This document shows, in pieces, positions 1 through 64,000 of a stretch of 64,000 nt of DNA (position 1 is its first letter; each line of letters starts with the position of its first letter). The stretch spans positions 1 to 64,000 of the forward strand of contig JADBLO010000003.1 of the NCBI GenBank assembly GCA_014894395.1, read 5' to 3'. Below the pieces are notes generated by a model. The model did no database searches. It saw only the letters and a program-made list of their open reading frames with translations, and was not told the DNA's origin. Source of the DNA: Thermoplasmata archaeon. GTDB lineage: Archaea; Thermoplasmatota; E2; DHVEG-1. The position numbers and the translations under genes were made by a program.

Positions 1-152
1 AGAATGATGGAAAAGTCAAAAAGTTCAACGAAATTATTTTTCAGACAAGCTCTAAACATATTAATTTAGCCTATAAAACCTGTGAGGATGTTTATTCAAC
101 GATTATTCCAACGATGTCATCTTTTTTAGAACAGAATGGGATTGAGATATAA
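1..152 (+). CDS. C-terminal end of an unidentified protein (partial)
   Basis: An open frame enters from the left edge (reading from base 3) and gives 49 codons ending in TAA at 150..152. The visible tail is hydrophilic and mixed alpha/beta in character, with nothing I can assign to a family. The stop codon shares one base with the ATG of the next small gene (TAATG), which suggests translational coupling in one operon. The function cannot be stated from this fragment. Confidence 0.5.
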   Translation, partial: NDGKVKKFNEIIFQTSSKHINLAYKTCEDVYSTIIPTMSSFLEQNGIEI

Positions 153-316
153 TGTGCGAAAAAACCTGTCCATATTGCGGATGGAAAATGACAGAGGTCG
201 TTCAAACATGGGATGGACCATTAATATCAAGTGCGACATTTCAATTACCTGGTAAAAAAGAAACAAAATACTGGGTTTGTTCTAATCCTAATTGTAGAGC
301 GATATCTTACGTATAA
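152..316 (+). CDS. Small zinc-ribbon protein (54 aa)
   Basis: A 54-residue protein starts at the ATG that overlaps the previous stop by one base. It has an N-terminal CPYC knuckle (residues 6-9) and a C-terminal CSNPNC pair (about residues 44-49), the four-cysteine layout of a small zinc ribbon. There is no membrane segment. Small zinc ribbons of this kind in archaea are usually nucleic-acid or protein-binding adaptors, but no specific role can be given. Its coupling to the upstream gene suggests a shared transcript. The next gene to the right is also a CxxC mini-protein, now interrupted by a group II intron. Confidence 0.6.
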   Translation: MCEKTCPYCGWKMTEVVQTWDGPLISSATFQLPGKKETKYWVCSNPNCRAISYV

Positions 317-333
317 CAGGTTGTAGATGGGTG

Positions 334-1170
334 ATGATTTATAGAGTCAAGTTGAGCTGTTGCCAGCTCGCCCTGCTCTCATAGACCGTACGTACGAATT
401 TCCCGTATACGGCCTTCTCCGTGATTTCCCCAATTACAGGGAGTGAGGTGTCTTCCTCACTGACCAAAACCAACAAATCTACAAACCATTTTGGTTTGCG
501 TTTCCAAGCAACGCAAAGCATTGCTAATCTACGATTTGCCAGTATTCAGTTCTCACGAACCAGACCCCTTCACTCAGCCAAGTTTTATCCTCCAGTCTGT
601 TACCAGCATATCATTGGCTTAGCTTCATTGCTACTATGAGTCAGCTGACTCCTCATACAACATTAGTACTTGGCTTTCCCACACATGTGGTTATACCGTT
701 TTCTTACTTACTTTCCCAAGTAGGATTGTATGAGTTCTCCCTTGGTAAGACCATCTACTTTCACCACATGCCAACCCTGATACACCATACATCCAGCATG
801 CTTCATCTTCCCTTTATATCAGCAGCATGCTGCACCGGATTTCCCTAATTTTACAGTAGGTCATCAATGGTATGATGCTACATCCAGGTTCACCATTATG
901 ATTTTGGCCTGTGATTTTGTCTGCAGCTTCCTTCATTCATAAACTCACATTTATGAACTTGCCATCCATATAGGATGCCAGACTTTTGAGTCCCTTCGAC
1001 TACTCTTCCGAAAGGGAAATTGAAGAGGGCAGATTTTCACTGCCTAGTAGATAGCCATGCAAGGCACACGTAAAATCTGCGGTACGAACGAGACCGATAA
1101 CCCTGATGCGATATGCGATGACTGTAAATTCTGTATTATTACGGATAAAGATATTCCACCAAATATCTGA
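334..1170 (+). pseudogene. CxxC zinc-ribbon mini-gene split by an antisense group II intron
   Basis: If the 729 bases at 341..1069 are removed, positions 334..340 and 1070..1170 join into a clean reading frame: MICKICGTNETDNPDA, then two more CxxC-spaced cysteines, then CIITDKDIPPNI and a TGA at 1168..1170. That gives CKIC and CDDC-KFC knuckles, typical of small archaeal zinc ribbons. The ATG at 334..336 lies just after a GGGTG stretch. The exact rejoining of the frame is the evidence for both the gene and the intron ends. The intron lies on the opposite strand, so the sense mRNA could not splice it out and the gene should be inactive. Confidence 0.7.
341..1069 (-). mobile_element. ORF-less group II intron, minus strand
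   Basis: Read on the minus strand, the element begins GTGTGCC at 1069 (5' consensus GUGYG) and ends CTCTAT at 341 (terminal AY). Domain V is visible at 383..415: AGGCCGTA pairs with TACGGTCT, with a two-base CG bulge before the 3' strand and a GAAA-containing cap. Domain VI follows as a GAGCTG-GCAA-CAGCTC hairpin ending near 341. At 729 nt it has no room for a reverse transcriptase or maturase, and no such frame exists, so mobility would need an enzyme supplied in trans. The ends are fixed by the restored reading frame of the interrupted zinc-ribbon gene. Confidence 0.75.
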
Positions 1171-1241
1171 GAATCGTTTTAATGCAATGGTATAGCAATA
1201 GTTATTATCTCATATGAAATTCATTTATTGATTGTGTTTGA

Positions 1242-1547
1242 ATGAAAATTAATATTGATAAACCATTTGGAACAAAACCAAAGATAGCAAATATTGTTGC
1301 TACGGGCAGGTTTCCAAAAGAGTTAGATATCGTTAAAATCTACAAAGAAGTAGATTTTCCAAATAAAGAATATGAGCCAGAGACGTATCCTGCCTTATTA
1401 GTAAAAGTTGAAGTGAATGGAATGTTGAGGCATGTCACGCTCTATAGAAATGGTAAATATATTATAGCAGGTGCTACCTCAGAAAAAGATGTTAATGATA
1501 CTTATACAACAATCTTCAACATATTGAAAGAATATGGATATTTTTAA
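1242..1547 (+). CDS. Single-repeat TATA-binding-protein-like protein
   Basis: A 101-residue protein that reads as one half of a TBP saddle. 'IANIVATGRF', 'EYEPETYPAL' and 'NGKYIIAGATSEKDV' match in order the repeat elements IxNIVAS, EYEPExFPGL and SGKxxxTGAKSEED of archaeal TBP. Normal TBPs are about 180 residues with two such repeats; here only one is present and the protein stops after the second helix. It may dimerise to rebuild a saddle, bind a partner, or act as a regulator. It is flanked by two copies of the tail of a CxxC mini-protein (1117..1170 and 1558..1605), suggesting it arrived with or inside a duplication. Family assignment is by eye. Confidence 0.65.
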   Translation: MKINIDKPFGTKPKIANIVATGRFPKELDIVKIYKEVDFPNKEYEPETYPALLVKVEVNGMLRHVTLYRNGKYIIAGATSEKDVNDTYTTIFNILKEYGYF

Positions 1548-1557
1548 ATTAAATCGG

Positions 1558-1605
1558 AATAAATATTGTATTATTACTAATAAAGACATCCCACCGGATT
1601 TTTAA
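1558..1605 (+). repeat. Degenerate second copy of the zinc-ribbon gene tail
   Basis: This stretch translates as RNKYCIITNKDIPPDF-stop, nearly the same as the end of the interrupted mini-gene at 1126..1170 (KFCIITDKDIPPNI-stop). No start codon or upstream CxxC part is attached, so it is a remnant. The two copies bracket the TBP-like gene. The final bases overlap the 3' end of the restriction gene on the other strand. Confidence 0.6.
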
Positions 1606-4517
1606 TATTCTTTTAAACCGAGTAAATCACCTAATGTCCCTTTTACTTTTGATTTTGTTAATTTTGCATAATCCAATATTTCCTGGGTGGTACCACCTTG
1701 TTCGCTCATTCGATAAAATGTATTCTCACCGAGGAGAACATAACTCCACATGCAGTTTAATCTATCCTCGGGTTTTAAGTCGTTGACTTTATCAATCCAG
1801 TCAATAGTGGCCAAGCGTTTTTGTTTTACGTTCACACTGCTCATATCTCGCTCTGCTTTTGTCTCGACCAGGAAAATGTTATCACCGATTTTAACCATGA
1901 AATCAGGGAAATAATGTGCTAATAGACCATCTTCTCTAATATAAATGACATTTGCGAAATCATAGTAGTGCTCGTTTATTTTAACGAATGCTTTTACCTT
2001 CGAGTCTGTATCAACGAATTCGATGAATGCTTTTTCAAATCCACCTTTATTAGAGGGGTAGGCTACCTTTTCGTAAATAGTCTTGGCGACATTAATTGCA
2101 TAGGTTTCCCTGATTTTGATTTCTTTTACTTCAGAGAAATATCTTTTTATTATTGTTGCATCTATTACTTCAAGTTTATTTTGTAAATCATAGATAGATT
2201 GGCTAACATTTTTCACAATGTGTTGAATTATTTTTCCTTGCGTAAGGATAAGTATTTTCCAGTTATTGTTGACTAACGGGTCGAACTCTTGTTCAAAAAG
2301 TCTATGCCTTATATATTCGTCAATTAGTTTTGCTATTAATGCAGTGTTTATCTGCATTATCGGGAAGTTTTTTTGTGTTCTCTTACCTATTTTTATAGGT
2401 ACGGATGAGACTGCGTTTACGATTTTTTGAATGAATGAATTATAACTTTTTGCTGTGAAAATATCAGCGGTGACAACATATTCACCGAATTTAGTTCGTA
2501 CCGTGAGTTCTTCTCCATAGAAGACCTCACCTTCTCGCACGGTAAACGGTCGCAGTTCATCTAACTTGATGGGGAATGGTTGAAGATTATCAATCGATAA
2601 TTCATCGGATTTAAGATGTTCTTCTTTATCATGAACAATAATAGGCCAGAGCATGTCATACTCTTGATAATTCTGCTTGAGGGGAACGTTAATGAGGTCT
2701 CCGACAACTCGGTCTCGTTTCGGTAATGTTTTTGTTTCTCCGATTACACCGCTTAATTCCTTTTCATAAAACTCAATAAATGCAGGATGCTCGATGATGC
2801 TTAAAATATCCATGTAATTATCGGGTTCCTCTTTTTTTACAAGGAGTTTTTCCCTGTTTTCTCTCTTGCTATCTTCGTATTGTGGTTCTCGCCACATAAT
2901 ACGAAGTCCTCTTCCGATTGTCTGCTCTAAAAGAATATATGATGACGTGGAACGCAGAGGAACAATGACGCAGATGTTGTTTACATCAAAACCCTCTCGC
3001 AGCATGAGAACCGAGAGGATGACTTTAGGCGATTTGCATTTATCAATGCTGAATAATTTCTGCTTAACTTTTTCCCATTCATCTTCGCCTATCTCTCCTT
3101 TTCTGTTACTATGTATCTCCATGATGTCTTCATCGGCTAATCCTTCTTGCATGAGAAACTGACGAACATGAGGAACGACAGATGTGTCTTCACAGATTAC
3201 CAGCATCTTTGGACATCTATTAGCATCGATTTTAGTAAAACCTTCTTCCAGTATTCGTAATTTGGTTAATCCTGCTCGTAGCATTATGCGTTGTCCATCT
3301 GACAAACGTATCGTTGTACCATCTTTTTCTGCGGAAAAATCCAATGGTAGTGCTGCTATTTCTTTTCTTTTATCGATGGCAACCGTCTTTACTAAACCAT
3401 TTTTTATTGCTGTATAGAGTTCAAAATTCACAATGATGTGTGGAAAGAAATGCCGTGTGCGTTTCTGCCCCGAACCAGTTACAGTATACGGTGTTGCAGA
3501 GAAGTCGATTTGTATGAATTTTTCTTTTTTATTTTTAGAGATTTCATCGAGTGATTCCTGCCATTTTTTTTCTAATATTTCATCAGATGTTTTAAACTCG
3601 CTGAGATGGTGTGCTTCATCATTGAAAACAACCAAATCAGGTAGATTTGCAAGATATTCGAGTTCTTTACCTCGCAGATACTGATTATCTAATTGTTCAA
3701 GGGAGTGACCTGCTGTAGTTCCTGGGGTAATCGGGAGTAATCTTTTTATCGTCTGTTGTGGAGTATCTAATGCTGTTCCTTCTTCTTCATCATCATCTTG
3801 CTCTTCTGCGAGTAAATGCCAATTTGTTATCCCTATGAAACCTTCCCCAGTTACTTTTCTGCTGATTTCTTCTTTCTGTGCGACACAAGATTGGAGAAAA
3901 CCGAAAATCTCATCTTTATATGCTTGAGGTATGAACAACGATTGAAAGTTTTTGAAATCCGATGTATCAAAATTACGTGTTCCATCTTCTTTTCTTTTTC
4001 CTAAAAAGGCATCCAATAACCTTTCATAGACAATGATGCCAGGGGCAACGAGAAGGAAATTCTTTGAAAAATTGTTCGTTGGTGTTTCCTCATGTTTTGA
4101 GTTTAGGTATTGCCATATCAGTAATGCTGATAGCACCCAGGTTTTCCCTGTCGCTGTCGCCATCTTAATACAAAACATCTTATGGCCGTACTTACTCTTC
4201 TTGAGGTCGAGTAAATCCATTTCCGTGAGAAGGTCTGGATAGACAGCCATGTATAAATCATGCACATTATTGACATTCAGAATCTCATTAACGTAAATTG
4301 TATTCAGAATTGCCTGCCACTGCCCTTCATGGAAATTAAAGTTTCTTACATCTGCAAAGTTCCCTGTGGGATACCAAAATCGTAGAAGGTCTCTTGTTAT
4401 AGGGGTCACTTTTTCAATCAAGGTCCCCTCATTCCATTCTTTGTTAGCCATTTTTGTTATAAGGTCTGCTAACTTTAAAGGAACAGTTCCTGTGCCAAGC
4501 GATTTAGCAGTAACCAT
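1602..4517 (-). CDS. res: Type III restriction enzyme, Res subunit
   Basis: A 971-residue superfamily 2 helicase/nuclease. Walker A is TATGKT at residues 121-126, the DEAH box is at 300-303, SATPY follows as the helicase motif after it, and TIGRGLRI is an arginine-finger motif VI. Near the C-terminus a PD-(D/E)xK-like nuclease site is visible: FPDFMV, then FLVETKAE. The length matches typical Res subunits. Res cuts DNA when the Mod-Res complex meets unmethylated head-to-head sites, using ATP to slide or signal between them. It lies 4 nt downstream of mod on the same strand, the normal order. Both genes look intact. Confidence 0.93.
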   Translation of the reverse strand: MVTAKSLGTGTVPLKLADLITKMANKEWNEGTLIEKVTPITRDLLRFWYPTGNFADVRNFNFHEGQWQAILNTIYVNEILNVNNVHDLYMAVYPDLLTEMDLLDLKKSKYGHKMFCIKMATATGKTWVLSALLIWQYLNSKHEETPTNNFSKNFLLVAPGIIVYERLLDAFLGKRKEDGTRNFDTSDFKNFQSLFIPQAYKDEIFGFLQSCVAQKEEISRKVTGEGFIGITNWHLLAEEQDDDEEEGTALDTPQQTIKRLLPITPGTTAGHSLEQLDNQYLRGKELEYLANLPDLVVFNDEAHHLSEFKTSDEILEKKWQESLDEISKNKKEKFIQIDFSATPYTVTGSGQKRTRHFFPHIIVNFELYTAIKNGLVKTVAIDKRKEIAALPLDFSAEKDGTTIRLSDGQRIMLRAGLTKLRILEEGFTKIDANRCPKMLVICEDTSVVPHVRQFLMQEGLADEDIMEIHSNRKGEIGEDEWEKVKQKLFSIDKCKSPKVILSVLMLREGFDVNNICVIVPLRSTSSYILLEQTIGRGLRIMWREPQYEDSKRENREKLLVKKEEPDNYMDILSIIEHPAFIEFYEKELSGVIGETKTLPKRDRVVGDLINVPLKQNYQEYDMLWPIIVHDKEEHLKSDELSIDNLQPFPIKLDELRPFTVREGEVFYGEELTVRTKFGEYVVTADIFTAKSYNSFIQKIVNAVSSVPIKIGKRTQKNFPIMQINTALIAKLIDEYIRHRLFEQEFDPLVNNNWKILILTQGKIIQHIVKNVSQSIYDLQNKLEVIDATIIKRYFSEVKEIKIRETYAINVAKTIYEKVAYPSNKGGFEKAFIEFVDTDSKVKAFVKINEHYYDFANVIYIREDGLLAHYFPDFMVKIGDNIFLVETKAERDMSSVNVKQKRLATIDWIDKVNDLKPEDRLNCMWSYVLLGENTFYRMSEQGGTTQEILDYAKLTKSKVKGTLGDLLGLKEY

Positions 4518-4521
4518 CTAT

Positions 4522-6435
4522 CTACACCTCTTTAACCACTGCACTTTCAAAACCGAAAACATCGACAGTTTTTACGCAGATTTTTTTCTTTCCTTTGTTT
4601 TTTGGAATAAGAAGTTTAGCCACCTTTTTTATGCGTAAATCTTCGTTGTTCTCTCGGTAATCCTGCCATTTACTCCGAAATACATCACCATCATAATCAG
4701 GGTCGATACTCCAATATTCTATCAGGCTCATGGGGTCTTCTGCAATTACTTTTTCCAGTTTCTCTTTATTTTCTTTATCTAATGGTAGAGCATCAGGAGA
4801 AAGCAACACATAATTGTCAAGTTCTACTATTATTTCATCTTCTTCATCATTGTAAAAATTCTTTTTTATCGGTTTTATAGTAAGGTATTGCAGCGATGAA
4901 AATCGGATACTACCCGATTTGATTAATTGTTCGTAACTTGCTTTTGTCTTTAATTTATCCAGTAAGTCTGGGGGGATAATCAATACCTCTAATCTTTCGT
5001 CATTTAAACTTTCGATAATTCTACCGATGTCCGTTACGAAATTCCAACCGAGCACGACAATCTTTTCCCAACCACCCATAAACGATGCTCGTAGTTCCTG
5101 TGCTTTCTTTAGCGTGTTGTATCCAGTTAATTTGGAGGGGGAATCAACAAAAACGAGTGTTTTTGATTGTTTGATATAACCTAAATTGTTTGGCACTCCT
5201 TCTTGATAGGGGAATGGTAATGCACCATAGAGATTGATTATAACATGTGCTAAATCACTTATTGTTTTGAAAGCAGATTGTTCATACTGTTCCTTTTGAT
5301 AATCTCCGATTGATTGGTATAAGAATGGTTTTACATCTTGGTCAATCAACCGTTTTCTTGTAATCATACATGCAGGTTTACCAATATCGCACATAATCCA
5401 CTTTCTACCACATTTATCGGCGACAGCACCCGTAGTTCCAGAACCAGCGAATAAATCTGCAACTATTGAGCCACTATTACTTGCAATATTTACTATCCTT
5501 ATCAATAATTCTTCAGGTTTTTGGGTATCAAAATCCAATCTTTCTTTTGCCATAGAATTGACCCGAGGAATATCCCATAATGTTCCTACCATTTTATCTT
5601 TCGAGTCGTAATATACAACATTTCCATTTGCGTCTTTGACTGTAATCATTTTCTTCGCAATAGGGTCCCAAGTCACTTTGTTTTGTTTTCTTGTTTTTTC
5701 AACAGGTATTTTTTGGTGATTAATTATATGATTATCTTTGCTTTTAGAATACCAGTAAATTACTTCGGTTTCGGTTGGTAGATGCTTTGAGAAAGAAAAT
5801 TGAAATTTATTTTTATACCACCATATGATTTCATTTATAAGATTTTCTTTGCCATAAATATCATCCATAATCATTTTAACATAGTGCCCTACATGCCAAT
5901 CTGTATGAACATAAATACTCCCCTGTTCACTTAGAAGTTCTCTCATAATAATAATACGAGGGGTCATATATTGTAAATATCTTACTGTTCCGATTACCTT
6001 TTCTCCGTTAGGTAAGGTAGTCCCCCACATGTCAGAATATGCAAACTGCTCAATCACTGTCGGTTTTTGTTCGATATCAGTCGTTGGAAGGTGAATTTTT
6101 GTTCTATAATCTGCTTTCGAGTCAAATGGAGGGTCAATATATATTAAATCAATTTTTCCTCTCATGGAAGGCAGACCAGTTGCAGGGTCTCCTGCCAATA
6201 AAGCCTGCATTGCGAAAATGTTATCGCCATAAATCATTCTATTAAACCATTCATCTTTTTTTAATTGCTTTACCTCTTGCCCCCAATAGCCCCCCGATGC
6301 CTTTGCTGGTAATACCAGTTCATTAGTCTGCAAGGTAATCCTGTTTCTTGTTGAAAGACCATCAAGTATCTTCTGTGCTTCTTTTTTACCCTGTGCTACA
6401 ATCTTTGGGAGATGTTCAATTAACGAATCCGGCAT
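4522..6435 (-). CDS. mod: Type III modification methyltransferase, Mod subunit
   Basis: A 637-residue beta-class DNA methyltransferase. The catalytic motif IV DPPF (residues 101-104) comes before the SAM-binding FAGSGT (329-334), the order that defines the beta group used by type III Mod proteins. The product would be N6-methyladenine, and Mod also carries the recognition domain between the two motifs and at the C-terminus. It is followed after 4 nt by res, so the two are co-transcribed. The recognition site cannot be read from the sequence. Restriction genes fit the accessory character of this region. Confidence 0.93.
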   Translation of the reverse strand: MPDSLIEHLPKIVAQGKKEAQKILDGLSTRNRITLQTNELVLPAKASGGYWGQEVKQLKKDEWFNRMIYGDNIFAMQALLAGDPATGLPSMRGKIDLIYIDPPFDSKADYRTKIHLPTTDIEQKPTVIEQFAYSDMWGTTLPNGEKVIGTVRYLQYMTPRIIIMRELLSEQGSIYVHTDWHVGHYVKMIMDDIYGKENLINEIIWWYKNKFQFSFSKHLPTETEVIYWYSKSKDNHIINHQKIPVEKTRKQNKVTWDPIAKKMITVKDANGNVVYYDSKDKMVGTLWDIPRVNSMAKERLDFDTQKPEELLIRIVNIASNSGSIVADLFAGSGTTGAVADKCGRKWIMCDIGKPACMITRKRLIDQDVKPFLYQSIGDYQKEQYEQSAFKTISDLAHVIINLYGALPFPYQEGVPNNLGYIKQSKTLVFVDSPSKLTGYNTLKKAQELRASFMGGWEKIVVLGWNFVTDIGRIIESLNDERLEVLIIPPDLLDKLKTKASYEQLIKSGSIRFSSLQYLTIKPIKKNFYNDEEDEIIVELDNYVLLSPDALPLDKENKEKLEKVIAEDPMSLIEYWSIDPDYDGDVFRSKWQDYRENNEDLRIKKVAKLLIPKNKGKKKICVKTVDVFGFESAVVKEV

Positions 6436-6547
6436 TTAAACCACCATGGCTACGTAAGATGTTATCAATACATAATTGTTATTACAGTTTTGAGGTTTTA
6501 ATAATATCATAAAAAGAGAGTGCATGAGACATGAAAAGTGGTTTGCA

Positions 6548-7210
6548 TCAGATAATTTTTACTTTTAATATGCCCTTGAAAGGTTCTCTTGCTTCATCAG
6601 TAAAGATATGGATGTTTAAATCATAATTACCTGGTTTCTGCATTTTGATTTTGTAAGCGATTTCAAAATCTTCATTATCCGGAACAATGCGGCTGTGAGC
6701 GTATTCAACATGCCACCAGCCCCAACAGTCCTGATGTTCATCTCTTAAAAAACTCGCTTTCCTCTTTGTAACAAAACGGGAACAAGTATCCATGATAATC
6801 GGTTTTTCATCAATCTCTCCACCAAATCCTGCTGCGATTTTCCTTAACCCCTGTCGTGCAGCCATTTTCCAATGGACCCCAATTTCCTTGTCTTTTTTTA
6901 TATTCAAGGTAATCTCTTTCAAAAGTATTCCAGATAGTTTTTGTTTCTTGTGATACAACATTGCAAACTCTAAATCTTTTATTTGGGCTATGTCATAGAC
7001 ATTGCCAAACACATGTTTCTCCAATAGTTGCAATTCCTCTGATAATTTTTTGATTTGTTCATTACTGCTTGCAATCGCCCATACCAATGTAAATAATGCA
7101 ATTACCGCCACGATAACATTCATGTCCACGTGGAAAACAATTAGTAAAAACAAGAATGCAATCAAACAGAAAATAAAAACCAAATTCCTTCTGGTCAGGT
7201 TAAACATCAA
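6548..7210 (-). CDS. Membrane-anchored protein with a beta-rich exterior domain, unknown
   Basis: 220 residues. Two hydrophobic segments lie at about residues 9-25 and 29-47, followed by a short coiled-coil-like stretch (SSNEQIKKLSEELQLLEKH). The remaining 140 residues look like a soluble beta-rich domain with a WGWWHVEY patch. I do not recognise the family. It lies just upstream of the mod-res operon on the same strand but about 110 nt away with an AT-rich gap, so it may be separately transcribed. A role as a membrane sensor or part of the defence locus would be guesswork. Confidence 0.7.
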   Translation of the reverse strand: MMFNLTRRNLVFIFCLIAFLFLLIVFHVDMNVIVAVIALFTLVWAIASSNEQIKKLSEELQLLEKHVFGNVYDIAQIKDLEFAMLYHKKQKLSGILLKEITLNIKKDKEIGVHWKMAARQGLRKIAAGFGGEIDEKPIIMDTCSRFVTKRKASFLRDEHQDCWGWWHVEYAHSRIVPDNEDFEIAYKIKMQKPGNYDLNIHIFTDEAREPFKGILKVKII

Positions 7211-7316
7211 TTAGAACAATTATCATGGTTTATTATAATTTTTCCTTACGAAAAATGGAGGCTAAAACAATGAAATATAATATACAAGTAGCGGAAAAAT
7301 TGATGACGGAACAAAA

Positions 7317-7445
7317 TTAAGGTTCGTATTTGTCTATCAGATAAGTAATCATGTTTGATAGACTACGCTTTTCTTTTTTCGCTATCTTCTTGAGTTTGTC
7401 AACCGTTTCTTTTGGTATTGTGACGTTTAACCTGGTGTATGCCAT
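7317..7445 (-). CDS. Ribbon-helix-helix (CopG/Arc-type) regulator, 42 aa
   Basis: A 42-residue protein, MAYTRLNVTIPKETVDKLKK at the N-terminus, then a second helix ending ITYLIDKYEP. The pattern (beta-strand RLNVTIP, helix ETVDKLKKIAKK, turn RSLSNM, helix ITYLIDKY) is the classic RHH fold that inserts a two-strand sheet into the major groove as a dimer. It is transcribed away from the membrane gene at 7555. The shared gap carries direct repeats and a palindrome (7463..7522) that are likely its operator, so it probably controls itself and the neighbour. Confidence 0.8.
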   Translation of the reverse strand: MAYTRLNVTIPKETVDKLKKIAKKEKRSLSNMITYLIDKYEP

Positions 7446-7462
7446 GACTGTTTAGTATGTCA

Positions 7463-7522
7463 TTAATACATATTGAACGTAATACGTAGTTAATACAGAT
7501 TGAATACAGTTAAATACTGTAT
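7463..7522. promoter_or_regulatory. Probable RHH operator: two 15-nt direct repeats plus a palindrome
   Basis: TTAATACATATTGAA (7463..7477) and TTAATACAGATTGAA (7490..7504) differ at one base and start 27 nt apart. They run into the 19-nt palindrome ATACAGT-TAAAT-ACTGTAT (7504..7522). The block sits between the divergent RHH gene and the membrane gene at 7555, and overlaps the place where both promoters should be. RHH repressors commonly bind repeated short operators as stacked dimers. Confidence 0.6.
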
Positions 7523-7554
7523 TTAATATGTATAAATTTGTGAGGAGAAAATCT

Positions 7555-8358
7555 ATGGATGGTTTTATAGAAAGGTTCACAAAAGCGGAATTATTGGGAA
7601 TAATATCAGCAATAGTAGTGTTTGTAGGTTCCTTTTTACCTCAAGTAAAAGTTGTAGTGATGGAGCCAAAATATTCAGAGTTTTGGCATTTTGGAATTGA
7701 AAGAGGTAGTGTATTCATCTTTGTTTTTTTGGTTGCCTTTACATTAGCAATCATCTATTTCTGCGATAGATACCATAGAAAATCGCTATCGTCTATTTTT
7801 ATGATTGCTTTAGGTGCTACAATTTTACTTTTTATGAACAATCAAATAGCCTCTTGGACAGGATGGACAGGAGAAGATAGTTTTATTGAGATTCAAATTG
7901 GAAGTTATTTACCAATAATTGGAGGGATTGGTTTAATAATCTCGGGATTGTGGCTACTATTTACTCCTGGAAAAGAAAAAATATATTGTAGAGCGGGAAA
8001 TATTTTTTCAGCAATCGCATTTTTACTTGGAATTATTATTTTTATACCTATGATATTTTTTATGAGACCGTATATTGAAGCAATGTCTCCAATAACAACT
8101 TGGTCTGCTATTTCATTTGAAACGTATATTGGAGGTTGGGTATTTCTATTTCTCTCACCATTACTAATGTGTTCTGGTATTATCGATTATCTTGTATCAA
8201 GAAAATATCCAACAGTGGAGGAAGCAGTTGAAAAAATAGGACATTCTGAACGAATTGCTGAAGACGAAAATGCGATGAAGATATTAAGAGTAAGATACGT
8301 AAAAGGTGAAATAACCAAAGAAGAATACGAACAAATGAAAAAAGACATTGAACAATAA
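7555..8358 (+). CDS. Polytopic membrane protein with C-terminal SHOCT-like helix pair
   Basis: About 267 residues from the ATG at 7555, chosen because GAGGAG lies 7-8 nt upstream; an earlier in-frame ATG at 7528 has no such site. At least six hydrophobic segments are visible. The cytoplasmic tail contains 'LRVRYVKGEITKEEYEQMKK', the SHOCT signature (short two-helix oligomerisation or interaction module). The family function is unknown. It is divergent from the RHH gene, with a repeat operator between them, so expression is probably repressed by that protein. Confidence 0.8.
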   Translation: MDGFIERFTKAELLGIISAIVVFVGSFLPQVKVVVMEPKYSEFWHFGIERGSVFIFVFLVAFTLAIIYFCDRYHRKSLSSIFMIALGATILLFMNNQIASWTGWTGEDSFIEIQIGSYLPIIGGIGLIISGLWLLFTPGKEKIYCRAGNIFSAIAFLLGIIIFIPMIFFMRPYIEAMSPITTWSAISFETYIGGWVFLFLSPLLMCSGIIDYLVSRKYPTVEEAVEKIGHSERIAEDENAMKILRVRYVKGEITKEEYEQMKKDIEQ

Positions 8359-8399
8359 ATTTTTAGATTGCATTTGATACAAAGGGCAGAAGGTAGAAT

Positions 8400-8591
8400 G
8401 TGACGAATATGCTTGACCAAGAAATATTAAAGATTGCATCAGAAGGACGAAAATATGATGTTGGAGTTTGTTTCCTCTGTCGAAAACCTTCTGAACTCGA
8501 CCATAAATTGTTATCGCAGTGTCGTCAGATAATCCCGATTTCTTCTGAGAAATATCTTGTTTCAACGTATCCTATTCTTTCAAAAAAGTAA
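8400..8591 (+). pseudogene. C-terminal fragment of a HerA-like DNA translocase
   Basis: 63 codons. 'IASEGRKYDVGVCFLCRKPS', then ELDHKLLSQC and PISSEKYL, follow the HerA/FtsK-like ATPase segment usually read IAxEGRKYGxxLxLxxQRPSELDxxxLSQC. The Walker A and B parts that precede this segment in a real HerA (roughly 500-600 residues) are absent, so this is a relic. In intact family members the position of 'CRKPS' is QRPS, so the key glutamine is also lost. No partner NurA gene is nearby. It suggests turnover of a larger element here. Confidence 0.55.
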
Positions 8592-8610
8592 CGCAGACGT
8601 GGGTTAATAC

Positions 8611-8985
8611 TCACCCAAAAAGGACGTAATCCTTGCCGAAGTAATCCAATTTTTTCATTAATTCGGCTATTTCTTCACGATAATCATTCTCCCATCCATT
8701 CCCAGTTCCCTGGCAATATTTTGGTCGCCACATCCTAAAAATCTTGTATTCAAACTCGAAATAGGCGAGGCGTGATTCACCACGTTCTGTTAACGAAAAT
8801 GCAGTTCCAGTTTCTTTCATTATTTTTTTAACCAATCTATAATGTTGTAGATATTGCAACACATTTATGAGTTCGATTTTTGATACTTCTGCCTCTCGTT
8901 GAAGTTCATCAAAGTCTTTATCACATCTGAACAGCAAACGCATCGTTTTGTATCGCCGGAGCCTGGCTTTTGAAATTTCTCGCAT
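8611..8985 (-). CDS. Winged-helix DNA-binding protein, probably autoregulated
   Basis: About 124 residues from ATG 8985 (MREISKARLRRYKTM), preferred over a GTG at 9018 because that longer start would translate through a perfect palindrome and AGGGTGA lies just before 8985. Residues about 20-75 look like a winged helix: FDELQREAEVSKIELINVLQ, then YRLVKKIMKETGTAFSLTERG. The rest is helical and rich in aromatic residues (MWRPKYCQG). Palindromes with the core GGTTAACC lie 16 and 86 nt upstream of the start, so a homodimeric repressor acting on its own promoter is likely. The target beyond itself is unknown. Confidence 0.7.
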   Translation of the reverse strand: MREISKARLRRYKTMRLLFRCDKDFDELQREAEVSKIELINVLQYLQHYRLVKKIMKETGTAFSLTERGESRLAYFEFEYKIFRMWRPKYCQGTGNGWENDYREEIAELMKKLDYFGKDYVLFG

Positions 8986-9000
8986 TTCACCCTTCTGTAC

Positions 9001-9080
9001 GTGGGTTAACCCACCCACACGAACATAGTAATCGCTTCATTGTTTTGTAGCGTTTTTTCCTCATCGATGTTGGTTAACCA
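9001..9080. promoter_or_regulatory. Two GGTTAACC palindromes upstream of the winged-helix gene
   Basis: GTGGGTTAACCCAC (9001..9014) is a perfect 14-bp palindrome and TGGTTAACCA (9071..9080) a perfect 10-bp one with the same core, spaced 70 bp apart centre to centre within a few bases. They sit in the region upstream of the minus-strand winged-helix gene, as expected of a dimeric repressor operator. Confidence 0.55.
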
Positions 9081-9123
9081 GCGTATGCAATCTACTCTGC
9101 CATACATAAAATTAACTCAAAAA

Positions 9124-9170
9124 GTGGTAGATACTTGAAAATGGGTAAATATTTATACCACCTCAAGTAT
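9124..9170 (+). promoter_or_regulatory. TATA box caught between interleaved inverted repeats
   Basis: GTGGTA (9124) and ATACTTGA (9131) are followed by their reverse complements TACCAC (9156) and TCAAGTAT (9163) in the same order, an a-b-a'-b' layout. A TATA-like TTTATA (9152..9157) lies between, and the small gene at 9193 has GGAGG 9-13 nt upstream of its ATG. This may be an operator for two dimers or a pseudoknot in RNA. Confidence 0.45.
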
Positions 9171-9192
9171 ATGAGATTTGGAGGAAAAAATT

Positions 9193-9309
9193 ATGAAAAA
9201 TATCGAACTGCCCCCAGGCTTGTATATCTGTAAAAGCGAGCCCAAAACAGAAGTGTTATGTCTCTCATTGAAGGAGATGGATGCTGTCTTTACTGAAAAA
9301 CAACAATAG
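9193..9309 (+). CDS. 38-residue peptide gene, unknown
   Basis: MKNIELPPGLYICKSEPKTE followed by 18 more residues ending FTEKQQ and TAG. A strong GGAGG (9180..9184) and a TATA-like element upstream favour real translation. The peptide is soluble, with two separated cysteines and no membrane segment. It could be a mini-regulator or antitoxin-sized protein, but no family is evident. Downstream lies a stable hairpin (9324..9382) and then a second small gene with a similarly strong ribosome binding site. Confidence 0.5.
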   Translation: MKNIELPPGLYICKSEPKTEVLCLSLKEMDAVFTEKQQ

Positions 9310-9323
9310 CAAGACCCATGGGA

Positions 9324-9382
9324 CAGGAACAGTTGTCGCCCTTTTCCTCCAATAGTCCGGCTAAAGGAGACAACTGCTCCTG
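9324..9382 (+). promoter_or_regulatory. Strong hairpin between two mini-genes
   Basis: CAGGAACAGTTGTC (9324..9337) and GACAACTGCTCCTG (9369..9382) are inverted with a single mismatch, giving a 13-14 bp stem around a 31-nt loop. It lies after the stop at 9309 and ends 28 nt before the next start at 9411. It could be a processing site, an attenuator or a terminator; there is no U-run directly after it. Confidence 0.5.
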
Positions 9383-9410
9383 CTTACCAATAAAAAATGG
9401 AGGAAAAAAT

Positions 9411-9599
9411 ATGGAAAAAAAACAGAAAAAAATGACCTTCTATGTTTTGGGTCGACCAACCAGCCCAAAGGGAATTAACCAACGGCAGAAGGTTGCTCTT
9501 TGGGGAAAAATCGCCCACAAATGTTTAACCAGTCCATACGACACGAGCGAGAAGTTTTTTGGTTGTCTTGAATCTGAGGCGGAAAAACGTCTCAGTTAA
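9411..9599 (+). CDS. 62-residue basic protein, unknown
   Basis: Start chosen at ATG 9411 (MEKKQKKMTFYVLGRPTSPK) because GGAGG lies 7-11 nt upstream; an in-frame ATG at 9318 would read through the hairpin. The protein is basic at the N-terminus, ends ESEAEKRLS and has no membrane segment. I do not recognise it. It appears to form a two-gene set with the 38-residue peptide upstream, each with the same type of leader (GGAGGAAAAAA then ATG). Confidence 0.5.
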   Translation: MEKKQKKMTFYVLGRPTSPKGINQRQKVALWGKIAHKCLTSPYDTSEKFFGCLESEAEKRLS

Positions 9600-9609
9600 A
9601 CTACGGGAG

Positions 9610-9636
9610 GAGATACATCACACCCCGATGTGTCTC
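9610..9636 (+). terminator. Hairpin after the mini-gene
   Basis: GAGATACATC (9610..9619) pairs with GATGTGTCTC (9627..9636), a 10-bp stem with one G-T pair and a seven-base loop, 10 nt after the stop at 9599. There is no clear T-run after it, so terminator is only the most likely reading. Confidence 0.3.
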
Positions 9637-9666
9637 TGCCCATATTCTTTCGTTCACTTTTCCGAC

Positions 9667-9888
9667 ATGATAACGGCAAAACCTTACAAAAGTGATTATA
9701 ACACTTTCTTATATTGGAGTTTTTCATCCAAATATGAAGAGAGAGTATTGAGATATTTACTTCGAGAAACAAACACAATCATAAGACATCATCATTTCAT
9801 TACAAAGATTGGCACAGTGAAATCATCAACCCGACAGGTATCCATCGACCGGTGGTCATTGCCTGTTAATCGACCAAAACAATATTAA
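9667..9888 (+). CDS. Possible 73-residue protein, weak
   Basis: The frame from ATG 9667 (MITAKPYKSDYNTFLYWSFS) runs to TAA at 9886..9888. Composition is protein-like, with an amphipathic stretch EERVLRYLLRETNT, but there is no good ribosome binding site and no recognisable family. It fills most of the 314-base gap before the HNH gene. It may be a relic of a longer gene. Apart from this frame and the hairpin at 9610 I see nothing in 9600..9913. Confidence 0.25.
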   Translation: MITAKPYKSDYNTFLYWSFSSKYEERVLRYLLRETNTIIRHHHFITKIGTVKSSTRQVSIDRWSLPVNRPKQY

Positions 9889-9913
9889 TATCATAATCAA
9901 TCGGCAACACAGG

Positions 9914-10243
9914 ATGAGCACAAAATCGAAAGTAAAACAAAGAGATAATTTTCAATGTCAGATATGCGGTGATTTTAGGGGTAAGATGTATTTCACTGGA
10001 GTATGTGTTGAGACAGAAGCACATCATATTATTCCAAAGTCGAAGGGGGGACTAACTGAGCCTGATAATTTTATTACTCTATGTGACCTCTGTCATGCTG
10101 TATTGCATAGTGAAAAGTGGAAATACCAATTTGGTGATAAAGGAACTCCAGAGAATATGGGAGAAATTAAAAAAGAGTTTGAGGATTATATCAGATATTT
10201 AAGGATTGAAAGAGAAAGTACAAAAACAGAATTAAAAAATTAA
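9914..10243 (+). CDS. HNH endonuclease
   Basis: A 109-residue stand-alone HNH nuclease. CQICG at about residues 14-18 and CDLCH at about 52-56 make the zinc-holding cysteine pairs; EAHHIIPKSKGG is the catalytic H-H strand, followed by the asparagine in DNFITL and the final histidine in AVLHSEKW. This is the beta-beta-alpha-metal fold that nicks or cuts DNA. Stand-alone HNH proteins occur in restriction systems, phages and homing elements, and its setting near a type III system and an ORF-less intron fits the mobile character of the region. Whether it is linked to either is not shown. Confidence 0.85.
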   Translation: MSTKSKVKQRDNFQCQICGDFRGKMYFTGVCVETEAHHIIPKSKGGLTEPDNFITLCDLCHAVLHSEKWKYQFGDKGTPENMGEIKKEFEDYIRYLRIERESTKTELKN

Positions 10244-10302
10244 ATTTCTAATGATTAAACAAATAAGAGAAGGAATAGAAAAATTGTGAATTGAGGAAAG
10301 AA

Positions 10303-11277
10303 ATGGTGAGAGAACCTGTTCATCTTTCAGATTGGATTCAATATCTTATTGCACAAAAAAATCATGTTTATTCTCTATTAGCTGGACTTATCGCCCTTTT
10401 TTCAATCTTTATAGTCCTTTTTATTTGGTATATAGATAATTCTAATTATTTAGGAATAATACTAAGTCTTGTATTTAGCTTTTACATCGTACGGGTAATA
10501 TTCAATCTCGGAACAAATAAAAATTCTAAATTAAATCGACCAAAACTTCTTCTTGAAAAAATTATGCAAAATCCACTTGAAATAGAAGTTGATGATATAA
10601 GAAGAGAATGGTATAGGGGGAATGATAGAATGGCGAGAAGATATCAAAATATTATACATAATATAATTTTTTGTATAGGAATTATATTAATGTTTATTGG
10701 TGTCATAATAATATATCTTTCATTGAATTTCAGTGACCTATCACTTAAGGTAGGAACACTTTCAGCAGGACTTGGTAGTTTATCTTTTGGTATCGCACTC
10801 TGCTCTATAGTAATATCTTTTAAATCTGATGAAAAAATGATAGAAATTCAGAATATGAATTTCCTAGAAGCGTTAAGTGATTTTGAATTTGCAAGGATGG
10901 AATTTAATGTTGGTCATTATGGTCTTGGGGTTTTTATATGGCGTTCATTAAACGAGATAAAGAGAATTTCTGAATTAAATAGAACTCAAATTAAACCTAG
11001 ACATCAACAAGATTTTATTAGTCGTTTTTGTGGTTCCTTAGAAGTTTTTTTAACAGATGCCAATTCTTGGCAACATATTGGTGAAAACAGGGAATCACGT
11101 GGGATGCAAGAAAATATTATAAAAATGTTTGTAATAATTTTAAATTATGAAAGATTACCAGAAGAAACAACTAGACTTAGCATATTAACGCAAAGGATGG
11201 GAAGACTTGATAATGAGTCATTGTTAGATTTTATTAATAGACTTAGAGCAGAGTACAATATCCATGTAGAAGAGTGA
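10303..11277 (+). CDS. Membrane protein with four hydrophobic segments, unknown
   Basis: 324 residues from ATG 10303, preferred over TTG 10291 because GAGGA lies 6-7 nt upstream of it. Hydrophobic segments are visible near residues 20-40, 45-63, 118-140 and 150-172, in two pairs separated by a basic loop. The C-terminal 150 residues are soluble and helical, with EIKRISELNRTQIKPRHQQD and an ending EYNIHVEE. No enzyme motif is visible. It is followed within 5 nt by a tiny lipoprotein gene, then by two further small genes, all on the plus strand, likely one transcript. Confidence 0.65.
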   Translation: MVREPVHLSDWIQYLIAQKNHVYSLLAGLIALFSIFIVLFIWYIDNSNYLGIILSLVFSFYIVRVIFNLGTNKNSKLNRPKLLLEKIMQNPLEIEVDDIRREWYRGNDRMARRYQNIIHNIIFCIGIILMFIGVIIIYLSLNFSDLSLKVGTLSAGLGSLSFGIALCSIVISFKSDEKMIEIQNMNFLEALSDFEFARMEFNVGHYGLGVFIWRSLNEIKRISELNRTQIKPRHQQDFISRFCGSLEVFLTDANSWQHIGENRESRGMQENIIKMFVIILNYERLPEETTRLSILTQRMGRLDNESLLDFINRLRAEYNIHVEE

Positions 11278-11281
11278 TAAC

Positions 11282-11383
11282 ATGAAAAAACAATTAGTAA
11301 TCCTTGGGCTAGTAACACTTCTTATTTGCATATCTTTGAGTGGATGTACTAATTCAATTGATATTGAAAAAAATAGGAGGTAA
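11282..11383 (+). CDS. Very short lipoprotein (33 aa), probably truncated
   Basis: MKKQLVILGLVTLLICISLS then GCTNS gives a textbook lipoprotein signal: basic start, hydrophobic core and lipobox LSGC. After the acylated cysteine only 11 residues remain before the stop, so either this is a lipopeptide or the exported domain has been lost. The ATG lies 5 nt after the stop of the membrane protein gene, so the two are probably translated from one mRNA. Confidence 0.5.
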   Translation: MKKQLVILGLVTLLICISLSGCTNSIDIEKNRR

Positions 11384-11432
11384 ATCATAGAAATAAAGGA
11401 TGATTTATATCGGAGGTATATTTTGAAAAAGA

Positions 11433-11726
11433 ATGTTAAGAAATTACAATTTGGAGGAAAAAACTGAGAATACGGGGGTAGTTACTTTGGTTTTAACAGA
11501 TAGAGCAATTGATATAATTTTAGACCTTTTTGAAACACTAGAAGATGCATTATCCTATGATTATATTAAAGAACAGTTAAAGGAACACAGTTATAAAAAA
11601 CCTGACATAGTAATTAGGGAGTTAATCAATGAAGGGATTTTACAAATTGATGAGTTTGAACCCGAGATGTACTTAGCACTTACGGAATATGGAGAAGAAC
11701 TCTGGGAGGAAATGTATGGGGAGTGA
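11433..11726 (+). CDS. Small winged-helix-like protein
   Basis: 97 residues. The middle part, TDRAIDIILDLFETLEDALSY followed by EQLKEHSYKKPDIVIRELINEGILQI, has the helix-turn-helix-strand rhythm of a winged-helix domain, and LALTEYGEELWEEMYGE resembles the closing wing and helix of such proteins. No ligand or partner can be named. The start has no strong ribosome site; a later GTG or TTG start is possible. The last four codons overlap the start of the next gene, so the pair is likely coupled. Confidence 0.55.
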   Translation: MLRNYNLEEKTENTGVVTLVLTDRAIDIILDLFETLEDALSYDYIKEQLKEHSYKKPDIVIRELINEGILQIDEFEPEMYLALTEYGEELWEEMYGE

Positions 11727-12042
11727 TAAATCGAATAGTAAATCAGATAAAAAATACAGAAAAACCAGAGAAACAGAAGCAGTTATTAAAAGAGACATCA
11801 GAGATGAAGTTGAATTACTTAGAACGGAAGTCAGAAATACAAGAGACAGTATGTTACAGAGTTTATCCCTGCTGATAGGTTTTATCGGAATTATTTTTGC
11901 AGTGATTATCGGAGCTGCATTTCAACCGAATGTTCTCTTTAATCCAAATCCAGCAATTATAGGTCTTCTTTCATTAGTTGTTGCAATGGCGTTAATCTGG
12001 TTTATTTGTAATATTTATCGATGGTTAAAAAAAACGTTATGA
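11716..12042 (+). CDS. Coiled-coil protein with two C-terminal membrane helices
   Basis: 108 residues from ATG 11716, chosen because GGGAGGAA lies just upstream and this gives the usual 11-nt overlap with the preceding gene; a frame-internal ATG at 11689 has no such site. The N-terminal 50 residues are charged and helical (RDIRDEVELLRTEVRNTRDS), followed by hydrophobic helices at about 54-72 and 84-101. It resembles small membrane-tethered partner proteins, but the family is unknown. Its position after the winged-helix-like gene hints at a sensor-regulator pair; this is inference. Confidence 0.6.
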   Translation: MGSDKSNSKSDKKYRKTRETEAVIKRDIRDEVELLRTEVRNTRDSMLQSLSLLIGFIGIIFAVIIGAAFQPNVLFNPNPAIIGLLSLVVAMALIWFICNIYRWLKKTL

Positions 12043-12104
12043 AATTATGAGAATTGGATGCAGAAAAGAAATCCTGATGTAATAGTTACACTTGCATTCA
12101 ACAA

Positions 12105-12139
12105 CCGTCAATCATTGTCATGCCGGTAATCTTGTGTTC
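12105..12139 (+). repeat. tRNA-3'-end-like repeat, copy 1 (truncated)
   Basis: CCGTCAATCATTGTCATGCC followed by GGTAATCTTGTGTTC matches copies 2, 6 and 7 up to the start of the T-loop. The T-stem 3' side and acceptor end are missing, replaced by CACATCGG. It is the leftmost and most decayed copy found, 62 nt after the stop of the coiled-coil gene. Confidence 0.6.
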
Positions 12140-12181
12140 CACATCGGTCATATCGTTACAAAGGTCGACAATCAGCCTTTA

Positions 12182-12275
12182 ACGGGTCAAATGCCATTGT
12201 TCTAGGCCCGTAGACGCATTCCACGGTGTGAACGAGCCTCTCTTTCATGGGGGGGGAGTTGGTACGTCACCGTGG
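12182..12275. other. Gap 12043..12401 with two GC-rich inverted repeats
   Basis: ACGGG (12182) pairs with CCCGT (12207..12211), and CCACGGTG (12221..12228) pairs with CACCGTGG (12268..12275) around a 39-nt loop containing a run of nine G. GC-rich stems in an AT-rich region could mark a structured RNA or a decayed RNA gene. No gene is visible in this gap apart from the truncated tRNA-like repeat at 12105. Confidence 0.3.
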
Positions 12276-12401
12276 CTCTAAACAAGCCGTTTCTACTTTT
12301 CCTTCCGCTTCAGATTAAGAGTATAGTTTTTAAAGAAAAAATTGTTACAAATCAGCAAGGTAGATGCAAAGGAAATGTGAAAAATAGCGAGGAGATAAAA
12401 A

Positions 12402-12710
12402 ATGAAGAAAGTTGGTTATTCGACAGTGGACGAAATACTTACAGACATTCTCAAAACATGTCCGTTTGCATTACAGGAGGCTGCAAAGAAAATGACAGCC
12501 GATGAATTTCGTATTTCCCAGCATTTTAACCTTAGAATGACAATCAGAAACAAATATTTTTATGGGAATCCCAAGCGAGAACAACTTGTCAAAAGTTTAG
12601 GCAACAAAAAAAAGTACATGTTTCTTGACGGAGATGTTCTCTCGCACATCGTTCTGGAGGCACTATATCGGAAAATTACAACTGAAAGCAAACAAAAAAC
12701 CATGAAATGA
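12402..12710 (+). CDS. Small helical protein, unknown
   Basis: 102 residues starting at ATG 12402 behind GAGGAG. The sequence is soluble and mostly helical: VDEILTDILKTCPFALQEAA, then KMTADEFRISQHFNLRMTIR. A C-terminal basic tail ends SKQKTMK. There is no cysteine cluster or catalytic motif. It lies between the structured gap and the GGR/KKK mini-protein on the opposite strand. I cannot assign it to a family. Confidence 0.6.
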   Translation: MKKVGYSTVDEILTDILKTCPFALQEAAKKMTADEFRISQHFNLRMTIRNKYFYGNPKREQLVKSLGNKKKYMFLDGDVLSHIVLEALYRKITTESKQKTMK

Positions 12711-12767
12711 AAAAAGGGAGTCCAGCTGGTGTGGAAAGGTAGATAAAAAAGAAGAAAAAGAAAAATA

Positions 12768-12959
12768 TTATTTCTTTTTTAGATATGGTAATCCTGTTCG
12801 TTTGTTGATACCAGTTGTATATCCATCTGGCATATCGCAGGGTTTGCCACTTTTTGGTTTGTTTCCTGCTTTGCAAAAAAAGTATATTTTCTGGTTTCTT
12901 CCGCCTTTCAACTCGACTTCACGTGTGTGTAGGACATACCCATCTTTTTCAAAAGCCAT
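12768..12959 (-). CDS. GGR/KKK-type mini-protein, copy A (63 aa)
   Basis: MAFEKDGYVLHTREVELKGG at the N-terminus, KIYFFCK in the middle, and INKRTGLPYLKKK at the end. A clear homologue lies at 53573..53758 (MPYIHEGWTLYKRDVTLKGG ... VNKRTGLPYLKKK), about 65% similar by eye. Start chosen at 12959 because GAGGAAATA precedes that ATG and the paralogue starts at the same place; a TATA box lies at 12993..13002. Small, basic and beta-rich, with aromatic residues on alternate positions, it could be a nucleic-acid binder, but the function is unknown. Confidence 0.75.
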   Translation of the reverse strand: MAFEKDGYVLHTREVELKGGRNQKIYFFCKAGNKPKSGKPCDMPDGYTTGINKRTGLPYLKKK

Positions 12960-12992
12960 ATTATTTCCTCGGAGTAGCATAAGGAGGGAATA

Positions 12993-13002
12993 TTATATAA
13001 AG
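12993..13002 (-). promoter_or_regulatory. TATA box for mini-protein A
   Basis: Read on the minus strand this is CTTTATATAA, about 35-40 nt upstream of the ATG at 12959, giving a short leader with the ribosome site GAGGAAATA. Confidence 0.5.
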
Positions 13003-13198
13003 GTTCCCTGACCGAAGGCAACTCAACGACTACCTGCACAAAAAATGTTTAAATGTATAGGTTTTTAAGTAAGAACCAACAGAGTAACAAACCTTGTTGT
13101 TTCCTTTTCATTAAAAATTGGTGAGAGATGAACTGGGTTTTTTTGGTTATCCAATTCAGCTCACATGTTTAGGTTTATGTTTGGTGTTTTTATCGGTT

Positions 13199-13735
13199 TT
13201 ATGTCGGCACGATTTGGCTTGTAAAGGTGTATGTTCCGAATGCCGCTTCTTCAAATGTAACTGCTATCTGATTTACATCTGTTTGTCCTGCTTCCCACGT
13301 TATTGATGGTATTGGTCCATAAGCAAAACTAATCGTATACGAGTTTATTGGTGTAGCTGTTAGTGTATACCACTCAGTCCATGAACCAGTTGTACTTGAC
13401 CAGGTTCTTGCTTGTACTAAACTAAAATCGGCGCCAGTTAATCCATCATAATTTGTTACAATGTTTTTGCCATTTCCAGTTATTGGTGCGTTTGCTTTGT
13501 TTATAGTTTTCACATAGAATGTTACTGTCTCTCCGCCATGAACACCTGGAAAATCAATTGTGCCATCTATAACATACCCTGAGTTATCGCCTGAAATCGA
13601 TTGCTCCATAGGCGATGAAACAGTTGTCGTTGTAGTCACTGTACCGCTCAAATAGGTTAGTAATGCTCCACTTGCTATCATACTTCCAGCGATAAGAACT
13701 GCTAATACTGCAATGATTTTACTTGTTCTCTTCAT
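13199..13735 (-). CDS. Secreted beta-sandwich protein, TasA/camelysin-like
   Basis: 178 residues. The N-terminus (KIIAVLAVLIAGSMIASGAL, then LTYLSGTVTTTTTVSSP) is a signal segment like those of SipW-dependent TasA/camelysin proteins, where the cleavage zone is followed by a Ser/Thr-rich strand. The rest alternates strands rich in T, S, G and Y, with VHGGETVTFYVKTIN typical of an immunoglobulin-like or jelly-roll fold, and only one charged loop. It is probably exported and may polymerise or decorate the surface. It is monocistronic: TACCTCC just upstream reads GGAGGTA on the coding strand. Family placement is by pattern only. Confidence 0.65.
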   Translation of the reverse strand: MKRTSKIIAVLAVLIAGSMIASGALLTYLSGTVTTTTTVSSPMEQSISGDNSGYVIDGTIDFPGVHGGETVTFYVKTINKANAPITGNGKNIVTNYDGLTGADFSLVQARTWSSTTGSWTEWYTLTATPINSYTISFAYGPIPSITWEAGQTDVNQIAVTFEEAAFGTYTFTSQIVPT

Positions 13736-14030
13736 AACTTTTTTACCTCCTTTTCAGTTACTTCTGCTTTATTTTCTTCTGTAAGGCGAAGTGCAAAGCC
13801 GAACGTCTCCCCCAAGCATTATACCAGAGAAGCGAGCAAGAAAAAATCATGAACTTCGTAAGGAAGAATAAACACCTCGGGGAGAGGCGAATTTTTTTCT
13901 TCCTCGCTTCCATGTGGTGCCTGCTAACAATTATTACGAACATAGAATCATATGGACATTATTTAAAATAATAAGGAACTCAACTCCATAGGTCTTTAAA
14001 TACTAGTAATACTTTTTAAAGTGATAGCTT

Positions 14031-14255
14031 ATGGAAGGCCTTTGTAAGGACGAAAAAGAGAATATCTCCAAATTCATTGAGTTATCTCTTTCACTGTTGC
14101 AGCATGGATTTGATGAGATGGAGATGCAGAAAAGGCTCGAGTTTGTCAAACTCTTAGGAGCGACTGCTGAGTTCTGGGTCGAGAAAACCTACGGCAGAAT
14201 GCTGATTCTTGAACATCGTGTTTCGGAGTTAGAGAAAATCGTGAAAAAACGATAA
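14031..14255 (+). CDS. Small helical protein, unknown (74 aa)
   Basis: 74 residues: MEGLCKDEKENISKFIELSL, a central region ending LGATAEFWVEKTYGRM, and a C-terminal heptad-like helix LEHRVSELEKIVKKR. It is soluble and probably forms a coiled coil. CTTTAAATAC about 31-40 nt before the ATG is a TATA candidate, so the mRNA would be leaderless or nearly so. No family is recognised. The first long copy of the tRNA-like repeat starts 110 nt after its stop. Confidence 0.6.
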   Translation: MEGLCKDEKENISKFIELSLSLLQHGFDEMEMQKRLEFVKLLGATAEFWVEKTYGRMLILEHRVSELEKIVKKR

Positions 14256-14365
14256 CCCTGCACCATCTTAACCTCTGTACCTCCCAGACTTTCCAGACCC
14301 CTTATTTCCATGGAAAGCAATGGAAAGAAATTATATATCGAGGAAAGGCTTGATTATTGGAATTA

Positions 14366-14420
14366 TCATCCGTCAATCCTTGTCATGCCGGTAATCTGGT
14401 GTTCAAATCCCTTCCCCTGC
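14366..14420 (+). repeat. tRNA-3'-end-like repeat, copy 2 (long form)
   Basis: TCATCCGTCAATCCTTGTCA then TGCCGG, GTGTTCAAATCCC and TTCCCCTGC. The part from CCTTGTCAT onward reads as anticodon loop (GTC in anticodon position), variable region, T-loop TTCAAAT and acceptor strand CCCCTGC. The sequence 5' of the loop does not form a tRNA half. Near-identical long copies are at 19569 and 20602. Confidence 0.75.
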
Positions 14421-14504
14421 TTGCGTTCTTAAAACGACATTTCTCTCATATTGACATTCACTTAGACGGACTTGGCGAGCCCGCATTGATTTTTTTTATC
14501 TTTT

Positions 14505-15515
14505 TTATGTAGGGGAAGCACCGGTTTCATACTCATCAGCGATTTCTCCAAATATTTCTTCTATTAAATCCTCCATAGAGACAAGACCTCTGGTTTTGCC
14601 ATCTGCTGTTTGTAACAACGCAAGATGTGTTTTCTTTGCTTTCATGATACGTAGTACATCATCTATTTTCATACTCGAATCTATTTTCAAAATAGGGCGT
14701 ATGATTGATTTCACAGGGACATTTTTTTCCGTAACAGCTAACGTATCTTTCACATGGACCATGCCGATGATATCATCCAGATTATTTCTATAGACAGGGA
14801 ATCGAGAATAACCTGTTTGAATTGATTTCTGTATAAGGTCTGCAATGGTATCATTTTCTTGAAGAAAAACTACGTTCTCATTTGGTGTATACACTTCAGA
14901 AGCGTGTGTCTCATCAAATTTGAATACATCTTTGACCATTTCTCGTTCATCACGTGCAATAGTCCCTTCTGCTTCACCAAGGCGCATCATCGCCATTATT
15001 TCTCTCTCTGTTATAATAGACCGACTTCTACCTTTTCCTCCAACGAGTCGTATCAGACCGTTCGAGATACTTGTCAGCAGAAGAACCAGTGGATGAAATA
15101 TCTTGGTAATGAATGCAAGCGGTCGTGCCACTCGTAAGGCGAAACGCATGTTCCGTATCCCATATGATTTCGGCGTGCTTTCACCAAAAATAATGACCAA
15201 CAGTATCATCACAACCGTGGCAATGCCGATACCGATGTTACCGAAAATGATAGTAGCAATAGTGCCTGCGATAATCGAAGCGAGTATAGTTACAAGATTG
15301 CTTCCGATGAGAATAGCGCTAATGACATTCTCTGGATTCTGTAAAAGCCGGTCTAAGATAATCGCATGTTTCTCTCCTTCTCGTGCTTTTTCTTTTATTA
15401 TTGCACGATTAATAGAAACAAACGCCATTTCAGCACTAGAAAAAAATGCAGAAAGTAAGATAAGGCATATTACAACTAAAATACCAATAATTATCCATAA
15501 CATTATATTTTGCAC
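14505..15515 (-). CDS. CNNM/CorB-family transporter (DUF21-CBS)
   Basis: 336 residues. Residues 1-about 150 contain three to four membrane helices with the DUF21 signatures FFSSAEMAFVSINRA and GESTPKSYGIRN; a CBS pair follows (YSRFPVYRNNLDDIIGMVHV, then LVSMEDLIEEIFGEIADEYE). This is the CorC/HlyC-CNNM family of divalent cation (Mg2+/Co2+) exporters or regulators, with the CBS pair sensing nucleotides. The C-terminal CorC_HlyC domain common in bacteria is absent, as in many archaeal members. It looks like a normal housekeeping gene, yet it lies between tRNA-like repeat copies 2 and 3. Confidence 0.88.
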   Translation of the reverse strand: MQNIMLWIIIGILVVICLILLSAFFSSAEMAFVSINRAIIKEKAREGEKHAIILDRLLQNPENVISAILIGSNLVTILASIIAGTIATIIFGNIGIGIATVVMILLVIIFGESTPKSYGIRNMRFALRVARPLAFITKIFHPLVLLLTSISNGLIRLVGGKGRSRSIITEREIMAMMRLGEAEGTIARDEREMVKDVFKFDETHASEVYTPNENVVFLQENDTIADLIQKSIQTGYSRFPVYRNNLDDIIGMVHVKDTLAVTEKNVPVKSIIRPILKIDSSMKIDDVLRIMKAKKTHLALLQTADGKTRGLVSMEDLIEEIFGEIADEYETGASPT

Positions 15516-15588
15516 TCAGAGAATATTTTTCGATTTATGTATGGAACATAGAGCATATTCTTAACTTTAACTCCACGATTCTTTAAGG

Positions 15589-15604
15589 AATCCCTTCCCC
15601 TGCA
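15589..15604 (+). repeat. tRNA-3'-end-like repeat, copy 3 (acceptor part only)
   Basis: AATCCCTTCCCCTGCA followed by CTTTTTTT. Only the T-arm 3' side and acceptor strand survive. It is followed 16 nt later by AACAAAGACTTAAATA, which recurs after copy 5 (AACAAAGATTTAAATA); both lead into secreted beta-helix genes. Confidence 0.6.
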
Positions 15605-15625
15605 CTTTTTTTAACCTAACAAAGA

Positions 15626-15633
15626 CTTAAATA
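15626..15633 (+). promoter_or_regulatory. TATA box for the first beta-helix gene
   Basis: CTTAAATA about 37-44 nt upstream of the ATG at 15670, within the block AACAAAGACTTAAATA shared with the promoter at 17563. A GGGAAGG just upstream of the ATG would serve as ribosome site. Confidence 0.45.
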
Positions 15634-15669
15634 ACGGAGGATTGTTCTTTTTTATAGGGAAGGAAATAT

Positions 15670-16854
15670 ATGAAAAGGAAATGTTTGGCGGTTGGAATCA
15701 TTCTCTTGTTCGTTGCAACGGGTATCATTCCATCCACTGCACAGGATATAGAGAAATCTCAGTCAGCATCAAGAGGCAACTGGTTGTACGTTGGTGGGAG
15801 TGGTCCAGGGAACTATACCAAGATTCAGGATGCAATCAATGATTCTTCTAACGGGGATACGGTTTTTGTTTATAGTGGAATATATTATGAGAACATCATC
15901 ATAAATAAGACTGGCATCAGTCTGATTGGTGAAGATAAATATTCAACGATTATTGATGGAAAAAGAGAAGATGACACTATATGGATACGAGCATCGTTTG
16001 TTAAAGTTAGTGGTTTTACAATAGTGAATTGTTCGACGGAAGGCAGTTATGCAGGTATTCTTGTATTGGAAGAAAAATGGTGGGAACCTAGTAATCCTCC
16101 CTATCTTTCCGACATAAATATTTCAGATTGTATCATAAAAAATAATAGATGTGGGATTCGATTGTACAGCGTTTATGCCACTAATGTATCATCTTGTATA
16201 ATTCATAATAATTCTGCCAACGGTATTTATGTCGTGGCATCATCTCATATCAATATGAACAGATGTGAAATTACGCATAACGGCGATATTTATATTGGTG
16301 GAGTCTTTATCAAAAGAGATGATACGATTGGAATTAGTGATTATGTTTCTATCTCAAATTGTTCAATCTCTTATAACTTTTGGAGTGGTATATACGTAAT
16401 GGAAGATTCACAAAATATTGAATTTTACCATAACAATATCTTTGAAAATACGAACTATGGAATTTTGGTTTCGGAGAGTAACGCCAAAATATACGGCAAT
16501 CACATCTATAACAATGGTATCGGTGGGTTTTTGGATGGCGGCATACTCCTCCAGGATTGTACCAACAATATTACAGTTTATGATAATAATATTGAAACAA
16601 ACAATCAATATGGTTTGTATCTCCTAAGGTCATCAGCTAACTCAATAACTAAAAATAATTTCATCCAAAATAAATACAACGCCTATTTTTTACAATTCTC
16701 GTTATTTAATCATTGGAATGGGAATTATTGGACCGACTGGGTGGGTTTAGGACCAAAATTAATCAAAGGAAAATTAGGTGAAGTATTTGTTCCTTGGGTG
16801 AATTTCGACTGGCGTCCTGCACAAGAACCCTATGACATCCCAGGGACGAAGTAA
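15670..16854 (+). CDS. Secreted right-handed beta-helix (NosD-like) protein 1
   Basis: 394 residues. A Sec signal (MKRKCLAVGIILLFVATGII, cleaved near TAQD) is followed by the block NWLYVGGSGPGNYTKIQDAI that opens many archaeal periplasmic copper-binding/NosD-like proteins. Then come short parallel-beta coils, rich in N, I and S, with repeated forms such as NNxxGIYVxxS. The end is VNFDWRPAQEPYDIPGTK. These beta-helices resemble carbohydrate-binding or hydrolysing folds, but no catalytic residues are evident. Proteins at 24042 and 17601 are paralogues; the one at 24042 is very close and even shares the downstream 90 nt, so they are recent duplicates. Confidence 0.85.
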   Translation: MKRKCLAVGIILLFVATGIIPSTAQDIEKSQSASRGNWLYVGGSGPGNYTKIQDAINDSSNGDTVFVYSGIYYENIIINKTGISLIGEDKYSTIIDGKREDDTIWIRASFVKVSGFTIVNCSTEGSYAGILVLEEKWWEPSNPPYLSDINISDCIIKNNRCGIRLYSVYATNVSSCIIHNNSANGIYVVASSHINMNRCEITHNGDIYIGGVFIKRDDTIGISDYVSISNCSISYNFWSGIYVMEDSQNIEFYHNNIFENTNYGILVSESNAKIYGNHIYNNGIGGFLDGGILLQDCTNNITVYDNNIETNNQYGLYLLRSSANSITKNNFIQNKYNAYFLQFSLFNHWNGNYWTDWVGLGPKLIKGKLGEVFVPWVNFDWRPAQEPYDIPGTK

Positions 16855-16914
16855 AAAAAGTATGAAATTGTAGTCTTTTATAGGAGTAATTATTATCCTC
16901 CACTTAGAATTTAA

Positions 16915-16948
16915 CCGGTAATCTGGGGTTCAAATCCCTTCCCCTGCA
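16915..16948 (+). repeat. tRNA-3'-end-like repeat, copy 4
   Basis: CCGGTAATCTGGGGTTCAAA then TCCCTTCCCCTGCA, followed by CTTTTTAC. It lies 60 nt after the beta-helix stop. The preceding bases TAGGAGTAATTATTATCC and AATTTAA are shared with copy 9 after the third beta-helix gene. Confidence 0.75.
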
Positions 16949-17019
16949 CTTTTTACTATCAGTTTTTTGTGGACTTTTTCCTTTTAAATAGTAAGAAAAT
17001 TTAATGGTGAAAAAAAATA

Positions 17020-17430
17020 TTAGACACGTTGTAGGATAATTCCATATGGTATACCGAAATAACCAAAGCCAAAGCTAGAACTACTTTTTATATTCGTAAG
17101 CCCTAATGTGTTATAATCACCGATAAAAAAGAACTCCGCTGTCATTGTAATTCCTTGATTATGTAAAATTAGTTGGTCTTGATTAACGGTAAAATTTCCA
17201 AGATATGAAGAGAATAATAAACTGCCATTTTCAAAAAATTTCAAAGAAAAAGTAGAGCTGCTATTTGACCCTTTCCAACTTCCTATTAAATGAGAACGCT
17301 CTCCAGTTAACATTACATTATCTCTTGTGATTGATACATTATCTCTTGGGATTGACCAACCCATTAAAAGACCCACAATAAATGTAACTATAATACCCAC
17401 TATAATAGCAATCACAATCTGTTTTTTCAT
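17020..17430 (-). CDS. Membrane-anchored exported protein, unknown
   Basis: 136 residues. A single N-terminal hydrophobic segment (KKQIVIAIIVGIIVTFIVGL) is followed by an exported domain of about 110 residues rich in S, G, N and F. SHLIGSWKGSN and FKFFENGSLLF-type strands resemble the small lipocalin-like 'GxW' domains (start of strand A in DUF5640-like proteins), but this is a weak resemblance. It sits alone on the minus strand between tRNA-like repeat copies 4 and 5, so it is the sole content of one apparent cassette. Confidence 0.65.
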   Translation of the reverse strand: MKKQIVIAIIVGIIVTFIVGLLMGWSIPRDNVSITRDNVMLTGERSHLIGSWKGSNSSSTFSLKFFENGSLLFSSYLGNFTVNQDQLILHNQGITMTAEFFFIGDYNTLGLTNIKSSSSFGFGYFGIPYGIILQRV

Positions 17431-17527
17431 TTTTCATTTCCCCACAATTGATAGCATTCGATTCTTTAAAAATATATCCTGAGAAATGGGTAACAAGTGT
17501 TCAATATCATCTAAAGGTAGTGATAGT

Positions 17528-17543
17528 AATCATTTCCTTTGCA
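17528..17543 (+). repeat. tRNA-3'-end-like repeat, copy 5 (decayed)
   Basis: AATCATTTCCTTTGCA followed by CTTTTTTATTATAACAAAG. It differs from copy 3 at several bases but has the same position relative to the T-run and to the AACAAAGAYTTAAATA promoter block. It is the weakest member of the set and is accepted mainly through this shared context. Confidence 0.4.
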
Positions 17544-17562
17544 CTTTTTTATTATAACAAAG

Positions 17563-17571
17563 ATTTAAATA
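17563..17571 (+). promoter_or_regulatory. TATA box for the second beta-helix gene
   Basis: ATTTAAATA about 30-38 nt before the ATG at 17601, in the same AACAAAGAYTTAAATA context as the promoter at 15626. It supports the downstream start rather than the much longer frame beginning at 17448. Confidence 0.5.
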
Positions 17572-17600
17572 GACAAGGGCTCTTTATTTCATATGGAGGA

Positions 17601-18566
17601 ATGGCATTGATTCAAAAAGGGCAGGTTGTTCTAATCGTTCTCTTGTTCATCACAACATGCATTATACCAACGACTGCACAGGATATTGGGAACTCATCTC
17701 AGTCAACATCAAGAGGTAACTGGTTGTATGTGGGTGGGTCAGGTCCAGGGAATTACAGTAAGATTCAGGATGCGATAGATAATGCAAGTGATGGAGATAC
17801 AGTGTTTGTCTATAGTGGCAATTATCAGCAGGGCATGATTGGAGTAAATAAAACAATATGTCTTCGTGGAGAGGACAAAAATACAACTGTTATAGATGGT
17901 TGTGGACAAACTTATATATTCAGGCTGGTCAATGTTGATTTTTACACACTTTTTATTGAAATCAATGGTTTTACTATTCAAAATGCTAGTGCGGGAATCG
18001 AAATCTTTTCTCATAATAATACAATCAGTGGTAACATAATTCAAAATAATGTATACGGCATTGTAATAGGGTGGGCGAGTAATAATTTAATTTACGGTAA
18101 TGTGATTAGAAAAAATTCTTTTGGTATATCTACTCTTGGTGGCGACACATGGAATAATAAAATTGAACGAAATATCATAGAAAATAATTCATATGGGATT
18201 ACTATTAGAGACTATGCGGAGGATACTTTTATTCAAAATAATACCATAATAAATAATTCTGAGACCGGAATTTCTGTGAACGGTTATCGTAATACAGTTG
18301 TTGAAAAAAACAATATATTTGGAAATAACCTAAATGCATTTTTTATAATCGATTTTGATTCATTATTGAGAAGGCCTCGTGAAATTACTTGGAGTAAAAA
18401 TTATTGGGGAAAAACACCTTTACGACATATGATTATTTTCGGCAATTTGAAAAGATATCCTTTTTATCAGCCTCCACCTCCACATCCTCCGCAATATATT
18501 TTATATAATTGGTTAAACTTCGACTGGCATCCTGCACAAGAACCCTATGATATTGGAGGAAGTTGA
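17601..18566 (+). CDS. Secreted right-handed beta-helix (NosD-like) protein 2
   Basis: 321 residues from ATG 17601 (MALIQKGQVVLIVLLFITTC), set by GGAGGA directly upstream and the TATA box at 17563; the open frame reaches back to 17448 but would cross both the promoter and repeat copy 5. After the signal peptide comes NWLYVGGSGPGNYSKIQDAI, then short beta-helix coils (for example NNVYGIVIGWASNNLIYGN) and the closing LNFDWHPAQEPYDI. It is shorter than proteins 1 and 3, with a proline-rich loop PPPPHPPQ before the end. The TGA touches the start of the next secreted gene, so the two share a transcript. Confidence 0.82.
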   Translation: MALIQKGQVVLIVLLFITTCIIPTTAQDIGNSSQSTSRGNWLYVGGSGPGNYSKIQDAIDNASDGDTVFVYSGNYQQGMIGVNKTICLRGEDKNTTVIDGCGQTYIFRLVNVDFYTLFIEINGFTIQNASAGIEIFSHNNTISGNIIQNNVYGIVIGWASNNLIYGNVIRKNSFGISTLGGDTWNNKIERNIIENNSYGITIRDYAEDTFIQNNTIINNSETGISVNGYRNTVVEKNNIFGNNLNAFFIIDFDSLLRRPREITWSKNYWGKTPLRHMIIFGNLKRYPFYQPPPPHPPQYILYNWLNFDWHPAQEPYDIGGS

Positions 18567-19511
18567 ATGAAAGATACCTGGATGAAGAAAGGTTTAGTTG
18601 TTTCTGTTATCCTCTTATTCCTCGGTGTCACAGTTGCGCCAAGCATCAACTTCACTGTAGTCAAAGCATCCAATGACAACGACCTTGTAGAAGTTACTAC
18701 CCAGGCATGTGGTATCAAAGGATTTGGAGATGCCACCGTAAAACTCACCAGACAACAGTACCAGAATCTGGAGCAGTATCTGGTTGATTTCAGGTCACGG
18801 TTGAATAAGACATCAACAAGGGAAGAGGCTGTTCCTATTTTCAAGGAAGCTGTTGTGGAATTGAACAAGTATGGGTTGTTACCGAAGGGAATGAGTGTTA
18901 AACAGGCTCAACGATTAGCAACTGGACCTTATCAAAACACCAAATTATTGAAGTGTTTAGAAAAATTATCGAATAAATCAGAGAATCTATCGCTTCTAGA
19001 AGGAAATGCATTTTGTTTAATCTATGGAGAAGCTGAGAGCTATACATATTTTCAAGGTCCTGTAAGTAAGGTGATTTTTTATGTCGCATGTATACTAGAT
19101 TACATCTTAATAAAGCACACCCACCTTTTGAATTCACTTATTGGTGTTGGATTAATATTTTTAGAATTATTCCTATTCTATTTTTCCATGTTATTATTTT
19201 TATTATCAGATTCTCTAAGGAATTTCCCCTATATCGGTGGTATTATTTATTATGGAGATTTAACTCAAACATCAAACAAAGAACATCACTATTCTCCTGC
19301 TGAAGGAAGTATATGGACTATTGGAGCATTTGGTATCAGACATTGGAACGGGTCATTCTACGGCAACCTTCCTTTCACATTAACTATACAAAGAACTACA
19401 TATTATCCTGGAGTGAATGGGTTTACTGGATTAAGACTTTCTTCTGACTCTTCAGAGATTTACTTTGGTTCTGCTCTCCGAGTAAAAATAGGTTCCGAAA
19501 TACCGACATAA
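18567..19511 (+). CDS. Exported protein of a local paralogous family, member 1
   Basis: 314 residues. Signal peptide (MKKGLVVSVILLFLGVTVAP), then a helical domain with VKLTRQQYQNLEQYL, LNKTSTREEAVPIFKEAVVE and LLPKGMSVKQAQRL, then two hydrophobic segments (about residues 170-215), and a C-terminal beta domain with GDLT, IWTIGAFG and HWNGSFYGNL. The same three-part layout occurs in the gene at 19688 and the helical part also in 22453. The function is unknown; the membrane segments suggest it stays anchored with both domains outside. GGAGGA 8 nt before the ATG supports the start. Confidence 0.75.
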   Translation: MKDTWMKKGLVVSVILLFLGVTVAPSINFTVVKASNDNDLVEVTTQACGIKGFGDATVKLTRQQYQNLEQYLVDFRSRLNKTSTREEAVPIFKEAVVELNKYGLLPKGMSVKQAQRLATGPYQNTKLLKCLEKLSNKSENLSLLEGNAFCLIYGEAESYTYFQGPVSKVIFYVACILDYILIKHTHLLNSLIGVGLIFLELFLFYFSMLLFLLSDSLRNFPYIGGIIYYGDLTQTSNKEHHYSPAEGSIWTIGAFGIRHWNGSFYGNLPFTLTIQRTTYYPGVNGFTGLRLSSDSSEIYFGSALRVKIGSEIPT

Positions 19512-19568
19512 CTTAAGAACCATGGAAAATAGAAAGTATGAAATTGTAGACTGATAAGGAGGAAAACA

Positions 19569-19624
19569 TCATCTGTCAATCCTTGTCGTACCGGTAATCT
19601 GGGGTTCAAATCCCTTCCCCTGCA
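19569..19624 (+). repeat. tRNA-3'-end-like repeat, copy 6 (long form)
   Basis: TCATCTGTCAATCCTTGTCG then TACCGG, GGGGTTCAAATCCC and TTCCCCTGCA. It is followed at once by ACTTTTATATACATA, which contains a TATA box for the next gene. It follows the motif AAAGTATGAAATTGTAG (19534) that also lies after other genes in the array. Confidence 0.75.
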
Positions 19625-19687
19625 TACTTTTATATACATAATGTGTATTACGTGACATGTATTAGCATAGCATACGGAGGAAAAAAT

Positions 19688-20542
19688 ATGGCGAAAAATC
19701 GAAAAGTAAAGAAGTCTTTAACAATAGGAATAATTTTTCTGTTAATTTGCCTGGCTATTGCTCCGGGTATCAACGCAAACCTCAGTAGAATATCTACCAA
19801 TGATGAACTCTTAGATATTACCATAGAAATAATTGGTCTCGAAGACACAACAAATCTACACACAGTAAAAATAACAAAACAGCAATCAGTCGAATTAGAG
19901 AAGATATTTAACACTTTAAAATCAAAATTAAATAAAACAACAACCCGTGAGGAAACCATTGCCATCTTCAATAAGGTAATTATAGAATTAGATAATAATG
20001 GGCTACTACTCGAAGGAATTAGTGTAAAAGAGGTACAACGATTAATAACTGAGAACTTTCAAAACTTTCAGTATGTGAATAGTTATAAATCAGCATTAAC
20101 TGCTGATGATAAATACGAAAATCTTCTGTGTTATATTGCAGGAAATACTACCCTTACTTCTTTTTTGAATAAATTAGACGTTTTTCTTAATTTTCTAGGA
20201 AGTTTTTTATCTTATTTACCTGTTATTTTAATTGCATTATCTGCAGCAGTCATCATAAAACTCGCCAACATATTTTTTGGATATAAAAGACCGTATCTAA
20301 TGATTTTTGGAGACCTTACAACTTCTGGGTATATGCTTAAGCCAATTCCTTCCAATGGATGGATTTGGACAAATGGTCTTTTCGGCGTGAAAAATTGGAC
20401 TGGAAGTTTTTATGGCAATCTTTTTCCTTTCCCATTTGTACTTCCACCAAGCCCCGGAGTTTCAAACTTTAGAGGAATTAGCATACGATATAGTAATTAT
20501 TGTTATTTCTTAGGAACTGCATTTCGAGCAAAGTTCATTTGA
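19688..20542 (+). CDS. Exported protein of a local paralogous family, member 2
   Basis: 284 residues from ATG 19688, selected because ACGGAGG lies 8-10 nt upstream; an upstream in-frame ATG at 19643 has no such site. Layout as in member 1: signal (VKKSLTIGIIFLLICLAIAP), helical part with LKSKLNKTTTREETIAIFNK and LLLEGISVKEVQRL, hydrophobic segments, and the C-terminal GDLTTSG, IWTNGLFG and WTGSFYGNL. Identity to member 1 is moderate, so the duplication is not recent. The gene sits between tRNA-like copies 6 and 7 as a single-gene cassette. Function unknown. Confidence 0.75.
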   Translation: MAKNRKVKKSLTIGIIFLLICLAIAPGINANLSRISTNDELLDITIEIIGLEDTTNLHTVKITKQQSVELEKIFNTLKSKLNKTTTREETIAIFNKVIIELDNNGLLLEGISVKEVQRLITENFQNFQYVNSYKSALTADDKYENLLCYIAGNTTLTSFLNKLDVFLNFLGSFLSYLPVILIALSAAVIIKLANIFFGYKRPYLMIFGDLTTSGYMLKPIPSNGWIWTNGLFGVKNWTGSFYGNLFPFPFVLPPSPGVSNFRGISIRYSNYCYFLGTAFRAKFI

Positions 20543-20601
20543 AGAATCAGAATGATTTGAGAAGAGAACGTATAATAATGGAGATGATAAGGCGGAAATC
20601 A

Positions 20602-20657
20602 TCATCCGTCAATCCTTGTCATGCCGGTAATCTTGTGTTCAAATCCCTTCCCCTGCA
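20602..20657 (+). repeat. tRNA-3'-end-like repeat, copy 7 (long form)
   Basis: TCATCCGTCAATCCTTGTCA then TGCCGG, TTGTGTTCAAATCCC and TTCCCCTGCA. Outside the array core it also shares GATAAGGCGGAAA upstream with copy 6 (GATAAGGAGGAAAA), so the duplicated unit is longer than the tRNA part. Confidence 0.75.
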
Positions 20658-20712
20658 TCTAAAAACATATCCTCCTTTGGGAAAGCATTGACACGGTTTA
20701 CATTGGTACGAA

Positions 20713-21114
20713 TCAACCAACGATGAGTACGAAAGGACCTATCATATACCCTGTCTTTGAATACGTCATGTTCCCAACTACGACGGTGAGGTAAATGCGC
20801 GCTATCGGGTAGAAATCAGCACCCCCACATCCTGTCCACCCACCAGGTGGTAGGGAGATTGGTGGAAAACTACTATTAAAAAGGACTTTTCCAGATAATG
20901 TAGTTTCATTGTAAGACCTAACAACAGTGATTGTTGTGTCACCATCATTCTCAACTGTCATATGCCAACCATACCCAATTTTTCCCTCATGTTCACGATA
21001 CACACCTGCTCCAATATACACTTTATAATGCTCTGAGGATTGGGTTTTTGCTAAGGCAGGAACGCTTGAACCAAGAAACAACAGGATAATTCCAACGACT
21101 ATTATTTTTTTCAT
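20713..21114 (-). CDS. Exported beta-rich protein, unknown
   Basis: 133 residues. Signal peptide MKKIIVVGIILLFLGSSVPA with a likely cut after ALA; the mature part is about 110 residues, beta-rich, with GYGWHMTVENDGDTTITVV resembling a CARDB/immunoglobulin-like strand pair and two cysteine-glycine turns (GGWTGCGG). It ends with a short hydrophobic tail YMIGPFVLIVG. GGAGGAAAAAAC precedes the ATG on the coding strand. It stands alone, minus strand, between repeat copies 7 and 8. No enzyme motif is visible. Confidence 0.65.
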   Translation of the reverse strand: MKKIIVVGIILLFLGSSVPALAKTQSSEHYKVYIGAGVYREHEGKIGYGWHMTVENDGDTTITVVRSYNETTLSGKVLFNSSFPPISLPPGGWTGCGGADFYPIARIYLTVVVGNMTYSKTGYMIGPFVLIVG

Positions 21115-21197
21115 GTTTTTTCCTCCTTTATCAGTATTTTATAACAATGTTCTCCTATAAATAGGTTATTTACTCACTTATTAATCAGAGAATCATT

Positions 21198-21224
21198 CCA
21201 GGGCTCAAATCCCTTCCCCTGCAC
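21198..21224 (+). repeat. tRNA-3'-end-like repeat, copy 8 (T-arm and acceptor)
   Basis: CCAGGGCTCAAATCCCTTCC then CCTGCA, followed by CTTTTTTATCC. The T-loop reads CTCAAAT instead of TTCAAAT. The T-run after CA is as in copies 3, 4 and 5. Confidence 0.65.
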
Positions 21225-21306
21225 TTTTTTATCCTTATATCAGAAGCAAAGCAAATGTTATATACCACCTGTCCTATTACATCCCACGATATTCCCACGT
21301 AGGTGA

Positions 21307-21729
21307 ATGATGAATTCAATTGTACGACTGGACACACGGGGACGATTGGTAATCCCCAATGAATTCCGAGAACCTCTCAACCTGAAAGAAGGAGATGAGG
21401 TCTTACTGAGCTTAGACCAGAAGACAGACACCATAACGATTAGCCCGATTTACGGAAAACCCAAAGACATTGTAAAAATGGAAATCGAATTCGGTGATAC
21501 TCCTGGCTGTCTTGCAAGGATTGCACAGAAAATCGCTGATATGAAGATTGATTTGGTGATGACGGAGTCAAAGAGTTCTCAACGGGGAAAAGCTGCCCGA
21601 TGGAATATCATCGCTGACCTTTCCAAGTGTTCCTGCTCAGCGAATGAGATTAAACAATCCTTGTTACAATCTGGTTTTGTGGAGTCTATGAGTATCACAC
21701 GGATAGCTCGTGAACGTCTTCATCGCTGA
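21307..21729 (+). CDS. AbrB-type DNA-binding protein with an ACT-like domain
   Basis: 140 residues. Residues 1-45 are a swapped-hairpin AbrB/SpoVT domain (VRLDTRGRLVIPNEFREPLN, then LKEGDEVLLSLD). Residues about 58-135 look like an ACT domain, KMEIEFGDTPGCLARIAQKI followed by KIDLVMTES, the loop where amino acids bind in ACT regulators. Fusions of this kind are small-molecule-sensing transcription factors in archaea. A TATATA element about 55 nt upstream and the two adjacent ATGs at 21307 and 21310 mark the start. It stands before a run of secreted genes and might control them; that is inference. Confidence 0.8.
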   Translation: MMNSIVRLDTRGRLVIPNEFREPLNLKEGDEVLLSLDQKTDTITISPIYGKPKDIVKMEIEFGDTPGCLARIAQKIADMKIDLVMTESKSSQRGKAARWNIIADLSKCSCSANEIKQSLLQSGFVESMSITRIARERLHR

Positions 21730-21823
21730 ACAAGATGGTATTTCATCAATAATGTCCAGTTTAAAAATGGAAGACAATAACGAGTTAGTGGAGGATATAT
21801 GCAAGAATGGAGGGAAATGAATT

Positions 21824-22402
21824 ATGAATAAGAAAAAGAAAATTATCATAGGTAGTATCGGAGCTGTTGTCCTTATTTTGTTGACATCATTTACAATAGT
21901 TATTGGAAAACAAGATAATAATAAAACCATAGCAAATTCACCATTGTTTGCAATCCGAATACAAAAAACAATCAATGGAGAACAAAAATCAGTAACATCT
22001 CAATATCTTGGAAAAGGAAAAGAATGTAAGATATCGATTATCTACAGAGATATTAGAATTGAATCTCTTCAAAAAATTATTGAGAGAATCAGTAAAATGA
22101 GCGACGCTCAATTGGTAGAATTGGCCGGTTTGATTGGTTGTAACAAGATGGTGAATGAAAATAGGCAACAAATCCTTCGTCTTCTTTATCAATTGAAAAA
22201 CAACCCAGGTGAAATCAAAAAACAATTGAGTATAATACCGGAAGATAGTTCACATATTACTAAAGGTTGTCCACCTACTACTTTTCCCATGTGCAACACT
22301 TGTCAATGGTTTCCTGGTTGTGCTCTATTTTGGATATGGGTATTTTTAATAGGTGTCATAGATACAATCATTAGTATCCTTCTAGGTGATATTTATTCTT
22401 AA
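21824..22402 (+). CDS. Exported 'SPLF...YLGKG' family protein, member 1
   Basis: 192 residues. Signal or anchor (KKKIIIGSIGAVVLILLTSF), then SPLFAIRIQKTINGEQKSVT and SQYLGKG, a helical region (LQKIIERISKMSDAQLVELA), and a C-terminal cysteine-containing hydrophobic segment CPPTTFPMCNTCQWFPGC followed by a membrane helix. The gene at 23384 has the same layout. Two membrane segments enclose an exterior domain, and the four cysteines could form disulfides or bind metal. I know no function for this family. Confidence 0.7.
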   Translation: MNKKKKIIIGSIGAVVLILLTSFTIVIGKQDNNKTIANSPLFAIRIQKTINGEQKSVTSQYLGKGKECKISIIYRDIRIESLQKIIERISKMSDAQLVELAGLIGCNKMVNENRQQILRLLYQLKNNPGEIKKQLSIIPEDSSHITKGCPPTTFPMCNTCQWFPGCALFWIWVFLIGVIDTIISILLGDIYS

Positions 22403-22452
22403 AATTATTTATTGGAGAGTATTGATATAAAATAGTATATGGGAGAAAAGAT

Positions 22453-23250
22453 ATGCAAAAGAAACCTCTGATTGGGAAATGTTTGGCGGTTGGAATCATT
22501 CTCTTATTCGCTGTGATGGCAATTTCACCAGTAATCAATGCACGTAATAATACGATAGTATCCAAACCAGTTTCTACATCTGAGAAAGAAAACACTGTTT
22601 CGATTACTCTTCTGGAATACAAACCAGATGGAAGTATTGCGAAATCTATTGTTAAAGTGTCATGTGAACAGGAACAGAAACTAAGAATGGAATTGAATGG
22701 TGTTAATGACCTGAATACTCGGTTATCCATTTACAAGAAATATAATATTATCCCCTCGGAAGTTACTGTTGAGAAATTACGAGCTGGAATGGAAGAGAAA
22801 GCACAAAAAATGATGTTAACACAGGAAAAGTTAAAACAAATCATATCAACTAATTCGCTTAATACTCGGAAAAAATTTAATTTACCTTATACTGGTTTCG
22901 TTTCTGTTTCTATTAATATGATGTGTAACGTATCAGGTATTGGCCGATATTTTACAATTCCTTTTGGTCTCACTTCATTGACATGGTTACTTTTATTGGG
23001 TAAAAATGGTAGAACAACAATTCCATGTTTTGATATACAAGATACTTTAATTGGATATTACTATATTTTTACGTCTGGTGGATTGTTACCAGACCAGGAG
23101 ATTGAAACTCTAATAGGAGTTGTGAAATTGAATGGTTTCGTAGGATACATGGAATGGGAACTGGTTCCCACCCCTGTTGGATGGGAATTAAATAATATAA
23201 TTTCAGGATTCGCCGTATACTTTCGTTCAATTGGTATACCTCCAGATTAG
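22453..23250 (+). CDS. Exported protein related to the 18567/19688 family
   Basis: 265 residues. Signal MQKKPLIGKCLAVGIILLFA, nearly identical to that of the beta-helix proteins, with a probable cut near VINA. A helical region follows (VSCEQEQKLRMELNGVNDLN, IIPSEVTVEKLRAG), aligned in order with the VKLTRQQY... and LLPKGMSVKQAQRL parts of the gene at 18567. The C-terminal half is hydrophobic and beta-rich, including LNGFVGYMEWELV. GAGAAAAG before the ATG is a weak ribosome site. Sharing of signal peptides between unrelated mature domains suggests domain swapping in this array. Function unknown. Confidence 0.7.
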   Translation: MQKKPLIGKCLAVGIILLFAVMAISPVINARNNTIVSKPVSTSEKENTVSITLLEYKPDGSIAKSIVKVSCEQEQKLRMELNGVNDLNTRLSIYKKYNIIPSEVTVEKLRAGMEEKAQKMMLTQEKLKQIISTNSLNTRKKFNLPYTGFVSVSINMMCNVSGIGRYFTIPFGLTSLTWLLLLGKNGRTTIPCFDIQDTLIGYYYIFTSGGLLPDQEIETLIGVVKLNGFVGYMEWELVPTPVGWELNNIISGFAVYFRSIGIPPD

Positions 23251-23383
23251 CATAAAAAGAAAGTATGAAATTGTAGATGTGAGACCTTACCGTCCAGATA
23301 CCACAGACTCCTTCCTTGTAAGCCTTTAAGGATATTCTTTTATAGGAGAACATTGTTATAAAATAGTAGAAAGGGGGAAAGTC

Positions 23384-23956
23384 ATGGATAAATATCCTCT
23401 GATTGGAGTAAGTATCTGTGCTGTGGTTCTTCTTATTCTTGGTTCGTTGACCAATGTCGTTGGGTATCAGTCCGTACAATCATCTGGTGTGAATGAGTCT
23501 CCGTTGTTTTTTGTGAGAACAAAGAGAGCAATCAACCAAGAAAGTAAAGATACCATTACTTCTAATTATCTTGGAAAAGGGAATGGAAATCTATTGTATT
23601 TTCCACTGAGAAATAACAAGACTGAACTACTGAAAAACATCTTCGAATCAATTAAAAAAATGGATGATGCAACTTTCCAGAGATTTCTCATTCTTATAAA
23701 ACAACATTTAAGAGAAACCACATCTTTGAATGACAAGCAATTACATGAAATAGACAATGGGTTGACTGTAATCAGAAAACAAGCTAGCTTACGATTTCTG
23801 TCACCATCTGTAGAACCGAATACTACAATGATAATGTGTGGTTTTACATTTGACCATATAGATTGCTTGTTTTTCTTTTTATTACTGATATTTTTGGTTA
23901 TTATGAATATTTTGCTATTTATTTTATATGATATACGGATATTACCAACTGCCTAG
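23384..23956 (+). CDS. Exported 'SPLF...YLGKG' family protein, member 2
   Basis: 190 residues. Anchor KYPLIGVSICAVVLLILGSL, then SPLFFVRTKRAINQESKDTI and SNYLGKGNG, a helical section (LLKNIFESIKKMDDATFQRF) and a C-terminal membrane helix. Aligned with the protein at 21824, the conserved core is SPLFxxRxxRxI...TSxYLGKG plus the 'ISKMSDAQLVEL / IKKMDDATFQRF' helix. The C-terminal four-cysteine cluster of member 1 is reduced to MCGFTFDHIDC. GGGGGA upstream of the ATG fits the start. Confidence 0.7.
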   Translation: MDKYPLIGVSICAVVLLILGSLTNVVGYQSVQSSGVNESPLFFVRTKRAINQESKDTITSNYLGKGNGNLLYFPLRNNKTELLKNIFESIKKMDDATFQRFLILIKQHLRETTSLNDKQLHEIDNGLTVIRKQASLRFLSPSVEPNTTMIMCGFTFDHIDCLFFFLLLIFLVIMNILLFILYDIRILPTA

Positions 23957-24041
23957 CATTGAGTTCGAGAATCTTCATTTCATAAATAATTGCCAAAACG
24001 TATGAATAAGTAAAAAATGTAGGAATAAACGAGGAAAATCA

Positions 24042-25256
24042 ATGAAACAGTATCCTTTGATTGGGAAATGTTTGGTAGTTGGAATCATTCTTTTATTCAT
24101 TGGAACAGGTATCATTCCAGCGATTGCACAGGAAAGTGAGAAACCATCTCAATCAACATCAAGAGGGAATTGGTTGTATGTTGGTGGGAGTGGACCTGGG
24201 AATTACAGCAGTATTCAAGCTGCAATCAACGCTACTTCCAGTGGTGATACCGTGTTTGTTTATGCTGCTTCTTCCCCATATTATGAGAATGTCATTATTA
24301 ATAAATCCATTAATTTGATTGGCGAGAATAGAAATACGACGATTATTGATGGGAAAAAAATCGATGACCCCATATGGATAAAAGCATCGTTTGTTACCGT
24401 GAGTGATTTTACAATATCAAATGGTTCTACCGAAAACTTGCAGGCAGGCATTCATATAATTGAAAAAAAATGGTATCACCCTGATAATCCTCCTTGCAGA
24501 CTTACCAATATCCATATTGCAAATTGTATCATAAAAAATAATAGATGTGGTATTTGGTTAGTCAATACCTATACTGTTAATATATCATCTTGCCGCATAC
24601 ATAACAATCCAAGCCACAGCATCTATCTTTGTCCTTCATCTCATGTTAGTATTAACAATTGCGAAATAACTGATAATGGCGATATTTATCCTGGCGGAAT
24701 TGTTGTAGGGAAAGATTCCATGAATGGAATTATTAGTCAAAATATCACAGTCTCGAATTGTTCACTTTCTAACAATATATGGGCAGGTATATGGATAACG
24801 GATAGCGCACGAAATATTGAAATTTGTCATAATAATATCTTTGAAAATACCCACGTTGGAATTATAGTTTCGGCGAGCAATGCCAAAATTTACGACAATC
24901 ACATCTATGATAATGGTGTCGGTGGGTTTTTTTTTGATGGAGGAGTATTTCTCCAAGATTGCATCAATAACGTTACCGTGAATGACAACACTATTGAAAC
25001 AAATAATCAATATGGTTTATATCTACTCAGGTCGTCAGCCAACTCGGTAAAGAAAAATAATTTCATCCATAATAAATGCAACGCCTTTTTTTCAGGATTC
25101 TCATTCTTTAATCATTGGAATGGAAATTATTGGACCGACTGGGCAGGTATAGGACCAAAATTAATCAAAGGGAAATTAGGCGAAGAATTAATCCCTTGGG
25201 TGAATTTCGACTGGCGTCCTGCACAAGAACCCTATGACATCCCAGGGACGAAGTAA
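24042..25256 (+). CDS. Secreted right-handed beta-helix (NosD-like) protein 3
   Basis: 404 residues. Signal MKQYPLIGKCLVVGIILLFI, then NWLYVGGSGPGNYSSIQAAI and beta-helix coils (NNRCGIWLVNTYTVNISSCR), ending GEELIPWVNFDWRPAQEPYD. It is close to protein 1 (15670) along its whole length, including identical C-terminal 25 codons apart from a few changes, with ten extra residues near 'YAASSPYYENV'. After the stop, about 90 nt are also alike. No catalytic residues are visible; binding of surface glycan or metal is the usual guess for this fold. CGAGGAAAATCA precedes the ATG. Confidence 0.85.
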   Translation: MKQYPLIGKCLVVGIILLFIGTGIIPAIAQESEKPSQSTSRGNWLYVGGSGPGNYSSIQAAINATSSGDTVFVYAASSPYYENVIINKSINLIGENRNTTIIDGKKIDDPIWIKASFVTVSDFTISNGSTENLQAGIHIIEKKWYHPDNPPCRLTNIHIANCIIKNNRCGIWLVNTYTVNISSCRIHNNPSHSIYLCPSSHVSINNCEITDNGDIYPGGIVVGKDSMNGIISQNITVSNCSLSNNIWAGIWITDSARNIEICHNNIFENTHVGIIVSASNAKIYDNHIYDNGVGGFFFDGGVFLQDCINNVTVNDNTIETNNQYGLYLLRSSANSVKKNNFIHNKCNAFFSGFSFFNHWNGNYWTDWAGIGPKLIKGKLGEELIPWVNFDWRPAQEPYDIPGTK

Positions 25257-25316
25257 AAAAAGTATGAAATTATAGTCTTTTATAGGAGTAATTATTATCC
25301 CTCACTCAGAATTTAA

Positions 25317-25350
25317 CCGGTAATTAGGGGTTCAAATCCCTTCCCCTGCA
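25317..25350 (+). repeat. tRNA-3'-end-like repeat, copy 9
   Basis: CCGGTAATTAGGGGTTCAAA then TCCCTTCCCCTGCA, followed by CTTAAATTG. It is the rightmost copy, 60 nt after the third beta-helix stop, with the same upstream block as copy 4. After this point base composition and gene content change. Confidence 0.75.
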
Positions 25351-25437
25351 CTTAAATTGCCGATTAAGAGTTAAAAGAAAAAAATAAAAGGGCATTCTTA
25401 TTTCTTTTTACAGATACCAAAAACGGAGGATGAAAAG

Positions 25438-25953
25438 ATGGCATTGTCCATGGCCGAACTAATTTGCATGGATTTTAACAGGCATCTAAAAGAAATGGAG
25501 AAGCAAGGACGATGCGTGTTTCTACCCTTTGAAATACAATCCTTGCACCTGAAGAACATCGGAAAATTCATTGAAAAAAATATAGAGTTTAACAAGTTCA
25601 ACATTATTCAAGGACACATTGGAAGCGGTAAGACAACGATAATAAAATCTATCGCAGGTATATCAGGTGCTCAAAGTCTGCTTAAAAGCGAACAAAACAA
25701 TGGAGAAATCAATGTAACGGCGTCCGATGGTAGACGACATCATCAGGACATCTGTGAGGCTGGAGACGCCCAATGCATCGTTTTAGATGATGATGTTGGC
25801 GAGGTGTTAGACAGTAGCCATTATGCAAGATTTCTCAACTATCTACGGGATTTGAATGTGCAGGTGATACTCACCAGAGGAAACATGACTGATGAATTAA
25901 ATGGGCTGATTAATCGGACGTTTCCAGATTGTAGATTCATTCGATTGAATTAG
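25438..25953 (+). CDS. Minimal P-loop ATPase (ABC/SMC-like), unknown role
   Basis: 171 residues. FEIQSLHLKNIGKFIEKNIE resembles the first strands of RecF/SMC-type ATPases, Walker A is GHIGSGKTT (about residues 60-68), and a Walker B-like strand reads CIVLDDDVGEVL (about 116-127). There is no ABC signature, coiled coil or D-loop histidine, and the protein is only about half of the smallest such ATPases. The last acidic residue of Walker B is D rather than E. It could be a decayed or specialised NTP-binding protein. A GGAGGATGAAAAG leader supports the start at 25438. Confidence 0.65.
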   Translation: MALSMAELICMDFNRHLKEMEKQGRCVFLPFEIQSLHLKNIGKFIEKNIEFNKFNIIQGHIGSGKTTIIKSIAGISGAQSLLKSEQNNGEINVTASDGRRHHQDICEAGDAQCIVLDDDVGEVLDSSHYARFLNYLRDLNVQVILTRGNMTDELNGLINRTFPDCRFIRLN

Positions 25954-26061
25954 TTAAAATGCATAGTCTTTACTCTATTGTTTGGTTGTATGATACTATC
26001 CTCTTTGTATTAGTAAAAACCGAACAACATCTGGTTGTAGTTTCGGCCATCTCCCTTGTAC

Positions 26062-26070
26062 GTATAAATA
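26062..26070 (+). promoter_or_regulatory. TATA box for the Cas4-like gene
   Basis: GTATAAATA, ending about 22-25 nt before the GTG/ATG at 26092..26097. The spacing implies a leaderless transcript. Confidence 0.5.
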
Positions 26071-26091
26071 GTATTATACTATCATGAGTGG

Positions 26092-26367
26092 GTGATGGGA
26101 AAACGATCGTTGCTCAAGAAGACCGATGTGTTGAGTGCATCGGAGATCGGTCAGTATATCTATTGTTCGTGTGCATGGCAGTTGCATCGCTGTGGGTACG
26201 AACCTGAGTCACCGTTTCTGGAATCGGGAAAACAGGTTCATGTCGCGTTGGGTAACACAATCGATGGTTTTGAAGCAAAGATGCGGTATTCACGATGGTA
26301 CGTGCTCCTTGGTTTTGTGGTGTTGTGTGTCGCGTTTCTTCTGGTTCTCTTTGGGGTGATTTTATAG
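26092..26367 (+). CDS. Cas4-like nuclease, N-terminal part (frame broken)
   Basis: 91 codons. KTDVLSASEIGQYIYCSCAW, QLHRCGYEP and FLESGKQVHVALG match the first helix, the first iron-sulfur cysteines and the 'G.xxH' of Cas4/AddB-type PD-(D/E)xK exonucleases. A hydrophobic helix follows (WYVLLGFVVLCVAFLLVLFG) and the frame stops at TAG 26365..26367. The rest of the nuclease continues in another frame from about 26364, so one base is gained or lost here. Either a real disruption, a sequencing slip or programmed shifting could explain it. There are no CRISPR repeats or other cas genes in the window. Confidence 0.6.
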   Translation: MMGKRSLLKKTDVLSASEIGQYIYCSCAWQLHRCGYEPESPFLESGKQVHVALGNTIDGFEAKMRYSRWYVLLGFVVLCVAFLLVLFGVIL

Positions 26368-26900
26368 AGTTACTACTTCTTGGTATCTTGTTGATGATTG
26401 GTGCGGTTATTCTGCTTGCGTATGCAATAAGGATACGATTAACGGTGAGAGAGGGAAAGAAATCATATGGTATTCCAGATGAGATGATTCTGTATTCTGA
26501 TCTGAATGTTCCTGCAGCACCGTTATTCTCGAAGCGTTCTCGTCTCGCCGGGAAACCAGATTACATCGTGCAGAAAGAGAACCATTGTATTCCTGTGGAA
26601 GTAAAATCAGGAGGAGGGGCGCATCCGCATCAGAGTCAGGTGCTCCAGCTTGCTGCATATTGTCAACTTCTTGAGGATACTTCAGGTATGTTTGTTCCGG
26701 AGGGCATCCTTGTGTATAATAATGTACCGTATACGATTCCGTTTGATCCGAAATTGCGTTTTGAGCTCGAGTCGGTGATGAAGAACATGCGCGCCTCGCT
26801 GCGGAACGGTGTGGTAAAAAGGAATCATCAGGAGCCGGGGCGGTGTCGTCATTGTTCGATGAAACGATATTGTACTGATGTGGTCCGGGAAGGTCCTTAA
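26295..26900 (+). CDS. Cas4-like nuclease, C-terminal part (shifted frame)
   Basis: The meaningful part begins near 26364 (IELLLLGILLMIGAVILLAY), a second membrane helix that continues the hydrophobic hairpin of the preceding frame. Then come GKPDYIVQKENHCIPVEVKS (PD-(D/E)xK motifs II and III, D and E-x-K), HQSQVLQLAAYCQLLED (motif QxxxY) and RCRHCSMKRYC (the C-terminal three cysteines of the 4Fe-4S cluster). All catalytic elements of a Cas4-type exonuclease are present if both frames are joined. The inserted membrane hairpin is unusual and would tether the nuclease to the membrane. Confidence 0.65.
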   Translation: MVRAPWFCGVVCRVSSGSLWGDFIELLLLGILLMIGAVILLAYAIRIRLTVREGKKSYGIPDEMILYSDLNVPAAPLFSKRSRLAGKPDYIVQKENHCIPVEVKSGGGAHPHQSQVLQLAAYCQLLEDTSGMFVPEGILVYNNVPYTIPFDPKLRFELESVMKNMRASLRNGVVKRNHQEPGRCRHCSMKRYCTDVVREGP

Positions 26901-26967
26901 TTCCATAAAAATAATATACTTATCTTGTATTGTAACCAAACCATCTGAGAACGCTATGGGATAAAGT

Positions 26968-27921
26968 ATGAAGAAAGGTCATGGCATCGGTTTCGGGAAG
27001 GCTATCCTGTTTAACGAACACTTTGTAGTGTATGGGATTCCATCGATCGTATCAGCGATTGGGAACTATACAGTTGCGAAGGTCGAGGCGTATGACAAAC
27101 CAGGGTTCAATCTAGCTGATAAGCGATTGGCGACGCCGAAATATAAGGAGGATAAGCTTAGTCAGCAGACAGAATCCTTTGATTTGATGTTTAAGAAAAT
27201 GGGTCTTGATCTTTCTAAGAATGGAGTGAAAATCACCCTTGAGGGTAATCTTTTTGCGGCGAGTGGTATCGGTGCCTCTGCTGCGTCGTGTGTCGCGGTT
27301 GCCCGTGCGCTTGCTGATTCTTATGAGCTTGATTTGTCTGATGAGCAGATTAATGAGATTGCGTATGAGGGGGAAAAAGGGTATCATGGGACTCCGTCTG
27401 GTGTTGACAATACCGCGTCGACGTATGGAGGTTTGATTTGGTTCCAGAAAGGGGAAAAGAATGTGATCGATCGGATTACGCTATCTAATCCTGTGGAAAT
27501 CGTCATTGGGAACACCGGAAAGGTGACCGATACGAAAGCAGCGGTGGATGGAGTGAAACAGCGAAAAGAGAAAAATCTGAAGAAATATCAGGAGATCTTT
27601 GATAGAGCTGAGAATATCGCGTACCTTGCGAAACGGGCGATACAGGATAGATCGTATCCGAATGTGGGGAAGCTGATGAACGAGAATCATAAGCTTCTGC
27701 AGCAGATTGAGGTTTCTTCACGGGAGTTGGATTTCTTGGTGAGTATCGCGCGTGACGCAGGTGCGTTGGGCGCGAAGTTGACTGGTGGTGGTCTTGGGGG
27801 GAACATGCTTGCATTGACGCCAGGAAAGGAGCTGCAGAATAAGGTTGCGAATGCTATTGAGAAGGAAGGGTTTCAGACCGTGAAAACCGTGATTGGTGCG
27901 TCGCGGGAGAGTGCGGAGTAA
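26968..27921 (+). CDS. mvk: Mevalonate kinase
   Basis: 317 residues of the GHMP kinase superfamily. The ATP-binding GIGASAAS is at residues 100-107, GTPSGVDNT at 141-149 carries the motif before the catalytic aspartate region, and KLTGGGLGGNM near 270-280 is the third motif. The opening GIGFGKAILFNEHFVVYGIP is the mevalonate-binding N-terminus. It phosphorylates mevalonate to mevalonate 5-phosphate. Only 2 nt separate its stop from the UbiD-family gene, and the AcnX subunits lie just beyond TruD, so this is the archaeal route through trans-anhydromevalonate phosphate. Isopentenyl phosphate kinase, the last step, is not in the window. Confidence 0.93.
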   Translation: MKKGHGIGFGKAILFNEHFVVYGIPSIVSAIGNYTVAKVEAYDKPGFNLADKRLATPKYKEDKLSQQTESFDLMFKKMGLDLSKNGVKITLEGNLFAASGIGASAASCVAVARALADSYELDLSDEQINEIAYEGEKGYHGTPSGVDNTASTYGGLIWFQKGEKNVIDRITLSNPVEIVIGNTGKVTDTKAAVDGVKQRKEKNLKKYQEIFDRAENIAYLAKRAIQDRSYPNVGKLMNENHKLLQQIEVSSRELDFLVSIARDAGALGAKLTGGGLGGNMLALTPGKELQNKVANAIEKEGFQTVKTVIGASRESAE

Positions 27922-27923
27922 GT

Positions 27924-29234
27924 ATGAATCTTCGTCCGTTTCTGAAACAACTTGAAGAACAGGAGAAGCTTGTTCGGATCAAAAAAGAGGTTTCTGTGAA
28001 GTATGAGATTGCCAATATCATGTATTCGCTCAATGAGAAACCCGTGATTTTTGAGCATGTGAAAGACTATGAGTTCCCGGTGTTTGGTGGGATTACCTCT
28101 GATCGGGATATTATCGCGCAGGGTCTGGGGACGACCAAAGACAAGTTGATGATGAAGCTGGTGGAGGGGCTGCGTCATCCGAAGGTTCCCGAGGTTGTTG
28201 AGAAAGGCCCGTGTCAGGAGGTTGTGATAAAGAATCCTGACCTGAAGAAATTGCCCTTGTTGTTTCATGTTGATGGTGACGGTGGCAGGTATGCAAGTGC
28301 GACGGTTGCGACGATTAAAGACCCGCAGACCGGTCGGAATGTCGCGTATCATCGGCTCATGGAGCGGGGGCAGAACCGGTTTACCGCACGGTTGATTAAG
28401 GGTCGGCAGACGCGAACGACGTATGATCGAACTGTGGGTGATCTGGAGATGGCGGTATGTATCGGCAATTCCATTTCAGTGATGATCGCTGCGTCGCTTG
28501 GTCCGCCGTCTGGTGTTGATGAGTTTTCTATCGCCCATACGCTTGATCCGATGAAGATGGTGAAATGCAAGACCAAGAACCTAGAGGTTCCTGCAGAGTC
28601 CGAGTTTGTCCTTGAAGGACGATTGACAAAAGAGGTGGACCGTGAGGGACCGTTTGTGGATCTCACGGAGACCCGTGACTTTGAACGGAAGGAACCCGTG
28701 TTTGTCATTGATTGTATCACGCATCGGAAGGATGCGATGTATCAGGCGTTGATCCCTGGGCGGCTTGAGCATAAGGTTTTGATGGGGATGCCAAAAGAGC
28801 CGACGATCTATGATGAGGTCAGCAAGGTTGCTGCCTGTAAGAACGTGCTGGTGACGATGGGTGGCGGCTCATGGCTTCATGGGGTCGTGCAGATTTCGAA
28901 GAAGAATCCTGATGACGGGAAAAAGGCAATTGAGGCTGCGTTCAACGGTCATAAGAGCATGAAGCATGTGGTCATCGTTGACGATGATGTTGATATCTAC
29001 AATCCGAATGCGGTGGAATGGGCGATCGCGACCCGGTTCCAGGCTGGGAAGGATCTGGTGGTGAAACTCGATCAGCCAGGCAGTTCCCTTGATCCGTCGT
29101 CGAAGCAAGAGGAAGAAAAAAAGGCACTCACCGATAAGGTTGGTGTGGATGCAACGATCCCGTTCGATGTTGAGAAGAGTAAATATGAGATCGTGAAATA
29201 TTCGAAAGTGAATCTGGATGATTACCTCCGGTAA
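27924..29234 (+). CDS. UbiD-family decarboxylase (anhydromevalonate phosphate decarboxylase)
   Basis: 436 residues, the normal UbiD length. Features of the prenylated-FMN decarboxylases are visible: KLPLLFHVDGDGGRYASATV, YHRLMERGQNRFTARLIKGR, the acidic triad region around EFVLEGRLTKEVDREGPFVD, and VDDDVDIYN near the end. In archaea with AcnX-type phosphomevalonate dehydratase, the UbiD homologue decarboxylates trans-anhydromevalonate 5-phosphate to isopentenyl phosphate. Its position directly after mevalonate kinase and near both AcnX subunits favours that role over aromatic acid decarboxylation. The prenyl-FMN synthase UbiX is not seen here, but an LpdD-like gene overlaps its end. Confidence 0.9.
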   Translation: MNLRPFLKQLEEQEKLVRIKKEVSVKYEIANIMYSLNEKPVIFEHVKDYEFPVFGGITSDRDIIAQGLGTTKDKLMMKLVEGLRHPKVPEVVEKGPCQEVVIKNPDLKKLPLLFHVDGDGGRYASATVATIKDPQTGRNVAYHRLMERGQNRFTARLIKGRQTRTTYDRTVGDLEMAVCIGNSISVMIAASLGPPSGVDEFSIAHTLDPMKMVKCKTKNLEVPAESEFVLEGRLTKEVDREGPFVDLTETRDFERKEPVFVIDCITHRKDAMYQALIPGRLEHKVLMGMPKEPTIYDEVSKVAACKNVLVTMGGGSWLHGVVQISKKNPDDGKKAIEAAFNGHKSMKHVVIVDDDVDIYNPNAVEWAIATRFQAGKDLVVKLDQPGSSLDPSSKQEEEKKALTDKVGVDATIPFDVEKSKYEIVKYSKVNLDDYLR

Positions 29235-29535
29235 AGGAAAATATAGGGTCTGGCTGAAGCGCGAGAAGATCGGTGACGATCTGGTTTTTTTTCTCGGTGG
29301 AGGAGAACGTTCTCATATTGGTGGCGTGGTGATTTGCGAACCTGGAAAACCAGCGAAGATAATCAGACTTACTGGGCATTACGACGACATTGTGTTACAA
29401 CCAATTGCAGAACTCGCATGTAGTAAATACAAGACCAAGGTTGTCGCACTTGGCGGTGTGCATGTTGATCATGCGACGAAACAAGAAATCGATCTTCTCA
29501 TAGAGAATAGCAAGAAATTGGTGGAGAGAATTTGA
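29218..29535 (+). CDS. LpdD-like prenylated-flavin-associated protein
   Basis: 105 residues, overlapping the UbiD-family gene by 17 nt, which implies tight coupling. 'VWLKREKIGDDLVFFLGGGE', SHIGGVVICEPGKPAKI and KTKVVALGGVHVDHATKQEI fit the small LpdD/VdcD-like family that accompanies many UbiD decarboxylases and is thought to help load or mature the prenylated flavin. Its presence supports the view that the UbiD partner is an active prenyl-FMN enzyme. No other start codon gives a full domain, so the overlapping ATG at 29218 is retained. Confidence 0.7.
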   Translation: MITSGKGKYRVWLKREKIGDDLVFFLGGGERSHIGGVVICEPGKPAKIIRLTGHYDDIVLQPIAELACSKYKTKVVALGGVHVDHATKQEIDLLIENSKKLVERI

Positions 29536-29539
29536 TGTA

Positions 29540-30706
29540 TTAATGATTAAATAATCGTTTGGTGACTATGGTAGCATAGCTTCCTTTTTGTAACGAAAAC
29601 GACACCTGAATTTTAAAACGTTGTGTATTTCCTTTGCTGTTGATTTCATCTCTTACAGGTTTTGAGATTGTGAAATCCTCTGGTGTGAGAAGAACCTGTC
29701 GTGCACGTGTTTTGAAGAAATTCCCGGTTTCTGATTCTATTGCGAAATCAGCAAGCGTCAGTCCCTCTTTCATAAGGACACAATCAACAATCCGTTGTTC
29801 ATCAAAAGATAAAGTCACAGTCTCACTGATGGTCTGAAATGACCCTGGAATTTTTTTCATCTCATCCTCTGAGAGATTTACATAAAAAAGTAACGCCCCA
29901 ATCGCATATTCCACCGAGTACAACTTCTTCTTCTCAACAACCTCTTTTAGTACTTCTTTGACACATTCGTTCCACAAGTAACTCTGGTACGCATTCACAA
30001 ACATCTCCCGGAGATGCGCAGGAATCATGCGGTACGCTGATCGCCAATCCTTTGTCTTTACATATTCTTTCACAACCACGGCAAACGCTTTATTGTACAC
30101 CCGCACGTTGGAAAGATCGTTCCAAGAAGAAAGTATTTTTCGTTTCTCATCTTTGATTTTTTTTGGTTCTGATTTCTGGTACGCAGTCAGATACTGTTTC
30201 ACCGCATGCTCGTATTTTTTTAATACTAGGTATTTTCCGATGAACTCGTGATCAATGACGCTGCCGAACCGCTGGGAATCAAAATAATTCGGGATACCGG
30301 ACATCGGAATCGTTGCTGCTCTGCCAGAAACATCAGCAAGTTCATTCTCACTCACATCACGAACCGTGATCGTAAACCGGTTCCCAATAAGATCACCGAT
30401 CTTGATTTTCTTTCGATGATACCCAACAAAGCTGAGAGTTAAAGAACCAATGTTCAGACCCTGTACATTATAATGTGTTGGAATCGAGATGTACTGTCGG
30501 CCTAGCGCATGCTTATCCTTGAGTCCCGCATACCCGATCTCAAAGAGCGAAATACGAAGTTTCTTTGCTATCTGACGTATCGCATCGAAGGTATCAATCT
30601 CCTGTTTCTTTAGCAAAAAAACCGTATGCTCATCCTTCTCAGAAGAAACCTCAAAGTCGGGGATTTCCTCGACAATGAAATCAGCAGGTTGTTGTTTCAG
30701 TTTCAT
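29540..30706 (-). CDS. truD: tRNA pseudouridine(13) synthase TruD
   Basis: 388 residues from ATG 30706 (MKLKQQPADFIVEEIPDFEV); the open frame extends upstream to 30814 but the conserved protein begins here. ADFIVEEIP is the N-terminal signature, GYAGLKDKHALGRQY carries the catalytic aspartate (D of LKDKHA), and GIPNYFDSQRFG is the second TruD block. It makes pseudouridine 13 in tRNAs (in archaea also at position 35 of some tRNAs). It lies on the opposite strand between the UbiD/LpdD pair and the AcnX genes; the start is about 60 nt from that of AcnX, so the two are divergent. Confidence 0.93.
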   Translation of the reverse strand: MKLKQQPADFIVEEIPDFEVSSEKDEHTVFLLKKQEIDTFDAIRQIAKKLRISLFEIGYAGLKDKHALGRQYISIPTHYNVQGLNIGSLTLSFVGYHRKKIKIGDLIGNRFTITVRDVSENELADVSGRAATIPMSGIPNYFDSQRFGSVIDHEFIGKYLVLKKYEHAVKQYLTAYQKSEPKKIKDEKRKILSSWNDLSNVRVYNKAFAVVVKEYVKTKDWRSAYRMIPAHLREMFVNAYQSYLWNECVKEVLKEVVEKKKLYSVEYAIGALLFYVNLSEDEMKKIPGSFQTISETVTLSFDEQRIVDCVLMKEGLTLADFAIESETGNFFKTRARQVLLTPEDFTISKPVRDEINSKGNTQRFKIQVSFSLQKGSYATIVTKRLFNH

Positions 30707-30769
30707 ACACAGACAAAAACAATAAAATAATCCGAGCATATAACCCTGTCCATACAGGACTGACATATT

Positions 30770-31954
30770 ATGTATCTGACAAAAGAAGAAGAACATATTC
30801 TCCATGGTGAACAAGGAGAAGTCGTTGAACGTATGTTCCGATTAATCGTTCAATTAGGCGATATTTACGGCGCTGACAAAATGATACCGGTAGGCTCAGT
30901 ACAAGTCGCTGGTGTCTCCTATAAATCCATCGCAGATCCAGGAACTGAATTTCTTGAGGACCTCGCCGCGAAAGGCGCAAAGGTCAAAGTCCTTACCTTC
31001 CTGAACCCAGCAGGCATGGACCTGGAAAACTGGGAGAAACTCAAGTTCCCCAAGGATTTTGCTAAAAACCAGCTGCGTATTATGAAAGCGTTCAAAAGCA
31101 TGGGAATCGTGATTACCGCAACCTGCACACCGTACCTTGCTGGAAACCTCCCCAGGTTCCGCGAACATATCGCCTGGTCAGAATCCTCTGCGATATCGTT
31201 TTCCAACTCAGTGATCGGCGCACGAACCAACAGAGAAGGAGGACCCTCTGCACTCGCGGCAGCTATCTGTGGGAAAACACCAAATTATGGGTTTCACCTC
31301 TGGGAAAACCGACAACCAACTATTAAAATTAAGGTTGAAGCCGATCTCACGTTTGATGCGGACTTTGGCGCATTCGGCTACCACGTCGGCAAACAAATCA
31401 AAAATAAAATACCGTACTTCGTTGGAATAAAAAATGCTGACACGGATCAACTCAAAGCACTGGGCGCGGCAATGGCTGCCTCAGGAGCAGTCGCACTGTA
31501 CCACGTTGAAGGACTCACCCCTGAAGCTGATCTTGTGAAAAAAGACAGCTTGGAAACCATCACTGTTACGAAAAAAGAGGTAGATGAGGCGTACGCGAAA
31601 CTCAATACCGGCACAGAACCAGACATCGTTATCCTTGGATGCCCCCATGCATCCTTACGGGAAATATCCTCAGTTGCGGAGAAACTCAAAGGAAAACATC
31701 TTAAAAAACCGGTCTGGGTATGCACCTCACGGATGATGAAAGAAGCAGCGGACCGTATGGGATACACCGACATAATAGAAAAAGCAGGAGGACAAATCGT
31801 CGCTGACACCTGCATGGTCGTCTCACCGATTGAAGATATGGGATACAAAACAACTGGGGTGAACTCCGGGAAAGCAGCAAACTACCTCCCCGGGTTCTGC
31901 AAACAAAACGTCTGTTTTGCAAGCATGGACAAACTCCTGGAGGCAGCATTATGA
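30770..31954 (+). CDS. Phosphomevalonate dehydratase, large subunit (AcnX type)
   Basis: 394 residues of the aconitase X family. Signatures include GDIYGADKMIPVGSVQVAGV near the start, CTPYLAGNLPRFREHIAWSE with a cluster-ligand cysteine, NSVIGARTNREGGPSALAAA for substrate binding, and CMVVSPIEDMGYKTTGVNSG and FCKQNVCF for the remaining iron-sulfur ligands. It dehydrates mevalonate 5-phosphate to trans-anhydromevalonate 5-phosphate together with the small subunit. The gene overlaps the small-subunit gene by 4 nt (ATGA). Short family members of similar make-up act on hydroxyproline, but the mevalonate kinase and UbiD neighbours settle the role. Confidence 0.92.
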   Translation: MYLTKEEEHILHGEQGEVVERMFRLIVQLGDIYGADKMIPVGSVQVAGVSYKSIADPGTEFLEDLAAKGAKVKVLTFLNPAGMDLENWEKLKFPKDFAKNQLRIMKAFKSMGIVITATCTPYLAGNLPRFREHIAWSESSAISFSNSVIGARTNREGGPSALAAAICGKTPNYGFHLWENRQPTIKIKVEADLTFDADFGAFGYHVGKQIKNKIPYFVGIKNADTDQLKALGAAMAASGAVALYHVEGLTPEADLVKKDSLETITVTKKEVDEAYAKLNTGTEPDIVILGCPHASLREISSVAEKLKGKHLKKPVWVCTSRMMKEAADRMGYTDIIEKAGGQIVADTCMVVSPIEDMGYKTTGVNSGKAANYLPGFCKQNVCFASMDKLLEAAL

Positions 31955-32340
31955 TGAAAGGACGTACGATTTCACCAGGAAAAGTAAAAGGAGTCGCACT
32001 CGTATCAAAAGAGCCCATCGGGTTTTACGGGGGCATCAATATCAAAACCGGTATTGTCATAGAAAAAGGTCATCCGCTGGAAGGAAAATGCGTCAAAGAT
32101 AAAATCCTGGTGTTCCCCTGCGGAAAAGGCTCTACCGTCGGCTCCTATGTTATTTACGGGTTGCAGAAGAACGGCGCCGCCCCAAAAGGAATCATCAATA
32201 AAGAAACAGAAACGATTGTTGCAACCGGCGTCATCCTTGCATCGATCCCGTGTGTTGATAAGATCGACATTGACCAGATCAAAGACGGGGATACCGTGGT
32301 GTTGAATGCGGATAACGCAACCGTGGAAGTCGCAAAATAA
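31951..32340 (+). CDS. Phosphomevalonate dehydratase, small subunit (AcnX type)
   Basis: 129 residues, the usual size for the AcnX swivel subunit (DUF126). GRTISPGKVKGVALVSKEPI opens the swivelling beta-barrel; FPCGKGSTVGSYVIYGLQKN carries the serine that closes the active site; the end IKDGDTVVLNADNATVEV is the usual closing strand. It overlaps the large-subunit gene by 4 nt, so subunits are made in balance. Its stop abuts the stop of the CrtC-like gene on the opposite strand with no gap. Confidence 0.92.
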   Translation: MMKGRTISPGKVKGVALVSKEPIGFYGGINIKTGIVIEKGHPLEGKCVKDKILVFPCGKGSTVGSYVIYGLQKNGAAPKGIINKETETIVATGVILASIPCVDKIDIDQIKDGDTVVLNADNATVEVAK

Positions 32341-33633
32341 TTACAAGAGCGCACGCATATTCCACGACACGCCGATACCGTGGACCGGGACCTCATAATC
32401 ACCGTCATCATCAGACCATGAGATGGTTCCATCAATCGTACAATACCCGATTTTCATTCCCATATACGTGGGGAACTTCCATATTTTACTGGTCGCATGA
32501 GTAATTTCGAGGTCTCCATTTAACGTTGTTTTCGTCCCGTATAAGAGTGCTTGACTGATGACATACAGCGGATTTAAACTTGGATCTGCTTTAACACTGA
32601 ACGCAGACGGTAATTTAACCAAGGGGAACACCTTTTCGTCTTTCTGGGTGATTTTCAGATTCACGTCCTTCAGCTCCGTGATAGTTTCTCCTCGGTCAGT
32701 GGTGATCAAGAGAGTACCAAACGGGTCAAGCTTTGACAATGCACCAGAAACGATTTGAGGACTTGGGAGATAATTTGCTGCGTAGATGTTCCATCCATTA
32801 TCCAAGGTAAGAGAGAACCAGTCCCAGCCGCCAATCGCGAGTCGTGTGATTGCATTCGGAGTCCAGGAGTGCTCGTGGGAACCTGTTCCCTTCACGGTGT
32901 AGGTCTGTCCATCGATCGTCACCGTCCCAGACACATCACAACCAAGCAACACGTAGTTGGCAACCTCACCTTCTGATTTATCAAACGCCCGTGACCCCAG
33001 TACCCAAACCGGCAGGGATCGAGCGGTATAATCCAAATCTACCACGATTTCATGCGCCGTATCAATATCCGAATCCTCTGCATGGACATGCCAACGCGGA
33101 TACGACCCTTCTGCCCAGGAGTCCTCAAACTGAATCTTCACCCCAGGGGAGCCAGCAATAAGAGTCCCTTCTTTGAGGATCCCCAGATAATGCTCCTTGT
33201 TCGTCATCCCACCATAGGTTTCACTCTTGTTGCCAAGGACACTGACGACAAGCAAATCTGGTTTATTGGTCCCAAGAAGGTCGCCACGGGCCATATGGTT
33301 GAAACTGACCGCAATCGACCAATCCTTCAACTGACTCAAGCTATCGTTAAAAACAGCGTTAAAATACCACCACTCTCGGGAGATACGGAGTTCGTTGAAA
33401 TGCACTCCTTCATCCTCTGATGAGACATCCCGTCGATACGCGGGAATAAGAGAGTTTGGTGGAGTTGGGAGTTTCACCGGCGGTAGTGTGGTTGTCGTAT
33501 TGTCACCGGTATCTGGTGGAGTCTGATCATCAGAAGGCAGAAATGAACTGATATAATCTGCCTTGTATAAAAAAAGCGTAGAAACTACGATGAGTGCTAC
33601 GATGATAATCGTATCAATCTTTCTGAATTTCAT
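32341..33633 (-). CDS. CrtC/AttH-like lipocalin-fold protein, membrane-anchored
   Basis: 430 residues. One N-terminal membrane helix (IDTIIIVALIVVSTLFLYKA), a Thr/Pro-rich linker, then a double lipocalin-like fold: ISREWWYFNAVFNDSLSQLK, GSYPRWHVHAEDSD, GTGSHEHSWTPNAI and WDWFSLTLDNGWNIYAANY. The WWY, HEHSW and DNGW motifs are those of hydroxyneurosporene synthase (CrtC, which hydrates a carotenoid double bond) and the AttH family. Substrate is unknown. A second, soluble homologue lies at 39313. No phytoene synthase or desaturase genes are here, so a carotenoid role is not supported locally; an isoprenoid substrate is plausible. Confidence 0.75.
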   Translation of the reverse strand: MKFRKIDTIIIVALIVVSTLFLYKADYISSFLPSDDQTPPDTGDNTTTTLPPVKLPTPPNSLIPAYRRDVSSEDEGVHFNELRISREWWYFNAVFNDSLSQLKDWSIAVSFNHMARGDLLGTNKPDLLVVSVLGNKSETYGGMTNKEHYLGILKEGTLIAGSPGVKIQFEDSWAEGSYPRWHVHAEDSDIDTAHEIVVDLDYTARSLPVWVLGSRAFDKSEGEVANYVLLGCDVSGTVTIDGQTYTVKGTGSHEHSWTPNAITRLAIGGWDWFSLTLDNGWNIYAANYLPSPQIVSGALSKLDPFGTLLITTDRGETITELKDVNLKITQKDEKVFPLVKLPSAFSVKADPSLNPLYVISQALLYGTKTTLNGDLEITHATSKIWKFPTYMGMKIGYCTIDGTISWSDDDGDYEVPVHGIGVSWNMRALL

Positions 33634-33723
33634 TCTTCACCAAACGATATCGCTATAGAGTGCTTCTGACAGGAGGATATTAATAGTTATCTTTACAGTT
33701 AGTACCCATTTGATGTAGACGCA

Positions 33724-33735
33724 TATTTTTATAAT
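33724..33735 (+). promoter_or_regulatory. TATA box for the HD-ACL operon
   Basis: TATTTTTATAATA-like stretch about 42-53 nt before the ATG at 33777; GGAGG lies 6-10 nt before that ATG. The next genes follow at 14 nt and with a 4-nt overlap, so one promoter probably serves three genes. Confidence 0.45.
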
Positions 33736-33776
33736 ACTGTGAACAATTACCACCGAACCCAGTACGGAGGCATTCT

Positions 33777-34298
33777 ATGATAGAAAAACGCGATATTGTG
33801 AACTGTTTTTCAGAACTTACATGGATACAAGATAAAGACCTCAGAAACAAGGTCGTGAACGTATGGAAAACCGCCGCTGATCGTGGGAAATGGCAACGAC
33901 TCCAGGAGATCCCGTTTACTCTTATTTTTGAAAACTCAGGGTTACTTGTTGATCATACCAAACGGATTACCACACTGGTCCGAAATGTCGGGAATACGCG
34001 AGAGGAGCATCTCAACAAAGACCATCTCATCGCTGGTGCTCTTCTGCATGATGTCGGAAAACTCCTTGAATATGAAATGAAAGACGGGAAAATCGTTAAA
34101 AGTAAATTTGGGGAGAAAATGCGACATCCTGCGGCTGGCGCGCAACTTGCTGAAGAATGCATGCTTCCCGAAGAGGTGGTGCATATTATCGCTGCTCATT
34201 CTCATGAAGGCGACACCATGAATCGATCCCCGGAGGCAATTATCATTCATCACTGTGATTTTATCGACTTTGAAATTAAAAAGGCACTGAGCAAATAG
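33777..34298 (+). CDS. HD-domain (HDIG) phosphohydrolase
   Basis: 173 residues. DHTKRITTLVRNVGNTREEH, then the metal pair LLHDVGK (H-D), HPAAGAQLAEECMLPEEVVH and AAHSHEGD supply the conserved histidines and aspartate of an HD-type metal-dependent phosphohydrolase. Small stand-alone members act on nucleotides or 2',3'-cyclic ends, but substrate cannot be deduced. It leads an apparent operon with the ATP-citrate-lyase-like genes, only 14 nt away, a link I cannot explain biochemically. Confidence 0.85.
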   Translation: MIEKRDIVNCFSELTWIQDKDLRNKVVNVWKTAADRGKWQRLQEIPFTLIFENSGLLVDHTKRITTLVRNVGNTREEHLNKDHLIAGALLHDVGKLLEYEMKDGKIVKSKFGEKMRHPAAGAQLAEECMLPEEVVHIIAAHSHEGDTMNRSPEAIIIHHCDFIDFEIKKALSK

Positions 34299-34312
34299 GA
34301 GCTATTGGGAAC

Positions 34313-35614
34313 ATGAAGTTGTACGAGAACGAAGTGAAAAAAATCTTTGATACCATGAAAATTCCTATTCCGAAACAATATGGCGTCATTCATTCTGCGG
34401 AAGAGCTTGACCATGTACCGGTGAATTTTCCGCTCATGTTGAAATCCATGGTTTTGGTTGGTGGCAGAGGAAAAGCAGGTGGTATTAAGAAAGCTCAGAG
34501 CATGGCGGAGGCAAAATCACTCGTAAAAACATTGTTTAATCTGAAGATCAAAGGATTACCTGTGGAAAGTATTCTTTTAGAAGAAGCGGTGGATGACCTC
34601 GGTGCCTGTTACATTGGTACGACCATGGACCCTGCAACGTTTAACAACGTGGTCATGGTGAGTGCCTCTGGCGGTGTTGACATTGAACAAGTTGCTCGTG
34701 AAAAACCAGAATCTATCGTGAAGCGAGAGATCGTTGATAACGCGAAGACGCTACCGAAAAAAATTGCACAAGAGCTAGCTTCTGCTCTTTGTAATGATTT
34801 AGAGAAAAAAATAGATACGAAGAAAAGAAACGAACTTCAGGATAGCCTTGCTGATATCATCTCCAAGGTGTATGAGACCTATCAACGGTGTGACGCGAGG
34901 TTATGCGAGGTCAATCCGCTGCTCCTCACGTCAAAGGGTGTGATTGCTGCTGACGCGAAACTCATCCTAGATGACAATGCGCTGTTCAGACAAAATGATT
35001 TATTGCAGATGCTGGGGATTTCTGAAAAACGACATGATGTTGCGGAGCGGACAAAAAACGAGCTCAGAGCCCAGGCTGCTGGATTCCCCTATATCGATCT
35101 CCTACCTGAGAACTTCATAAAAGATCCTCAGAAACTCTATGTTGGTCTTGTCCCAGGTGGCGCTGGCTACGGCATATTTTCCATTGATGAGGTTGCCACT
35201 ATTGGAAAACGATTTTTCAATGACCATATCATTCCCGTGAACTTCATGGATAGCGGCGGAGGGCCAACACAAAACAGAGTAACAGAAATGTTCCATCTGC
35301 TCATGGATTACCCTGTTGTCGACCTTATCATTACCTCACGGTTCGGCGGGATATCCAGCTGTGACATCTTCATTCGCGGTCTTATTAAAGCAGTGGTGGA
35401 ACGCCATGAAAAAGGACTGCGGATGATCCCTATCTATGGAAGAATGGTCGGAACTGATCTCCCGAGCGCACGCACGTTTTTAGAAAAAGAAAAACATGAA
35501 CACGCTGATGCATTAAAAGACGTACACATTATCATAGGAAATCAACGGATCATGGCTGATGTGATCCGCGAAGGAATCCAAAAAACGTGTGAATCCAAGG
35601 GGTGGAAACCATGA
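34313..35614 (+). CDS. aclB: ATP-citrate lyase, ATP-grasp subunit (SucC-like)
   Basis: 433 residues of the ATP-grasp acyl-CoA synthetase beta type. KQYGVIHSAEELDHVPVNFP starts the ATP-grasp fold, VLVGGRGKAGGIKKAQS is the nucleotide loop, CEVNPLLLTSKGVIAADAKL supplies the Mg2+ ligands E-N-P and D, and FMDSGGGPTQNRVTEMFHLL is the phosphate-loop helix. Length and domain layout match the ATP-binding part of ATP-citrate lyase or a succinyl-CoA synthetase beta chain. The downstream fusion with a citrate-synthase-like domain makes citrate the likely substrate. It overlaps the large-subunit gene by 4 nt (ATGA). Confidence 0.82.
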   Translation: MKLYENEVKKIFDTMKIPIPKQYGVIHSAEELDHVPVNFPLMLKSMVLVGGRGKAGGIKKAQSMAEAKSLVKTLFNLKIKGLPVESILLEEAVDDLGACYIGTTMDPATFNNVVMVSASGGVDIEQVAREKPESIVKREIVDNAKTLPKKIAQELASALCNDLEKKIDTKKRNELQDSLADIISKVYETYQRCDARLCEVNPLLLTSKGVIAADAKLILDDNALFRQNDLLQMLGISEKRHDVAERTKNELRAQAAGFPYIDLLPENFIKDPQKLYVGLVPGGAGYGIFSIDEVATIGKRFFNDHIIPVNFMDSGGGPTQNRVTEMFHLLMDYPVVDLIITSRFGGISSCDIFIRGLIKAVVERHEKGLRMIPIYGRMVGTDLPSARTFLEKEKHEHADALKDVHIIIGNQRIMADVIREGIQKTCESKGWKP

Positions 35615-37749
35615 AGTTAGTCCCCCCGGATCAAGGGATGCTGTACTACATCATTGAGAACAAACGTCCAGATCTTGCAAAAAAAATTAGAGACACGGGT
35701 ATTATAGAGACCGCTGTGGTCGGTCTTGGAGGGCAAGGGACACGACATGCAGAGTTAATGCAGCAGTATGGGACGACGATTACCGCGGGTATCGCACCAG
35801 GTCGCGGGGGAACACGGCTCTTGGAGACGATACCAGTCTATGACACAATCAAAGAATGCCTCAAAGAACATCCAAGTATTGCGGTCGCAAGCATCTGGCG
35901 ACATTATTCAACCGCGAAGGATGCGACCATAGAAGTAATAGAAGCAGATATCCCTGTGGTGGTCCTCATCAGTGAAGGGATACCATTGAAAGACATCCGT
36001 GATATCCTTGTCGCTGCACGGAAACACAAAACAGTCCTTATTGGAGGGAACACCCCGGGTGTTATTTTTCCGCCAGAAGGAATCAAAGCAGGGATGCTTC
36101 CCGATGTGTTCTACCCGGAAGAGGTTTCTCCAGAGGCATTTGGACCAAAAGGCGTGACGATTATTTCTCGGAGTGGAGCTATCCTGTATCATCTCTCCGA
36201 TGCGTTAGCAAGCGTTGGTATTGCACAAAACGCGGTCATCGGTGTCGGTGGGGATGGTGCAATTGGTTCGACATTCCGCGACCTTGTACCTCTCGCAATG
36301 GCCTATAAAAACACGGACCTTGTTGTAGTCGCCGGGGAAATTGGTGGATGCCAAGAAGAATTACTCGCTGAGGATATCAAGAAAAACCCAAAGAACTACC
36401 CAAAGCCCCTCATCGCATTAATCTCCGGGGCACATGCTCCTGAAGGAAAAACCATGGGACATGCCGGAGCAATCGTGTCACCAGGGCAAGTCTATGGAAC
36501 GTTCCAGTCAAAGAAACATGCTCTTGAAAGTGCGGGTGTGCCAGTGATGAACAGCCAGTACGATCTCATTGCCGAAGTTCAAAAAAGACTGCAGAAAAAA
36601 ACCTACTTTGATGTTGAGAATTATTATAAAAAAATGAAGACGATATGGGATGCACCATCCAAGAAACCTGGCTGGGGAACACTCATTACCAAAGTGATGC
36701 CAAATAATCTTTTAATTTCAGGATATCCTTTACAAGACATTGTGGAACGAAAGGGTTTCCTTGAGACCGCGTATCTTCTAGTAAAAGGAGAGTTCCCGGA
36801 CAAAAAAACAGTAGAAGAGATGCGAAAGATTGCGGTAGAAGCTGCAAAGAAGCCTGTACCAAAGGTGACGCACCTGAAGAATGAGGATATCTCAAAAACA
36901 TTAGTCAAGTATTTTGTTCTTGACGAGGAACTCGCACAGTATCCCGAAGGAGGAACTGATGGAGCAGTGAAAAAAACTATCTTCTGTCTGGGAAGGACTG
37001 CTCGATACCTAAGCGCAATATTAGGCACGGAAAAAGCCTTGGGGCATCTTCATGGAAATGAACCATTTTCCCACATAATTTATCGTGCTGTTACGGGGAA
37101 TTCAACGGTGAATGAACAGCATTCTCGTATGATTGAGGCTATGATTGTCGCCTGTGTGGACCATGGGGTTACTCCGCCATCTGCCCAGGCGACTCTTATC
37201 GCGGCATCCACGAGAGCACCCTATGAGGTTGCGGTGGCTCAGGGTGTTGGTGCGATTACCGATGTGCATGGTGGAGCTGGTGCGAAGGCTGCGCAACTCT
37301 TTACCGAGTGTATCATGAAATCAAAAAAGGAGAACATCGATGTTGCCCAAGCGACCAGAGAGATAATGAGAAAGTACATCGAAGAGGGAAAACGAATCGA
37401 AGGCTTAGGGCATCGGCTTCATACGAAGGACCCCCGACGTGATGTTCTTTGGAATTTTTCTTCTCAGACCGGTATCGCTGGGAAGCATGTACAGCTTTCC
37501 AAGATGGTAAGTATGATATTTGAACAGGTCAGAGGGATGAGTCTTCCTATCAATGTCGATGGTGTGATCGGGGCAATCGTCGCAGATATGGGTCTTAACC
37601 CCGCGATGGCAAAAGCATTCTTTATCTATGGAAGAATCGCTGGTCTTTCCGGCCATTACTTCGAAGAAGTTGCTTCACAACCTCGCATGCGCCAGATAAA
37701 CTTCACAGAAGCGGTGTATAAAGGGAAAGGACCAAGAAGTATCGTATAA
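35611..37749 (+). CDS. aclA: ATP-citrate lyase, SucD-like plus citryl-CoA lyase subunit
   Basis: 712 residues from ATG 35611. The first half is SucD-like: VVGLGGQGTRHAELMQQYGT (CoA-binding Rossmann), NTPGVIFPPEGIKAGM, IISRSGAILYHLSDALASVG, and the phosphohistidine motif GHAGAIVSPG (His about residue 284). The second half is a citrate-synthase fold: LHGNEPFSHIIYRAVTGNST, HGVTPPSAQATLIAASTRAP, DVHGGAGAKAAQLFTE and GLGHRLHTKDPR with the active-site histidine. It would make citryl-CoA through phosphohistidine and cleave it to acetyl-CoA and oxaloacetate. The enzyme may serve a reductive TCA cycle or feed acetyl-CoA to the adjacent mevalonate route. It is longer than typical bacterial AclA. Confidence 0.82.
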   Translation: MKLVPPDQGMLYYIIENKRPDLAKKIRDTGIIETAVVGLGGQGTRHAELMQQYGTTITAGIAPGRGGTRLLETIPVYDTIKECLKEHPSIAVASIWRHYSTAKDATIEVIEADIPVVVLISEGIPLKDIRDILVAARKHKTVLIGGNTPGVIFPPEGIKAGMLPDVFYPEEVSPEAFGPKGVTIISRSGAILYHLSDALASVGIAQNAVIGVGGDGAIGSTFRDLVPLAMAYKNTDLVVVAGEIGGCQEELLAEDIKKNPKNYPKPLIALISGAHAPEGKTMGHAGAIVSPGQVYGTFQSKKHALESAGVPVMNSQYDLIAEVQKRLQKKTYFDVENYYKKMKTIWDAPSKKPGWGTLITKVMPNNLLISGYPLQDIVERKGFLETAYLLVKGEFPDKKTVEEMRKIAVEAAKKPVPKVTHLKNEDISKTLVKYFVLDEELAQYPEGGTDGAVKKTIFCLGRTARYLSAILGTEKALGHLHGNEPFSHIIYRAVTGNSTVNEQHSRMIEAMIVACVDHGVTPPSAQATLIAASTRAPYEVAVAQGVGAITDVHGGAGAKAAQLFTECIMKSKKENIDVAQATREIMRKYIEEGKRIEGLGHRLHTKDPRRDVLWNFSSQTGIAGKHVQLSKMVSMIFEQVRGMSLPINVDGVIGAIVADMGLNPAMAKAFFIYGRIAGLSGHYFEEVASQPRMRQINFTEAVYKGKGPRSIV

Positions 37750-37790
37750 GACGTAGTGGTAATCCTTGTCCCTCCACCAGACGTCAATCC

Positions 37791-39140
37791 CTATTTTTTT
37801 CGAATGGGGTTTGGCATGGAGTCGATATTGCTAAACACGAGAATATCCTGAGATAATCTTTTAAGGTATCTCGCGTATCGGACGGTGTACTTATATTTTC
37901 GTAAATATTTTTTCGCATACGCCATCCGTCTGAGAATTTCTTCTTTCGGTACTTTTGGGTTAATGTTTTCTGCCTCGGTTCCCGTTTTACAGGAGAAAGG
38001 ATAGATAACCCCCCATCCGAAACGCACTTCTTCAATAACGCGAAGAGAGTCGAGAAACTCTTCGAATGTTTCAGTTGGGAACCCGACAATAATTTCCGTT
38101 TCTAATAATAACGGGGGATACGCTTTTTTTAACCGGAAAAATGCTTCTTTTATTTTTTCAATATTGGAATATCGATGCATGAGCTGCGTCACACGAGGGT
38201 TTCCGGACTGGATCGAGGAACCAATCCGTGTTATCCTCCCCGTTTGTAAAATTTTTTCAAGCTCATCGATATATTTGATGACCCAATGGGGATGAATAAA
38301 ATGCAAATCAACGGAGTACTCTCCAGGAATACTGAGTATTTTATTGACAAGCTCAGGAAGACTTGTCCCGATGTCTACCCCATAACACCCGAGATCATCA
38401 GCATCAATGATGAAATTTTTATATCCTTCTTGTAAACCTTTTTTAAACTCCGAGATGAGTTCATCGAGTGGTTTGCTATGCATTGTTCCTATTGCTTTGT
38501 TAATCGCACAGTAGGCACATTTCCCTAAACAACCGGTGGATACTCTGATAAAAAAGGGATTTTCCACGGAAGTGCCATACCATGAAAACACGGGGCTATC
38601 CCAAATAGAGCTATTTCGAATAGTCTTTTTAATGAATTTATTGGTTCGGGAAATAGCCTGTGATTTTCCAGTCCATTTTTTTAAGGTAATAAATGGTTTG
38701 CTCTCGTCAACATTTTCCCATAAAATATCAGCATCTGGTATGTCGTGTAATTTTATTGTATGCTCTGGAAATAGCTCATCGATTTTTTCCATCTCTTTGG
38801 TAACAACGGTTTTTCCATGATAGATTTCCGCTAATTTTTCTTTATCTATACCGGGGAGACATCCAGTTACAATTAATTCAGCAGGGTAATTCATGAGTCT
38901 ATTGACTTCTTTTAACGCCTCTGTAGCTCGGCTATTGGTATCCGCGCAGGTGACCAAAATAATAACATCTGCTTTTCGTGGGTCATTGACAATGATATGG
39001 TTATTTTTTACAAAATAATCAGAGTATCTCCGTGCATCAAGTTTTCTTCGTGCACAAGTCCATGTCGTCGTAATATAGATTTTCTTTCTGCTCGGACGTC
39101 TTTTTGTAGTTTGTTTGCTTACGATGGCTCCCATAATCAA
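37791..39140 (-). CDS. MiaB-like radical SAM methylthiotransferase without TRAM
   Basis: 449 residues. The N-terminal UPF0004 domain has the three auxiliary-cluster cysteines at about 29 (TWTCARRK), 65 (VTCADTNS) and 94 (TGCLPG). The radical SAM motif is CLGKCAYC (cysteines about 204, 208, 211), followed by IGSSIQSGNPRVTQLMHRYS and DIIVGFPTET-type segments. The sequence ends shortly after ILRRMAYAKKYLRKYKYTVR with no TRAM domain, which most tRNA-modifying relatives need to hold tRNA. It may still be the archaeal t6A methylthiotransferase or may act on another substrate. It is convergent with the ACL operon and begins the minus-strand side of the tailoring cluster. Confidence 0.82.
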   Translation of the reverse strand: MIMGAIVSKQTTKRRPSRKKIYITTTWTCARRKLDARRYSDYFVKNNHIIVNDPRKADVIILVTCADTNSRATEALKEVNRLMNYPAELIVTGCLPGIDKEKLAEIYHGKTVVTKEMEKIDELFPEHTIKLHDIPDADILWENVDESKPFITLKKWTGKSQAISRTNKFIKKTIRNSSIWDSPVFSWYGTSVENPFFIRVSTGCLGKCAYCAINKAIGTMHSKPLDELISEFKKGLQEGYKNFIIDADDLGCYGVDIGTSLPELVNKILSIPGEYSVDLHFIHPHWVIKYIDELEKILQTGRITRIGSSIQSGNPRVTQLMHRYSNIEKIKEAFFRLKKAYPPLLLETEIIVGFPTETFEEFLDSLRVIEEVRFGWGVIYPFSCKTGTEAENINPKVPKEEILRRMAYAKKYLRKYKYTVRYARYLKRLSQDILVFSNIDSMPNPIRKK

Positions 39141-39312
39141 TAATCACTACCCCTTTTTTATAAGATAATAACATGGCTAATAGGCATGCTATATAAATAT
39201 CTCACTACGGTCACTCTGTCAGAGCTGTATCTTTTCGGGTCTTGATTTCCAGGAAATGATGTATGGTAATCTAAAAACTATTTAAGAATGGAATCGAATA
39301 GCTGTTGCGACT

Positions 39313-40629
39313 ATGACACAGAAAAACCATGCGCAGAACCCATGGACTGCTGAAGATGAACGAGGACATACATCTCAAACTCTTGAATGGTGGTCTATTA
39401 TAGGGTTTTTCACCTCGCAAGAAGATCAGAAACACTGGAGTTTAAAAACCTCGCTCAGCGAAGGAGTCCTCGACCAGACACACGTAGGTTCTCTTTGTTA
39501 TATCAACCTATTTGATGAAGAGGCAAACCGTCATTACGTCTATATCGTACGATACCCTGATTCTCGGTTACAGTCACGTCAAGATGTATTTGACGTACGT
39601 CACGAGGATTCCTCAATGAAAGGGTCGTATCCATCCTATGATGTGCATTTGCGGGATCCAGATAAAGATATTGACATCAATTTCACAATTCATGCTACAT
39701 CACTTCCTCATTGGGTCGCACAAGAGGCGACCAACGGGTGGCTCCCGATGGGCCTAGGGTTCTTTCGATATGGATTCATCCCAAAAACTAGGATTTCCGG
39801 AACAATCAAGATTCATGGGAAACTCTTCACCATTGAAGGAACTGGATATTTCGAGCACGTCTGGGGTGATTTCTCTTTTCGAAACCCTTTATCCCTCCGT
39901 AAAAACCATATAAAAACAATTTCCACGTATGCACGACTTATTGAATGGTGGTTACAGAATCAAAAACCCTTTATTCCCTCAACACTTATTTTTAGTACCG
40001 AAAACAATCCTCTTGGATATGATTGGGCGTGGACGGTGTTGGATAATGGGTGGACGATTTTCTATGGTAATATTCTTTTTTGGATGATGGAAGGGCCGGC
40101 AACCGGTATTCTCATTCTCTCAAAAGACGATAAAACCTACAGTGAGTTCAGTAATATACAGTTTCGGTATAATAAAATAAAAACTGCTAAAACCTATGAT
40201 TTTGTGTATCCAACTGAGTTAGAAATCATTGCGAAAAAAGGAAGGGAAACACTTCATCTTCGGTTCACGATGACTTCTGAGTGTGAGGAATTTATCTCTC
40301 GGTTCGCTAGCGGGAAGCATTGGCTGGGGTTTGTCACCTGCGAAGCCCCTGGAAGAACAGAGGGATACTATACTAACGGTAACGAGAAAGTAGCTCTTAC
40401 AGGAAAGTGTAAAATTGAGCCGCAGCGGCAAGTATCAATTTTCGGTCATAACTCCCTGCGAATCGATATCCTCAAACCACCTAAAGGTGTTGGTATCTCT
40501 ATTGAAGTAGATTCCCATTATCTAGGGAAAAAGATGGTCGCGCTACTTCGATTCATCCCAAAGCCAATACTCCGATTTAGTTGTAGACGAATAGAAAATT
40601 CAAAACCAGTGAATCAAAAAAGACTGTAA
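39313..40629 (+). CDS. CrtC-like protein, soluble homologue
   Basis: 438 residues without a signal or membrane helix. TLEWWSIIGFFTSQEDQKHW, GSYPSYDVHLRDPDKDID, GTGYFEHVWGDFSFRNP and DWAWTVLDNGWTIFYGNILF follow the order of the CrtC/AttH motifs, as in the anchored homologue at 32341. EHVW replaces HEHSW, keeping the second histidine. A possible TATA (TATTTAAGA) lies about 30 nt upstream. CrtC adds water across an isoprenoid double bond; here the neighbours are prenyltransferases and methyltransferases rather than carotenoid genes, so a prenyl chain of another lipid is a reasonable guess for the substrate. Confidence 0.72.
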   Translation: MTQKNHAQNPWTAEDERGHTSQTLEWWSIIGFFTSQEDQKHWSLKTSLSEGVLDQTHVGSLCYINLFDEEANRHYVYIVRYPDSRLQSRQDVFDVRHEDSSMKGSYPSYDVHLRDPDKDIDINFTIHATSLPHWVAQEATNGWLPMGLGFFRYGFIPKTRISGTIKIHGKLFTIEGTGYFEHVWGDFSFRNPLSLRKNHIKTISTYARLIEWWLQNQKPFIPSTLIFSTENNPLGYDWAWTVLDNGWTIFYGNILFWMMEGPATGILILSKDDKTYSEFSNIQFRYNKIKTAKTYDFVYPTELEIIAKKGRETLHLRFTMTSECEEFISRFASGKHWLGFVTCEAPGRTEGYYTNGNEKVALTGKCKIEPQRQVSIFGHNSLRIDILKPPKGVGISIEVDSHYLGKKMVALLRFIPKPILRFSCRRIENSKPVNQKRL

Positions 40630-40643
40630 TATGATAGGACGGA

Positions 40644-41990
40644 TTAGTCGTAGAGATTTCTTTTATCGATGAGTCGTCTTGCTTTTAATGAATTCCGGTC
40701 AAGTGTATTTGGTTTCACGAGTTGAACGAGAGGTGGTGCGACCGTATTTGAGATATGTACACCATTGTTGATCTCTGGGAGTTCCATAAGCCCAGTAAAG
40801 ATTTTTTTTCGAAGAGTATCAGTAATCGTAGTGGTTTCAGCGATGATGGTGATATGGTCTTTCCCTTCTTTTCGTTCAAAGATAGCCTGATATTCAATGA
40901 CCTCAGGTTGACCGAAAAGGATATCGTCGAACATCCTAGTGAAGAGATTATCTCCTGCACCGATCGGCAGCATATCATCAGTCCTACCTTTTATCTCTAT
41001 TTTTTTAAGCGGTAACCCGCATGGACACCGATCAGGGATGATATGACCAAGGTCATTCGATCGATATCGTATGAATGGCATTCCTTCTCGGTTAAAGGTA
41101 GTGAATACGAGTTCTCCGATTTCACCGTCCTCAAGGTGTTCCCCTGTTTTTGGATCAATTACTTCGGTGAGGAAATTAGTTTCAGTGAGATGCATTCCAT
41201 GTTTTTCTTCGCATTCACCAGCCATGTTCATCCCAAACTCCGTAGTCCCGTACCCCATGTAGACATCGGTGTTCCAGGTTTTTTCAATCTTTTTTCTCAT
41301 AGTATTTGGGGTTGGCTCTGCGCCAAGGAGAATACGGTTGATCCCGAGGGTATCAAGGTCATGGAGTTTTTTTAATTCTGTGGTAAGGTAATTGATGCGT
41401 GAGGAGACGTCCATAAAAACAGTTGGTTTATATTCGAGGAGAATTTTCAGCTCATCCTCGATTTTTAATCGTCCGGTTACTAGGGTAAGTGCACCGATTT
41501 TTCCAAAGGTGTGTTCAAGGCAGTACCGGTTTCCCCATATCTCGGTGCCGTATCCTTCTTCAAAAGTGAGCCGGACAATATCATGAGGGGCGATGTGGTA
41601 GAGAAGACGCATACCGGTGACTGAAGAGTTGATGATTGAATCAATGTCTCGCTGCGTGAAATACGCTTTCTTTGGTGCACTGGTGGTACCTGATGTGGTA
41701 AATACTTTGATGAATTTCTCGTCAGGGACACAAAAAAAGGAACGTGGGTTTGCTTGAAGGTCACCAGGAGTAGTCATAGGGAGTTTCGTCATGTCAGCAA
41801 ATGAGGTTATATCACGGGGTTTCACATGATATTTATTGAAGAGTCGATGGTAGAACGGTGATGCGTCATAAGCATAGAGAAGCGCTTGTTTTAATTTCAG
41901 CCATTCATAACGTTCAAGGATAGATCTCACAAATCGATGAAGAGGTGGTTTGAGGGTGTTCTGTGATGGTGTGTCTTTCTCACGTAACAT
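40644..41990 (-). CDS. Phenylacetate-CoA-ligase-like adenylate-forming enzyme
   Basis: 448 residues. The ATP loop FTTSGTTSAPKKAYF lies near residues 97-111; MGYGTTEFGM is the motif that closes the adenylate pocket; YRSNDLGHIIPDRCPCGLPL with its CxC and KGRTDDML follow the phenylacetate-CoA ligase/coenzyme F390 synthetase subfamily (PaaK-like) rather than long-chain fatty acyl-CoA ligases. It probably activates a carboxylic acid as adenylate and then as a thioester, or makes an adenylyl ester as F390 synthetase does. It is convergent with the CrtC-like gene 14 nt away and belongs to the tailoring cluster. Confidence 0.85.
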   Translation of the reverse strand: MLREKDTPSQNTLKPPLHRFVRSILERYEWLKLKQALLYAYDASPFYHRLFNKYHVKPRDITSFADMTKLPMTTPGDLQANPRSFFCVPDEKFIKVFTTSGTTSAPKKAYFTQRDIDSIINSSVTGMRLLYHIAPHDIVRLTFEEGYGTEIWGNRYCLEHTFGKIGALTLVTGRLKIEDELKILLEYKPTVFMDVSSRINYLTTELKKLHDLDTLGINRILLGAEPTPNTMRKKIEKTWNTDVYMGYGTTEFGMNMAGECEEKHGMHLTETNFLTEVIDPKTGEHLEDGEIGELVFTTFNREGMPFIRYRSNDLGHIIPDRCPCGLPLKKIEIKGRTDDMLPIGAGDNLFTRMFDDILFGQPEVIEYQAIFERKEGKDHITIIAETTTITDTLRKKIFTGLMELPEINNGVHISNTVAPPLVQLVKPNTLDRNSLKARRLIDKRNLYD

Positions 41991-42145
41991 GGAATTTACA
42001 TAGGGAGCGAATCGTTCAATGATGGGATATCCCTCAGTTCAGTTTCTAGTTTCCTTTGTAATTTGTATGTACCCCCTATTTAATAAATATTTATAACAAC
42101 CTTGCTTTTCTCAGAACCAGAAAAAGTATTCTCTGCATGTATTTT

Positions 42146-42823
42146 TTACATATCTGTTTTTTTCCTGAGGAGGACCGAGATAAGGATGCCATGCGCAGGA
42201 TGTGAAACAATGTTCCCAACAGTAAAGAGAGTGCTCAGGACCGCGTCCTGTGTCGTAATACCTCCATCCTTAGAGGAGAACGTACGGAAGATTACTCGAG
42301 TATCAGGTCCCATGGTGTTCGCGATATGTTCTAATACCTCATATCGTGGTTCAATACCTTGGGAGACAATAATAATGTGAGAGGATTGCATTGCGTATGT
42401 CAGCGCGTTTGCATGATGTATCTGAATCTGATTCTCCTGGTGTACTGCATGAACACAATACTGTGCGTCTTGAACGGAAAGTATATTTTTTTCAATCCCG
42501 ATTGTGTGAGCTCCTGTTCTCTGGGCAACAAGCAAAGAGGTTGAGGGAAGTGGCCCGCAGCCGATATGGAGAACGGTATCTTGTTTGGTGATTTTAGCAA
42601 GATTTATTTCGTTATCAACAATATCCTCATAATAGGTGATATACGGTAGAAGAAGCGAGGGGAGTTTTACAATAATTTTTTCAACGATGATAAACAGATA
42701 ATCGCTGATGAATTTTAGTGCGAATGCGTTCATGTTTCTGCTAAAAGTTTTTAAAAAAAAGGAGACAATGGTGACCACTATTGATTCGTGTTTTTGTACT
42801 TGCATGTTCTTTATCCGTCTCAT
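42146..42823 (-). CDS. SAM-binding Rossmann protein, nicotianamine-synthase-like, paralogue A
   Basis: About 225 residues from ATG 42823, chosen because GGGCGGGTAAGG lies just before it. VLHIGCGPLPSTSLLVAQRT is the SAM loop; the GCGPLP form recalls nicotianamine synthases (GSGPLPLTS) more than ordinary methyltransferases. Then GIEKN, acidic loop, and HIIIVSQGIEPR. Two paralogues lie at 47689 (GCGSYPLTEIVLA) and 49393 (GCGSLPTMSILVA). Nicotianamine synthases transfer aminobutyrate from SAM; whether these do so or methylate is undetermined. It is the last of a three-gene minus-strand operon with the epimerase and UbiA. Confidence 0.65.
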   Translation of the reverse strand: MRRIKNMQVQKHESIVVTIVSFFLKTFSRNMNAFALKFISDYLFIIVEKIIVKLPSLLLPYITYYEDIVDNEINLAKITKQDTVLHIGCGPLPSTSLLVAQRTGAHTIGIEKNILSVQDAQYCVHAVHQENQIQIHHANALTYAMQSSHIIIVSQGIEPRYEVLEHIANTMGPDTRVIFRTFSSKDGGITTQDAVLSTLFTVGNIVSHPAHGILISVLLRKKTDM

Positions 42824-42863
42824 ATCCTTACCCGCCCTGTGCAACGGAATAAAAGAGGAAAGC

Positions 42864-43808
42864 TCATGTGATATACCCTTCGGCTTTCAGCCACCGTTCA
42901 ACATGTTTTAATCCTTCAGTGAAATCAACCATAGGCTCATATCCTAGGAGAGCTTTCGCTTTCTCCAGGGATACTGTATTTTGATTGGCAAATATTTCAA
43001 CAGCTACGGGTGTCACCCACGGTTCGATTTTAAAAAGTGTGTATCCTACCATCATGAGTTTGCCTACAACTAATGCGGTTCGTTTGGACATGTTTTTCTT
43101 AATAGGAGGTTTACCAGTCATTTTTGCTAGGGCGTTTAAATAATCACCCCAAGTAGTCGTATTATTCCCATCAGTGATATCAATAATCTGACCAACCGCA
43201 CGGGGTTCCTGTAATGCGACAACTAAGGCATCGAGGAGATTCTCAATATAGGTATGCAGAAAGATACCTGTTCCTTTATCAATAAGTGCAATTCGGTTTT
43301 TTTGAATTGCTTGAAGAGGCCGTAATACCCAGGTTGTTGCACCAGGTCCATAGACGTTTCCAGGACGAATGATGACAACGGGAAAGTGATCATGTGTATA
43401 TTTCTCCATGAGACTTTGTTCTGCTATCGCCTTGGTTTCATGATAGTACCCTATGTTTTTTCCTGATTCATATTTGATGTGGGAGAGAAAGATGAACTTC
43501 TTCACCGAGGATGCTTCACTGGCTGCAATAAGGTTTTTTGTTCCCTCGACGTTTATTTGATTGAACACACTCTTAGGTCCATAGTCTTTTACAAAAGCGG
43601 CACAGTGAAATACGACATCGACCTGGTCCATGACAGGTTTGAGAAATTCAGGGTTGGTGATATCACCAGAAATGTATTCCACTCGTTTGTTAAAATATGT
43701 CGGTTGAGTATGATGGATAACGCCGCGGACATCATGACCCTCGGAAACGAGTCGTCGTACTAAAGAACTTCCGATGAATCCTGCAGCTCCCGTGACGAGA
43801 CATTTCAT
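42864..43808 (-). CDS. NAD-dependent epimerase/dehydratase (extended SDR)
   Basis: 314 residues. TGAAGFIGSSLVRRLVSEGH is the NAD(P)-binding glycine loop at residues 6-20; DVVFHCAAF follows; GYYHETKAIAEQSLM contains the YxxxK catalytic pair as YHETK; RPGNVYGPGATTWVL is the typical product-strand motif. Members of this class act on nucleotide sugars or on 3-beta-hydroxysterols and flavonoid-like small molecules; the C-terminal region does not clearly show a sugar-nucleotide signature. The stop of UbiA and its ATG overlap by 4 nt, linking it directly to the prenyltransferase and suggesting it acts on the prenylated or prenyl-accepting molecule. Confidence 0.88.
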   Translation of the reverse strand: MKCLVTGAAGFIGSSLVRRLVSEGHDVRGVIHHTQPTYFNKRVEYISGDITNPEFLKPVMDQVDVVFHCAAFVKDYGPKSVFNQINVEGTKNLIAASEASSVKKFIFLSHIKYESGKNIGYYHETKAIAEQSLMEKYTHDHFPVVIIRPGNVYGPGATTWVLRPLQAIQKNRIALIDKGTGIFLHTYIENLLDALVVALQEPRAVGQIIDITDGNNTTTWGDYLNALAKMTGKPPIKKNMSKRTALVVGKLMMVGYTLFKIEPWVTPVAVEIFANQNTVSLEKAKALLGYEPMVDFTEGLKHVERWLKAEGYIT

Positions 43809-44791
43809 GCGTTCTTCACCTGGAACTCATATCGTTTCCTTAGAAGATACTGAGAACCACTGGTGATAACCAGTGCAACGAGGTACACCAGGATTGCTGT
43901 GGAAATATTCGCTATTCCAAATATGAACGCGGAGGCGAGAGTGATTCGTTCGATGACAAAGAATTCATGGAACCGTAACCCTTTTTCCCGTGAATATGAC
44001 AAAATGGATCGAAATAAATACAGGTACATAAGGAGGAGAATGGCTGTATCGATAATCATGATGAGATAAAATTGGATGGTCAGAAAACGATAGTACAACG
44101 GAAGGATCAACGACAGAGGAAGCCATACAACGGTCAATAGCAAAGAGATATAAACAGAGATTTTTACTCCATATTTTACCGGAATTGTCCGGTAGCCCCC
44201 TTTTTTATCTCCTTCGATGTCTCGAATCGCGCCTACAAGATTACTGTTCGTGTCGTGCACAAGGAAGACGATGGAGAGCAACCACACATAAGGCGGAAGC
44301 GAGGAAATTGGAACACCGGTAGCAAATATTCCAAAAAAATAAGTAGCCATGGTAACCAACCCTCTGTTCACATTGCCGCTGAAGCCATGTGATTTTGAAA
44401 CGTTCGTATAAAAAAATACCAAGACAGCGACAACAAAAACAAGGACGACATTATAGAAAGTTAAGAAAAAGGTCAGAAAAAAACCTGCTAATGCAAAGAG
44501 AGCGCCGACGATGATCGCTTCTTTTGGTTTGATTCTGCCTGAAGGAATGGGACGATGAGGTTTCTGGATAGAATCCAAGTTTCTATCGAGATAATCTGAG
44601 AGGTATAATCCTGCGATCCAGCCCATCATCGGGATGAATAGTACCAACAGCGCTATTGATATCGATGGAAAATTCCCTAAGGTAACGCACGTGCCTACGA
44701 GGCTTACCAGCCCGCACCATGTCACCGTATACGGTCTCATGGTCTCAAGATGTGCGAAGAGTTTTGTTTTCAACAAGGATGATGACGTCAC
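43805..44791 (-). CDS. UbiA-family prenyltransferase 1
   Basis: 328 residues, about nine membrane helices. The first aspartate-rich motif is SDYLDRNLD (residues 65-73) followed by KPHRPIPSGRI; the second is DIEGDKKGGYRTIP (about 191-204). Both bind Mg2+-diphosphate of a prenyl donor. The first position of motif I is S rather than the usual N. Members attach prenyl chains to aromatic rings or to glycerol phosphates (digeranylgeranylglyceryl phosphate synthase). Two UbiA genes lie within 4 kb, so at least one probably serves something other than core membrane lipid. It leads the operon UbiA, epimerase, SAM protein A. Confidence 0.88.
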   Translation of the reverse strand: MTSSSLLKTKLFAHLETMRPYTVTWCGLVSLVGTCVTLGNFPSISIALLVLFIPMMGWIAGLYLSDYLDRNLDSIQKPHRPIPSGRIKPKEAIIVGALFALAGFFLTFFLTFYNVVLVFVVAVLVFFYTNVSKSHGFSGNVNRGLVTMATYFFGIFATGVPISSLPPYVWLLSIVFLVHDTNSNLVGAIRDIEGDKKGGYRTIPVKYGVKISVYISLLLTVVWLPLSLILPLYYRFLTIQFYLIMIIDTAILLLMYLYLFRSILSYSREKGLRFHEFFVIERITLASAFIFGIANISTAILVYLVALVITSGSQYLLRKRYEFQVKNA

Positions 44792-44968
44792 CTATACAGC
44801 CTCGCAATGGACAAGGAATGATAATCATTACATTTAAACCTTTAACATGAAGCGATTCATCTTATCCTAAATTTGATTCAACGATACATTGAAAAACACA
44901 GGGAGACGGTTGATGAAAACAGCGAAGTTATTTAAAAAGCATATCCTTTCCAAGCAGCAGGATAGAAA

Positions 44969-45571
44969 ATGACTCGCGCTTCCTTTGATAAAACTGCAAT
45001 GTTATACAATTTTGTTGAGAAACATATCTGGGAGGACTACTCAAGTGCGTGTGATATCATAAATGAGTATTTAACTCTTGAACCGGAGGAAAAAATAATA
45101 GACGTTGGCGGGGGAACCGGATTAATTGGCAAGGTACTTCGGAGCAAGAAACAGAACGATGATATCATGGTTATCGATCTCTCTCGCAGTATGCTTCAAA
45201 AAGTAAAGGATCCAACATTGTCTGTCGTCCAAGGGGATGTGACAACATTTCCATTGAAAGATGAGACGTTTACCCTTGCGATTCTCGTAAATACGTTACA
45301 CCACATTTATGAAACCAAACAACAGGTCGCATTGCGGGAGGTTTTTCGAATTTTGAAAAAACAAGGGAGAATATTTATTATTGAGATATGGCATCCAAAT
45401 ACGTTCTTATCAGATCTATTCATAAAAATCGAAAAAATATTGGTTGGAAAAACCCATCATCTTACTGCCGATAAAATGCAACTTGCGATACAGGACGTGG
45501 GTTTCCATGAGATAAAGGTTTTTTTCCCAAAGAAATATCCCTATCGATATGTCACCACCGCAATAAAATAA
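44969..45571 (+). CDS. Class I SAM methyltransferase (UbiE/MenG-like)
   Basis: 200 residues. IDVGGGTGLIGKVLRSKKQN is motif I; MVIDLSRSMLQKV gives the acidic residue; VVQGDVTTFPLKDETFTLAI, LVNTLHHIYETKQQ and REVFRILKKQGRIFIIEIWH are motifs II to III of the UbiE/Coq5-type fold. Such enzymes often methylate ring carbons of quinones or other prenylated aromatics. It is transcribed divergently from UbiA 1, about 180 nt apart, and is followed by the OTC-like gene. The substrate is not determined by sequence. Confidence 0.85.
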   Translation: MTRASFDKTAMLYNFVEKHIWEDYSSACDIINEYLTLEPEEKIIDVGGGTGLIGKVLRSKKQNDDIMVIDLSRSMLQKVKDPTLSVVQGDVTTFPLKDETFTLAILVNTLHHIYETKQQVALREVFRILKKQGRIFIIEIWHPNTFLSDLFIKIEKILVGKTHHLTADKMQLAIQDVGFHEIKVFFPKKYPYRYVTTAIK

Positions 45572-45679
45572 CAAATGGATGGTTTTTTTCGACTTTTTGT
45601 CGGATTGCTTCAGAAGGATAGCGGATACCACGATAAGATAATTTTAATAAACTCCAGCTGGTTTCCTAGCGTCCATCTT

Positions 45680-46597
45680 ATGAAAAAGAATATTCTTTCT
45701 ATGCTTGATGTCGCAGAGGAAATTGAGGAAATCATCGATCTTGGAATTAAATTGAAGCATGATGTAAAAGCAGGAAAGCAGTTCAATAATTTACAAGGAA
45801 AAACACTTGCCATGATTTTTGAGCGTCAATCAACACGAACAAGACTCTCTTTTGAGGTTGGAATGACGTTGTTAGGTGGCCATGCGATCTTTCTTACAGG
45901 CGGTGAGATGGGGATAGGGCAACGAGAATCCCCTGGAGATATCGCACGGGTGTTATCCAGGTATGTCGATGCAATAATGTACCGGCCAATCAACACCCTC
46001 TATTTACAAGAATTGGCTGCGCATGCAACAGTACCGGTCATTAACGGGCTTGACCGAGAGGAACATCCCTGTCAGATCCTTGCTGATCTTATGACAATAA
46101 AAGAAAAAAAAGGACGACTCGAAGGTCTCACCTTTACGTTTGTTGGTGATGGAGACGATAATCTCGCGCATTCATATCTTTTAGGATGCACACTAACTGG
46201 AATGAATGTAACAGTGATCTCTCCGAAGAAATATTGGCCAAATGAGTATTATGCCACACGATCAAAAGATATCGCTTGGAAGAAAAACCATACTGTCACC
46301 ATTACCGAGGATCTCAATGCGGTCGTACAAACTGATGTGATTGCAACCGACACCCATGTTTCTTTTTGGTTCGAACATGAACGACAACAACGACGTACGG
46401 ATCTCCGCAACTACGTGGTTACCCAAGAAATAATGAAGAAAGCAAAACCTGATGTGATTTTCATGCATTGCATGCCTATTTATTACGGAGAAGAAGTCAC
46501 GAAAGACGTTGCGCATGGACAGAATTCCGTTGTCATTGATGAAGCGGAGAATCGTTTGTGGGCACAAATGGCTTTGCTCACTAAACTATTGAGTTAA
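45680..46597 (+). CDS. Ornithine-carbamoyltransferase-like enzyme with altered SMG loop
   Basis: 305 residues from ATG 45680 (MKKNILSMLDVAEEIEEIID), where family members begin; the frame is open from 45575. Carbamoyl phosphate site STRTR is at 51-55, HPCQ at 129-132 and HCMP at 263-266, as in transcarbamylases. The ornithine loop, usually DxxxSMG, reads TDTHVSFW (223-230) with M and G replaced by F and W. That makes arginine biosynthesis possible but not certain; carbamoylation of another amine is an alternative. Its place after a methyltransferase and next to UbiA 2 rather than arg genes is a further hint. It overlaps UbiA 2's end by 17 nt on the other strand. Confidence 0.8.
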   Translation: MKKNILSMLDVAEEIEEIIDLGIKLKHDVKAGKQFNNLQGKTLAMIFERQSTRTRLSFEVGMTLLGGHAIFLTGGEMGIGQRESPGDIARVLSRYVDAIMYRPINTLYLQELAAHATVPVINGLDREEHPCQILADLMTIKEKKGRLEGLTFTFVGDGDDNLAHSYLLGCTLTGMNVTVISPKKYWPNEYYATRSKDIAWKKNHTVTITEDLNAVVQTDVIATDTHVSFWFEHERQQRRTDLRNYVVTQEIMKKAKPDVIFMHCMPIYYGEEVTKDVAHGQNSVVIDEAENRLWAQMALLTKLLS

Positions 46598-47633
46598 CCC
46601 AGTGGAGATATTCCGCGTTTATCAGTTGTAGGAATACGTCAAGAAAGATTAACGCAAAGGAGAACAAAAGGTAGTCATATCCTTTTTTACCCATGATTTT
46701 TCCCATGTGTTTTCTTTGAAGATCATCCGTTGTTTTTATAAGTTGGTAGGATTGGTCAAGTGTATAGAACCAGAGGATGACGAAGGGAATGAGAAAGATA
46801 AGCGAAAGAATAGTCAAGAACCAAAGCAGGATCCCAAGGAGCCCTGAGATAAATAACATACAAAAGGAGATTTTTGCTGCGTTTTTCTCGCCAAACGAGG
46901 TTGCGTAGGTTTTCACCCCGAGCCTACGGTCCCCTTCCACATCATGAATCCCTTCTGCAAGGTCGTGCGCATCATCAGCGAAATACGTGAATAAAACAAG
47001 CAGAAACATCGGGAGGAGCTGAACGCGGTGAATAGAGAGATACCCGAGCACGGGAACTGAAAAGTTGATATCCCCGGTTGCTGGCAACGCAGTAAAGATT
47101 GCGAAGAACCCGAAAAGCGGGACAGCAAGCCACTGAACAGGAGTAAAGATTTCTGAATACGCAGGCAGTTTGATGATTTTCTTGAGATATTTATTATGGA
47201 CGGCGACAAACAACGCAGTCACTCCGACAAGAAGAAGACACCAGGGACTTGTGAGAACAGCGAAGAGAAAGGTGAGTGCAGAAAAAACAAGGGCGATCGC
47301 AAAGAAATTTTTTGAGCTTATGCGTCCACTCGGAATAGCTCTGGTGGGATGGACGACGATATCGATGTCCTTATCGGTGATATCATTCCAGATAAGCGCA
47401 GCGAAAAAACCTGAATATAAGGTAGCAATGGTTAGAAAGATACGTTTGATGATCTCAATAGTAAACGGATGACTGTCATCGGTAAACATCGTTGTCCAGG
47501 CAAACATTGTTGCTCCTGCAAACATCAGGACATAACAGATCAGTTCATAGGGAGGAAATGGACGCCAGCGGATGAGAAACTGAACCGGCCTGGTGAGAAA
47601 AAATTCTTTTTTTGATTCTGCTGTTTGTTCCAT
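46581..47633 (-). CDS. UbiA-family prenyltransferase 2
   Basis: 350 residues from ATG 47633 (MEQTAESKKEFFLTRPVQFL), set by AAGGGTGG upstream; the frame extends to 47732 but then overlaps the preceding gene. About nine membrane helices. NDITDKDIDIVVHPTRAIPS is the canonical first aspartate motif (NDxxDxxxD) with the R-P/A-IPSG tail, and DVEGDRRLGVKTYA is the second. The prenyl acceptor is unknown. Differences from UbiA 1 across the membrane loops suggest a separate acceptor. It is preceded by SAM protein B on the same strand, only 55 nt away. Confidence 0.87.
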   Translation of the reverse strand: MEQTAESKKEFFLTRPVQFLIRWRPFPPYELICYVLMFAGATMFAWTTMFTDDSHPFTIEIIKRIFLTIATLYSGFFAALIWNDITDKDIDIVVHPTRAIPSGRISSKNFFAIALVFSALTFLFAVLTSPWCLLLVGVTALFVAVHNKYLKKIIKLPAYSEIFTPVQWLAVPLFGFFAIFTALPATGDINFSVPVLGYLSIHRVQLLPMFLLVLFTYFADDAHDLAEGIHDVEGDRRLGVKTYATSFGEKNAAKISFCMLFISGLLGILLWFLTILSLIFLIPFVILWFYTLDQSYQLIKTTDDLQRKHMGKIMGKKGYDYLLFSFALIFLDVFLQLINAEYLHWVNSIV

Positions 47634-47688
47634 TAACCACCCTTCGAGGTTGATACCTGGTAGATGTTTGCAGCTAAAAAACGTTTTC

Positions 47689-48318
47689 TTAATTCTTTCG
47701 CAGATGGAACGTTGTCCACCCAAATGGTCCATAAAAGGGAAACGGGGTATGATATATCTGTTTGATTATCTCAATATCTGGGTGTGCATTGATACATTGG
47801 AGGATATCAGCAGCAGCGATACTTATCTCTCGAACAATAATCGTACTGTGATGTTTCGTATTTTTAAATAAATGTTCTAAGATCTGTACTTTTGGAAAGG
47901 AGCAACTTGATATAAAAATTAGATCAAAATCATTGACAGGATAGTTTGTCCCATTCCCCTGGACAATGGTTATTTTTTTTTCAAGATGATGCTTTTGCAT
48001 TATCTCATAGCCACGTCGTACCGCTTGAGGGTTCTTATCAATGCCAACAATAGCACCTTGGCAACATTGTGCAAGCACGATTTCGGTTAGAGGATATGAG
48101 CCACATCCGATATGCAACACCTTTGAATTTGATGCAATACCGCAGGTCTCACATTCTTTTTTATATTCTTCTTCAATGGATTTATTGTAGTACTGAGCAA
48201 TTTTATCGCTTTTATATGACCAGGTATCTGCAATCTCCCAGAATAAATTTGATATCTTTTTTACAAAGAAAATTGCAAGCGTATCGATGATAGTTTTTTT
48301 TGTCTTTCGTGGATTCAT
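47689..48318 (-). CDS. SAM-binding Rossmann protein, nicotianamine-synthase-like, paralogue B
   Basis: 209 residues. KVLHIGCGSYPLTEIVLAQC is the SAM loop; IVGIDKNPQAVRRGYEIMQK holds the acidic ribose-binding residue; TIVQGNGTNYPVNDFDLIFI, KVQILEHLF and STIIVREIS follow. GCGSYPLTEIVLA is the closest of the three paralogues to the nicotianamine synthase loop. The N-terminus (MNPRKTKKTIIDTLAIFFVK) is basic and helical, and the segment DKIAQYYNKSIEEEYKKECE is conserved in position in the other two. It precedes UbiA 2 on the same strand and may be co-transcribed with it. Methyl or aminobutyryl transfer cannot be distinguished. Confidence 0.65.
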   Translation of the reverse strand: MNPRKTKKTIIDTLAIFFVKKISNLFWEIADTWSYKSDKIAQYYNKSIEEEYKKECETCGIASNSKVLHIGCGSYPLTEIVLAQCCQGAIVGIDKNPQAVRRGYEIMQKHHLEKKITIVQGNGTNYPVNDFDLIFISSCSFPKVQILEHLFKNTKHHSTIIVREISIAAADILQCINAHPDIEIIKQIYHTPFPFYGPFGWTTFHLRKN

Positions 48319-48640
48319 ATCCGTTCACTTAAAGTGTTGGAGCAGGTTGGCTCCTGTCTTTAGAGATGAATGTATTATCATAGTATTTAAAATATTGTTA
48401 AAAAAAAGATTGTTGTCCTATCCTGAGATTATTACCGCTTAAAATAAATGATTGAAACCCTATAAGAAACTGAATAACAGAAAAGACAAAGGAGAAGGGC
48501 GTCATATTATAAACTTAAATGGCCATATTGTAGCCATGAGGAGTATTATTTAGGATTCTTCACGAGATATTCCCTGAAATATTGAAAGGAAGGAAAAAAA
48601 GAGCATCGTGATTCGAATATTGTGACTGAGATGAACTTGA
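48319..48640. other. 322-base divergent intergenic region
   Basis: The gap separates SAM protein B (minus) from the LCM-type methyltransferase (plus). A GGAGC-x6-GCTCC hairpin lies near 48346..48361, and AT-rich TATA candidates (for example TATTTAAAATA near 48380) face the minus gene. GAAAGGAAGG and further purine runs lie before the plus-strand ATG at 48641. No coding or RNA gene is evident. Confidence 0.4.
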
Positions 48641-49399
48641 ATGGATAAAGTAAAACCTAATTTAGAGGGATCATCTGAAACATTACTCATCTCACTGTGG
48701 TCACGTGCTCAAGTGATTGAACGCGATACAAAAGCAAAAGAACTTTTACATTGTATCGATTATGATTTCTCTCGATTTGAGAAGTGGAAAAAACCATTGA
48801 AATATACCATTGCACGAACCAACATTTTTGATAATGAAGTAGCCTCATTTCTCGCCTCCCATCCAAATGCCGTAGTGATCAATATTGGTGCTGGACTGGA
48901 TACCAGATTTTTCCGTATGGATAATGGGAAGATTATCTGGTATGAAATCGATTTACCAAGGGTGACAATATTACGAAAACAATTGATTCAGGAAACTGAA
49001 AGGTATCGTTTTATCTCTGCATCATTAGCCGATGAACAATGGGTGAATATGATTCGTGAAAAACATCGACCTATTCTCTTTATCGTCGAAGGAGTCCTCA
49101 TGTATCTCAAAGAATCAGAAGTAAAGAAATTTTTTAACCTTGTCGCGGATCATTTTCCAAATGCTGAAATGGTCTGTGAAATAGCGGGACCTTTTTTTAC
49201 GAAATTTAAGCATCGTTTAATTCAAGCAACAGTTTCAAAACCATCATTGCACTGGTCGATTTGGCGCGTTCATGAACTTGAGAAGATGGACCCACGCGTA
49301 CATATTTGTGCTGTCTTTGAACCGAAGGAACCACGTTCATTGTTTTTGTCATCAAAGGTATTAGGACTTAAAATAGTTCATCTTCAATTCGTTCAATGA
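48641..49399 (+). CDS. Leucine-carboxyl-methyltransferase-family O-methyltransferase
   Basis: 252 residues. INIGAGLDTRFFRMDNGKII is the GxGxDxR SAM motif of the LCMT/PpmO family; YEIDLP supplies the acidic residue; FIVEGVLMYLKESEVKKFFN is the conserved GVLMYL helix. Members O-methylate carboxyl groups (protein phosphatase tails, polyketides, small molecules). Occurrence next to other methyltransferases and ligases fits small-molecule tailoring. Its last seven bases overlap the end of SAM protein C on the other strand. The start has weak ribosome-site support (AACTTGA before ATG). Confidence 0.85.
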   Translation: MDKVKPNLEGSSETLLISLWSRAQVIERDTKAKELLHCIDYDFSRFEKWKKPLKYTIARTNIFDNEVASFLASHPNAVVINIGAGLDTRFFRMDNGKIIWYEIDLPRVTILRKQLIQETERYRFISASLADEQWVNMIREKHRPILFIVEGVLMYLKESEVKKFFNLVADHFPNAEMVCEIAGPFFTKFKHRLIQATVSKPSLHWSIWRVHELEKMDPRVHICAVFEPKEPRSLFLSSKVLGLKIVHLQFVQ

Positions 49400-50013
49400 C
49401 TTGTAAGAATGTCAGTGGGATATTTATGTTTTGCAATTAATAACGAATTATTTATCGAATGTTTCATTATTGATCTGATCGTAAAAATATGTGAAAATTC
49501 ATCGCTCTTCAACATGCGGATAACACCATTGCCAAGATCTCGACAGACAATTCGAACAGATGGTTTTGACGTTGACGCGAGATGCCGAAACACGGCATCA
49601 ATTGATGTGACGTTAATAGCAATAAAAATAACATCAAACGTCTCAGACGGATAACTTCGCCCGCCTCCATGTTTAATAGTGATCAAATCACTTAATTTTT
49701 GTTGATTGATATACCGTTGCGCACGTTGTACCGTTCTCATGTTATTGTCAATAGCAATGACCTTCGCATGTACATTTTTTGCGACCAGAATCGACATCGT
49801 AGGAAGCGAACCACATCCAATATGCAAAACGGTTTCATTAGAAGAAACGTTCGCCATTGCACATTCATCACTGAAGATATTTCCTATCCATTTTGTATAA
49901 AATCGATACACAAGAGTATTTTTCACCGTAAAAAACTCTAAGAAACTAAATACATAACATAAAAGTTTTCTCCTACAATTCAGGAATATAAGAGAGGATT
50001 TCATCGTATTCAA
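49393..50013 (-). CDS. SAM-binding Rossmann protein, nicotianamine-synthase-like, paralogue C
   Basis: 206 residues. TVLHIGCGSLPTMSILVAKN is the SAM loop; VIAIDNNMRTVQRAQRYINQ the acidic strand; then TIKHGGGRSYPSETFDVIFI and RIVCRDLGNGVIRML. The same order and spacing occurs in paralogues A and B, so the three arose by duplication and then diverged strongly. The N-terminal YRFYTKWIGNIFSDECAMAN aligns with 'YYNKSIEEEYKKE' of B. It is convergent with the LCM-type gene and divergent from the large adenylation gene. A function as methyltransferase or aminobutyryltransferase remains open. Confidence 0.65.
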   Translation of the reverse strand: MNTMKSSLIFLNCRRKLLCYVFSFLEFFTVKNTLVYRFYTKWIGNIFSDECAMANVSSNETVLHIGCGSLPTMSILVAKNVHAKVIAIDNNMRTVQRAQRYINQQKLSDLITIKHGGGRSYPSETFDVIFIAINVTSIDAVFRHLASTSKPSVRIVCRDLGNGVIRMLKSDEFSHIFTIRSIMKHSINNSLLIAKHKYPTDILTSH

Positions 50014-50178
50014 CCAATCACTTTTTTGTACGCGTATTCTTGATATTATTCTTTTATATAAAAGGATACGGCTCCACAGTCTTTATTAATTTTCCAAATC
50101 TATATTTCACGGTATAGTTCTCTTTATCGAGGGAGTGTTTCGTTGCATAAATCAATAATAATAAGTTATTAATAGGTG

Positions 50179-52083
50179 ATGTATTTAAGAACTCAAGAAG
50201 AAAATAAGATGATAAAAAAAGACGATTTCGATATCATAATTTCTTCAAAGAAGTCGGTGTCTCAACCTATTGTAAACAATATAGCAGAAATGATTTTTAA
50301 ACAACTCCCTCACAGAAATGAAAATTCCCTCATTATCCTTAGCCATAATAACGAAAAGTATGAAGAGATTTCATTAAAAAAATTGCGATATATTATCTCA
50401 TCATTATATCAAGAATTTGAAGAAAAAAACATCAAACCAGGTGATACCGTACTTCTTACTACCCTTTCTGTGAATAATGAACTTTTCATCACTCTCCTGC
50501 TTGTTGCTCTGATATCCTATGGAGTACGTGTTTTGTTCCCCATGTTTGTTGAATCGAAAGCCTTAGAAACTTGGATTAAAAATACCAACTGCAACGCTAT
50601 AATCTATCCAGCGGATGAAATTCAAACCCTCCGAGGGTGTACCCGACAAAAACAAGAGATACAGGAAATAAAAAGAATCTCTCAACACAATGGTCTTTCT
50701 CTGTATGATGTATCTTCTGATTTTCACATTCAAACGTATCTTGACACTATGATATCTGAAAATTATTCATCTGATGATACCTTACTACAGAAGTGTATGA
50801 AAAACACCAGTTTTTCAACGGAGAGCGTGATTTTTACGACCTCAGGGACCTCTGGTCAATCCAAACTCGTTCTCTACGAACAGGGCGCCTTTTTAAGAAA
50901 TTGTCAAAGCTGGCAAGAATCAGGGATGTATCAAAAAGAAAAACTCGGAGGAAGAAGTTTCATTGACATACTCCCCCATACAATCAGCATAAGGACGTTG
51001 TTTAATGCATTCTGGACAGGATATCCAATTTGCATTATTACTACCGATTGGATCAAACAAAAACCTCAAAAAATATTACCGTTTCTTATGAAAATGAAAC
51101 CAGAAGTAATGACATTAGGTCCTTCTTCTTTTCGACTTATTTTAGAATTGATAACCGTTGTCCCGGAAGTAAAGGATCTGGCGTTTTCCGAGTTAAGAAC
51201 TGTTGTCTCCACTGGTGCACCGTATAGTAAAAAAATTGCAGAAGAAATGAAAAAACAATTCGGTCTGTATCTTCACAATGCATATGGAACAACAGAGACT
51301 CAACAAGTATTAACAACGGTACTCTGTAATGAACAAGAGCTGAGTTTATACGATGTCACTCTGGGAAAACCACTAAACGGGGTGACTCTTGGGTTAAAAA
51401 AATATGATGGAGATTTGTACAAATTATTTGTAAAAACCCCTTTTGGCCATAAAAGTATCATAGGTGAAAAAATAATTAATGCGCATGAATTTTTTTATAC
51501 AGGTGATATTGTCAAACAAGAAAAAATCAACATCCTTGCGTATATTGGGAGAGAGCAGAAAGATTTTATAAAAAGTGGATACGGTGCGAAAGTCCCTATT
51601 ACGTACCTGCAGGAATATTATAAAGAATTATATGAAAAGGTAAACCATATTGAGTATTATGCCTTTGAAACGTTTAATTTTTCTTTAGGAGTTGCAGCAC
51701 TTATTTTTATTACCGATGAACATCTCCCAAAGGGACGAATTACGAATAAGAGGATAATAAAGAAATATTACAATCAAATAATAAAAATAAATTCTCATCT
51801 TCGACAAACACTTGAGCCGTTTGAATATGAACAACGAAAAATAATAAGGTTTCTCCTAATAAATAGCAATGTTTTTCATACATTAAAAGGTACAATTTCT
51901 AGTTCTGCCCTGGAGATACAATTCGAAGACGAAATCTATGACATCCTTCATACGAATAATCCGAAATCTGGTGTTCAAAACTTACCCTATTTTAAAAGTG
52001 TCTTTCTGATGTTTTTGATACAATATACGCCCTTAAGACAATATAAGCTAAGGAGATTATTAATGAAGATTTTATTAAAATAA
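50179..52083 (+). CDS. Long AMP-binding (ANL superfamily) synthetase
   Basis: About 634 residues from ATG 50179 (an in-frame GTG is 3 nt earlier). FTTSGTSGQSKLVLYE near residues 220-235 is the phosphate loop; HNAYGTTETQQVLTT the adenine-pocket motif; FFYTGDIVKQEKINIL carries the conserved aspartate (TGD); the lysine-bearing C-terminal domain is atypical, 'KDFIKSGYGAKVPITYLQEY' in place of the usual GRxxDxxKxxG. The 130 residues beyond it are unfamiliar and end in a basic segment TPLRQYKLRRLLMKI. It likely activates a carboxylic acid for transfer. No carrier protein is seen near it. Confidence 0.8.
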   Translation: MYLRTQEENKMIKKDDFDIIISSKKSVSQPIVNNIAEMIFKQLPHRNENSLIILSHNNEKYEEISLKKLRYIISSLYQEFEEKNIKPGDTVLLTTLSVNNELFITLLLVALISYGVRVLFPMFVESKALETWIKNTNCNAIIYPADEIQTLRGCTRQKQEIQEIKRISQHNGLSLYDVSSDFHIQTYLDTMISENYSSDDTLLQKCMKNTSFSTESVIFTTSGTSGQSKLVLYEQGAFLRNCQSWQESGMYQKEKLGGRSFIDILPHTISIRTLFNAFWTGYPICIITTDWIKQKPQKILPFLMKMKPEVMTLGPSSFRLILELITVVPEVKDLAFSELRTVVSTGAPYSKKIAEEMKKQFGLYLHNAYGTTETQQVLTTVLCNEQELSLYDVTLGKPLNGVTLGLKKYDGDLYKLFVKTPFGHKSIIGEKIINAHEFFYTGDIVKQEKINILAYIGREQKDFIKSGYGAKVPITYLQEYYKELYEKVNHIEYYAFETFNFSLGVAALIFITDEHLPKGRITNKRIIKKYYNQIIKINSHLRQTLEPFEYEQRKIIRFLLINSNVFHTLKGTISSSALEIQFEDEIYDILHTNNPKSGVQNLPYFKSVFLMFLIQYTPLRQYKLRRLLMKILLK

Positions 52084-52168
52084 TAGAAGAAAAGTGTTGT
52101 TGTGATTTTATCCTGATTTCAGATGGAAACGAATTTGAGGTATTATGCTGAAAAAATTCTCTCTCTGT

Positions 52169-52429
52169 TTAAGAGTACCATTTTTTCATAAGAATTAATA
52201 GAAGATTACACATTATACCGAACGTGTTCGCTATAATGATTGCAAGATCATCTCGTAAGATACCGTACATCAGCCATAGGGACATACCAAATGCCAGTAC
52301 CAATGGCATCCAATAGGAGATATCATCGAGTCGTTTGGTTTTATATCCTCGGAAAAGTTGTGGGATAAATCCAATAGAAGTAATCGCACCAGCAGCAACC
52401 CCGAGCCAGGTGAACATATCAACGGACAT
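52169..52429 (-). CDS. SemiSWEET/PQ-loop transporter
   Basis: 86 residues with three membrane helices (about 5-22, 38-56 and 62-80). GFIPQLFRGYKTKRLDDISY contains the PQ-loop 'PQ' in helix 1, and the spacing of three helices is that of a SemiSWEET half-transporter, which dimerises to pass sugars or other small solutes. The end VNFGIMCNLL-type segment is matched by TFGIMCNLLLILM. It lies after the large ligase gene on the opposite strand and before tRNA-Pro. A role in exporting the cluster product is possible but unsupported beyond location. Confidence 0.85.
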   Translation of the reverse strand: MSVDMFTWLGVAAGAITSIGFIPQLFRGYKTKRLDDISYWMPLVLAFGMSLWLMYGILRDDLAIIIANTFGIMCNLLLILMKKWYS

Positions 52430-52517
52430 ACGGGAATTGCATCTAATAAAGTATATTAAGGCTTTCTAGCATGCACGGATAAGTTTTTCAAGCAAAATAG
52501 GATTTACGGCTTACCTT

Positions 52518-52590
52518 GGGCCCGTGGGGTAGCTTGGTATCCTTCTAGCTTGGGGTGCTAGTGACTTGAGTTCAAATCTCAACGGGCCCA
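52518..52590 (+). tRNA. tRNA-Pro (anticodon GGG)
   Basis: 73 nt. Acceptor GGGCCCG pairs perfectly with CGGGCCC, discriminator A. The D-arm contains GGGGTAGCTTGGTATCC. The anticodon arm CTAGC-TTGGGGT-GCTAG has a perfect five-base stem and G34 G35 G36. The T-arm TTGAG-TTCAAAT-CTCAA is also perfect. No intron is present and CCA is not encoded. It is not the source of the tRNA-like repeats at 12-25 kb, whose acceptor strand is CCCCTGC. Confidence 0.95.
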
Positions 52591-52610
52591 CTTCTCTTTA
52601 AATGTTGCTG

Positions 52611-53468
52611 TTATTTTTTCGCAGTCACTGCATAATACTTCGAACGTCCACTAACCGCCAACAGACCGCCGCAGAACAACACACCCATATAGAAATTATC
52701 GTCTGACCGTTTATAGCGATTTAACGACACAATCGATTTCACCAGAATAGAAAAAAAGAACGGAAGACCAATCACCACTCCTCTGAGCTCTGATGCTGCA
52801 GTACGCGAGGAGATATCGGTAGCGGTAATCTGTTGAAATTTCTGCTCAGCCATCAACATAACACAGTCATTGATAGACACGAGATCATCAATCGCGCGAC
52901 CAGAAAGCCAATGATGGTACGCTTTCTGCATCATCGGTGAGAGACGTTTTTGTGTACGAAACCCATCGAGAACAACCAGACGACCTCCTGGTTTGAGGAT
53001 ACGATACATTTCTTGAAAGAGTTCTCTGGTGTCCGAAGCGTAGTTAATAGATTCCAAGGCAATGACTCCATCGAAGCTACCATCTGGGAACTTGGTGTCA
53101 CAGAAGTTGTTCTGGAGAAAACGTGTATTTTCTGTCACCTTGTTTTGTACTGCTAACTCCGTTGCGAACTGTATTTCAGAGGGTGCAATTGAAATCCCAG
53201 TAAAGGAAACCATTGGATATTTCTTAGCTAAGTATATCGAGGTACCGCCGACTCCACATCCTGCGTCAAGTATTTGGAGTGGTCTGGTTCCATCAAGTCC
53301 GAGCATATCCCAGACGACATCATTCATATGAAGAATTGCCTGATCGTGAGAACGAAACCCTTTTTCATAATACCCATAGTGGAACGCAAGCGTGTGGTTT
53401 GCCTTCCACCATTCCTTCATTTTTGACTGTTCATAAAACCAAACGACTTTTTCTTCACGGCTAACCAT
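52611..53468 (-). CDS. SAM methyltransferase of the sterol/tocopherol type
   Basis: 285 residues. ILDAGCGVGGTSIYLAKKYP is motif I; GISIAPSEIQFATELAVQNK motif post I; FDGVIALESINYASDTRELF and EMYRILKPGGRLVVLDGFRT motifs II and III. This resembles the sterol C-24, gamma-tocopherol and cyclopropane-type methyltransferases that act on lipophilic substrates. A hydrophobic segment (GLPFFFSILVKSIVSL) near the C-terminus may bind membrane. It is divergent from nothing close; its 3' end faces tRNA-Pro. It is the last methyltransferase of the 42-53.5 kb series. Confidence 0.87.
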   Translation of the reverse strand: MVSREEKVVWFYEQSKMKEWWKANHTLAFHYGYYEKGFRSHDQAILHMNDVVWDMLGLDGTRPLQILDAGCGVGGTSIYLAKKYPMVSFTGISIAPSEIQFATELAVQNKVTENTRFLQNNFCDTKFPDGSFDGVIALESINYASDTRELFQEMYRILKPGGRLVVLDGFRTQKRLSPMMQKAYHHWLSGRAIDDLVSINDCVMLMAEQKFQQITATDISSRTAASELRGVVIGLPFFFSILVKSIVSLNRYKRSDDNFYMGVLFCGGLLAVSGRSKYYAVTAKK

Positions 53469-53572
53469 GCATTTGTTCCATTCCTATTAACACGAACAAG
53501 TATATACTATTTCATCGTTTTGTACAAGGAAAAATTATAGAAGAAAATGAAAAAAAGAAAAAAAGAAGTATG

Positions 53573-53758
53573 TTACTTCTTTTTCAGATAGGGAAGGCCG
53601 GTTCGTTTGTTGACACCAACGACGTATCCCTGCGGTAATTCACATGGAGTACCACTTTTTGGTGATCTCTTGCTAAAGAAATAAATCGTTTGCTTTCGCC
53701 CGCCTTTGAGGGTGACATCCCTCTTATATAACGTCCATCCTTCATGTATATACGGCAT
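53573..53758 (-). CDS. GGR/KKK-type mini-protein, copy B (61 aa)
   Basis: MPYIHEGWTLYKRDVTLKGG, then QTIYFFSK, TPCELPQGYVVG and VNKRTGLPYLKKK. It matches the mini-protein at 12768..12959 from end to end with two fewer residues, and the two leaders share CCGAGGAA just before the start. A TATA box at 53792..53801 is placed alike. Finding one copy in the accessory region and one in core sequence suggests a small family spread within the genome. Basic and aromatic-rich, it may bind nucleic acid; function is unknown. Confidence 0.75.
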   Translation of the reverse strand: MPYIHEGWTLYKRDVTLKGGRKQTIYFFSKRSPKSGTPCELPQGYVVGVNKRTGLPYLKKK

Positions 53759-53791
53759 ACTTCGTTCCTCGGAATCAGAATCATGTAAGGA

Positions 53792-53801
53792 CGATTTAAA
53801 G
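53792..53801 (-). promoter_or_regulatory. TATA box for mini-protein B
   Basis: Minus strand ACTTTAAATC, about 35-43 nt upstream of the ATG at 53758, matching the layout of the TATA at 12993 for its paralogue. Confidence 0.5.
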
Positions 53802-53836
53802 TTTCTCTTAAGGTCTTCCGAAGAAAAAAAGATGGC

Positions 53837-54238
53837 TTAGTGTTGTTGGATGGGTTGTAAAATCAGCTTGTTTTCATGTTTTTTAAAGATGATCTCATGA
53901 TCCTCAAAAATCGGGTGTCTCCCGAGAAGAACCGGCAGGTCATTGCGATCAGACACATGGATTTCGAGGTTTTCGTAGGTGAACTTCCTATCCTCATCAT
54001 AAATAACCATGGTCAGTACTGATTTGCAGAGGGTGGTTTCCCCGCCTGCGGTGTCGACACAACCTGCCTTCTCCAATTTGAGTTTCAAATACTTGGCGAT
54101 AGCATAGGGAATGACGATAAAGTCTCCACCGGAATCAAGTAGTGCATCAATAAGTGGGGTTTCTCGTTCCTTTGAAAGAAATTTGATGGGGATCAACGGG
54201 TAGTTCTTGTATTCAAAGATAAAGGGTGTTTCCAGCAT
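53837..54238 (-). CDS. Retropepsin-like aspartyl protease
   Basis: 133 residues from ATG 54238 (MLETPFIFEYKNYPLIPIKF); the frame extends to 54352 but then overlaps the DUF5678 gene. LIDALLDSGGDFIVIPYAIA contains the single catalytic DSG motif, and DLPVLLGRHPIFEDHEIIF holds the hydrophobic-glycine 'flap-base' motif (LLGR) of dimeric retropepsins. It would act as a homodimer and cut an unknown protein. DSG in place of DTG is common in archaeal members. The DUF5678 gene ends only 7 nt upstream, a pairing seen as an apparent two-gene unit. Confidence 0.8.
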   Translation of the reverse strand: MLETPFIFEYKNYPLIPIKFLSKERETPLIDALLDSGGDFIVIPYAIAKYLKLKLEKAGCVDTAGGETTLCKSVLTMVIYDEDRKFTYENLEIHVSDRNDLPVLLGRHPIFEDHEIIFKKHENKLILQPIQQH

Positions 54239-54245
54239 GATTGCG

Positions 54246-54437
54246 TTAACGTAAATGGATACTGCCAGATAATACTTTTGATATCTTGATGTTATCTGCA
54301 GGGAATTTCTCTGCAGGGTACTTCTCATCAGCAGCCCGCAGGACGTCTTCAAGGTTCACGCTATGGTCAACGATTTGATCATTGAACAATAAAATCCATT
54401 CACCTGAGTATTTTTTAAGCATCTCTTCCTGTTCCAT
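54246..54437 (-). CDS. DUF5678-type small protein
   Basis: 63 residues. EEMLKKYSGEWILLFNDQIV, then DHSVNLEDVLRAADEKYP, is the pattern of DUF5678 proteins: 'YxGxWVAxxxxxVVxxGxDLxEAxxxA'. It is followed after 7 nt by the retropepsin-like protease. Such pairs occur widely in archaea, and the small protein may be a substrate, regulator or targeting partner of the protease; no experiment is known to me. The leader GATATCT-TATC is weak, so start at the first ATG is by length. Confidence 0.75.
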   Translation of the reverse strand: MEQEEMLKKYSGEWILLFNDQIVDHSVNLEDVLRAADEKYPAEKFPADNIKISKVLSGSIHLR

Positions 54438-54496
54438 CAGATATCACTTACCATGATGCTGTATATAAACTTTCCGCAATTTTTAGGGAAAAAAGC

Positions 54497-54709
54497 CTAT
54501 CGTTCTTTCTCTTCTGTTTTTTCCATAGAAAGGGAAAGAATCGCCCCAAGCAGGCCACCGAGGACCAGGACAATGGTGATTGAATAGATGCCGATGTCTG
54601 CCCAGACGCCGTAGCGAAGGCCCCAGGTTATGTAGAGAAGAAGTCCTGCGATGAGGACGATGAGAGCAACGATGGTATATGCATTGATGTTTTTCATGCT
54701 TAGTTCCAT
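54497..54709 (-). CDS. Small two-helix membrane protein, unknown
   Basis: 70 residues, MELSMKNINAYTIVALIVLI at the N-terminus, hydrophobic helices at about 10-27 and 36-58, and a basic-acidic tail MEKTEEKER. The shorter start at M5 is possible. No motif is recognised. It is monocistronic between the DUF5678 gene and tRNA-Trp, all on the minus strand. Confidence 0.6.
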   Translation of the reverse strand: MELSMKNINAYTIVALIVLIAGLLLYITWGLRYGVWADIGIYSITIVLVLGGLLGAILSLSMEKTEEKER

Positions 54710-54748
54710 TTTTTCATACCTCTTCCATTATTTTTTTTTTAACTTGGA

Positions 54749-54887
54749 TGGGAGCACTGGGATTTGAACCCAGATCGACGGGTCTCTTCGTAGGTCATCG
54801 CTCCAGTTATTCATCATACGTCAGATGACCCTCTTGTAATCATACCTAACTGGAGCCCGTAATGATGCCGGGTTACACCATGCTCCC
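54749..54887 (-). tRNA. tRNA-Trp (anticodon CCA) with a 66-nt intron
   Basis: Mature ends: acceptor GGGAGCA pairs with TGCTCCC, discriminator A. Anticodon stem ACGGG/CCCGT; loop CT-CCA-G and A38 are separated by the intron at 54784..54849, in the usual archaeal position after base 37. The intron carries box-C-like ATGATGA and box-D'-like CTGA, with the guide stretches AACTGGAG (complement of CTCCAGTT around the anticodon) and GGGTC (complement of GACCC in the 3' exon). That agrees with the euryarchaeal tRNA-Trp intron known to guide 2'-O-methylation of its own pre-tRNA. Confidence 0.93.
54784..54849 (-). ncRNA. Box C/D-like guide RNA inside the tRNA-Trp intron
   Basis: 66 nt. Read on the minus strand: TATGATTA (C box-like), CTGA (D'), TATGATGAA (C'), then AATAACTGGAGCG and a D-box-like region before the 3' splice site. 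Guide complementarity covers the anticodon loop in one half and the first bases of the 3' exon in the other. The terminal D box is not a perfect CUGA, so assignment of the exact boxes is approximate. Confidence 0.55.
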
Positions 54888-54900
54888 ATTTCGATATGTA

Positions 54901-55005
54901 TTACTGTTTTTGTCTTCGCATTCGTTTTTCTCGTCGCATTCGTTTCTTGCGCCATTTCCAGCGCATTTTCCTTCGCTTTTTCCATACTCGTGAACTGCGT
55001 TTCAT
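54901..55005 (-). CDS. rpl41e: Ribosomal protein eL41
   Basis: 34 residues: MKRSSRVWKKRRKMRWKWRK then KRMRREKRMRRQKQ. The 'WKKRRxRWKWxKKRMRRxKR' pattern, with over half of the residues K or R, is that of eL41, the smallest ribosomal protein, a single helix bridging the two subunits in archaea and eukaryotes. It lies directly upstream of tRNA-Trp on the same strand. It is too short for most gene callers. The slightly longer N-terminus (MKRSSRV) compared with the 25-residue eukaryotic form is normal in archaea. Confidence 0.8.
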   Translation of the reverse strand: MKRSSRVWKKRRKMRWKWRKKRMRREKRMRRQKQ

Positions 55006-55077
55006 TGGATTTTCCTCTGATTTGTCTACCTTGCCCCTAAAATAGATAGCTATATTTAACTGTTTAGGAACGAAAAG

Positions 55078-55419
55078 CTACTGTTTTTCTGGTTTGTCAA
55101 GCCAGACATATTTACAGCGGCTGCAGTACCAGGCGGTTGAGATCCATTCTTGTTTCCCATGCACCGGGTTTTTATGACGGAACAACCGGGTGAGTTTCAT
55201 GTCACAGTTTGGGCATTTCCCGTTATAAGATTTCTTGTAATCTTTTCCACCGATGGGGTACATCAGGGTGTCAGAAGCAACGGTGTAGAGATAGTTGCAT
55301 TCGGTACAACACCAGGCAGTAGGTATCCATTTTCGTTTCCCATCAACGGTTTTGTTTTGGTACAAACGAACTGCTTTTGCACTGCATTGAGGACATTTCT
55401 TTTTTATAGGTGACACCAC
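55078..55419 (-). CDS. Tandem zinc-ribbon protein
   Basis: 113 residues made of two similar halves. Each has CPxC ... R(L)YQNK/RHKNP ... K(R/Q)W(I/E)..TAW.C..C: CPQCSAKAVRLYQNK with WIPTAWCCTECNYLY, then CPNCDMKLTRLFRHK with WISTAWYCSRCKYVW. That makes two four-cysteine ribbons from an internal duplication. No catalytic part is present; such proteins usually bind nucleic acid or another protein. It is monocistronic and faces the small membrane protein at 55541. Confidence 0.75.
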   Translation of the reverse strand: MVSPIKKKCPQCSAKAVRLYQNKTVDGKRKWIPTAWCCTECNYLYTVASDTLMYPIGGKDYKKSYNGKCPNCDMKLTRLFRHKNPVHGKQEWISTAWYCSRCKYVWLDKPEKQ

Positions 55420-55540
55420 CAGTATTTGGTAGTTTGTTCGACTACGCCTACATCACGTGCGGGTTTAAAAGATACCTCTCAAAAAATATCAATTCCCAAA
55501 AATGTTAATATTATCCTTAAGGATACATCACGCTGAGCGG

Positions 55541-55810
55541 ATGGAAAAAAAGAAGTCGATGTTTTGGTGTTTACTCATACCATTGGTTTTTTGGGGCAAT
55601 ATCGCGTTGGTAATCCTCTTGCTTCCACCAGTGTCCCAAGAACCTGAAAATCTCCAATTAGAAACATGGAGTTACTACGGCAGTCAAGCCCCTCCTGCAA
55701 ACCAAATCCTGAAATATCGAAATGAAATCTTGTTTGGAATTTTAATCTGCGCGGTTGTCTCTGAGATTTTTTTCTTTGTTCTTGAGAAGAGAAGAGAACG
55801 GAAAAAGTAA
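55541..55810 (+). CDS. Small two-helix membrane protein, unknown
   Basis: 89 residues from ATG 55541 (MEKKKSMFWCLLIPLVFWGN), preferred over 55502 because the hydrophobic helix then follows a short basic start. A second helix is at about residues 60-78 (EILFGILICAVVSEIFFFVL) and the tail is basic (EKRRERKK). The loop between, about 35 residues, is extracytoplasmic by the positive-inside rule. No family is recognised. It ends 6 nt before the 3' end of tRNA-Lys on the opposite strand. Confidence 0.55.
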   Translation: MEKKKSMFWCLLIPLVFWGNIALVILLLPPVSQEPENLQLETWSYYGSQAPPANQILKYRNEILFGILICAVVSEIFFFVLEKRRERKK

Positions 55811-55816
55811 TATCAG

Positions 55817-55891
55817 CGGGCTTGGAGGGATTCGAACCCTCGGCCAATCGGTTAAGAGCCGATTGCTCTAACCTAGCTGAGCTACAAGCCC
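55817..55891 (-). tRNA. tRNA-Lys (anticodon CTT)
   Basis: 75 nt. Acceptor GGGCTTG pairs with CAAGCCC, discriminator G. D-arm GTAGCTCAGCTAGGTTAGAGC, anticodon arm ATCGG-CTCTTAA-CCGAT with C34 T35 T36, T-arm GAGGG-TTCGAAT-CCCTC. All stems are perfect. There is no intron and no encoded CCA. Confidence 0.95.
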
Positions 55892-56212
55892 CTGAGAAAG
55901 AAAGTATATGGAGTAACATTCGCTATTATATAGGCTTAACGATAGTACATGAATCACCCTAAGCTGTTGAAAAAATAATTGAGAACCCTCCACACCATAT
56001 CATTTGTGAGGATGCACATTCATGGCACCCACCGCAAGCAGCACACCTGTCCAAGAGTAAACAAGTAAGTCTTGGAAAAAAAGATGACACGATACATCCC
56101 TCAAACTAAAGTTTGGTGATTTCTCGCTTATAGGGTGTTAAAAAAAAGTATTAATAAAACTTATCAGATAATCCCTGAGTCGTACTACTTAAGTAAAAAT
56201 GGTTAGAATAAT
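55892..56212. other. 321-base gap, no gene seen
   Basis: Between tRNA-Lys and the glycosyltransferase. It shows scattered stops in all frames, an AT-rich 3' half and a purine stretch with AAAATGG just before the ATG at 56213. A GC-richer patch (GGCACCCACCGCAAGCAGCA near 56022) may be a relic of an older gene. TAAGTAAAAATGG near the end could be part of the promoter of the glycan module. Confidence 0.35.
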
Positions 56213-57355
56213 ATGAAAAAGAAGCTATTGTTATTGACTGATACTATCGATCCAATGGTTGATGGTGCATCCATTTTTTTACGAAATATTATTCCCTTTT
56301 TAAGTGAAAAATTTGATGTAACAATTATTGCTCCTAATCTTGGCGAAGTCGCGTATGATGGTGTTAGATTGATTCAATTTCCGACTATCAAATTTAAGCC
56401 TTCTAATTTTTCTAACTATGGGATTCCAAAGATTAATCCAAGAGTAATTGCACGTGAAGTAAAACGATGTGATTTTGTACTAAATCAAGAGTCATTACAA
56501 CCAATTACCTCATCCTTTTTCGCGATAAGATATGCACGCAAGTATAACAAACCCTTTTTTACTTATACACATGCAATTGACTGGGAATCTATGCCTGAGT
56601 ATGTGATCCCTGAGTACTGGGGGATATCCTGGATTATCAGAAAAATAAGTCGTCTCATTTTGAGAGTTTATGGACGTCAATTTTTGAAAAAAAGTAATGT
56701 TGTGATTATCCCTTTTTTTTCGGTTGGAACCATTCTTCAGAAAAATAGGGTTCAGGCACATTTTGAGGTGGCTCCAGTTGGTACCTCTGACGATTTTCAC
56801 CATGGAAAAAGCAGATATGAGATTCCAGAAAAAATTGTGATTGGTTACGTTGGAAGAATCAGCAGAGAGAAAGGATTGAATGTATTACTGAGTGCGTTTC
56901 AAAAATTAGATGCACAATATCCTAATAAATTGAGGCTTCTAATCGTGGGGGATGGTCCATTGCGATCAATTTTTAATGATGCGAAAAATGTAACTGTCAC
57001 CGGTTTTGTTAGCCACAAAGAAGTCGCTGAATATCTTAGAGCGATGCACATCTTTGTTTTGCCAAGTATATCAGAAACCAGCTCTATAGCAACCTTGGAA
57101 GCAATGCGTTCTGGACTTGCATGTGTAACTAGAGATGTTGGATGTATACGGGACTATCTAGATAATGGTAAAAATGGCTTTTTCTTCACTGATGAAAATA
57201 GCCTCTATGATATTTTAGAGCGATTATCAACTGATGAGACTTTTCGAAAAAAGATTTGTAACGCAGCTCTGGAAAGCACGAGCAAATACTCGTGGAAAAA
57301 TACAGTCGACTGTCTCGAAGATATATTTAATAGATATAACGCCAATTCTAACTAA
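56213..57355 (+). CDS. Glycosyltransferase, GT4 family
   Basis: 380 residues. KKLLLLTDTIDPMVDGASIF is the N-terminal GT-B strand with the donor-side glycine loop; GYVGRISREKGLNVLLSAFQ and the acceptor-side VTGFVSHKEVAEYLRAMHIF, PSISETSSIATLEAMRSGLA form the C-terminal nucleotide-sugar domain. The SETSS/E7E motif (E, six residues, E) is that of retaining GT4 enzymes. Such enzymes build surface polysaccharides or glycolipids. It starts the AT-rich 56-61 kb module with a sulfotransferase, an ATP-grasp enzyme and a B12-radical SAM protein. Confidence 0.88.
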   Translation: MKKKLLLLTDTIDPMVDGASIFLRNIIPFLSEKFDVTIIAPNLGEVAYDGVRLIQFPTIKFKPSNFSNYGIPKINPRVIAREVKRCDFVLNQESLQPITSSFFAIRYARKYNKPFFTYTHAIDWESMPEYVIPEYWGISWIIRKISRLILRVYGRQFLKKSNVVIIPFFSVGTILQKNRVQAHFEVAPVGTSDDFHHGKSRYEIPEKIVIGYVGRISREKGLNVLLSAFQKLDAQYPNKLRLLIVGDGPLRSIFNDAKNVTVTGFVSHKEVAEYLRAMHIFVLPSISETSSIATLEAMRSGLACVTRDVGCIRDYLDNGKNGFFFTDENSLYDILERLSTDETFRKKICNAALESTSKYSWKNTVDCLEDIFNRYNANSN

Positions 57356-57382
57356 ATTTCTTTATAATGCACATATCATTTT

Positions 57383-58225
57383 TCAGTGTTTGACTAGCAG
57401 TTTTGCCCAGTCGCACTGTGTATATGGTGGATCGCGAAAGATATTGAGATATTTATTAGGAACACGGGTTATTAGATCGTATAATTGATAGTATTCTTCA
57501 TCGGTAACTAGAGTAGGGCTTTTTGCGGTATTCCTATCAACATTCATAAAAATATCATTCTTATTGAGAGTTAAATTGAAGGAAGATAACATATCTCGTA
57601 TCTTTTTTTCGTCGTTGAAATCTCGTGGCATTACTAACGTATAACAATCTCGATATTTATTGTACTTCTGTAGTAAGTTCATTGATCTGTTTTCTAGTTC
57701 AATCCATTGTAGTAACAATTTTTGATAACGATTTAATGGCCCCTCGGTCTCTTGAAAAATCTGCTCTTTTCCTGTAAGCGTCCATTTTAAATACATTTTT
57801 TTATCATTCCCGCGGTATGTAAAAATTGGATTACGATATGATTGTTGCTCTGGTTCACCAACCCAAACTGGTCGGTTAAACTGACTTTTCGCGTTTTCCA
57901 AGGGATTACGTAGAACATGGATAAGTTTCATATCTGGATAAAACTCCATTGCTACGTCAGCGAATGATTTAAGAAATGCATGGCTCGTCTCGACATAGAC
58001 ATCTGCTCGGTAACTGTCGATGATCAGCTTTTTCAATTTGAACCGTCGTCGTATTTTTTCAACTTCATTCTGCTGATACCAATATATTGGTTTTCCAAAC
58101 ATGTCGAAGAGAAATGGTTCATGTTTACTAACGCAATTTTTAATGTTGTATTTAAACAATTCAGCAAGATATTTGGTGCCAGAACGTTCGCTAGCCATGG
58201 CAAAGATAGTAATCATATTTATCAT
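57383..58225 (-). CDS. Sulfotransferase-family protein
   Basis: About 281 residues from ATG 58225 (MINMITIFAMASERSGTKYL); ATGs at 58231 and 58216 are also possible. ASERSGTKYLAELF is the 5'-phosphosulfate loop of PAPS-dependent sulfotransferases; LIHVLRNPLENAKSQFNRPV is the 3'-phosphate binding strand (RNP). These enzymes sulfate sugars, proteins or small molecules. It is convergent with the glycosyltransferase gene 27 nt away, so the product probably modifies the same glycan. Identification is by these two motifs; the C-terminal K-rich end is short. Confidence 0.78.
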   Translation of the reverse strand: MINMITIFAMASERSGTKYLAELFKYNIKNCVSKHEPFLFDMFGKPIYWYQQNEVEKIRRRFKLKKLIIDSYRADVYVETSHAFLKSFADVAMEFYPDMKLIHVLRNPLENAKSQFNRPVWVGEPEQQSYRNPIFTYRGNDKKMYLKWTLTGKEQIFQETEGPLNRYQKLLLQWIELENRSMNLLQKYNKYRDCYTLVMPRDFNDEKKIRDMLSSFNLTLNKNDIFMNVDRNTAKSPTLVTDEEYYQLYDLITRVPNKYLNIFRDPPYTQCDWAKLLVKH

Positions 58226-58484
58226 TTTCATCCTATGATTGGATTCCACCCTGGATACCATTTAATTCATATAAATATTTTAGTCCACATCATCTTACTT
58301 GCCTTATCCCAAAATTACTTCCTCCTAGAAAAAAACAAAGATTTGAGATGACGTTATTAAAAAATCAGAAGGAAGTTAATTCGGGGATACTACACATTTT
58401 TTTATGCGCAATATTGTACAAAATACTTAATTTGATAGAATCATATATACAATAAGTTAAAAATCGATTCATCGTAAACAAGAG

Positions 58485-59735
58485 ATGTTTGTAATGAGGT
58501 ATAATAACTACAACAAAATTCTCAAAAATATAGATGAACCAATAGCGTTTGTTCTTGGTTCCTATCCAACAACTGGCCTAGGTGTTATACGATGTCTTGG
58601 AAGACAAGGTGTTCCAGTTGTTTGGTTTAGTTCAAATCCAAATCAAATAGGATTTCTTTCAAAATATTGCATGGGGGTTGCGTGTCCTCATCCAAAACAT
58701 AGTGAAAAAGATTACATTGATTTTCTTGCAGCAGCAGGAGAGACTTTGTCTTGTAAAGGTGTATTGTTTCCAATCGGGGATATTGAAGTGACAGCTATAT
58801 TGAAACATAGGAAGAAATTGGAACGCTATTTTCATATTCCTATGGCCGACCTTGATGTTGTCGAACTTCTTCTTAACAAGAAGAAATTCTCTCAAACACT
58901 CGAAAAAGAAGAAATTCCCCATCCACTAACCTTTTTACCAAAGGATGATGCCGAACTTAAATCGATAAGTAACAATATTCGATATCCTTGCATCATTAAA
59001 CCTGTACACTCTGAGGAGTTTAGATTTACATTTAAAACCAAATCTTTCAAAGTAAAGTCTAGTCAAGAGCTTTCTCAAAGATACAGTAAAGCTGTTTCGA
59101 AAAATCAAGAAGTCATGATTCAGGAGATTGTACCTGGAGATGCTAGGCATATGCACGGATTCAATGCGTATTACGATAAAACTGGTACGCCAAACGGCAT
59201 TTTTATGTACAGACGAATCCGAGAATGGCCGCACGATTTTGGCAACGGGTGTTTGATAGAAAGCGTTGTAGTTCCTGAGCTTGAGGAAATTATTGATCTT
59301 TTTATCAAAAAAATAGGATACCACGGCATTGTTGATGCTGAATTTAAAAAAGATCCAAGGGATGGCAAGTTTAAATTAATTGAAATTAACGCAAGATGCT
59401 GGATGCAGGTTGGCTTACCTGCAAGATGTGGTGTTAATATTCCTTACATAGCATATATGGACGCAGTCGGGAAAAATGTTGAAAAGGCGACATATAATCA
59501 GAAACACGTGAAATGGTTTTATATGTGCGAGGATATCTTGTCATCATTGAAAAGCATGTTAAAAGATGATTTCTCTTTTCGCGAATGGGTAGATTCCTTT
59601 AGAGGTGAAAAAGAATATGCCATCTTTGCACGGGATGACCCCCTGCCATGCCTTGTTTTCTATACACATAGGCCGATCTTTCTGCTACAACAATTTTTCC
59701 AACAGTATCAAAGAGGGGAGAAAAAGAAACCATGA
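58485..59735 (+). CDS. ATP-grasp ligase
   Basis: 416 residues. FVLGSYPTTGLGVIRCLGRQ begins the pre-ATP-grasp domain; PCIIKPVHSEEFRFTFKTKS supplies the lysine that binds ATP phosphates; MIQEIVPGDARHMHGFNAYY and GIVDAEFKKDPRDGKFKLIE end in ADP/Mg2+ ligands E-x-N (EINAR). The layout is that of carbamoyl-phosphate-synthase-like ATP-grasp ligases that join an acid to an amine, common in capsule and peptide biosynthesis. The last codons overlap the start of the B12-radical SAM gene by 4 nt (ATGA), so the two are tightly coupled. Confidence 0.85.
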   Translation: MFVMRYNNYNKILKNIDEPIAFVLGSYPTTGLGVIRCLGRQGVPVVWFSSNPNQIGFLSKYCMGVACPHPKHSEKDYIDFLAAAGETLSCKGVLFPIGDIEVTAILKHRKKLERYFHIPMADLDVVELLLNKKKFSQTLEKEEIPHPLTFLPKDDAELKSISNNIRYPCIIKPVHSEEFRFTFKTKSFKVKSSQELSQRYSKAVSKNQEVMIQEIVPGDARHMHGFNAYYDKTGTPNGIFMYRRIREWPHDFGNGCLIESVVVPELEEIIDLFIKKIGYHGIVDAEFKKDPRDGKFKLIEINARCWMQVGLPARCGVNIPYIAYMDAVGKNVEKATYNQKHVKWFYMCEDILSSLKSMLKDDFSFREWVDSFRGEKEYAIFARDDPLPCLVFYTHRPIFLLQQFFQQYQRGEKKKP

Positions 59736-61162
59736 AAATTCTTCTGATAGTTCCAAATATAAAATCCTATGATACTATGCCATCTCTTTCGGTTGCTACA
59801 TTAAAAGGGTTCATCAATGAAAAGACAGAGCACGAAGCAAAAATTATAGATTTGGTCTTTCATAAAAATCATTGGAAAACTTATTTGGGAGAAAAAATTC
59901 GAAAAGAAAAACCCGACATCATTGGCATCTCTGTTTTGAGTTTTAATTATCCTGAGGCTTTACAAATTACGCGATTTATAAAAGAGAACTTTGACTTGAA
60001 AATAATATTGGGGGGAGTTCACATTATTTTATCTCCTCAGGAAGTTATTGAGAATGACGATGTCGATATGATTTGTAATGGTGAAGGCGAAAACATTCTG
60101 AAAGAACTTTTAGACAACTCATTGAATTGTACAGGAATAGAGGGCATTTGGTATAAACATAAAGGAAAAATAATTAAAAACAAACCTCGAAAACTTATGG
60201 AAGATTTAGATAGCCTTCCGTTTCCCGATTTTGAAGATTTTGATTTAGAACATTACTTTGTGATTAATCACCACCATATGCCTGTTATGGGATCGAGAGG
60301 ATGCCCATATTCATGTACCTACTGTGGCAATCATGCACTAAGAAAAAAACTAGAAGGTAAATATGTCAGATTGCGAAGCGTTGATAACATTCTTGAAGAA
60401 ATTCAATTGAGAATCGAACAGTATTCGGACAGAGGATTTCGATATCTCTACTTCTTCGATGATACCTTTATTCTTGATAAACAGTTTGTTAACGAACTAT
60501 GCCAGAAATATAAGAAGAATGGATTTGACAAACAGATCAAATGGACTGCCAATGTCCGGGCAAACCTTGTGACCGATGAACTGATGAAAATGATGAAAGA
60601 TGCAGGATGTTACGAGGTGAGAATGGGGGTAGAATCGGGAAACGATTACATTCTAAATACTGTTTATAAGCGCAATATGACCAAAGATCAGCTCGTTGAA
60701 GCGTTCAAGATAATTACGAATAATGGTTTACGGCTCAGATTGGATTTCATTCTCGGTGCTCCGGACGAAACGCTGGAAATGATGGAAGAAAGTTTTGACT
60801 TGGCGAAGAATTCAGGTGGGGACCAAGTGTTTTTTTCACGTTTGTATCTATTTCCCGGTACTGAAATCAAAGAAATTTGTGAAAAAGAAAAGATCGTAGA
60901 AAGCGATTTTGATGTCAGAACTAAAGGATTTCATGCAGTGCAGCGAACAAAGTTTGTTTCGAATGGGGGCCTTAAGAATATTGGTCGAAAAATCTCATGG
61001 TGGCAAATGCAACGATATATCGATGAAGGTTTTCGTCTGAAAGGTATATCTTTTCCTAAGGACGTACTCACGTTTTTATTGTACTACAAATGGAAATATG
61101 ACCTAGAATTCAATCAAATTTACAGATGGAATATCCAACGATACAAACTTCATATCGCATAA
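59732..61162 (+). CDS. Cobalamin-binding radical SAM enzyme
   Basis: 476 residues. The N-terminal part (residues 1-130) is a B12-binding Rossmann domain: KPDIIGISVLSFNYPEALQI and IILGGVHIILSPQEVIEN. CPYSCTYCGN near residue 191 is the radical SAM cluster motif, and FFDDTF, GVESGNDYIL and LGAPDETLEMMEESFD follow. Such class B enzymes methylate unactivated carbons or rearrange carbon skeletons, often in polyketide, lipid or sugar modification. Its 4-nt overlap with the ATP-grasp gene implies a joint pathway. The substrate is unknown. Confidence 0.88.
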   Translation: MKILLIVPNIKSYDTMPSLSVATLKGFINEKTEHEAKIIDLVFHKNHWKTYLGEKIRKEKPDIIGISVLSFNYPEALQITRFIKENFDLKIILGGVHIILSPQEVIENDDVDMICNGEGENILKELLDNSLNCTGIEGIWYKHKGKIIKNKPRKLMEDLDSLPFPDFEDFDLEHYFVINHHHMPVMGSRGCPYSCTYCGNHALRKKLEGKYVRLRSVDNILEEIQLRIEQYSDRGFRYLYFFDDTFILDKQFVNELCQKYKKNGFDKQIKWTANVRANLVTDELMKMMKDAGCYEVRMGVESGNDYILNTVYKRNMTKDQLVEAFKIITNNGLRLRLDFILGAPDETLEMMEESFDLAKNSGGDQVFFSRLYLFPGTEIKEICEKEKIVESDFDVRTKGFHAVQRTKFVSNGGLKNIGRKISWWQMQRYIDEGFRLKGISFPKDVLTFLLYYKWKYDLEFNQIYRWNIQRYKLHIA

Positions 61163-61588
61163 ATCAAAACTTACCTCAATTTTTTTGAAAATTCATTCAT
61201 TTACATTACCTCTAAAAAAGACGGAAAAATGTCAATTTTAACCCAAAAACCCTCAATAGAATTTGATCCAAATTTAAATTCGCAACTATAAAAAACACCA
61301 TAATTTATTATCCGCCCTGTTAACCAAAAAAATATTCAAACATGCTAAAAAATTCCTATCTCTGATAGGAATTGCAATATTCGTATATTTAATATATAGA
61401 TTGGGATTGAAGGCATAATAGATGCAATTCTATCAATTCCCCCGGTCTACATAATTCTGTCCGTGTCGCTTACGATTCCATTAATGATAATCAGAAACTA
61501 TACATGGCAAATTATACAAAGAGAACAAAAAATAAAAGTTGGTGTTCTGCAATCTCTTAAAATACTTTTCGTAGCTATTCTCAGGTTT
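61163..61588. other. 426-base gap, no gene seen
   Basis: AT-rich, with many stops in all frames. A short run of TATA-like elements (near 61385..61400) and a hydrophobic reading near 61440..61500 (IDAILSIPPVYIILSVSLTI) that lacks a start and is out of frame with anything downstream. It may be a decayed membrane-protein fragment. The minus-strand KptA gene ends at 61589. Confidence 0.35.
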
Positions 61589-62383
61589 TTATTCTTTTTC
61601 AGGCTTTTTTGCCTTTTTTGTACCCTTTGGCTTCGACTTCGATTTCGGTTTTTTTTCCGGTTCTTCGACCATTGCGGGCTCATTTGATGGTTCTTCAGGC
61701 GGAGATTCTTCGGTTTTTGTTGGTTCCATTGATGATTTTTCAGTCGTGGCTACTTCAGCTTTTGAGATATATTTTGCGTCAATCCGATCTGTTACGTACA
61801 CATCTTTTCCAGCTCGGTAGATCTGTACTCCATCTTCTTTTGCTTTCTTTCCATCAATCCGTAAAAGAAGCGGCTCTTCAGTTCTGACTTTCCCTGCCTC
61901 AATTGCTTTCTCAATGCTGCCGCTGAGATGCACATTCTTCCGATCAATCGGATTCAACCCACCCTCAAGGATGATGTCGATTTCTTCCTCTGTCACAGGG
62001 TAATAAAACTCGTCGATCTCCGCAGGTGGTAGATCATCAAGCCGGATGTCAATAGTATGACCGTAGGTCGCTCGGATCATGCCACCGTCAATCTGATATC
62101 GACCCTTAGGGTCTGTAAGCGCAATCGCTTCAACATGGTGCTCTCGTAGCCATTGGAACCCTGACCTGCTGACGCCTACTGCGTCCACAAACTCGGAGAT
62201 ATCGACCCAGCCATGACCATCCACCATGACACCAAGTTTCTCCGGGAAATGCCGAAGCACTCCAGCCATGATCCGGCCAAGGGAATCAAGCTCACGATCA
62301 CTCATCAGGAATTTTCCTTTTGTATTGCATACCGGGCAGGTTTCCCCGCGGTAATACCCGTGTTCGTCACATTTTCCTAGCAT
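61589..62383 (-). CDS. kptA: RNA 2'-phosphotransferase (KptA/Tpt1)
   Basis: 264 residues. An N-terminal zinc ribbon (CDEHGYYRGETCPVC) is typical of archaeal members. The body has LGRIMAGVLRHFPEKLGVMV, then DPKGRYQIDGGMIRATYGHT with the R-x-x-H (NAD-binding) residues, VTEEEIDIILEGGLNPIDRK and VHLSGSIEKAIEAG. It removes the splice-junction 2'-phosphate from tRNA using NAD+, or acts on other RNA 2'-phosphates or ADP-ribosylates ends. The last 60 residues are a low-complexity E/P/K tail (KPKSKSKPKGTKKAKKPEKE) not needed for the fold. ATG lies behind GGAAATAT. Confidence 0.9.
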   Translation of the reverse strand: MLGKCDEHGYYRGETCPVCNTKGKFLMSDRELDSLGRIMAGVLRHFPEKLGVMVDGHGWVDISEFVDAVGVSRSGFQWLREHHVEAIALTDPKGRYQIDGGMIRATYGHTIDIRLDDLPPAEIDEFYYPVTEEEIDIILEGGLNPIDRKNVHLSGSIEKAIEAGKVRTEEPLLLRIDGKKAKEDGVQIYRAGKDVYVTDRIDAKYISKAEVATTEKSSMEPTKTEESPPEEPSNEPAMVEEPEKKPKSKSKPKGTKKAKKPEKE

Positions 62384-62457
62384 ATTTCCAAGTTCCGTAA
62401 TAGCATAAGATGTATAAGTTTTTGTATTCGTTGTTCCATTACCCTGTCGGTGGACCA

Positions 62458-63150
62458 GTGGAACAAGAAGAGATGAAAAAACAAGCTGCGGAAAAAGCGG
62501 TTCAGTATATTGAAGACGGGATGGTCATCGGGCTGGGAACAGGGTCAACTGTCGAGTTCGCGGTAAAAAAAATCGGAGAGATGGTAAAAGGCGGTCTGAA
62601 AATCGATGGGATTCCTACGTCACTGAAGACCAAGAGGTTAGCCGCTGAACTAAAAATCCCATTACTAGAGCTTGATGATCGCATCGAAATTGATATCACC
62701 ATTGACGGCGCTGACGAGGTAGATTCAAATCTGAATTTGATTAAAGGCGGCGGCGGTTCCCTAACAAGGGAAAAGATTATTGCGTACCATTCAAAAAAAG
62801 TCATTATCATTGTGGATGAGACAAAGATCGTGAAAGGCCTGGGATGTGACTCGTTTTTACCTGTTGAGGTCATAAAGTTTGGGTGGCTAGCAACCAAGAA
62901 AGTGCTTGAGGGCCTTGGGTGTACCGGGGAGCTACGCAAGATCATGGATGAGGCGTTTATCACAGATAATCAGAATTACATTATTGATTGTGATTTTGGC
63001 AAGATTGCTGACCCTGAGGCATTGGAAAAAGAAATCAACAATATCCCAGGTGTCTTAGACAATGGGTTGTTCATCGGCCTAGCTGACGAGGTTATTGTGG
63101 GGAGTAAACAAGGAATGATGACGTTGGAACGACAAGATATCGTGCAATAA
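62458..63150 (+). CDS. rpiA: Ribose-5-phosphate isomerase A
   Basis: About 230 residues from GTG 62458, behind GGTGG; ATG 62473 is nearly as good, and an earlier ATG at 62410 would add a hydrophobic tail unlike the family. VIGLGTGSTVEFAVKKIGEM binds phosphate, IPTSLKTKRLAAELKIPLLE, then DITIDGADEVDSNLNLIKGG carries the catalytic aspartate and GGGSLTREKIIAYHSKK the lysine. It interconverts ribose 5-phosphate and ribulose 5-phosphate for nucleotide synthesis. The gene is divergent from kptA, 26-74 nt apart, so the two share a promoter region. Confidence 0.93.
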   Translation: MEQEEMKKQAAEKAVQYIEDGMVIGLGTGSTVEFAVKKIGEMVKGGLKIDGIPTSLKTKRLAAELKIPLLELDDRIEIDITIDGADEVDSNLNLIKGGGGSLTREKIIAYHSKKVIIIVDETKIVKGLGCDSFLPVEVIKFGWLATKKVLEGLGCTGELRKIMDEAFITDNQNYIIDCDFGKIADPEALEKEINNIPGVLDNGLFIGLADEVIVGSKQGMMTLERQDIVQ

Positions 63151-63182
63151 TCCATGTTTTGTTCTCAGGACGGTTCATACGA

Positions 63183-63896
63183 ATGTTTTTCTCAGAGATG
63201 ACTGCAAGAGATGCGTTCAAGTTAACAAAAAAGAAAATGACGGAGTACCAAACAGAGTTCTTAGAACGGATGAACGTGATCGAGGTTGATGCGCATTGGT
63301 TTCGCCGTGTGTTCCATACGTTTGCAGCTTCGTTTTTATTCTACTATCTCCTACCAGATGAGGAATGGATTAACCTTGGAAAAATAGTATTGCCGGCCAT
63401 CATTGTTTTGTGCATGGTTGTCGTCGAATATCGAAGGATACGAGGAGACCTTGATCACCAACGGTTCTTTGGTCTGCGAAACTATGAGAAGAAACGGCCT
63501 GCAAGTTACCTGTATTTCGGCGTCGGTGTACTGCTTTTATTTCTGTTGTTTCCCCAGCAGATAGCGATTCCTTGCATACTCTGTGCGTCATTTACTGACC
63601 CCATCATTGGTGAATCCCGATATTATCTTGGAAAAAAACGGGCGTACGCCATCGGTTTTCTCATTTCCGCATTTTTCTTCCTGGTGACATGGTATCGAGC
63701 AGACTGGTGGGTACTGATACTTGTTTCATTGCTTGGTGCAACCGGTGCGGTGATGGGTGAAGCAAAGAAACTCAAGCTTGTTGATGATGATTTTATGATT
63801 CAGATGCTCCCGGCTGTTCTTCTGCTGTTCATGTGGCAAGGACTCTTGGCTTTGGGGATTAATATGTTACCCCCGCCATTGCTCTATCCCCTGTAA
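63183..63896 (+). CDS. Dolichol-kinase-like (SEC59/CTP-dependent) membrane protein
   Basis: About 237 residues from ATG 63183, chosen because AGGACGG lies 14-20 nt before it and no earlier start has support. Five or six membrane helices from residue 45 on. HWFRRVFHTFAASFLFYYLL, then CASFTDPIIGESRYYLGKKR with its DP...GE and GKKR motif, resembles the cytidylyltransferase-like/dolichol kinase family that moves phosphate from CTP to polyprenols. Archaea use such enzymes for lipid carriers in N-glycosylation. The assignment to a particular substrate is tentative. It follows rpiA by 32 nt. Confidence 0.75.
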   Translation: MFFSEMTARDAFKLTKKKMTEYQTEFLERMNVIEVDAHWFRRVFHTFAASFLFYYLLPDEEWINLGKIVLPAIIVLCMVVVEYRRIRGDLDHQRFFGLRNYEKKRPASYLYFGVGVLLLFLLFPQQIAIPCILCASFTDPIIGESRYYLGKKRAYAIGFLISAFFFLVTWYRADWWVLILVSLLGATGAVMGEAKKLKLVDDDFMIQMLPAVLLLFMWQGLLALGINMLPPPLLYPL

Positions 63897-63906
63897 TTTG
63901 AGATGA

Positions 63907-64000
63907 ATGCGTATGGAAAAAAAGAATGACACTCGGAAAGAAAACATTCAGAAACTCTTGTTACGGTTAGAGTTGTGGTTTGCTCCGGTGTTGATTATAG
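63907..64000 (+). CDS. Start of an unidentified protein (cut by window edge)
   Basis: The frame MRMEKKNDTRKENIQKLLLR, then LELWFAPVLII, runs off the right end. Charged beginning followed by a hydrophobic segment suggests a membrane protein. It starts 10 nt after the dolichol-kinase-like gene, so it is likely in the same operon. A second ATG at 63913 is equally possible. Nothing more can be said from 31 codons. Confidence 0.45.
   Translation, partial: MRMEKKNDTRKENIQKLLLRLELWFAPVLII

Follow-up and report, generated by a model that had tools for sequence, protein, structure and literature searches.

A stand-alone, single-repeat TBP gene adjoining defence operons in Thermoplasmatota

A gene for a single repeat of the TATA-box-binding protein (TBP), here called half-TBP, lies near the start of the window, that is, the whole stretch of 64,000 nucleotides analysed from contig JADBLO010000003.1 of a Thermoplasmata archaeon. 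Judged by sequence comparison, its product appears to belong to a defence-linked branch of archaeal TBPs, as a rare and conserved member with a single lobe.

The half-TBP gene and its product

The open reading frame begins with ATG, has an in-frame TGA directly 5´ of this codon and ends with TAA (Table 1). A sequence-only reading had taken it for a stand-alone TBP repeat with a clean end, and the profile search which that reading proposed bears this out. Pfam TBP (PF00352) matches with E = 9.8e-17 (61 bits; cut-off 22.9) in a single stretch, positions 2–85 of the 85 in the profile, which is one whole repeat. The NCBIfam TBP models also cover the protein over one repeat only, and in comparisons with solved TBPs (E down to 4e-15) both TBP repeats align separately to the same half-TBP stretch. 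No second repeat can be read 3´ of the stop, where an unrelated micro-ORF is followed by the Res gene of a restriction-modification (R-M) system. Two tandem repeats in one chain, a feature of canonical TBP, are absent from half-TBP and from both of its intact homologues. The structure of the monomer, for which a prediction had likewise been proposed, was modelled with AlphaFold from three homologues as input. The order of strands (E) and helices (H) is E-H-E-E-E-E-H, corresponding to S1-H1-S2-S3-S4-S5-H2 of one TBP lobe, in the best of five models (pLDDT 81.5; the other four were poor, 38–61). The best 44 solved-structure matches of the model in Foldseek were all TBPs or TBP-containing chains (TM-score about 0.6–0.73).

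Table 1. Positions of the features discussed; residue numbers refer to the half-TBP protein.
Feature	Position	Strand	Description
Group II intron	window, about 341-1070	-	short, without ORF; antisense in 37-codon zinc-ribbon-like ORF
Half-TBP	window, 1242..1547	+	101 aa, stand-alone single TBP repeat
Micro-ORF	window, 1534-1605	+	MDIFKLNRNKYCIITNKDIPPDF; overlaps end of half-TBP gene
Res subunit, type III-like R-M	window, 1602..4517	-	971 aa; Pfam ResIII 1.6e-12, PADLOC REase_III 1.5e-29
Mod subunit (N6/N4 methyltransferase)	window, 4522..6435	-	637 aa; Pfam N6_N4_Mtase 1e-44, PADLOC MTase_III 1.4e-69
Half-TBP secondary structure	residues about 14-23, 30-36, 41-76, 81-97		strand S1, H1, S2-S5, H2
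Half-TBP key residues	residues 49 and 68; 44-47		Tyr at the two kinking positions; YEPE stirrup
Tandem pair of full-length TBP genes	C45, 49490-50589		genome G000, locus L090; pair also on C134 of G391
Broken TBP remnants	Haloquadratum walsbyi plasmid PL100, record about 65099-66058		loci L032/L074
Single-repeat-only clade			genomes G420, G442, G557, G626, G688, G643, G677, G502, G690, G660; loci L077, L111, L116, L117, L118

The same genome (2.7 Mb, assembled from a metagenome) also encodes full-length TBPs with two repeats, one of them directly before a TFB-like gene (contig C93) and two as the tandem pair on C45 (Table 1); a further TBP is cut by a contig end (C61). As half-TBP coexists with full-length TBPs, it is considered an extra, specialised factor. 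A recent origin from the TBPs of its own genome is unsupported, given only about 35% identity and different signature residues. Separately, the tandem pair of full-length TBP genes listed in Table 1 is conserved across two genera, away from defence genes, and its second gene is fast-evolving, with an NPDEVPA stirrup that lacks the usual Phe.

The half-TBP family is rare, with four loci known from four genomes. A scan of genome contigs yielded a homologue of 103 aa from Candidatus Thermoplasmatota archaeon (locus L029; 72% identical) and one of 94 aa from isolate SZUA-236 (locus L030; 57% identical), both one repeat long and both starting and ending at matching places relative to the repeat. 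The fourth copy, in genome G409, is frameshifted (profile E 1e-20). When a profile of the three intact sequences was run over 390 genomes of the window's phylum, its members scored E 1e-48 or better and the next best TBP 6e-15; several hundred other archaea added nothing except the frameshifted G409 copy. Scanned viral contigs held no half-TBP relatives, and phage records gave full-length relatives only. Between half-TBP and its L029 homologue dN/dS is about 0.12, from 39.5 synonymous differences at 62 synonymous sites and 35.5 non-synonymous differences. This value and the two intact homologues of one repeat argue that half-TBP is a conserved gene under purifying selection and not a broken one.

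Other accounts of the reading frame were rejected. A chance or spurious ORF is ruled out by the profile match (E = 1e-16), the homologues and dN/dS. Against a two-repeat TBP gene interrupted by the group II intron or by a frameshift stand the lack of a second repeat downstream, the location of the intron in another ORF and the equally short homologues. Some further short TBP ORFs were also discarded as half-TBPs: those in genomes G208 and G069 result from frameshifts or contig ends, and an ORF of 105 aa on Haloquadratum PL100 stops within the start of the second repeat and is therefore a truncated full-length gene.

The group II intron lies about 170 nt upstream of half-TBP and leaves the TBP gene uninterrupted. 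The earlier reading had drawn attention to both a group II intron and a restriction system beside the gene. Both are present and the restriction system matters, but the intron at this locus looks incidental and sits in a neighbouring small ORF. Once the flanks of the intron are joined, this zinc-ribbon-like ORF reads MGDDFKICGTNETDNPDAICDDCKFCIITDKDIPPNI. Its tail (CIITxKDIPP) is repeated by the micro-ORF that overlaps the end of half-TBP, so that half-TBP sits between two copies of the tail; the other half-TBP loci showed no such sequence.

Defence genes beside half-TBPs and related TBPs

In the window, half-TBP lies 54 nt from the end of Res and is convergent with a type III operon that contains both subunits such a system requires, Mod being 4 nt upstream of Res. 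The L029 half-TBP is convergent with a BREX operon: the end of brxL is 4 nt away, brxA, brxB and brxC lie upstream of that gene, and an AbiEi-like regulator flanks half-TBP on its other side. At L030, a type I R-M locus, half-TBP follows HsdR and a YgjP-like peptidase on the same strand. In G409 the half-TBP copy overlaps HsdR at the 3´ end of the latter, and the locus also encodes HsdM, HsdS, an IrrE-like peptidase and DUF4411. A defence system adjoins half-TBP in all four loci (type III R-M, BREX and two type I R-M), and the same protein queries found defence genes near none of 17 canonical TBP loci, taken both from these genomes and from others. The exact probability of this split is 1/5985, about 2e-4 (1e-4 with 19 TBPs counted), for queries drawn from the defence loci themselves and for controls that include some short contigs and one locus (L136) where the annotation places McrBC genes at a distance of about 2 kb.

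Full-length TBPs with a first repeat like that of half-TBP were reached in haloarchaea by plasmid and phage searches, with half-TBP and then a near haloarchaeal relative as query. The plasmid matches of one of these searches were chosen by similarity rank, partly to sample lower ranks, while their context was still unseen. The TBPs are encoded at plasmid loci L072, L073, L075, L122–L127, L129, L130 and L132 and at virus loci L033 and L128, in BREX, DISARM-like, type I and type II R-M surroundings. In Haloarcula halophila the gene is part of a BREX operon (BrxC-MTase-TBP-PglZ-BrxL; MTase, methyltransferase). Operons of the order MTase-helicase-TBP, most with genes overlapping by a few nt, occur in Halorientalis, Natronomonas, Halolamina, Halorubrum lacusprofundi and Halobacterium NRC-1 (pNRC100, TBP gene at record 111987-112532); their helicase is BrxHII/DrmD-like and their MTase DrmMI/type IIG-like. 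The variant TBP also accompanies BREX type 5 (Halococcus, Halanaeroarchaeum, Halorarius) and type I R-M (Halobacterium sp. DL1, Haloquadratum PL100). In Natribaculum breve it occurs with the gene of a type IIG-like enzyme and, at one locus, with a DUF1156 MTase; two haloviruses that encode it have R-M genes nearby. No R-M operon adjoined any of six less similar, canonical plasmid TBPs.

On Haloquadratum walsbyi plasmid PL100, the broken TBP remnants (Table 1) lie at one end of an intact type I R-M operon, and a divergent TBP gene of full length lies at the opposite end. These remnants suggest that R-M loci have gained and lost TBP genes repeatedly.

Signature residues and origin

Half-TBP differs from canonical TBP at the two positions that kink the DNA, residues 49 and 68, the equivalents of yeast Phe99 and Phe116 in TBP-DNA structures. 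An alignment of 78 repeats comprised 3 half-TBPs, 12 haloarchaeal first repeats and 63 others. The two kinking columns hold Phe in 63/63 and 62/63 canonical repeats and Tyr in all three half-TBPs. Four residues are found in all three half-TBPs and in none of the 63 others: Tyr49 and Thr66, each present in 9 of the 12 haloarchaeal first repeats, Tyr68 (12 of 12) and Tyr73 (11 of 12). The second kinking Phe, at position L5.1, is almost universal in archaea and eukaryotes; bacterial single-lobe TBP domains (RNase H3, RnlA) have predominantly Tyr or His there, and a change to Tyr influences TATA binding (PMC7221094). The replacement of Phe by Tyr at the kinking positions may weaken TATA binding of half-TBP. 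The protein keeps Asn17 and Val19 in its central strand as well as the stirrup motif YEPE. Its Glu45 and Glu47 are the counterparts of two glutamates in the C-terminal lobe that contact TFB (PMC7221094); Glu47 is replaced by Asp in the L029 homologue.

In a tree of all rows, the half-TBPs and most variant first repeats fall outside the 68 canonical, R-M second-lobe and G420-clade repeats (support 89/90). Without the long rows, half-TBPs and variant first repeats lie on one side of a branch with support 97/94, at which long branches meet, as the program warns. A grouping of half-TBPs with the single-repeat TBPs of the G420 clade is not rejected by the AU test (p = 0.23). On these sequences, the better-supported reading, although not a proven one, is that half-TBP descends from the first lobe of a defence-linked TBP. 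The tree grouping with first repeats of defence-embedded haloarchaeal TBPs, together with the common Tyr for both kinking Phe, indicates that half-TBP is probably a derived, defence-linked TBP and not a relic of an ancestral half-TBP. A special link to the ancestral TBP, which a homodimer would mimic according to the sequence-only reading, finds no support in this placement.

The same reading took all known archaeal TBPs to be proteins of two repeats, a view that is not supported. Proteins of a single TBP domain are said to have been found in some archaea by Brindefalk and co-workers (2013), and in a clade of small archaeal genomes (0.3–1.3 Mb; Table 1) about ten draft genomes show one-repeat TBPs only, encoded by 1–3 genes each. 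The clade appears to have a single-repeat TBP as its sole TBP, a consistent pattern among draft genomes. These TBPs keep the canonical Phe residues and form their own branch in the tree, and no defence genes were found beside the two G420 genes examined. Two relatives of the clade have fused, very similar tandem repeats, in proteins of 199 aa (G482) and 377 aa (G462); loci L078 and L081 hold the fused forms. As a further observation, G462 has an ORF of 726 aa with four TBP repeats; the number of repeats varies within the lineage, which looks like a rerun of the ancestral duplication. Because this clade has single repeats only and its relatives have tandem fusions, one repeat can plausibly work as a dimer, and the analogy lends support to a TBP function of single repeats, presumably as homodimers.

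Possible role and relation to known systems

We tentatively propose, with belief and doubt close to balance, that half-TBP is a homodimeric, defence-dedicated factor that initiates transcription of its own gene and of the R-M or BREX operon beside it. Two copies would pair into a symmetric saddle, like the two repeats of ordinary TBP. The dimer would bind a TATA-like element with a specificity altered by Tyr for Phe at both kinking positions, would engage TFB via the retained YEPE stirrup and would then drive the two transcription units as their dedicated initiation factor. The defence module could thereby set its own expression in different archaeal hosts. An extra factor with changed DNA-contact residues and an intact TFB motif looks like a promoter-selective TBP, and association with unrelated enzymes points to a regulator rather than an enzyme subunit. 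Homodimerisation is plausible; we infer it, as well as binding to DNA and TFB, the target promoters and activation rather than repression. Several points speak against a dedicated factor. The half-TBP genes of the window and L029 are convergent with the defence operon and not at its head, and a comparison of the regions upstream of half-TBP and of the defence operons gave no common promoter element or operator above chance. The small number of loci (four), the possible weakening of TATA binding by Tyr and the long branches joined in the tree, with the other grouping left standing by the AU test, also weigh against it.

A broader proposition, which is possible but in our estimate has somewhat more chance of failing than of holding, extends to unrelated archaeal antiviral systems (types I, II and III R-M, BREX and DISARM-like). 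These would carry a dedicated, previously unrecognised TBP with altered kinking residues, shared with haloviruses whose genomes include R-M genes; it would have been reduced to a self-pairing single lobe in Thermoplasmatota and one further archaeal phylum, giving the system its own promoter recognition independent of host TBP.

The association with R-M operons and the altered DNA-contact residues could also be those of a repressor or timing switch, an archaeal counterpart of the controller (C) proteins, whose dimer would block the defence TATA without supporting TFB or RNA polymerase and so delay or damp restriction. The convergent or trailing position of half-TBP would suit such a switch, as the product would accumulate independently of transcription of the defence operon. 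We nevertheless find this role unlikely, since half-TBP retains the glutamates that contact TFB, no palindromic operator is apparent and the full-length haloarchaeal relatives keep a canonical second lobe, which fits activation.

It seems similarly improbable that half-TBP is a nucleic-acid-binding part of the defence machinery, for example a sensor of invading DNA or RNA-DNA hybrids like the RNase H3 lobe or the TBP of TOTE and TALON systems. Half-TBP is far closer in sequence to archaeal TBP than to RNase H3 and keeps the TFB motif, and its occurrence with types I and III R-M and BREX is better explained by shared regulation than by a shared enzymatic role. In support of a part in the machinery, Tyr at L5.1 is typical of the bacterial single-lobe domains (PMC7221094), TBPs occur in TOTE and TALON systems (PMC12458937) and in one BREX operon the gene of a haloarchaeal relative is flanked by those for the MTase and PglZ.

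Interference with host transcription, by pairing or competing with host TBP or TFB, e.g. as a shutdown during infection, is very unlikely: the TFB-contact residues are kept and several full-length TBPs coexist with half-TBP, but the lobes of full-length TBPs are already paired and nothing positive favours such a role. A decaying, functionless fragment of a two-repeat defence-linked TBP is barely credible and largely refuted by conservation, with three intact genes of matching length and the low dN/dS, even though related TBP genes do decay, as in the frameshifted G409 copy and the truncated genes of PL100.

TBP is treated as a housekeeping factor. If defence loci indeed repeatedly have their own TBP, sometimes half of one, as proposed for the dedicated factor, general transcription factors would have been recruited into archaeal antiviral immunity, and there would be a partial explanation for the presence of multiple TBPs in haloarchaea. 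Half-TBP would also offer a natural single-lobe TBP for testing DNA binding and TFB recruitment by a symmetric dimer, as proposed for the TBP ancestor.

TBP itself is well known, and single-TBP-domain proteins of archaea reportedly are as well; TBPs are furthermore known from TOTE and TALON systems (PMC12458937). Within the literature searched, most subscription papers lying outside it, we found neither TBP genes as recurrent parts of archaeal R-M or BREX loci nor a stand-alone variant TBP lobe tied to these systems, and a 2026 survey of BREX diversity leaves TBP unmentioned (PMC12839542). TOTE and TALON conflict systems combine TPR, OB, TBP and effector (work cited in PMC12458937), and TALON occurs largely in Chloroflexota with a TPR-cold-shock protein (PMC12458937). 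They resemble the half-TBP loci in that a TBP is encoded in a defence locus; however, no TPR or cold-shock domain was found among the scanned neighbours of half-TBP. RNase H3 and the RnlA toxin have a single TBP-like lobe with Tyr at L5.1, as in half-TBP (PMC7221094), but their lobes are domains of nucleases, whereas half-TBP stands alone and is close to archaeal TBP.

With canonical archaeal TBP (PF00352), half-TBP has in common the repeat, the predicted fold, the central-strand Asn and Val and the TFB-contacting glutamates. It differs in having one repeat instead of two and Tyr for both kinking Phe, in being additional to the normal TBPs of its genome and in lying beside defence genes. Restriction C proteins are possibly similar as small regulators beside R-M genes, but they are helix-turn-helix proteins, whereas the fold predicted for half-TBP is that of TBP. 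Monopartite TBPs, both those reported by Brindefalk and co-workers and those of the G420 clade, are stand-alone single repeats like half-TBP; the G420-clade proteins, unlike half-TBP, keep both Phe, apparently are the sole TBP and had no adjoining defence genes in the two cases examined. The TBPs of haloarchaeal plasmids and viruses (e.g. annotated as 'TATA-box-binding protein C') are like half-TBP in first-repeat signature and in neighbourhood, and differ from it by the presence of a second, canonical repeat.
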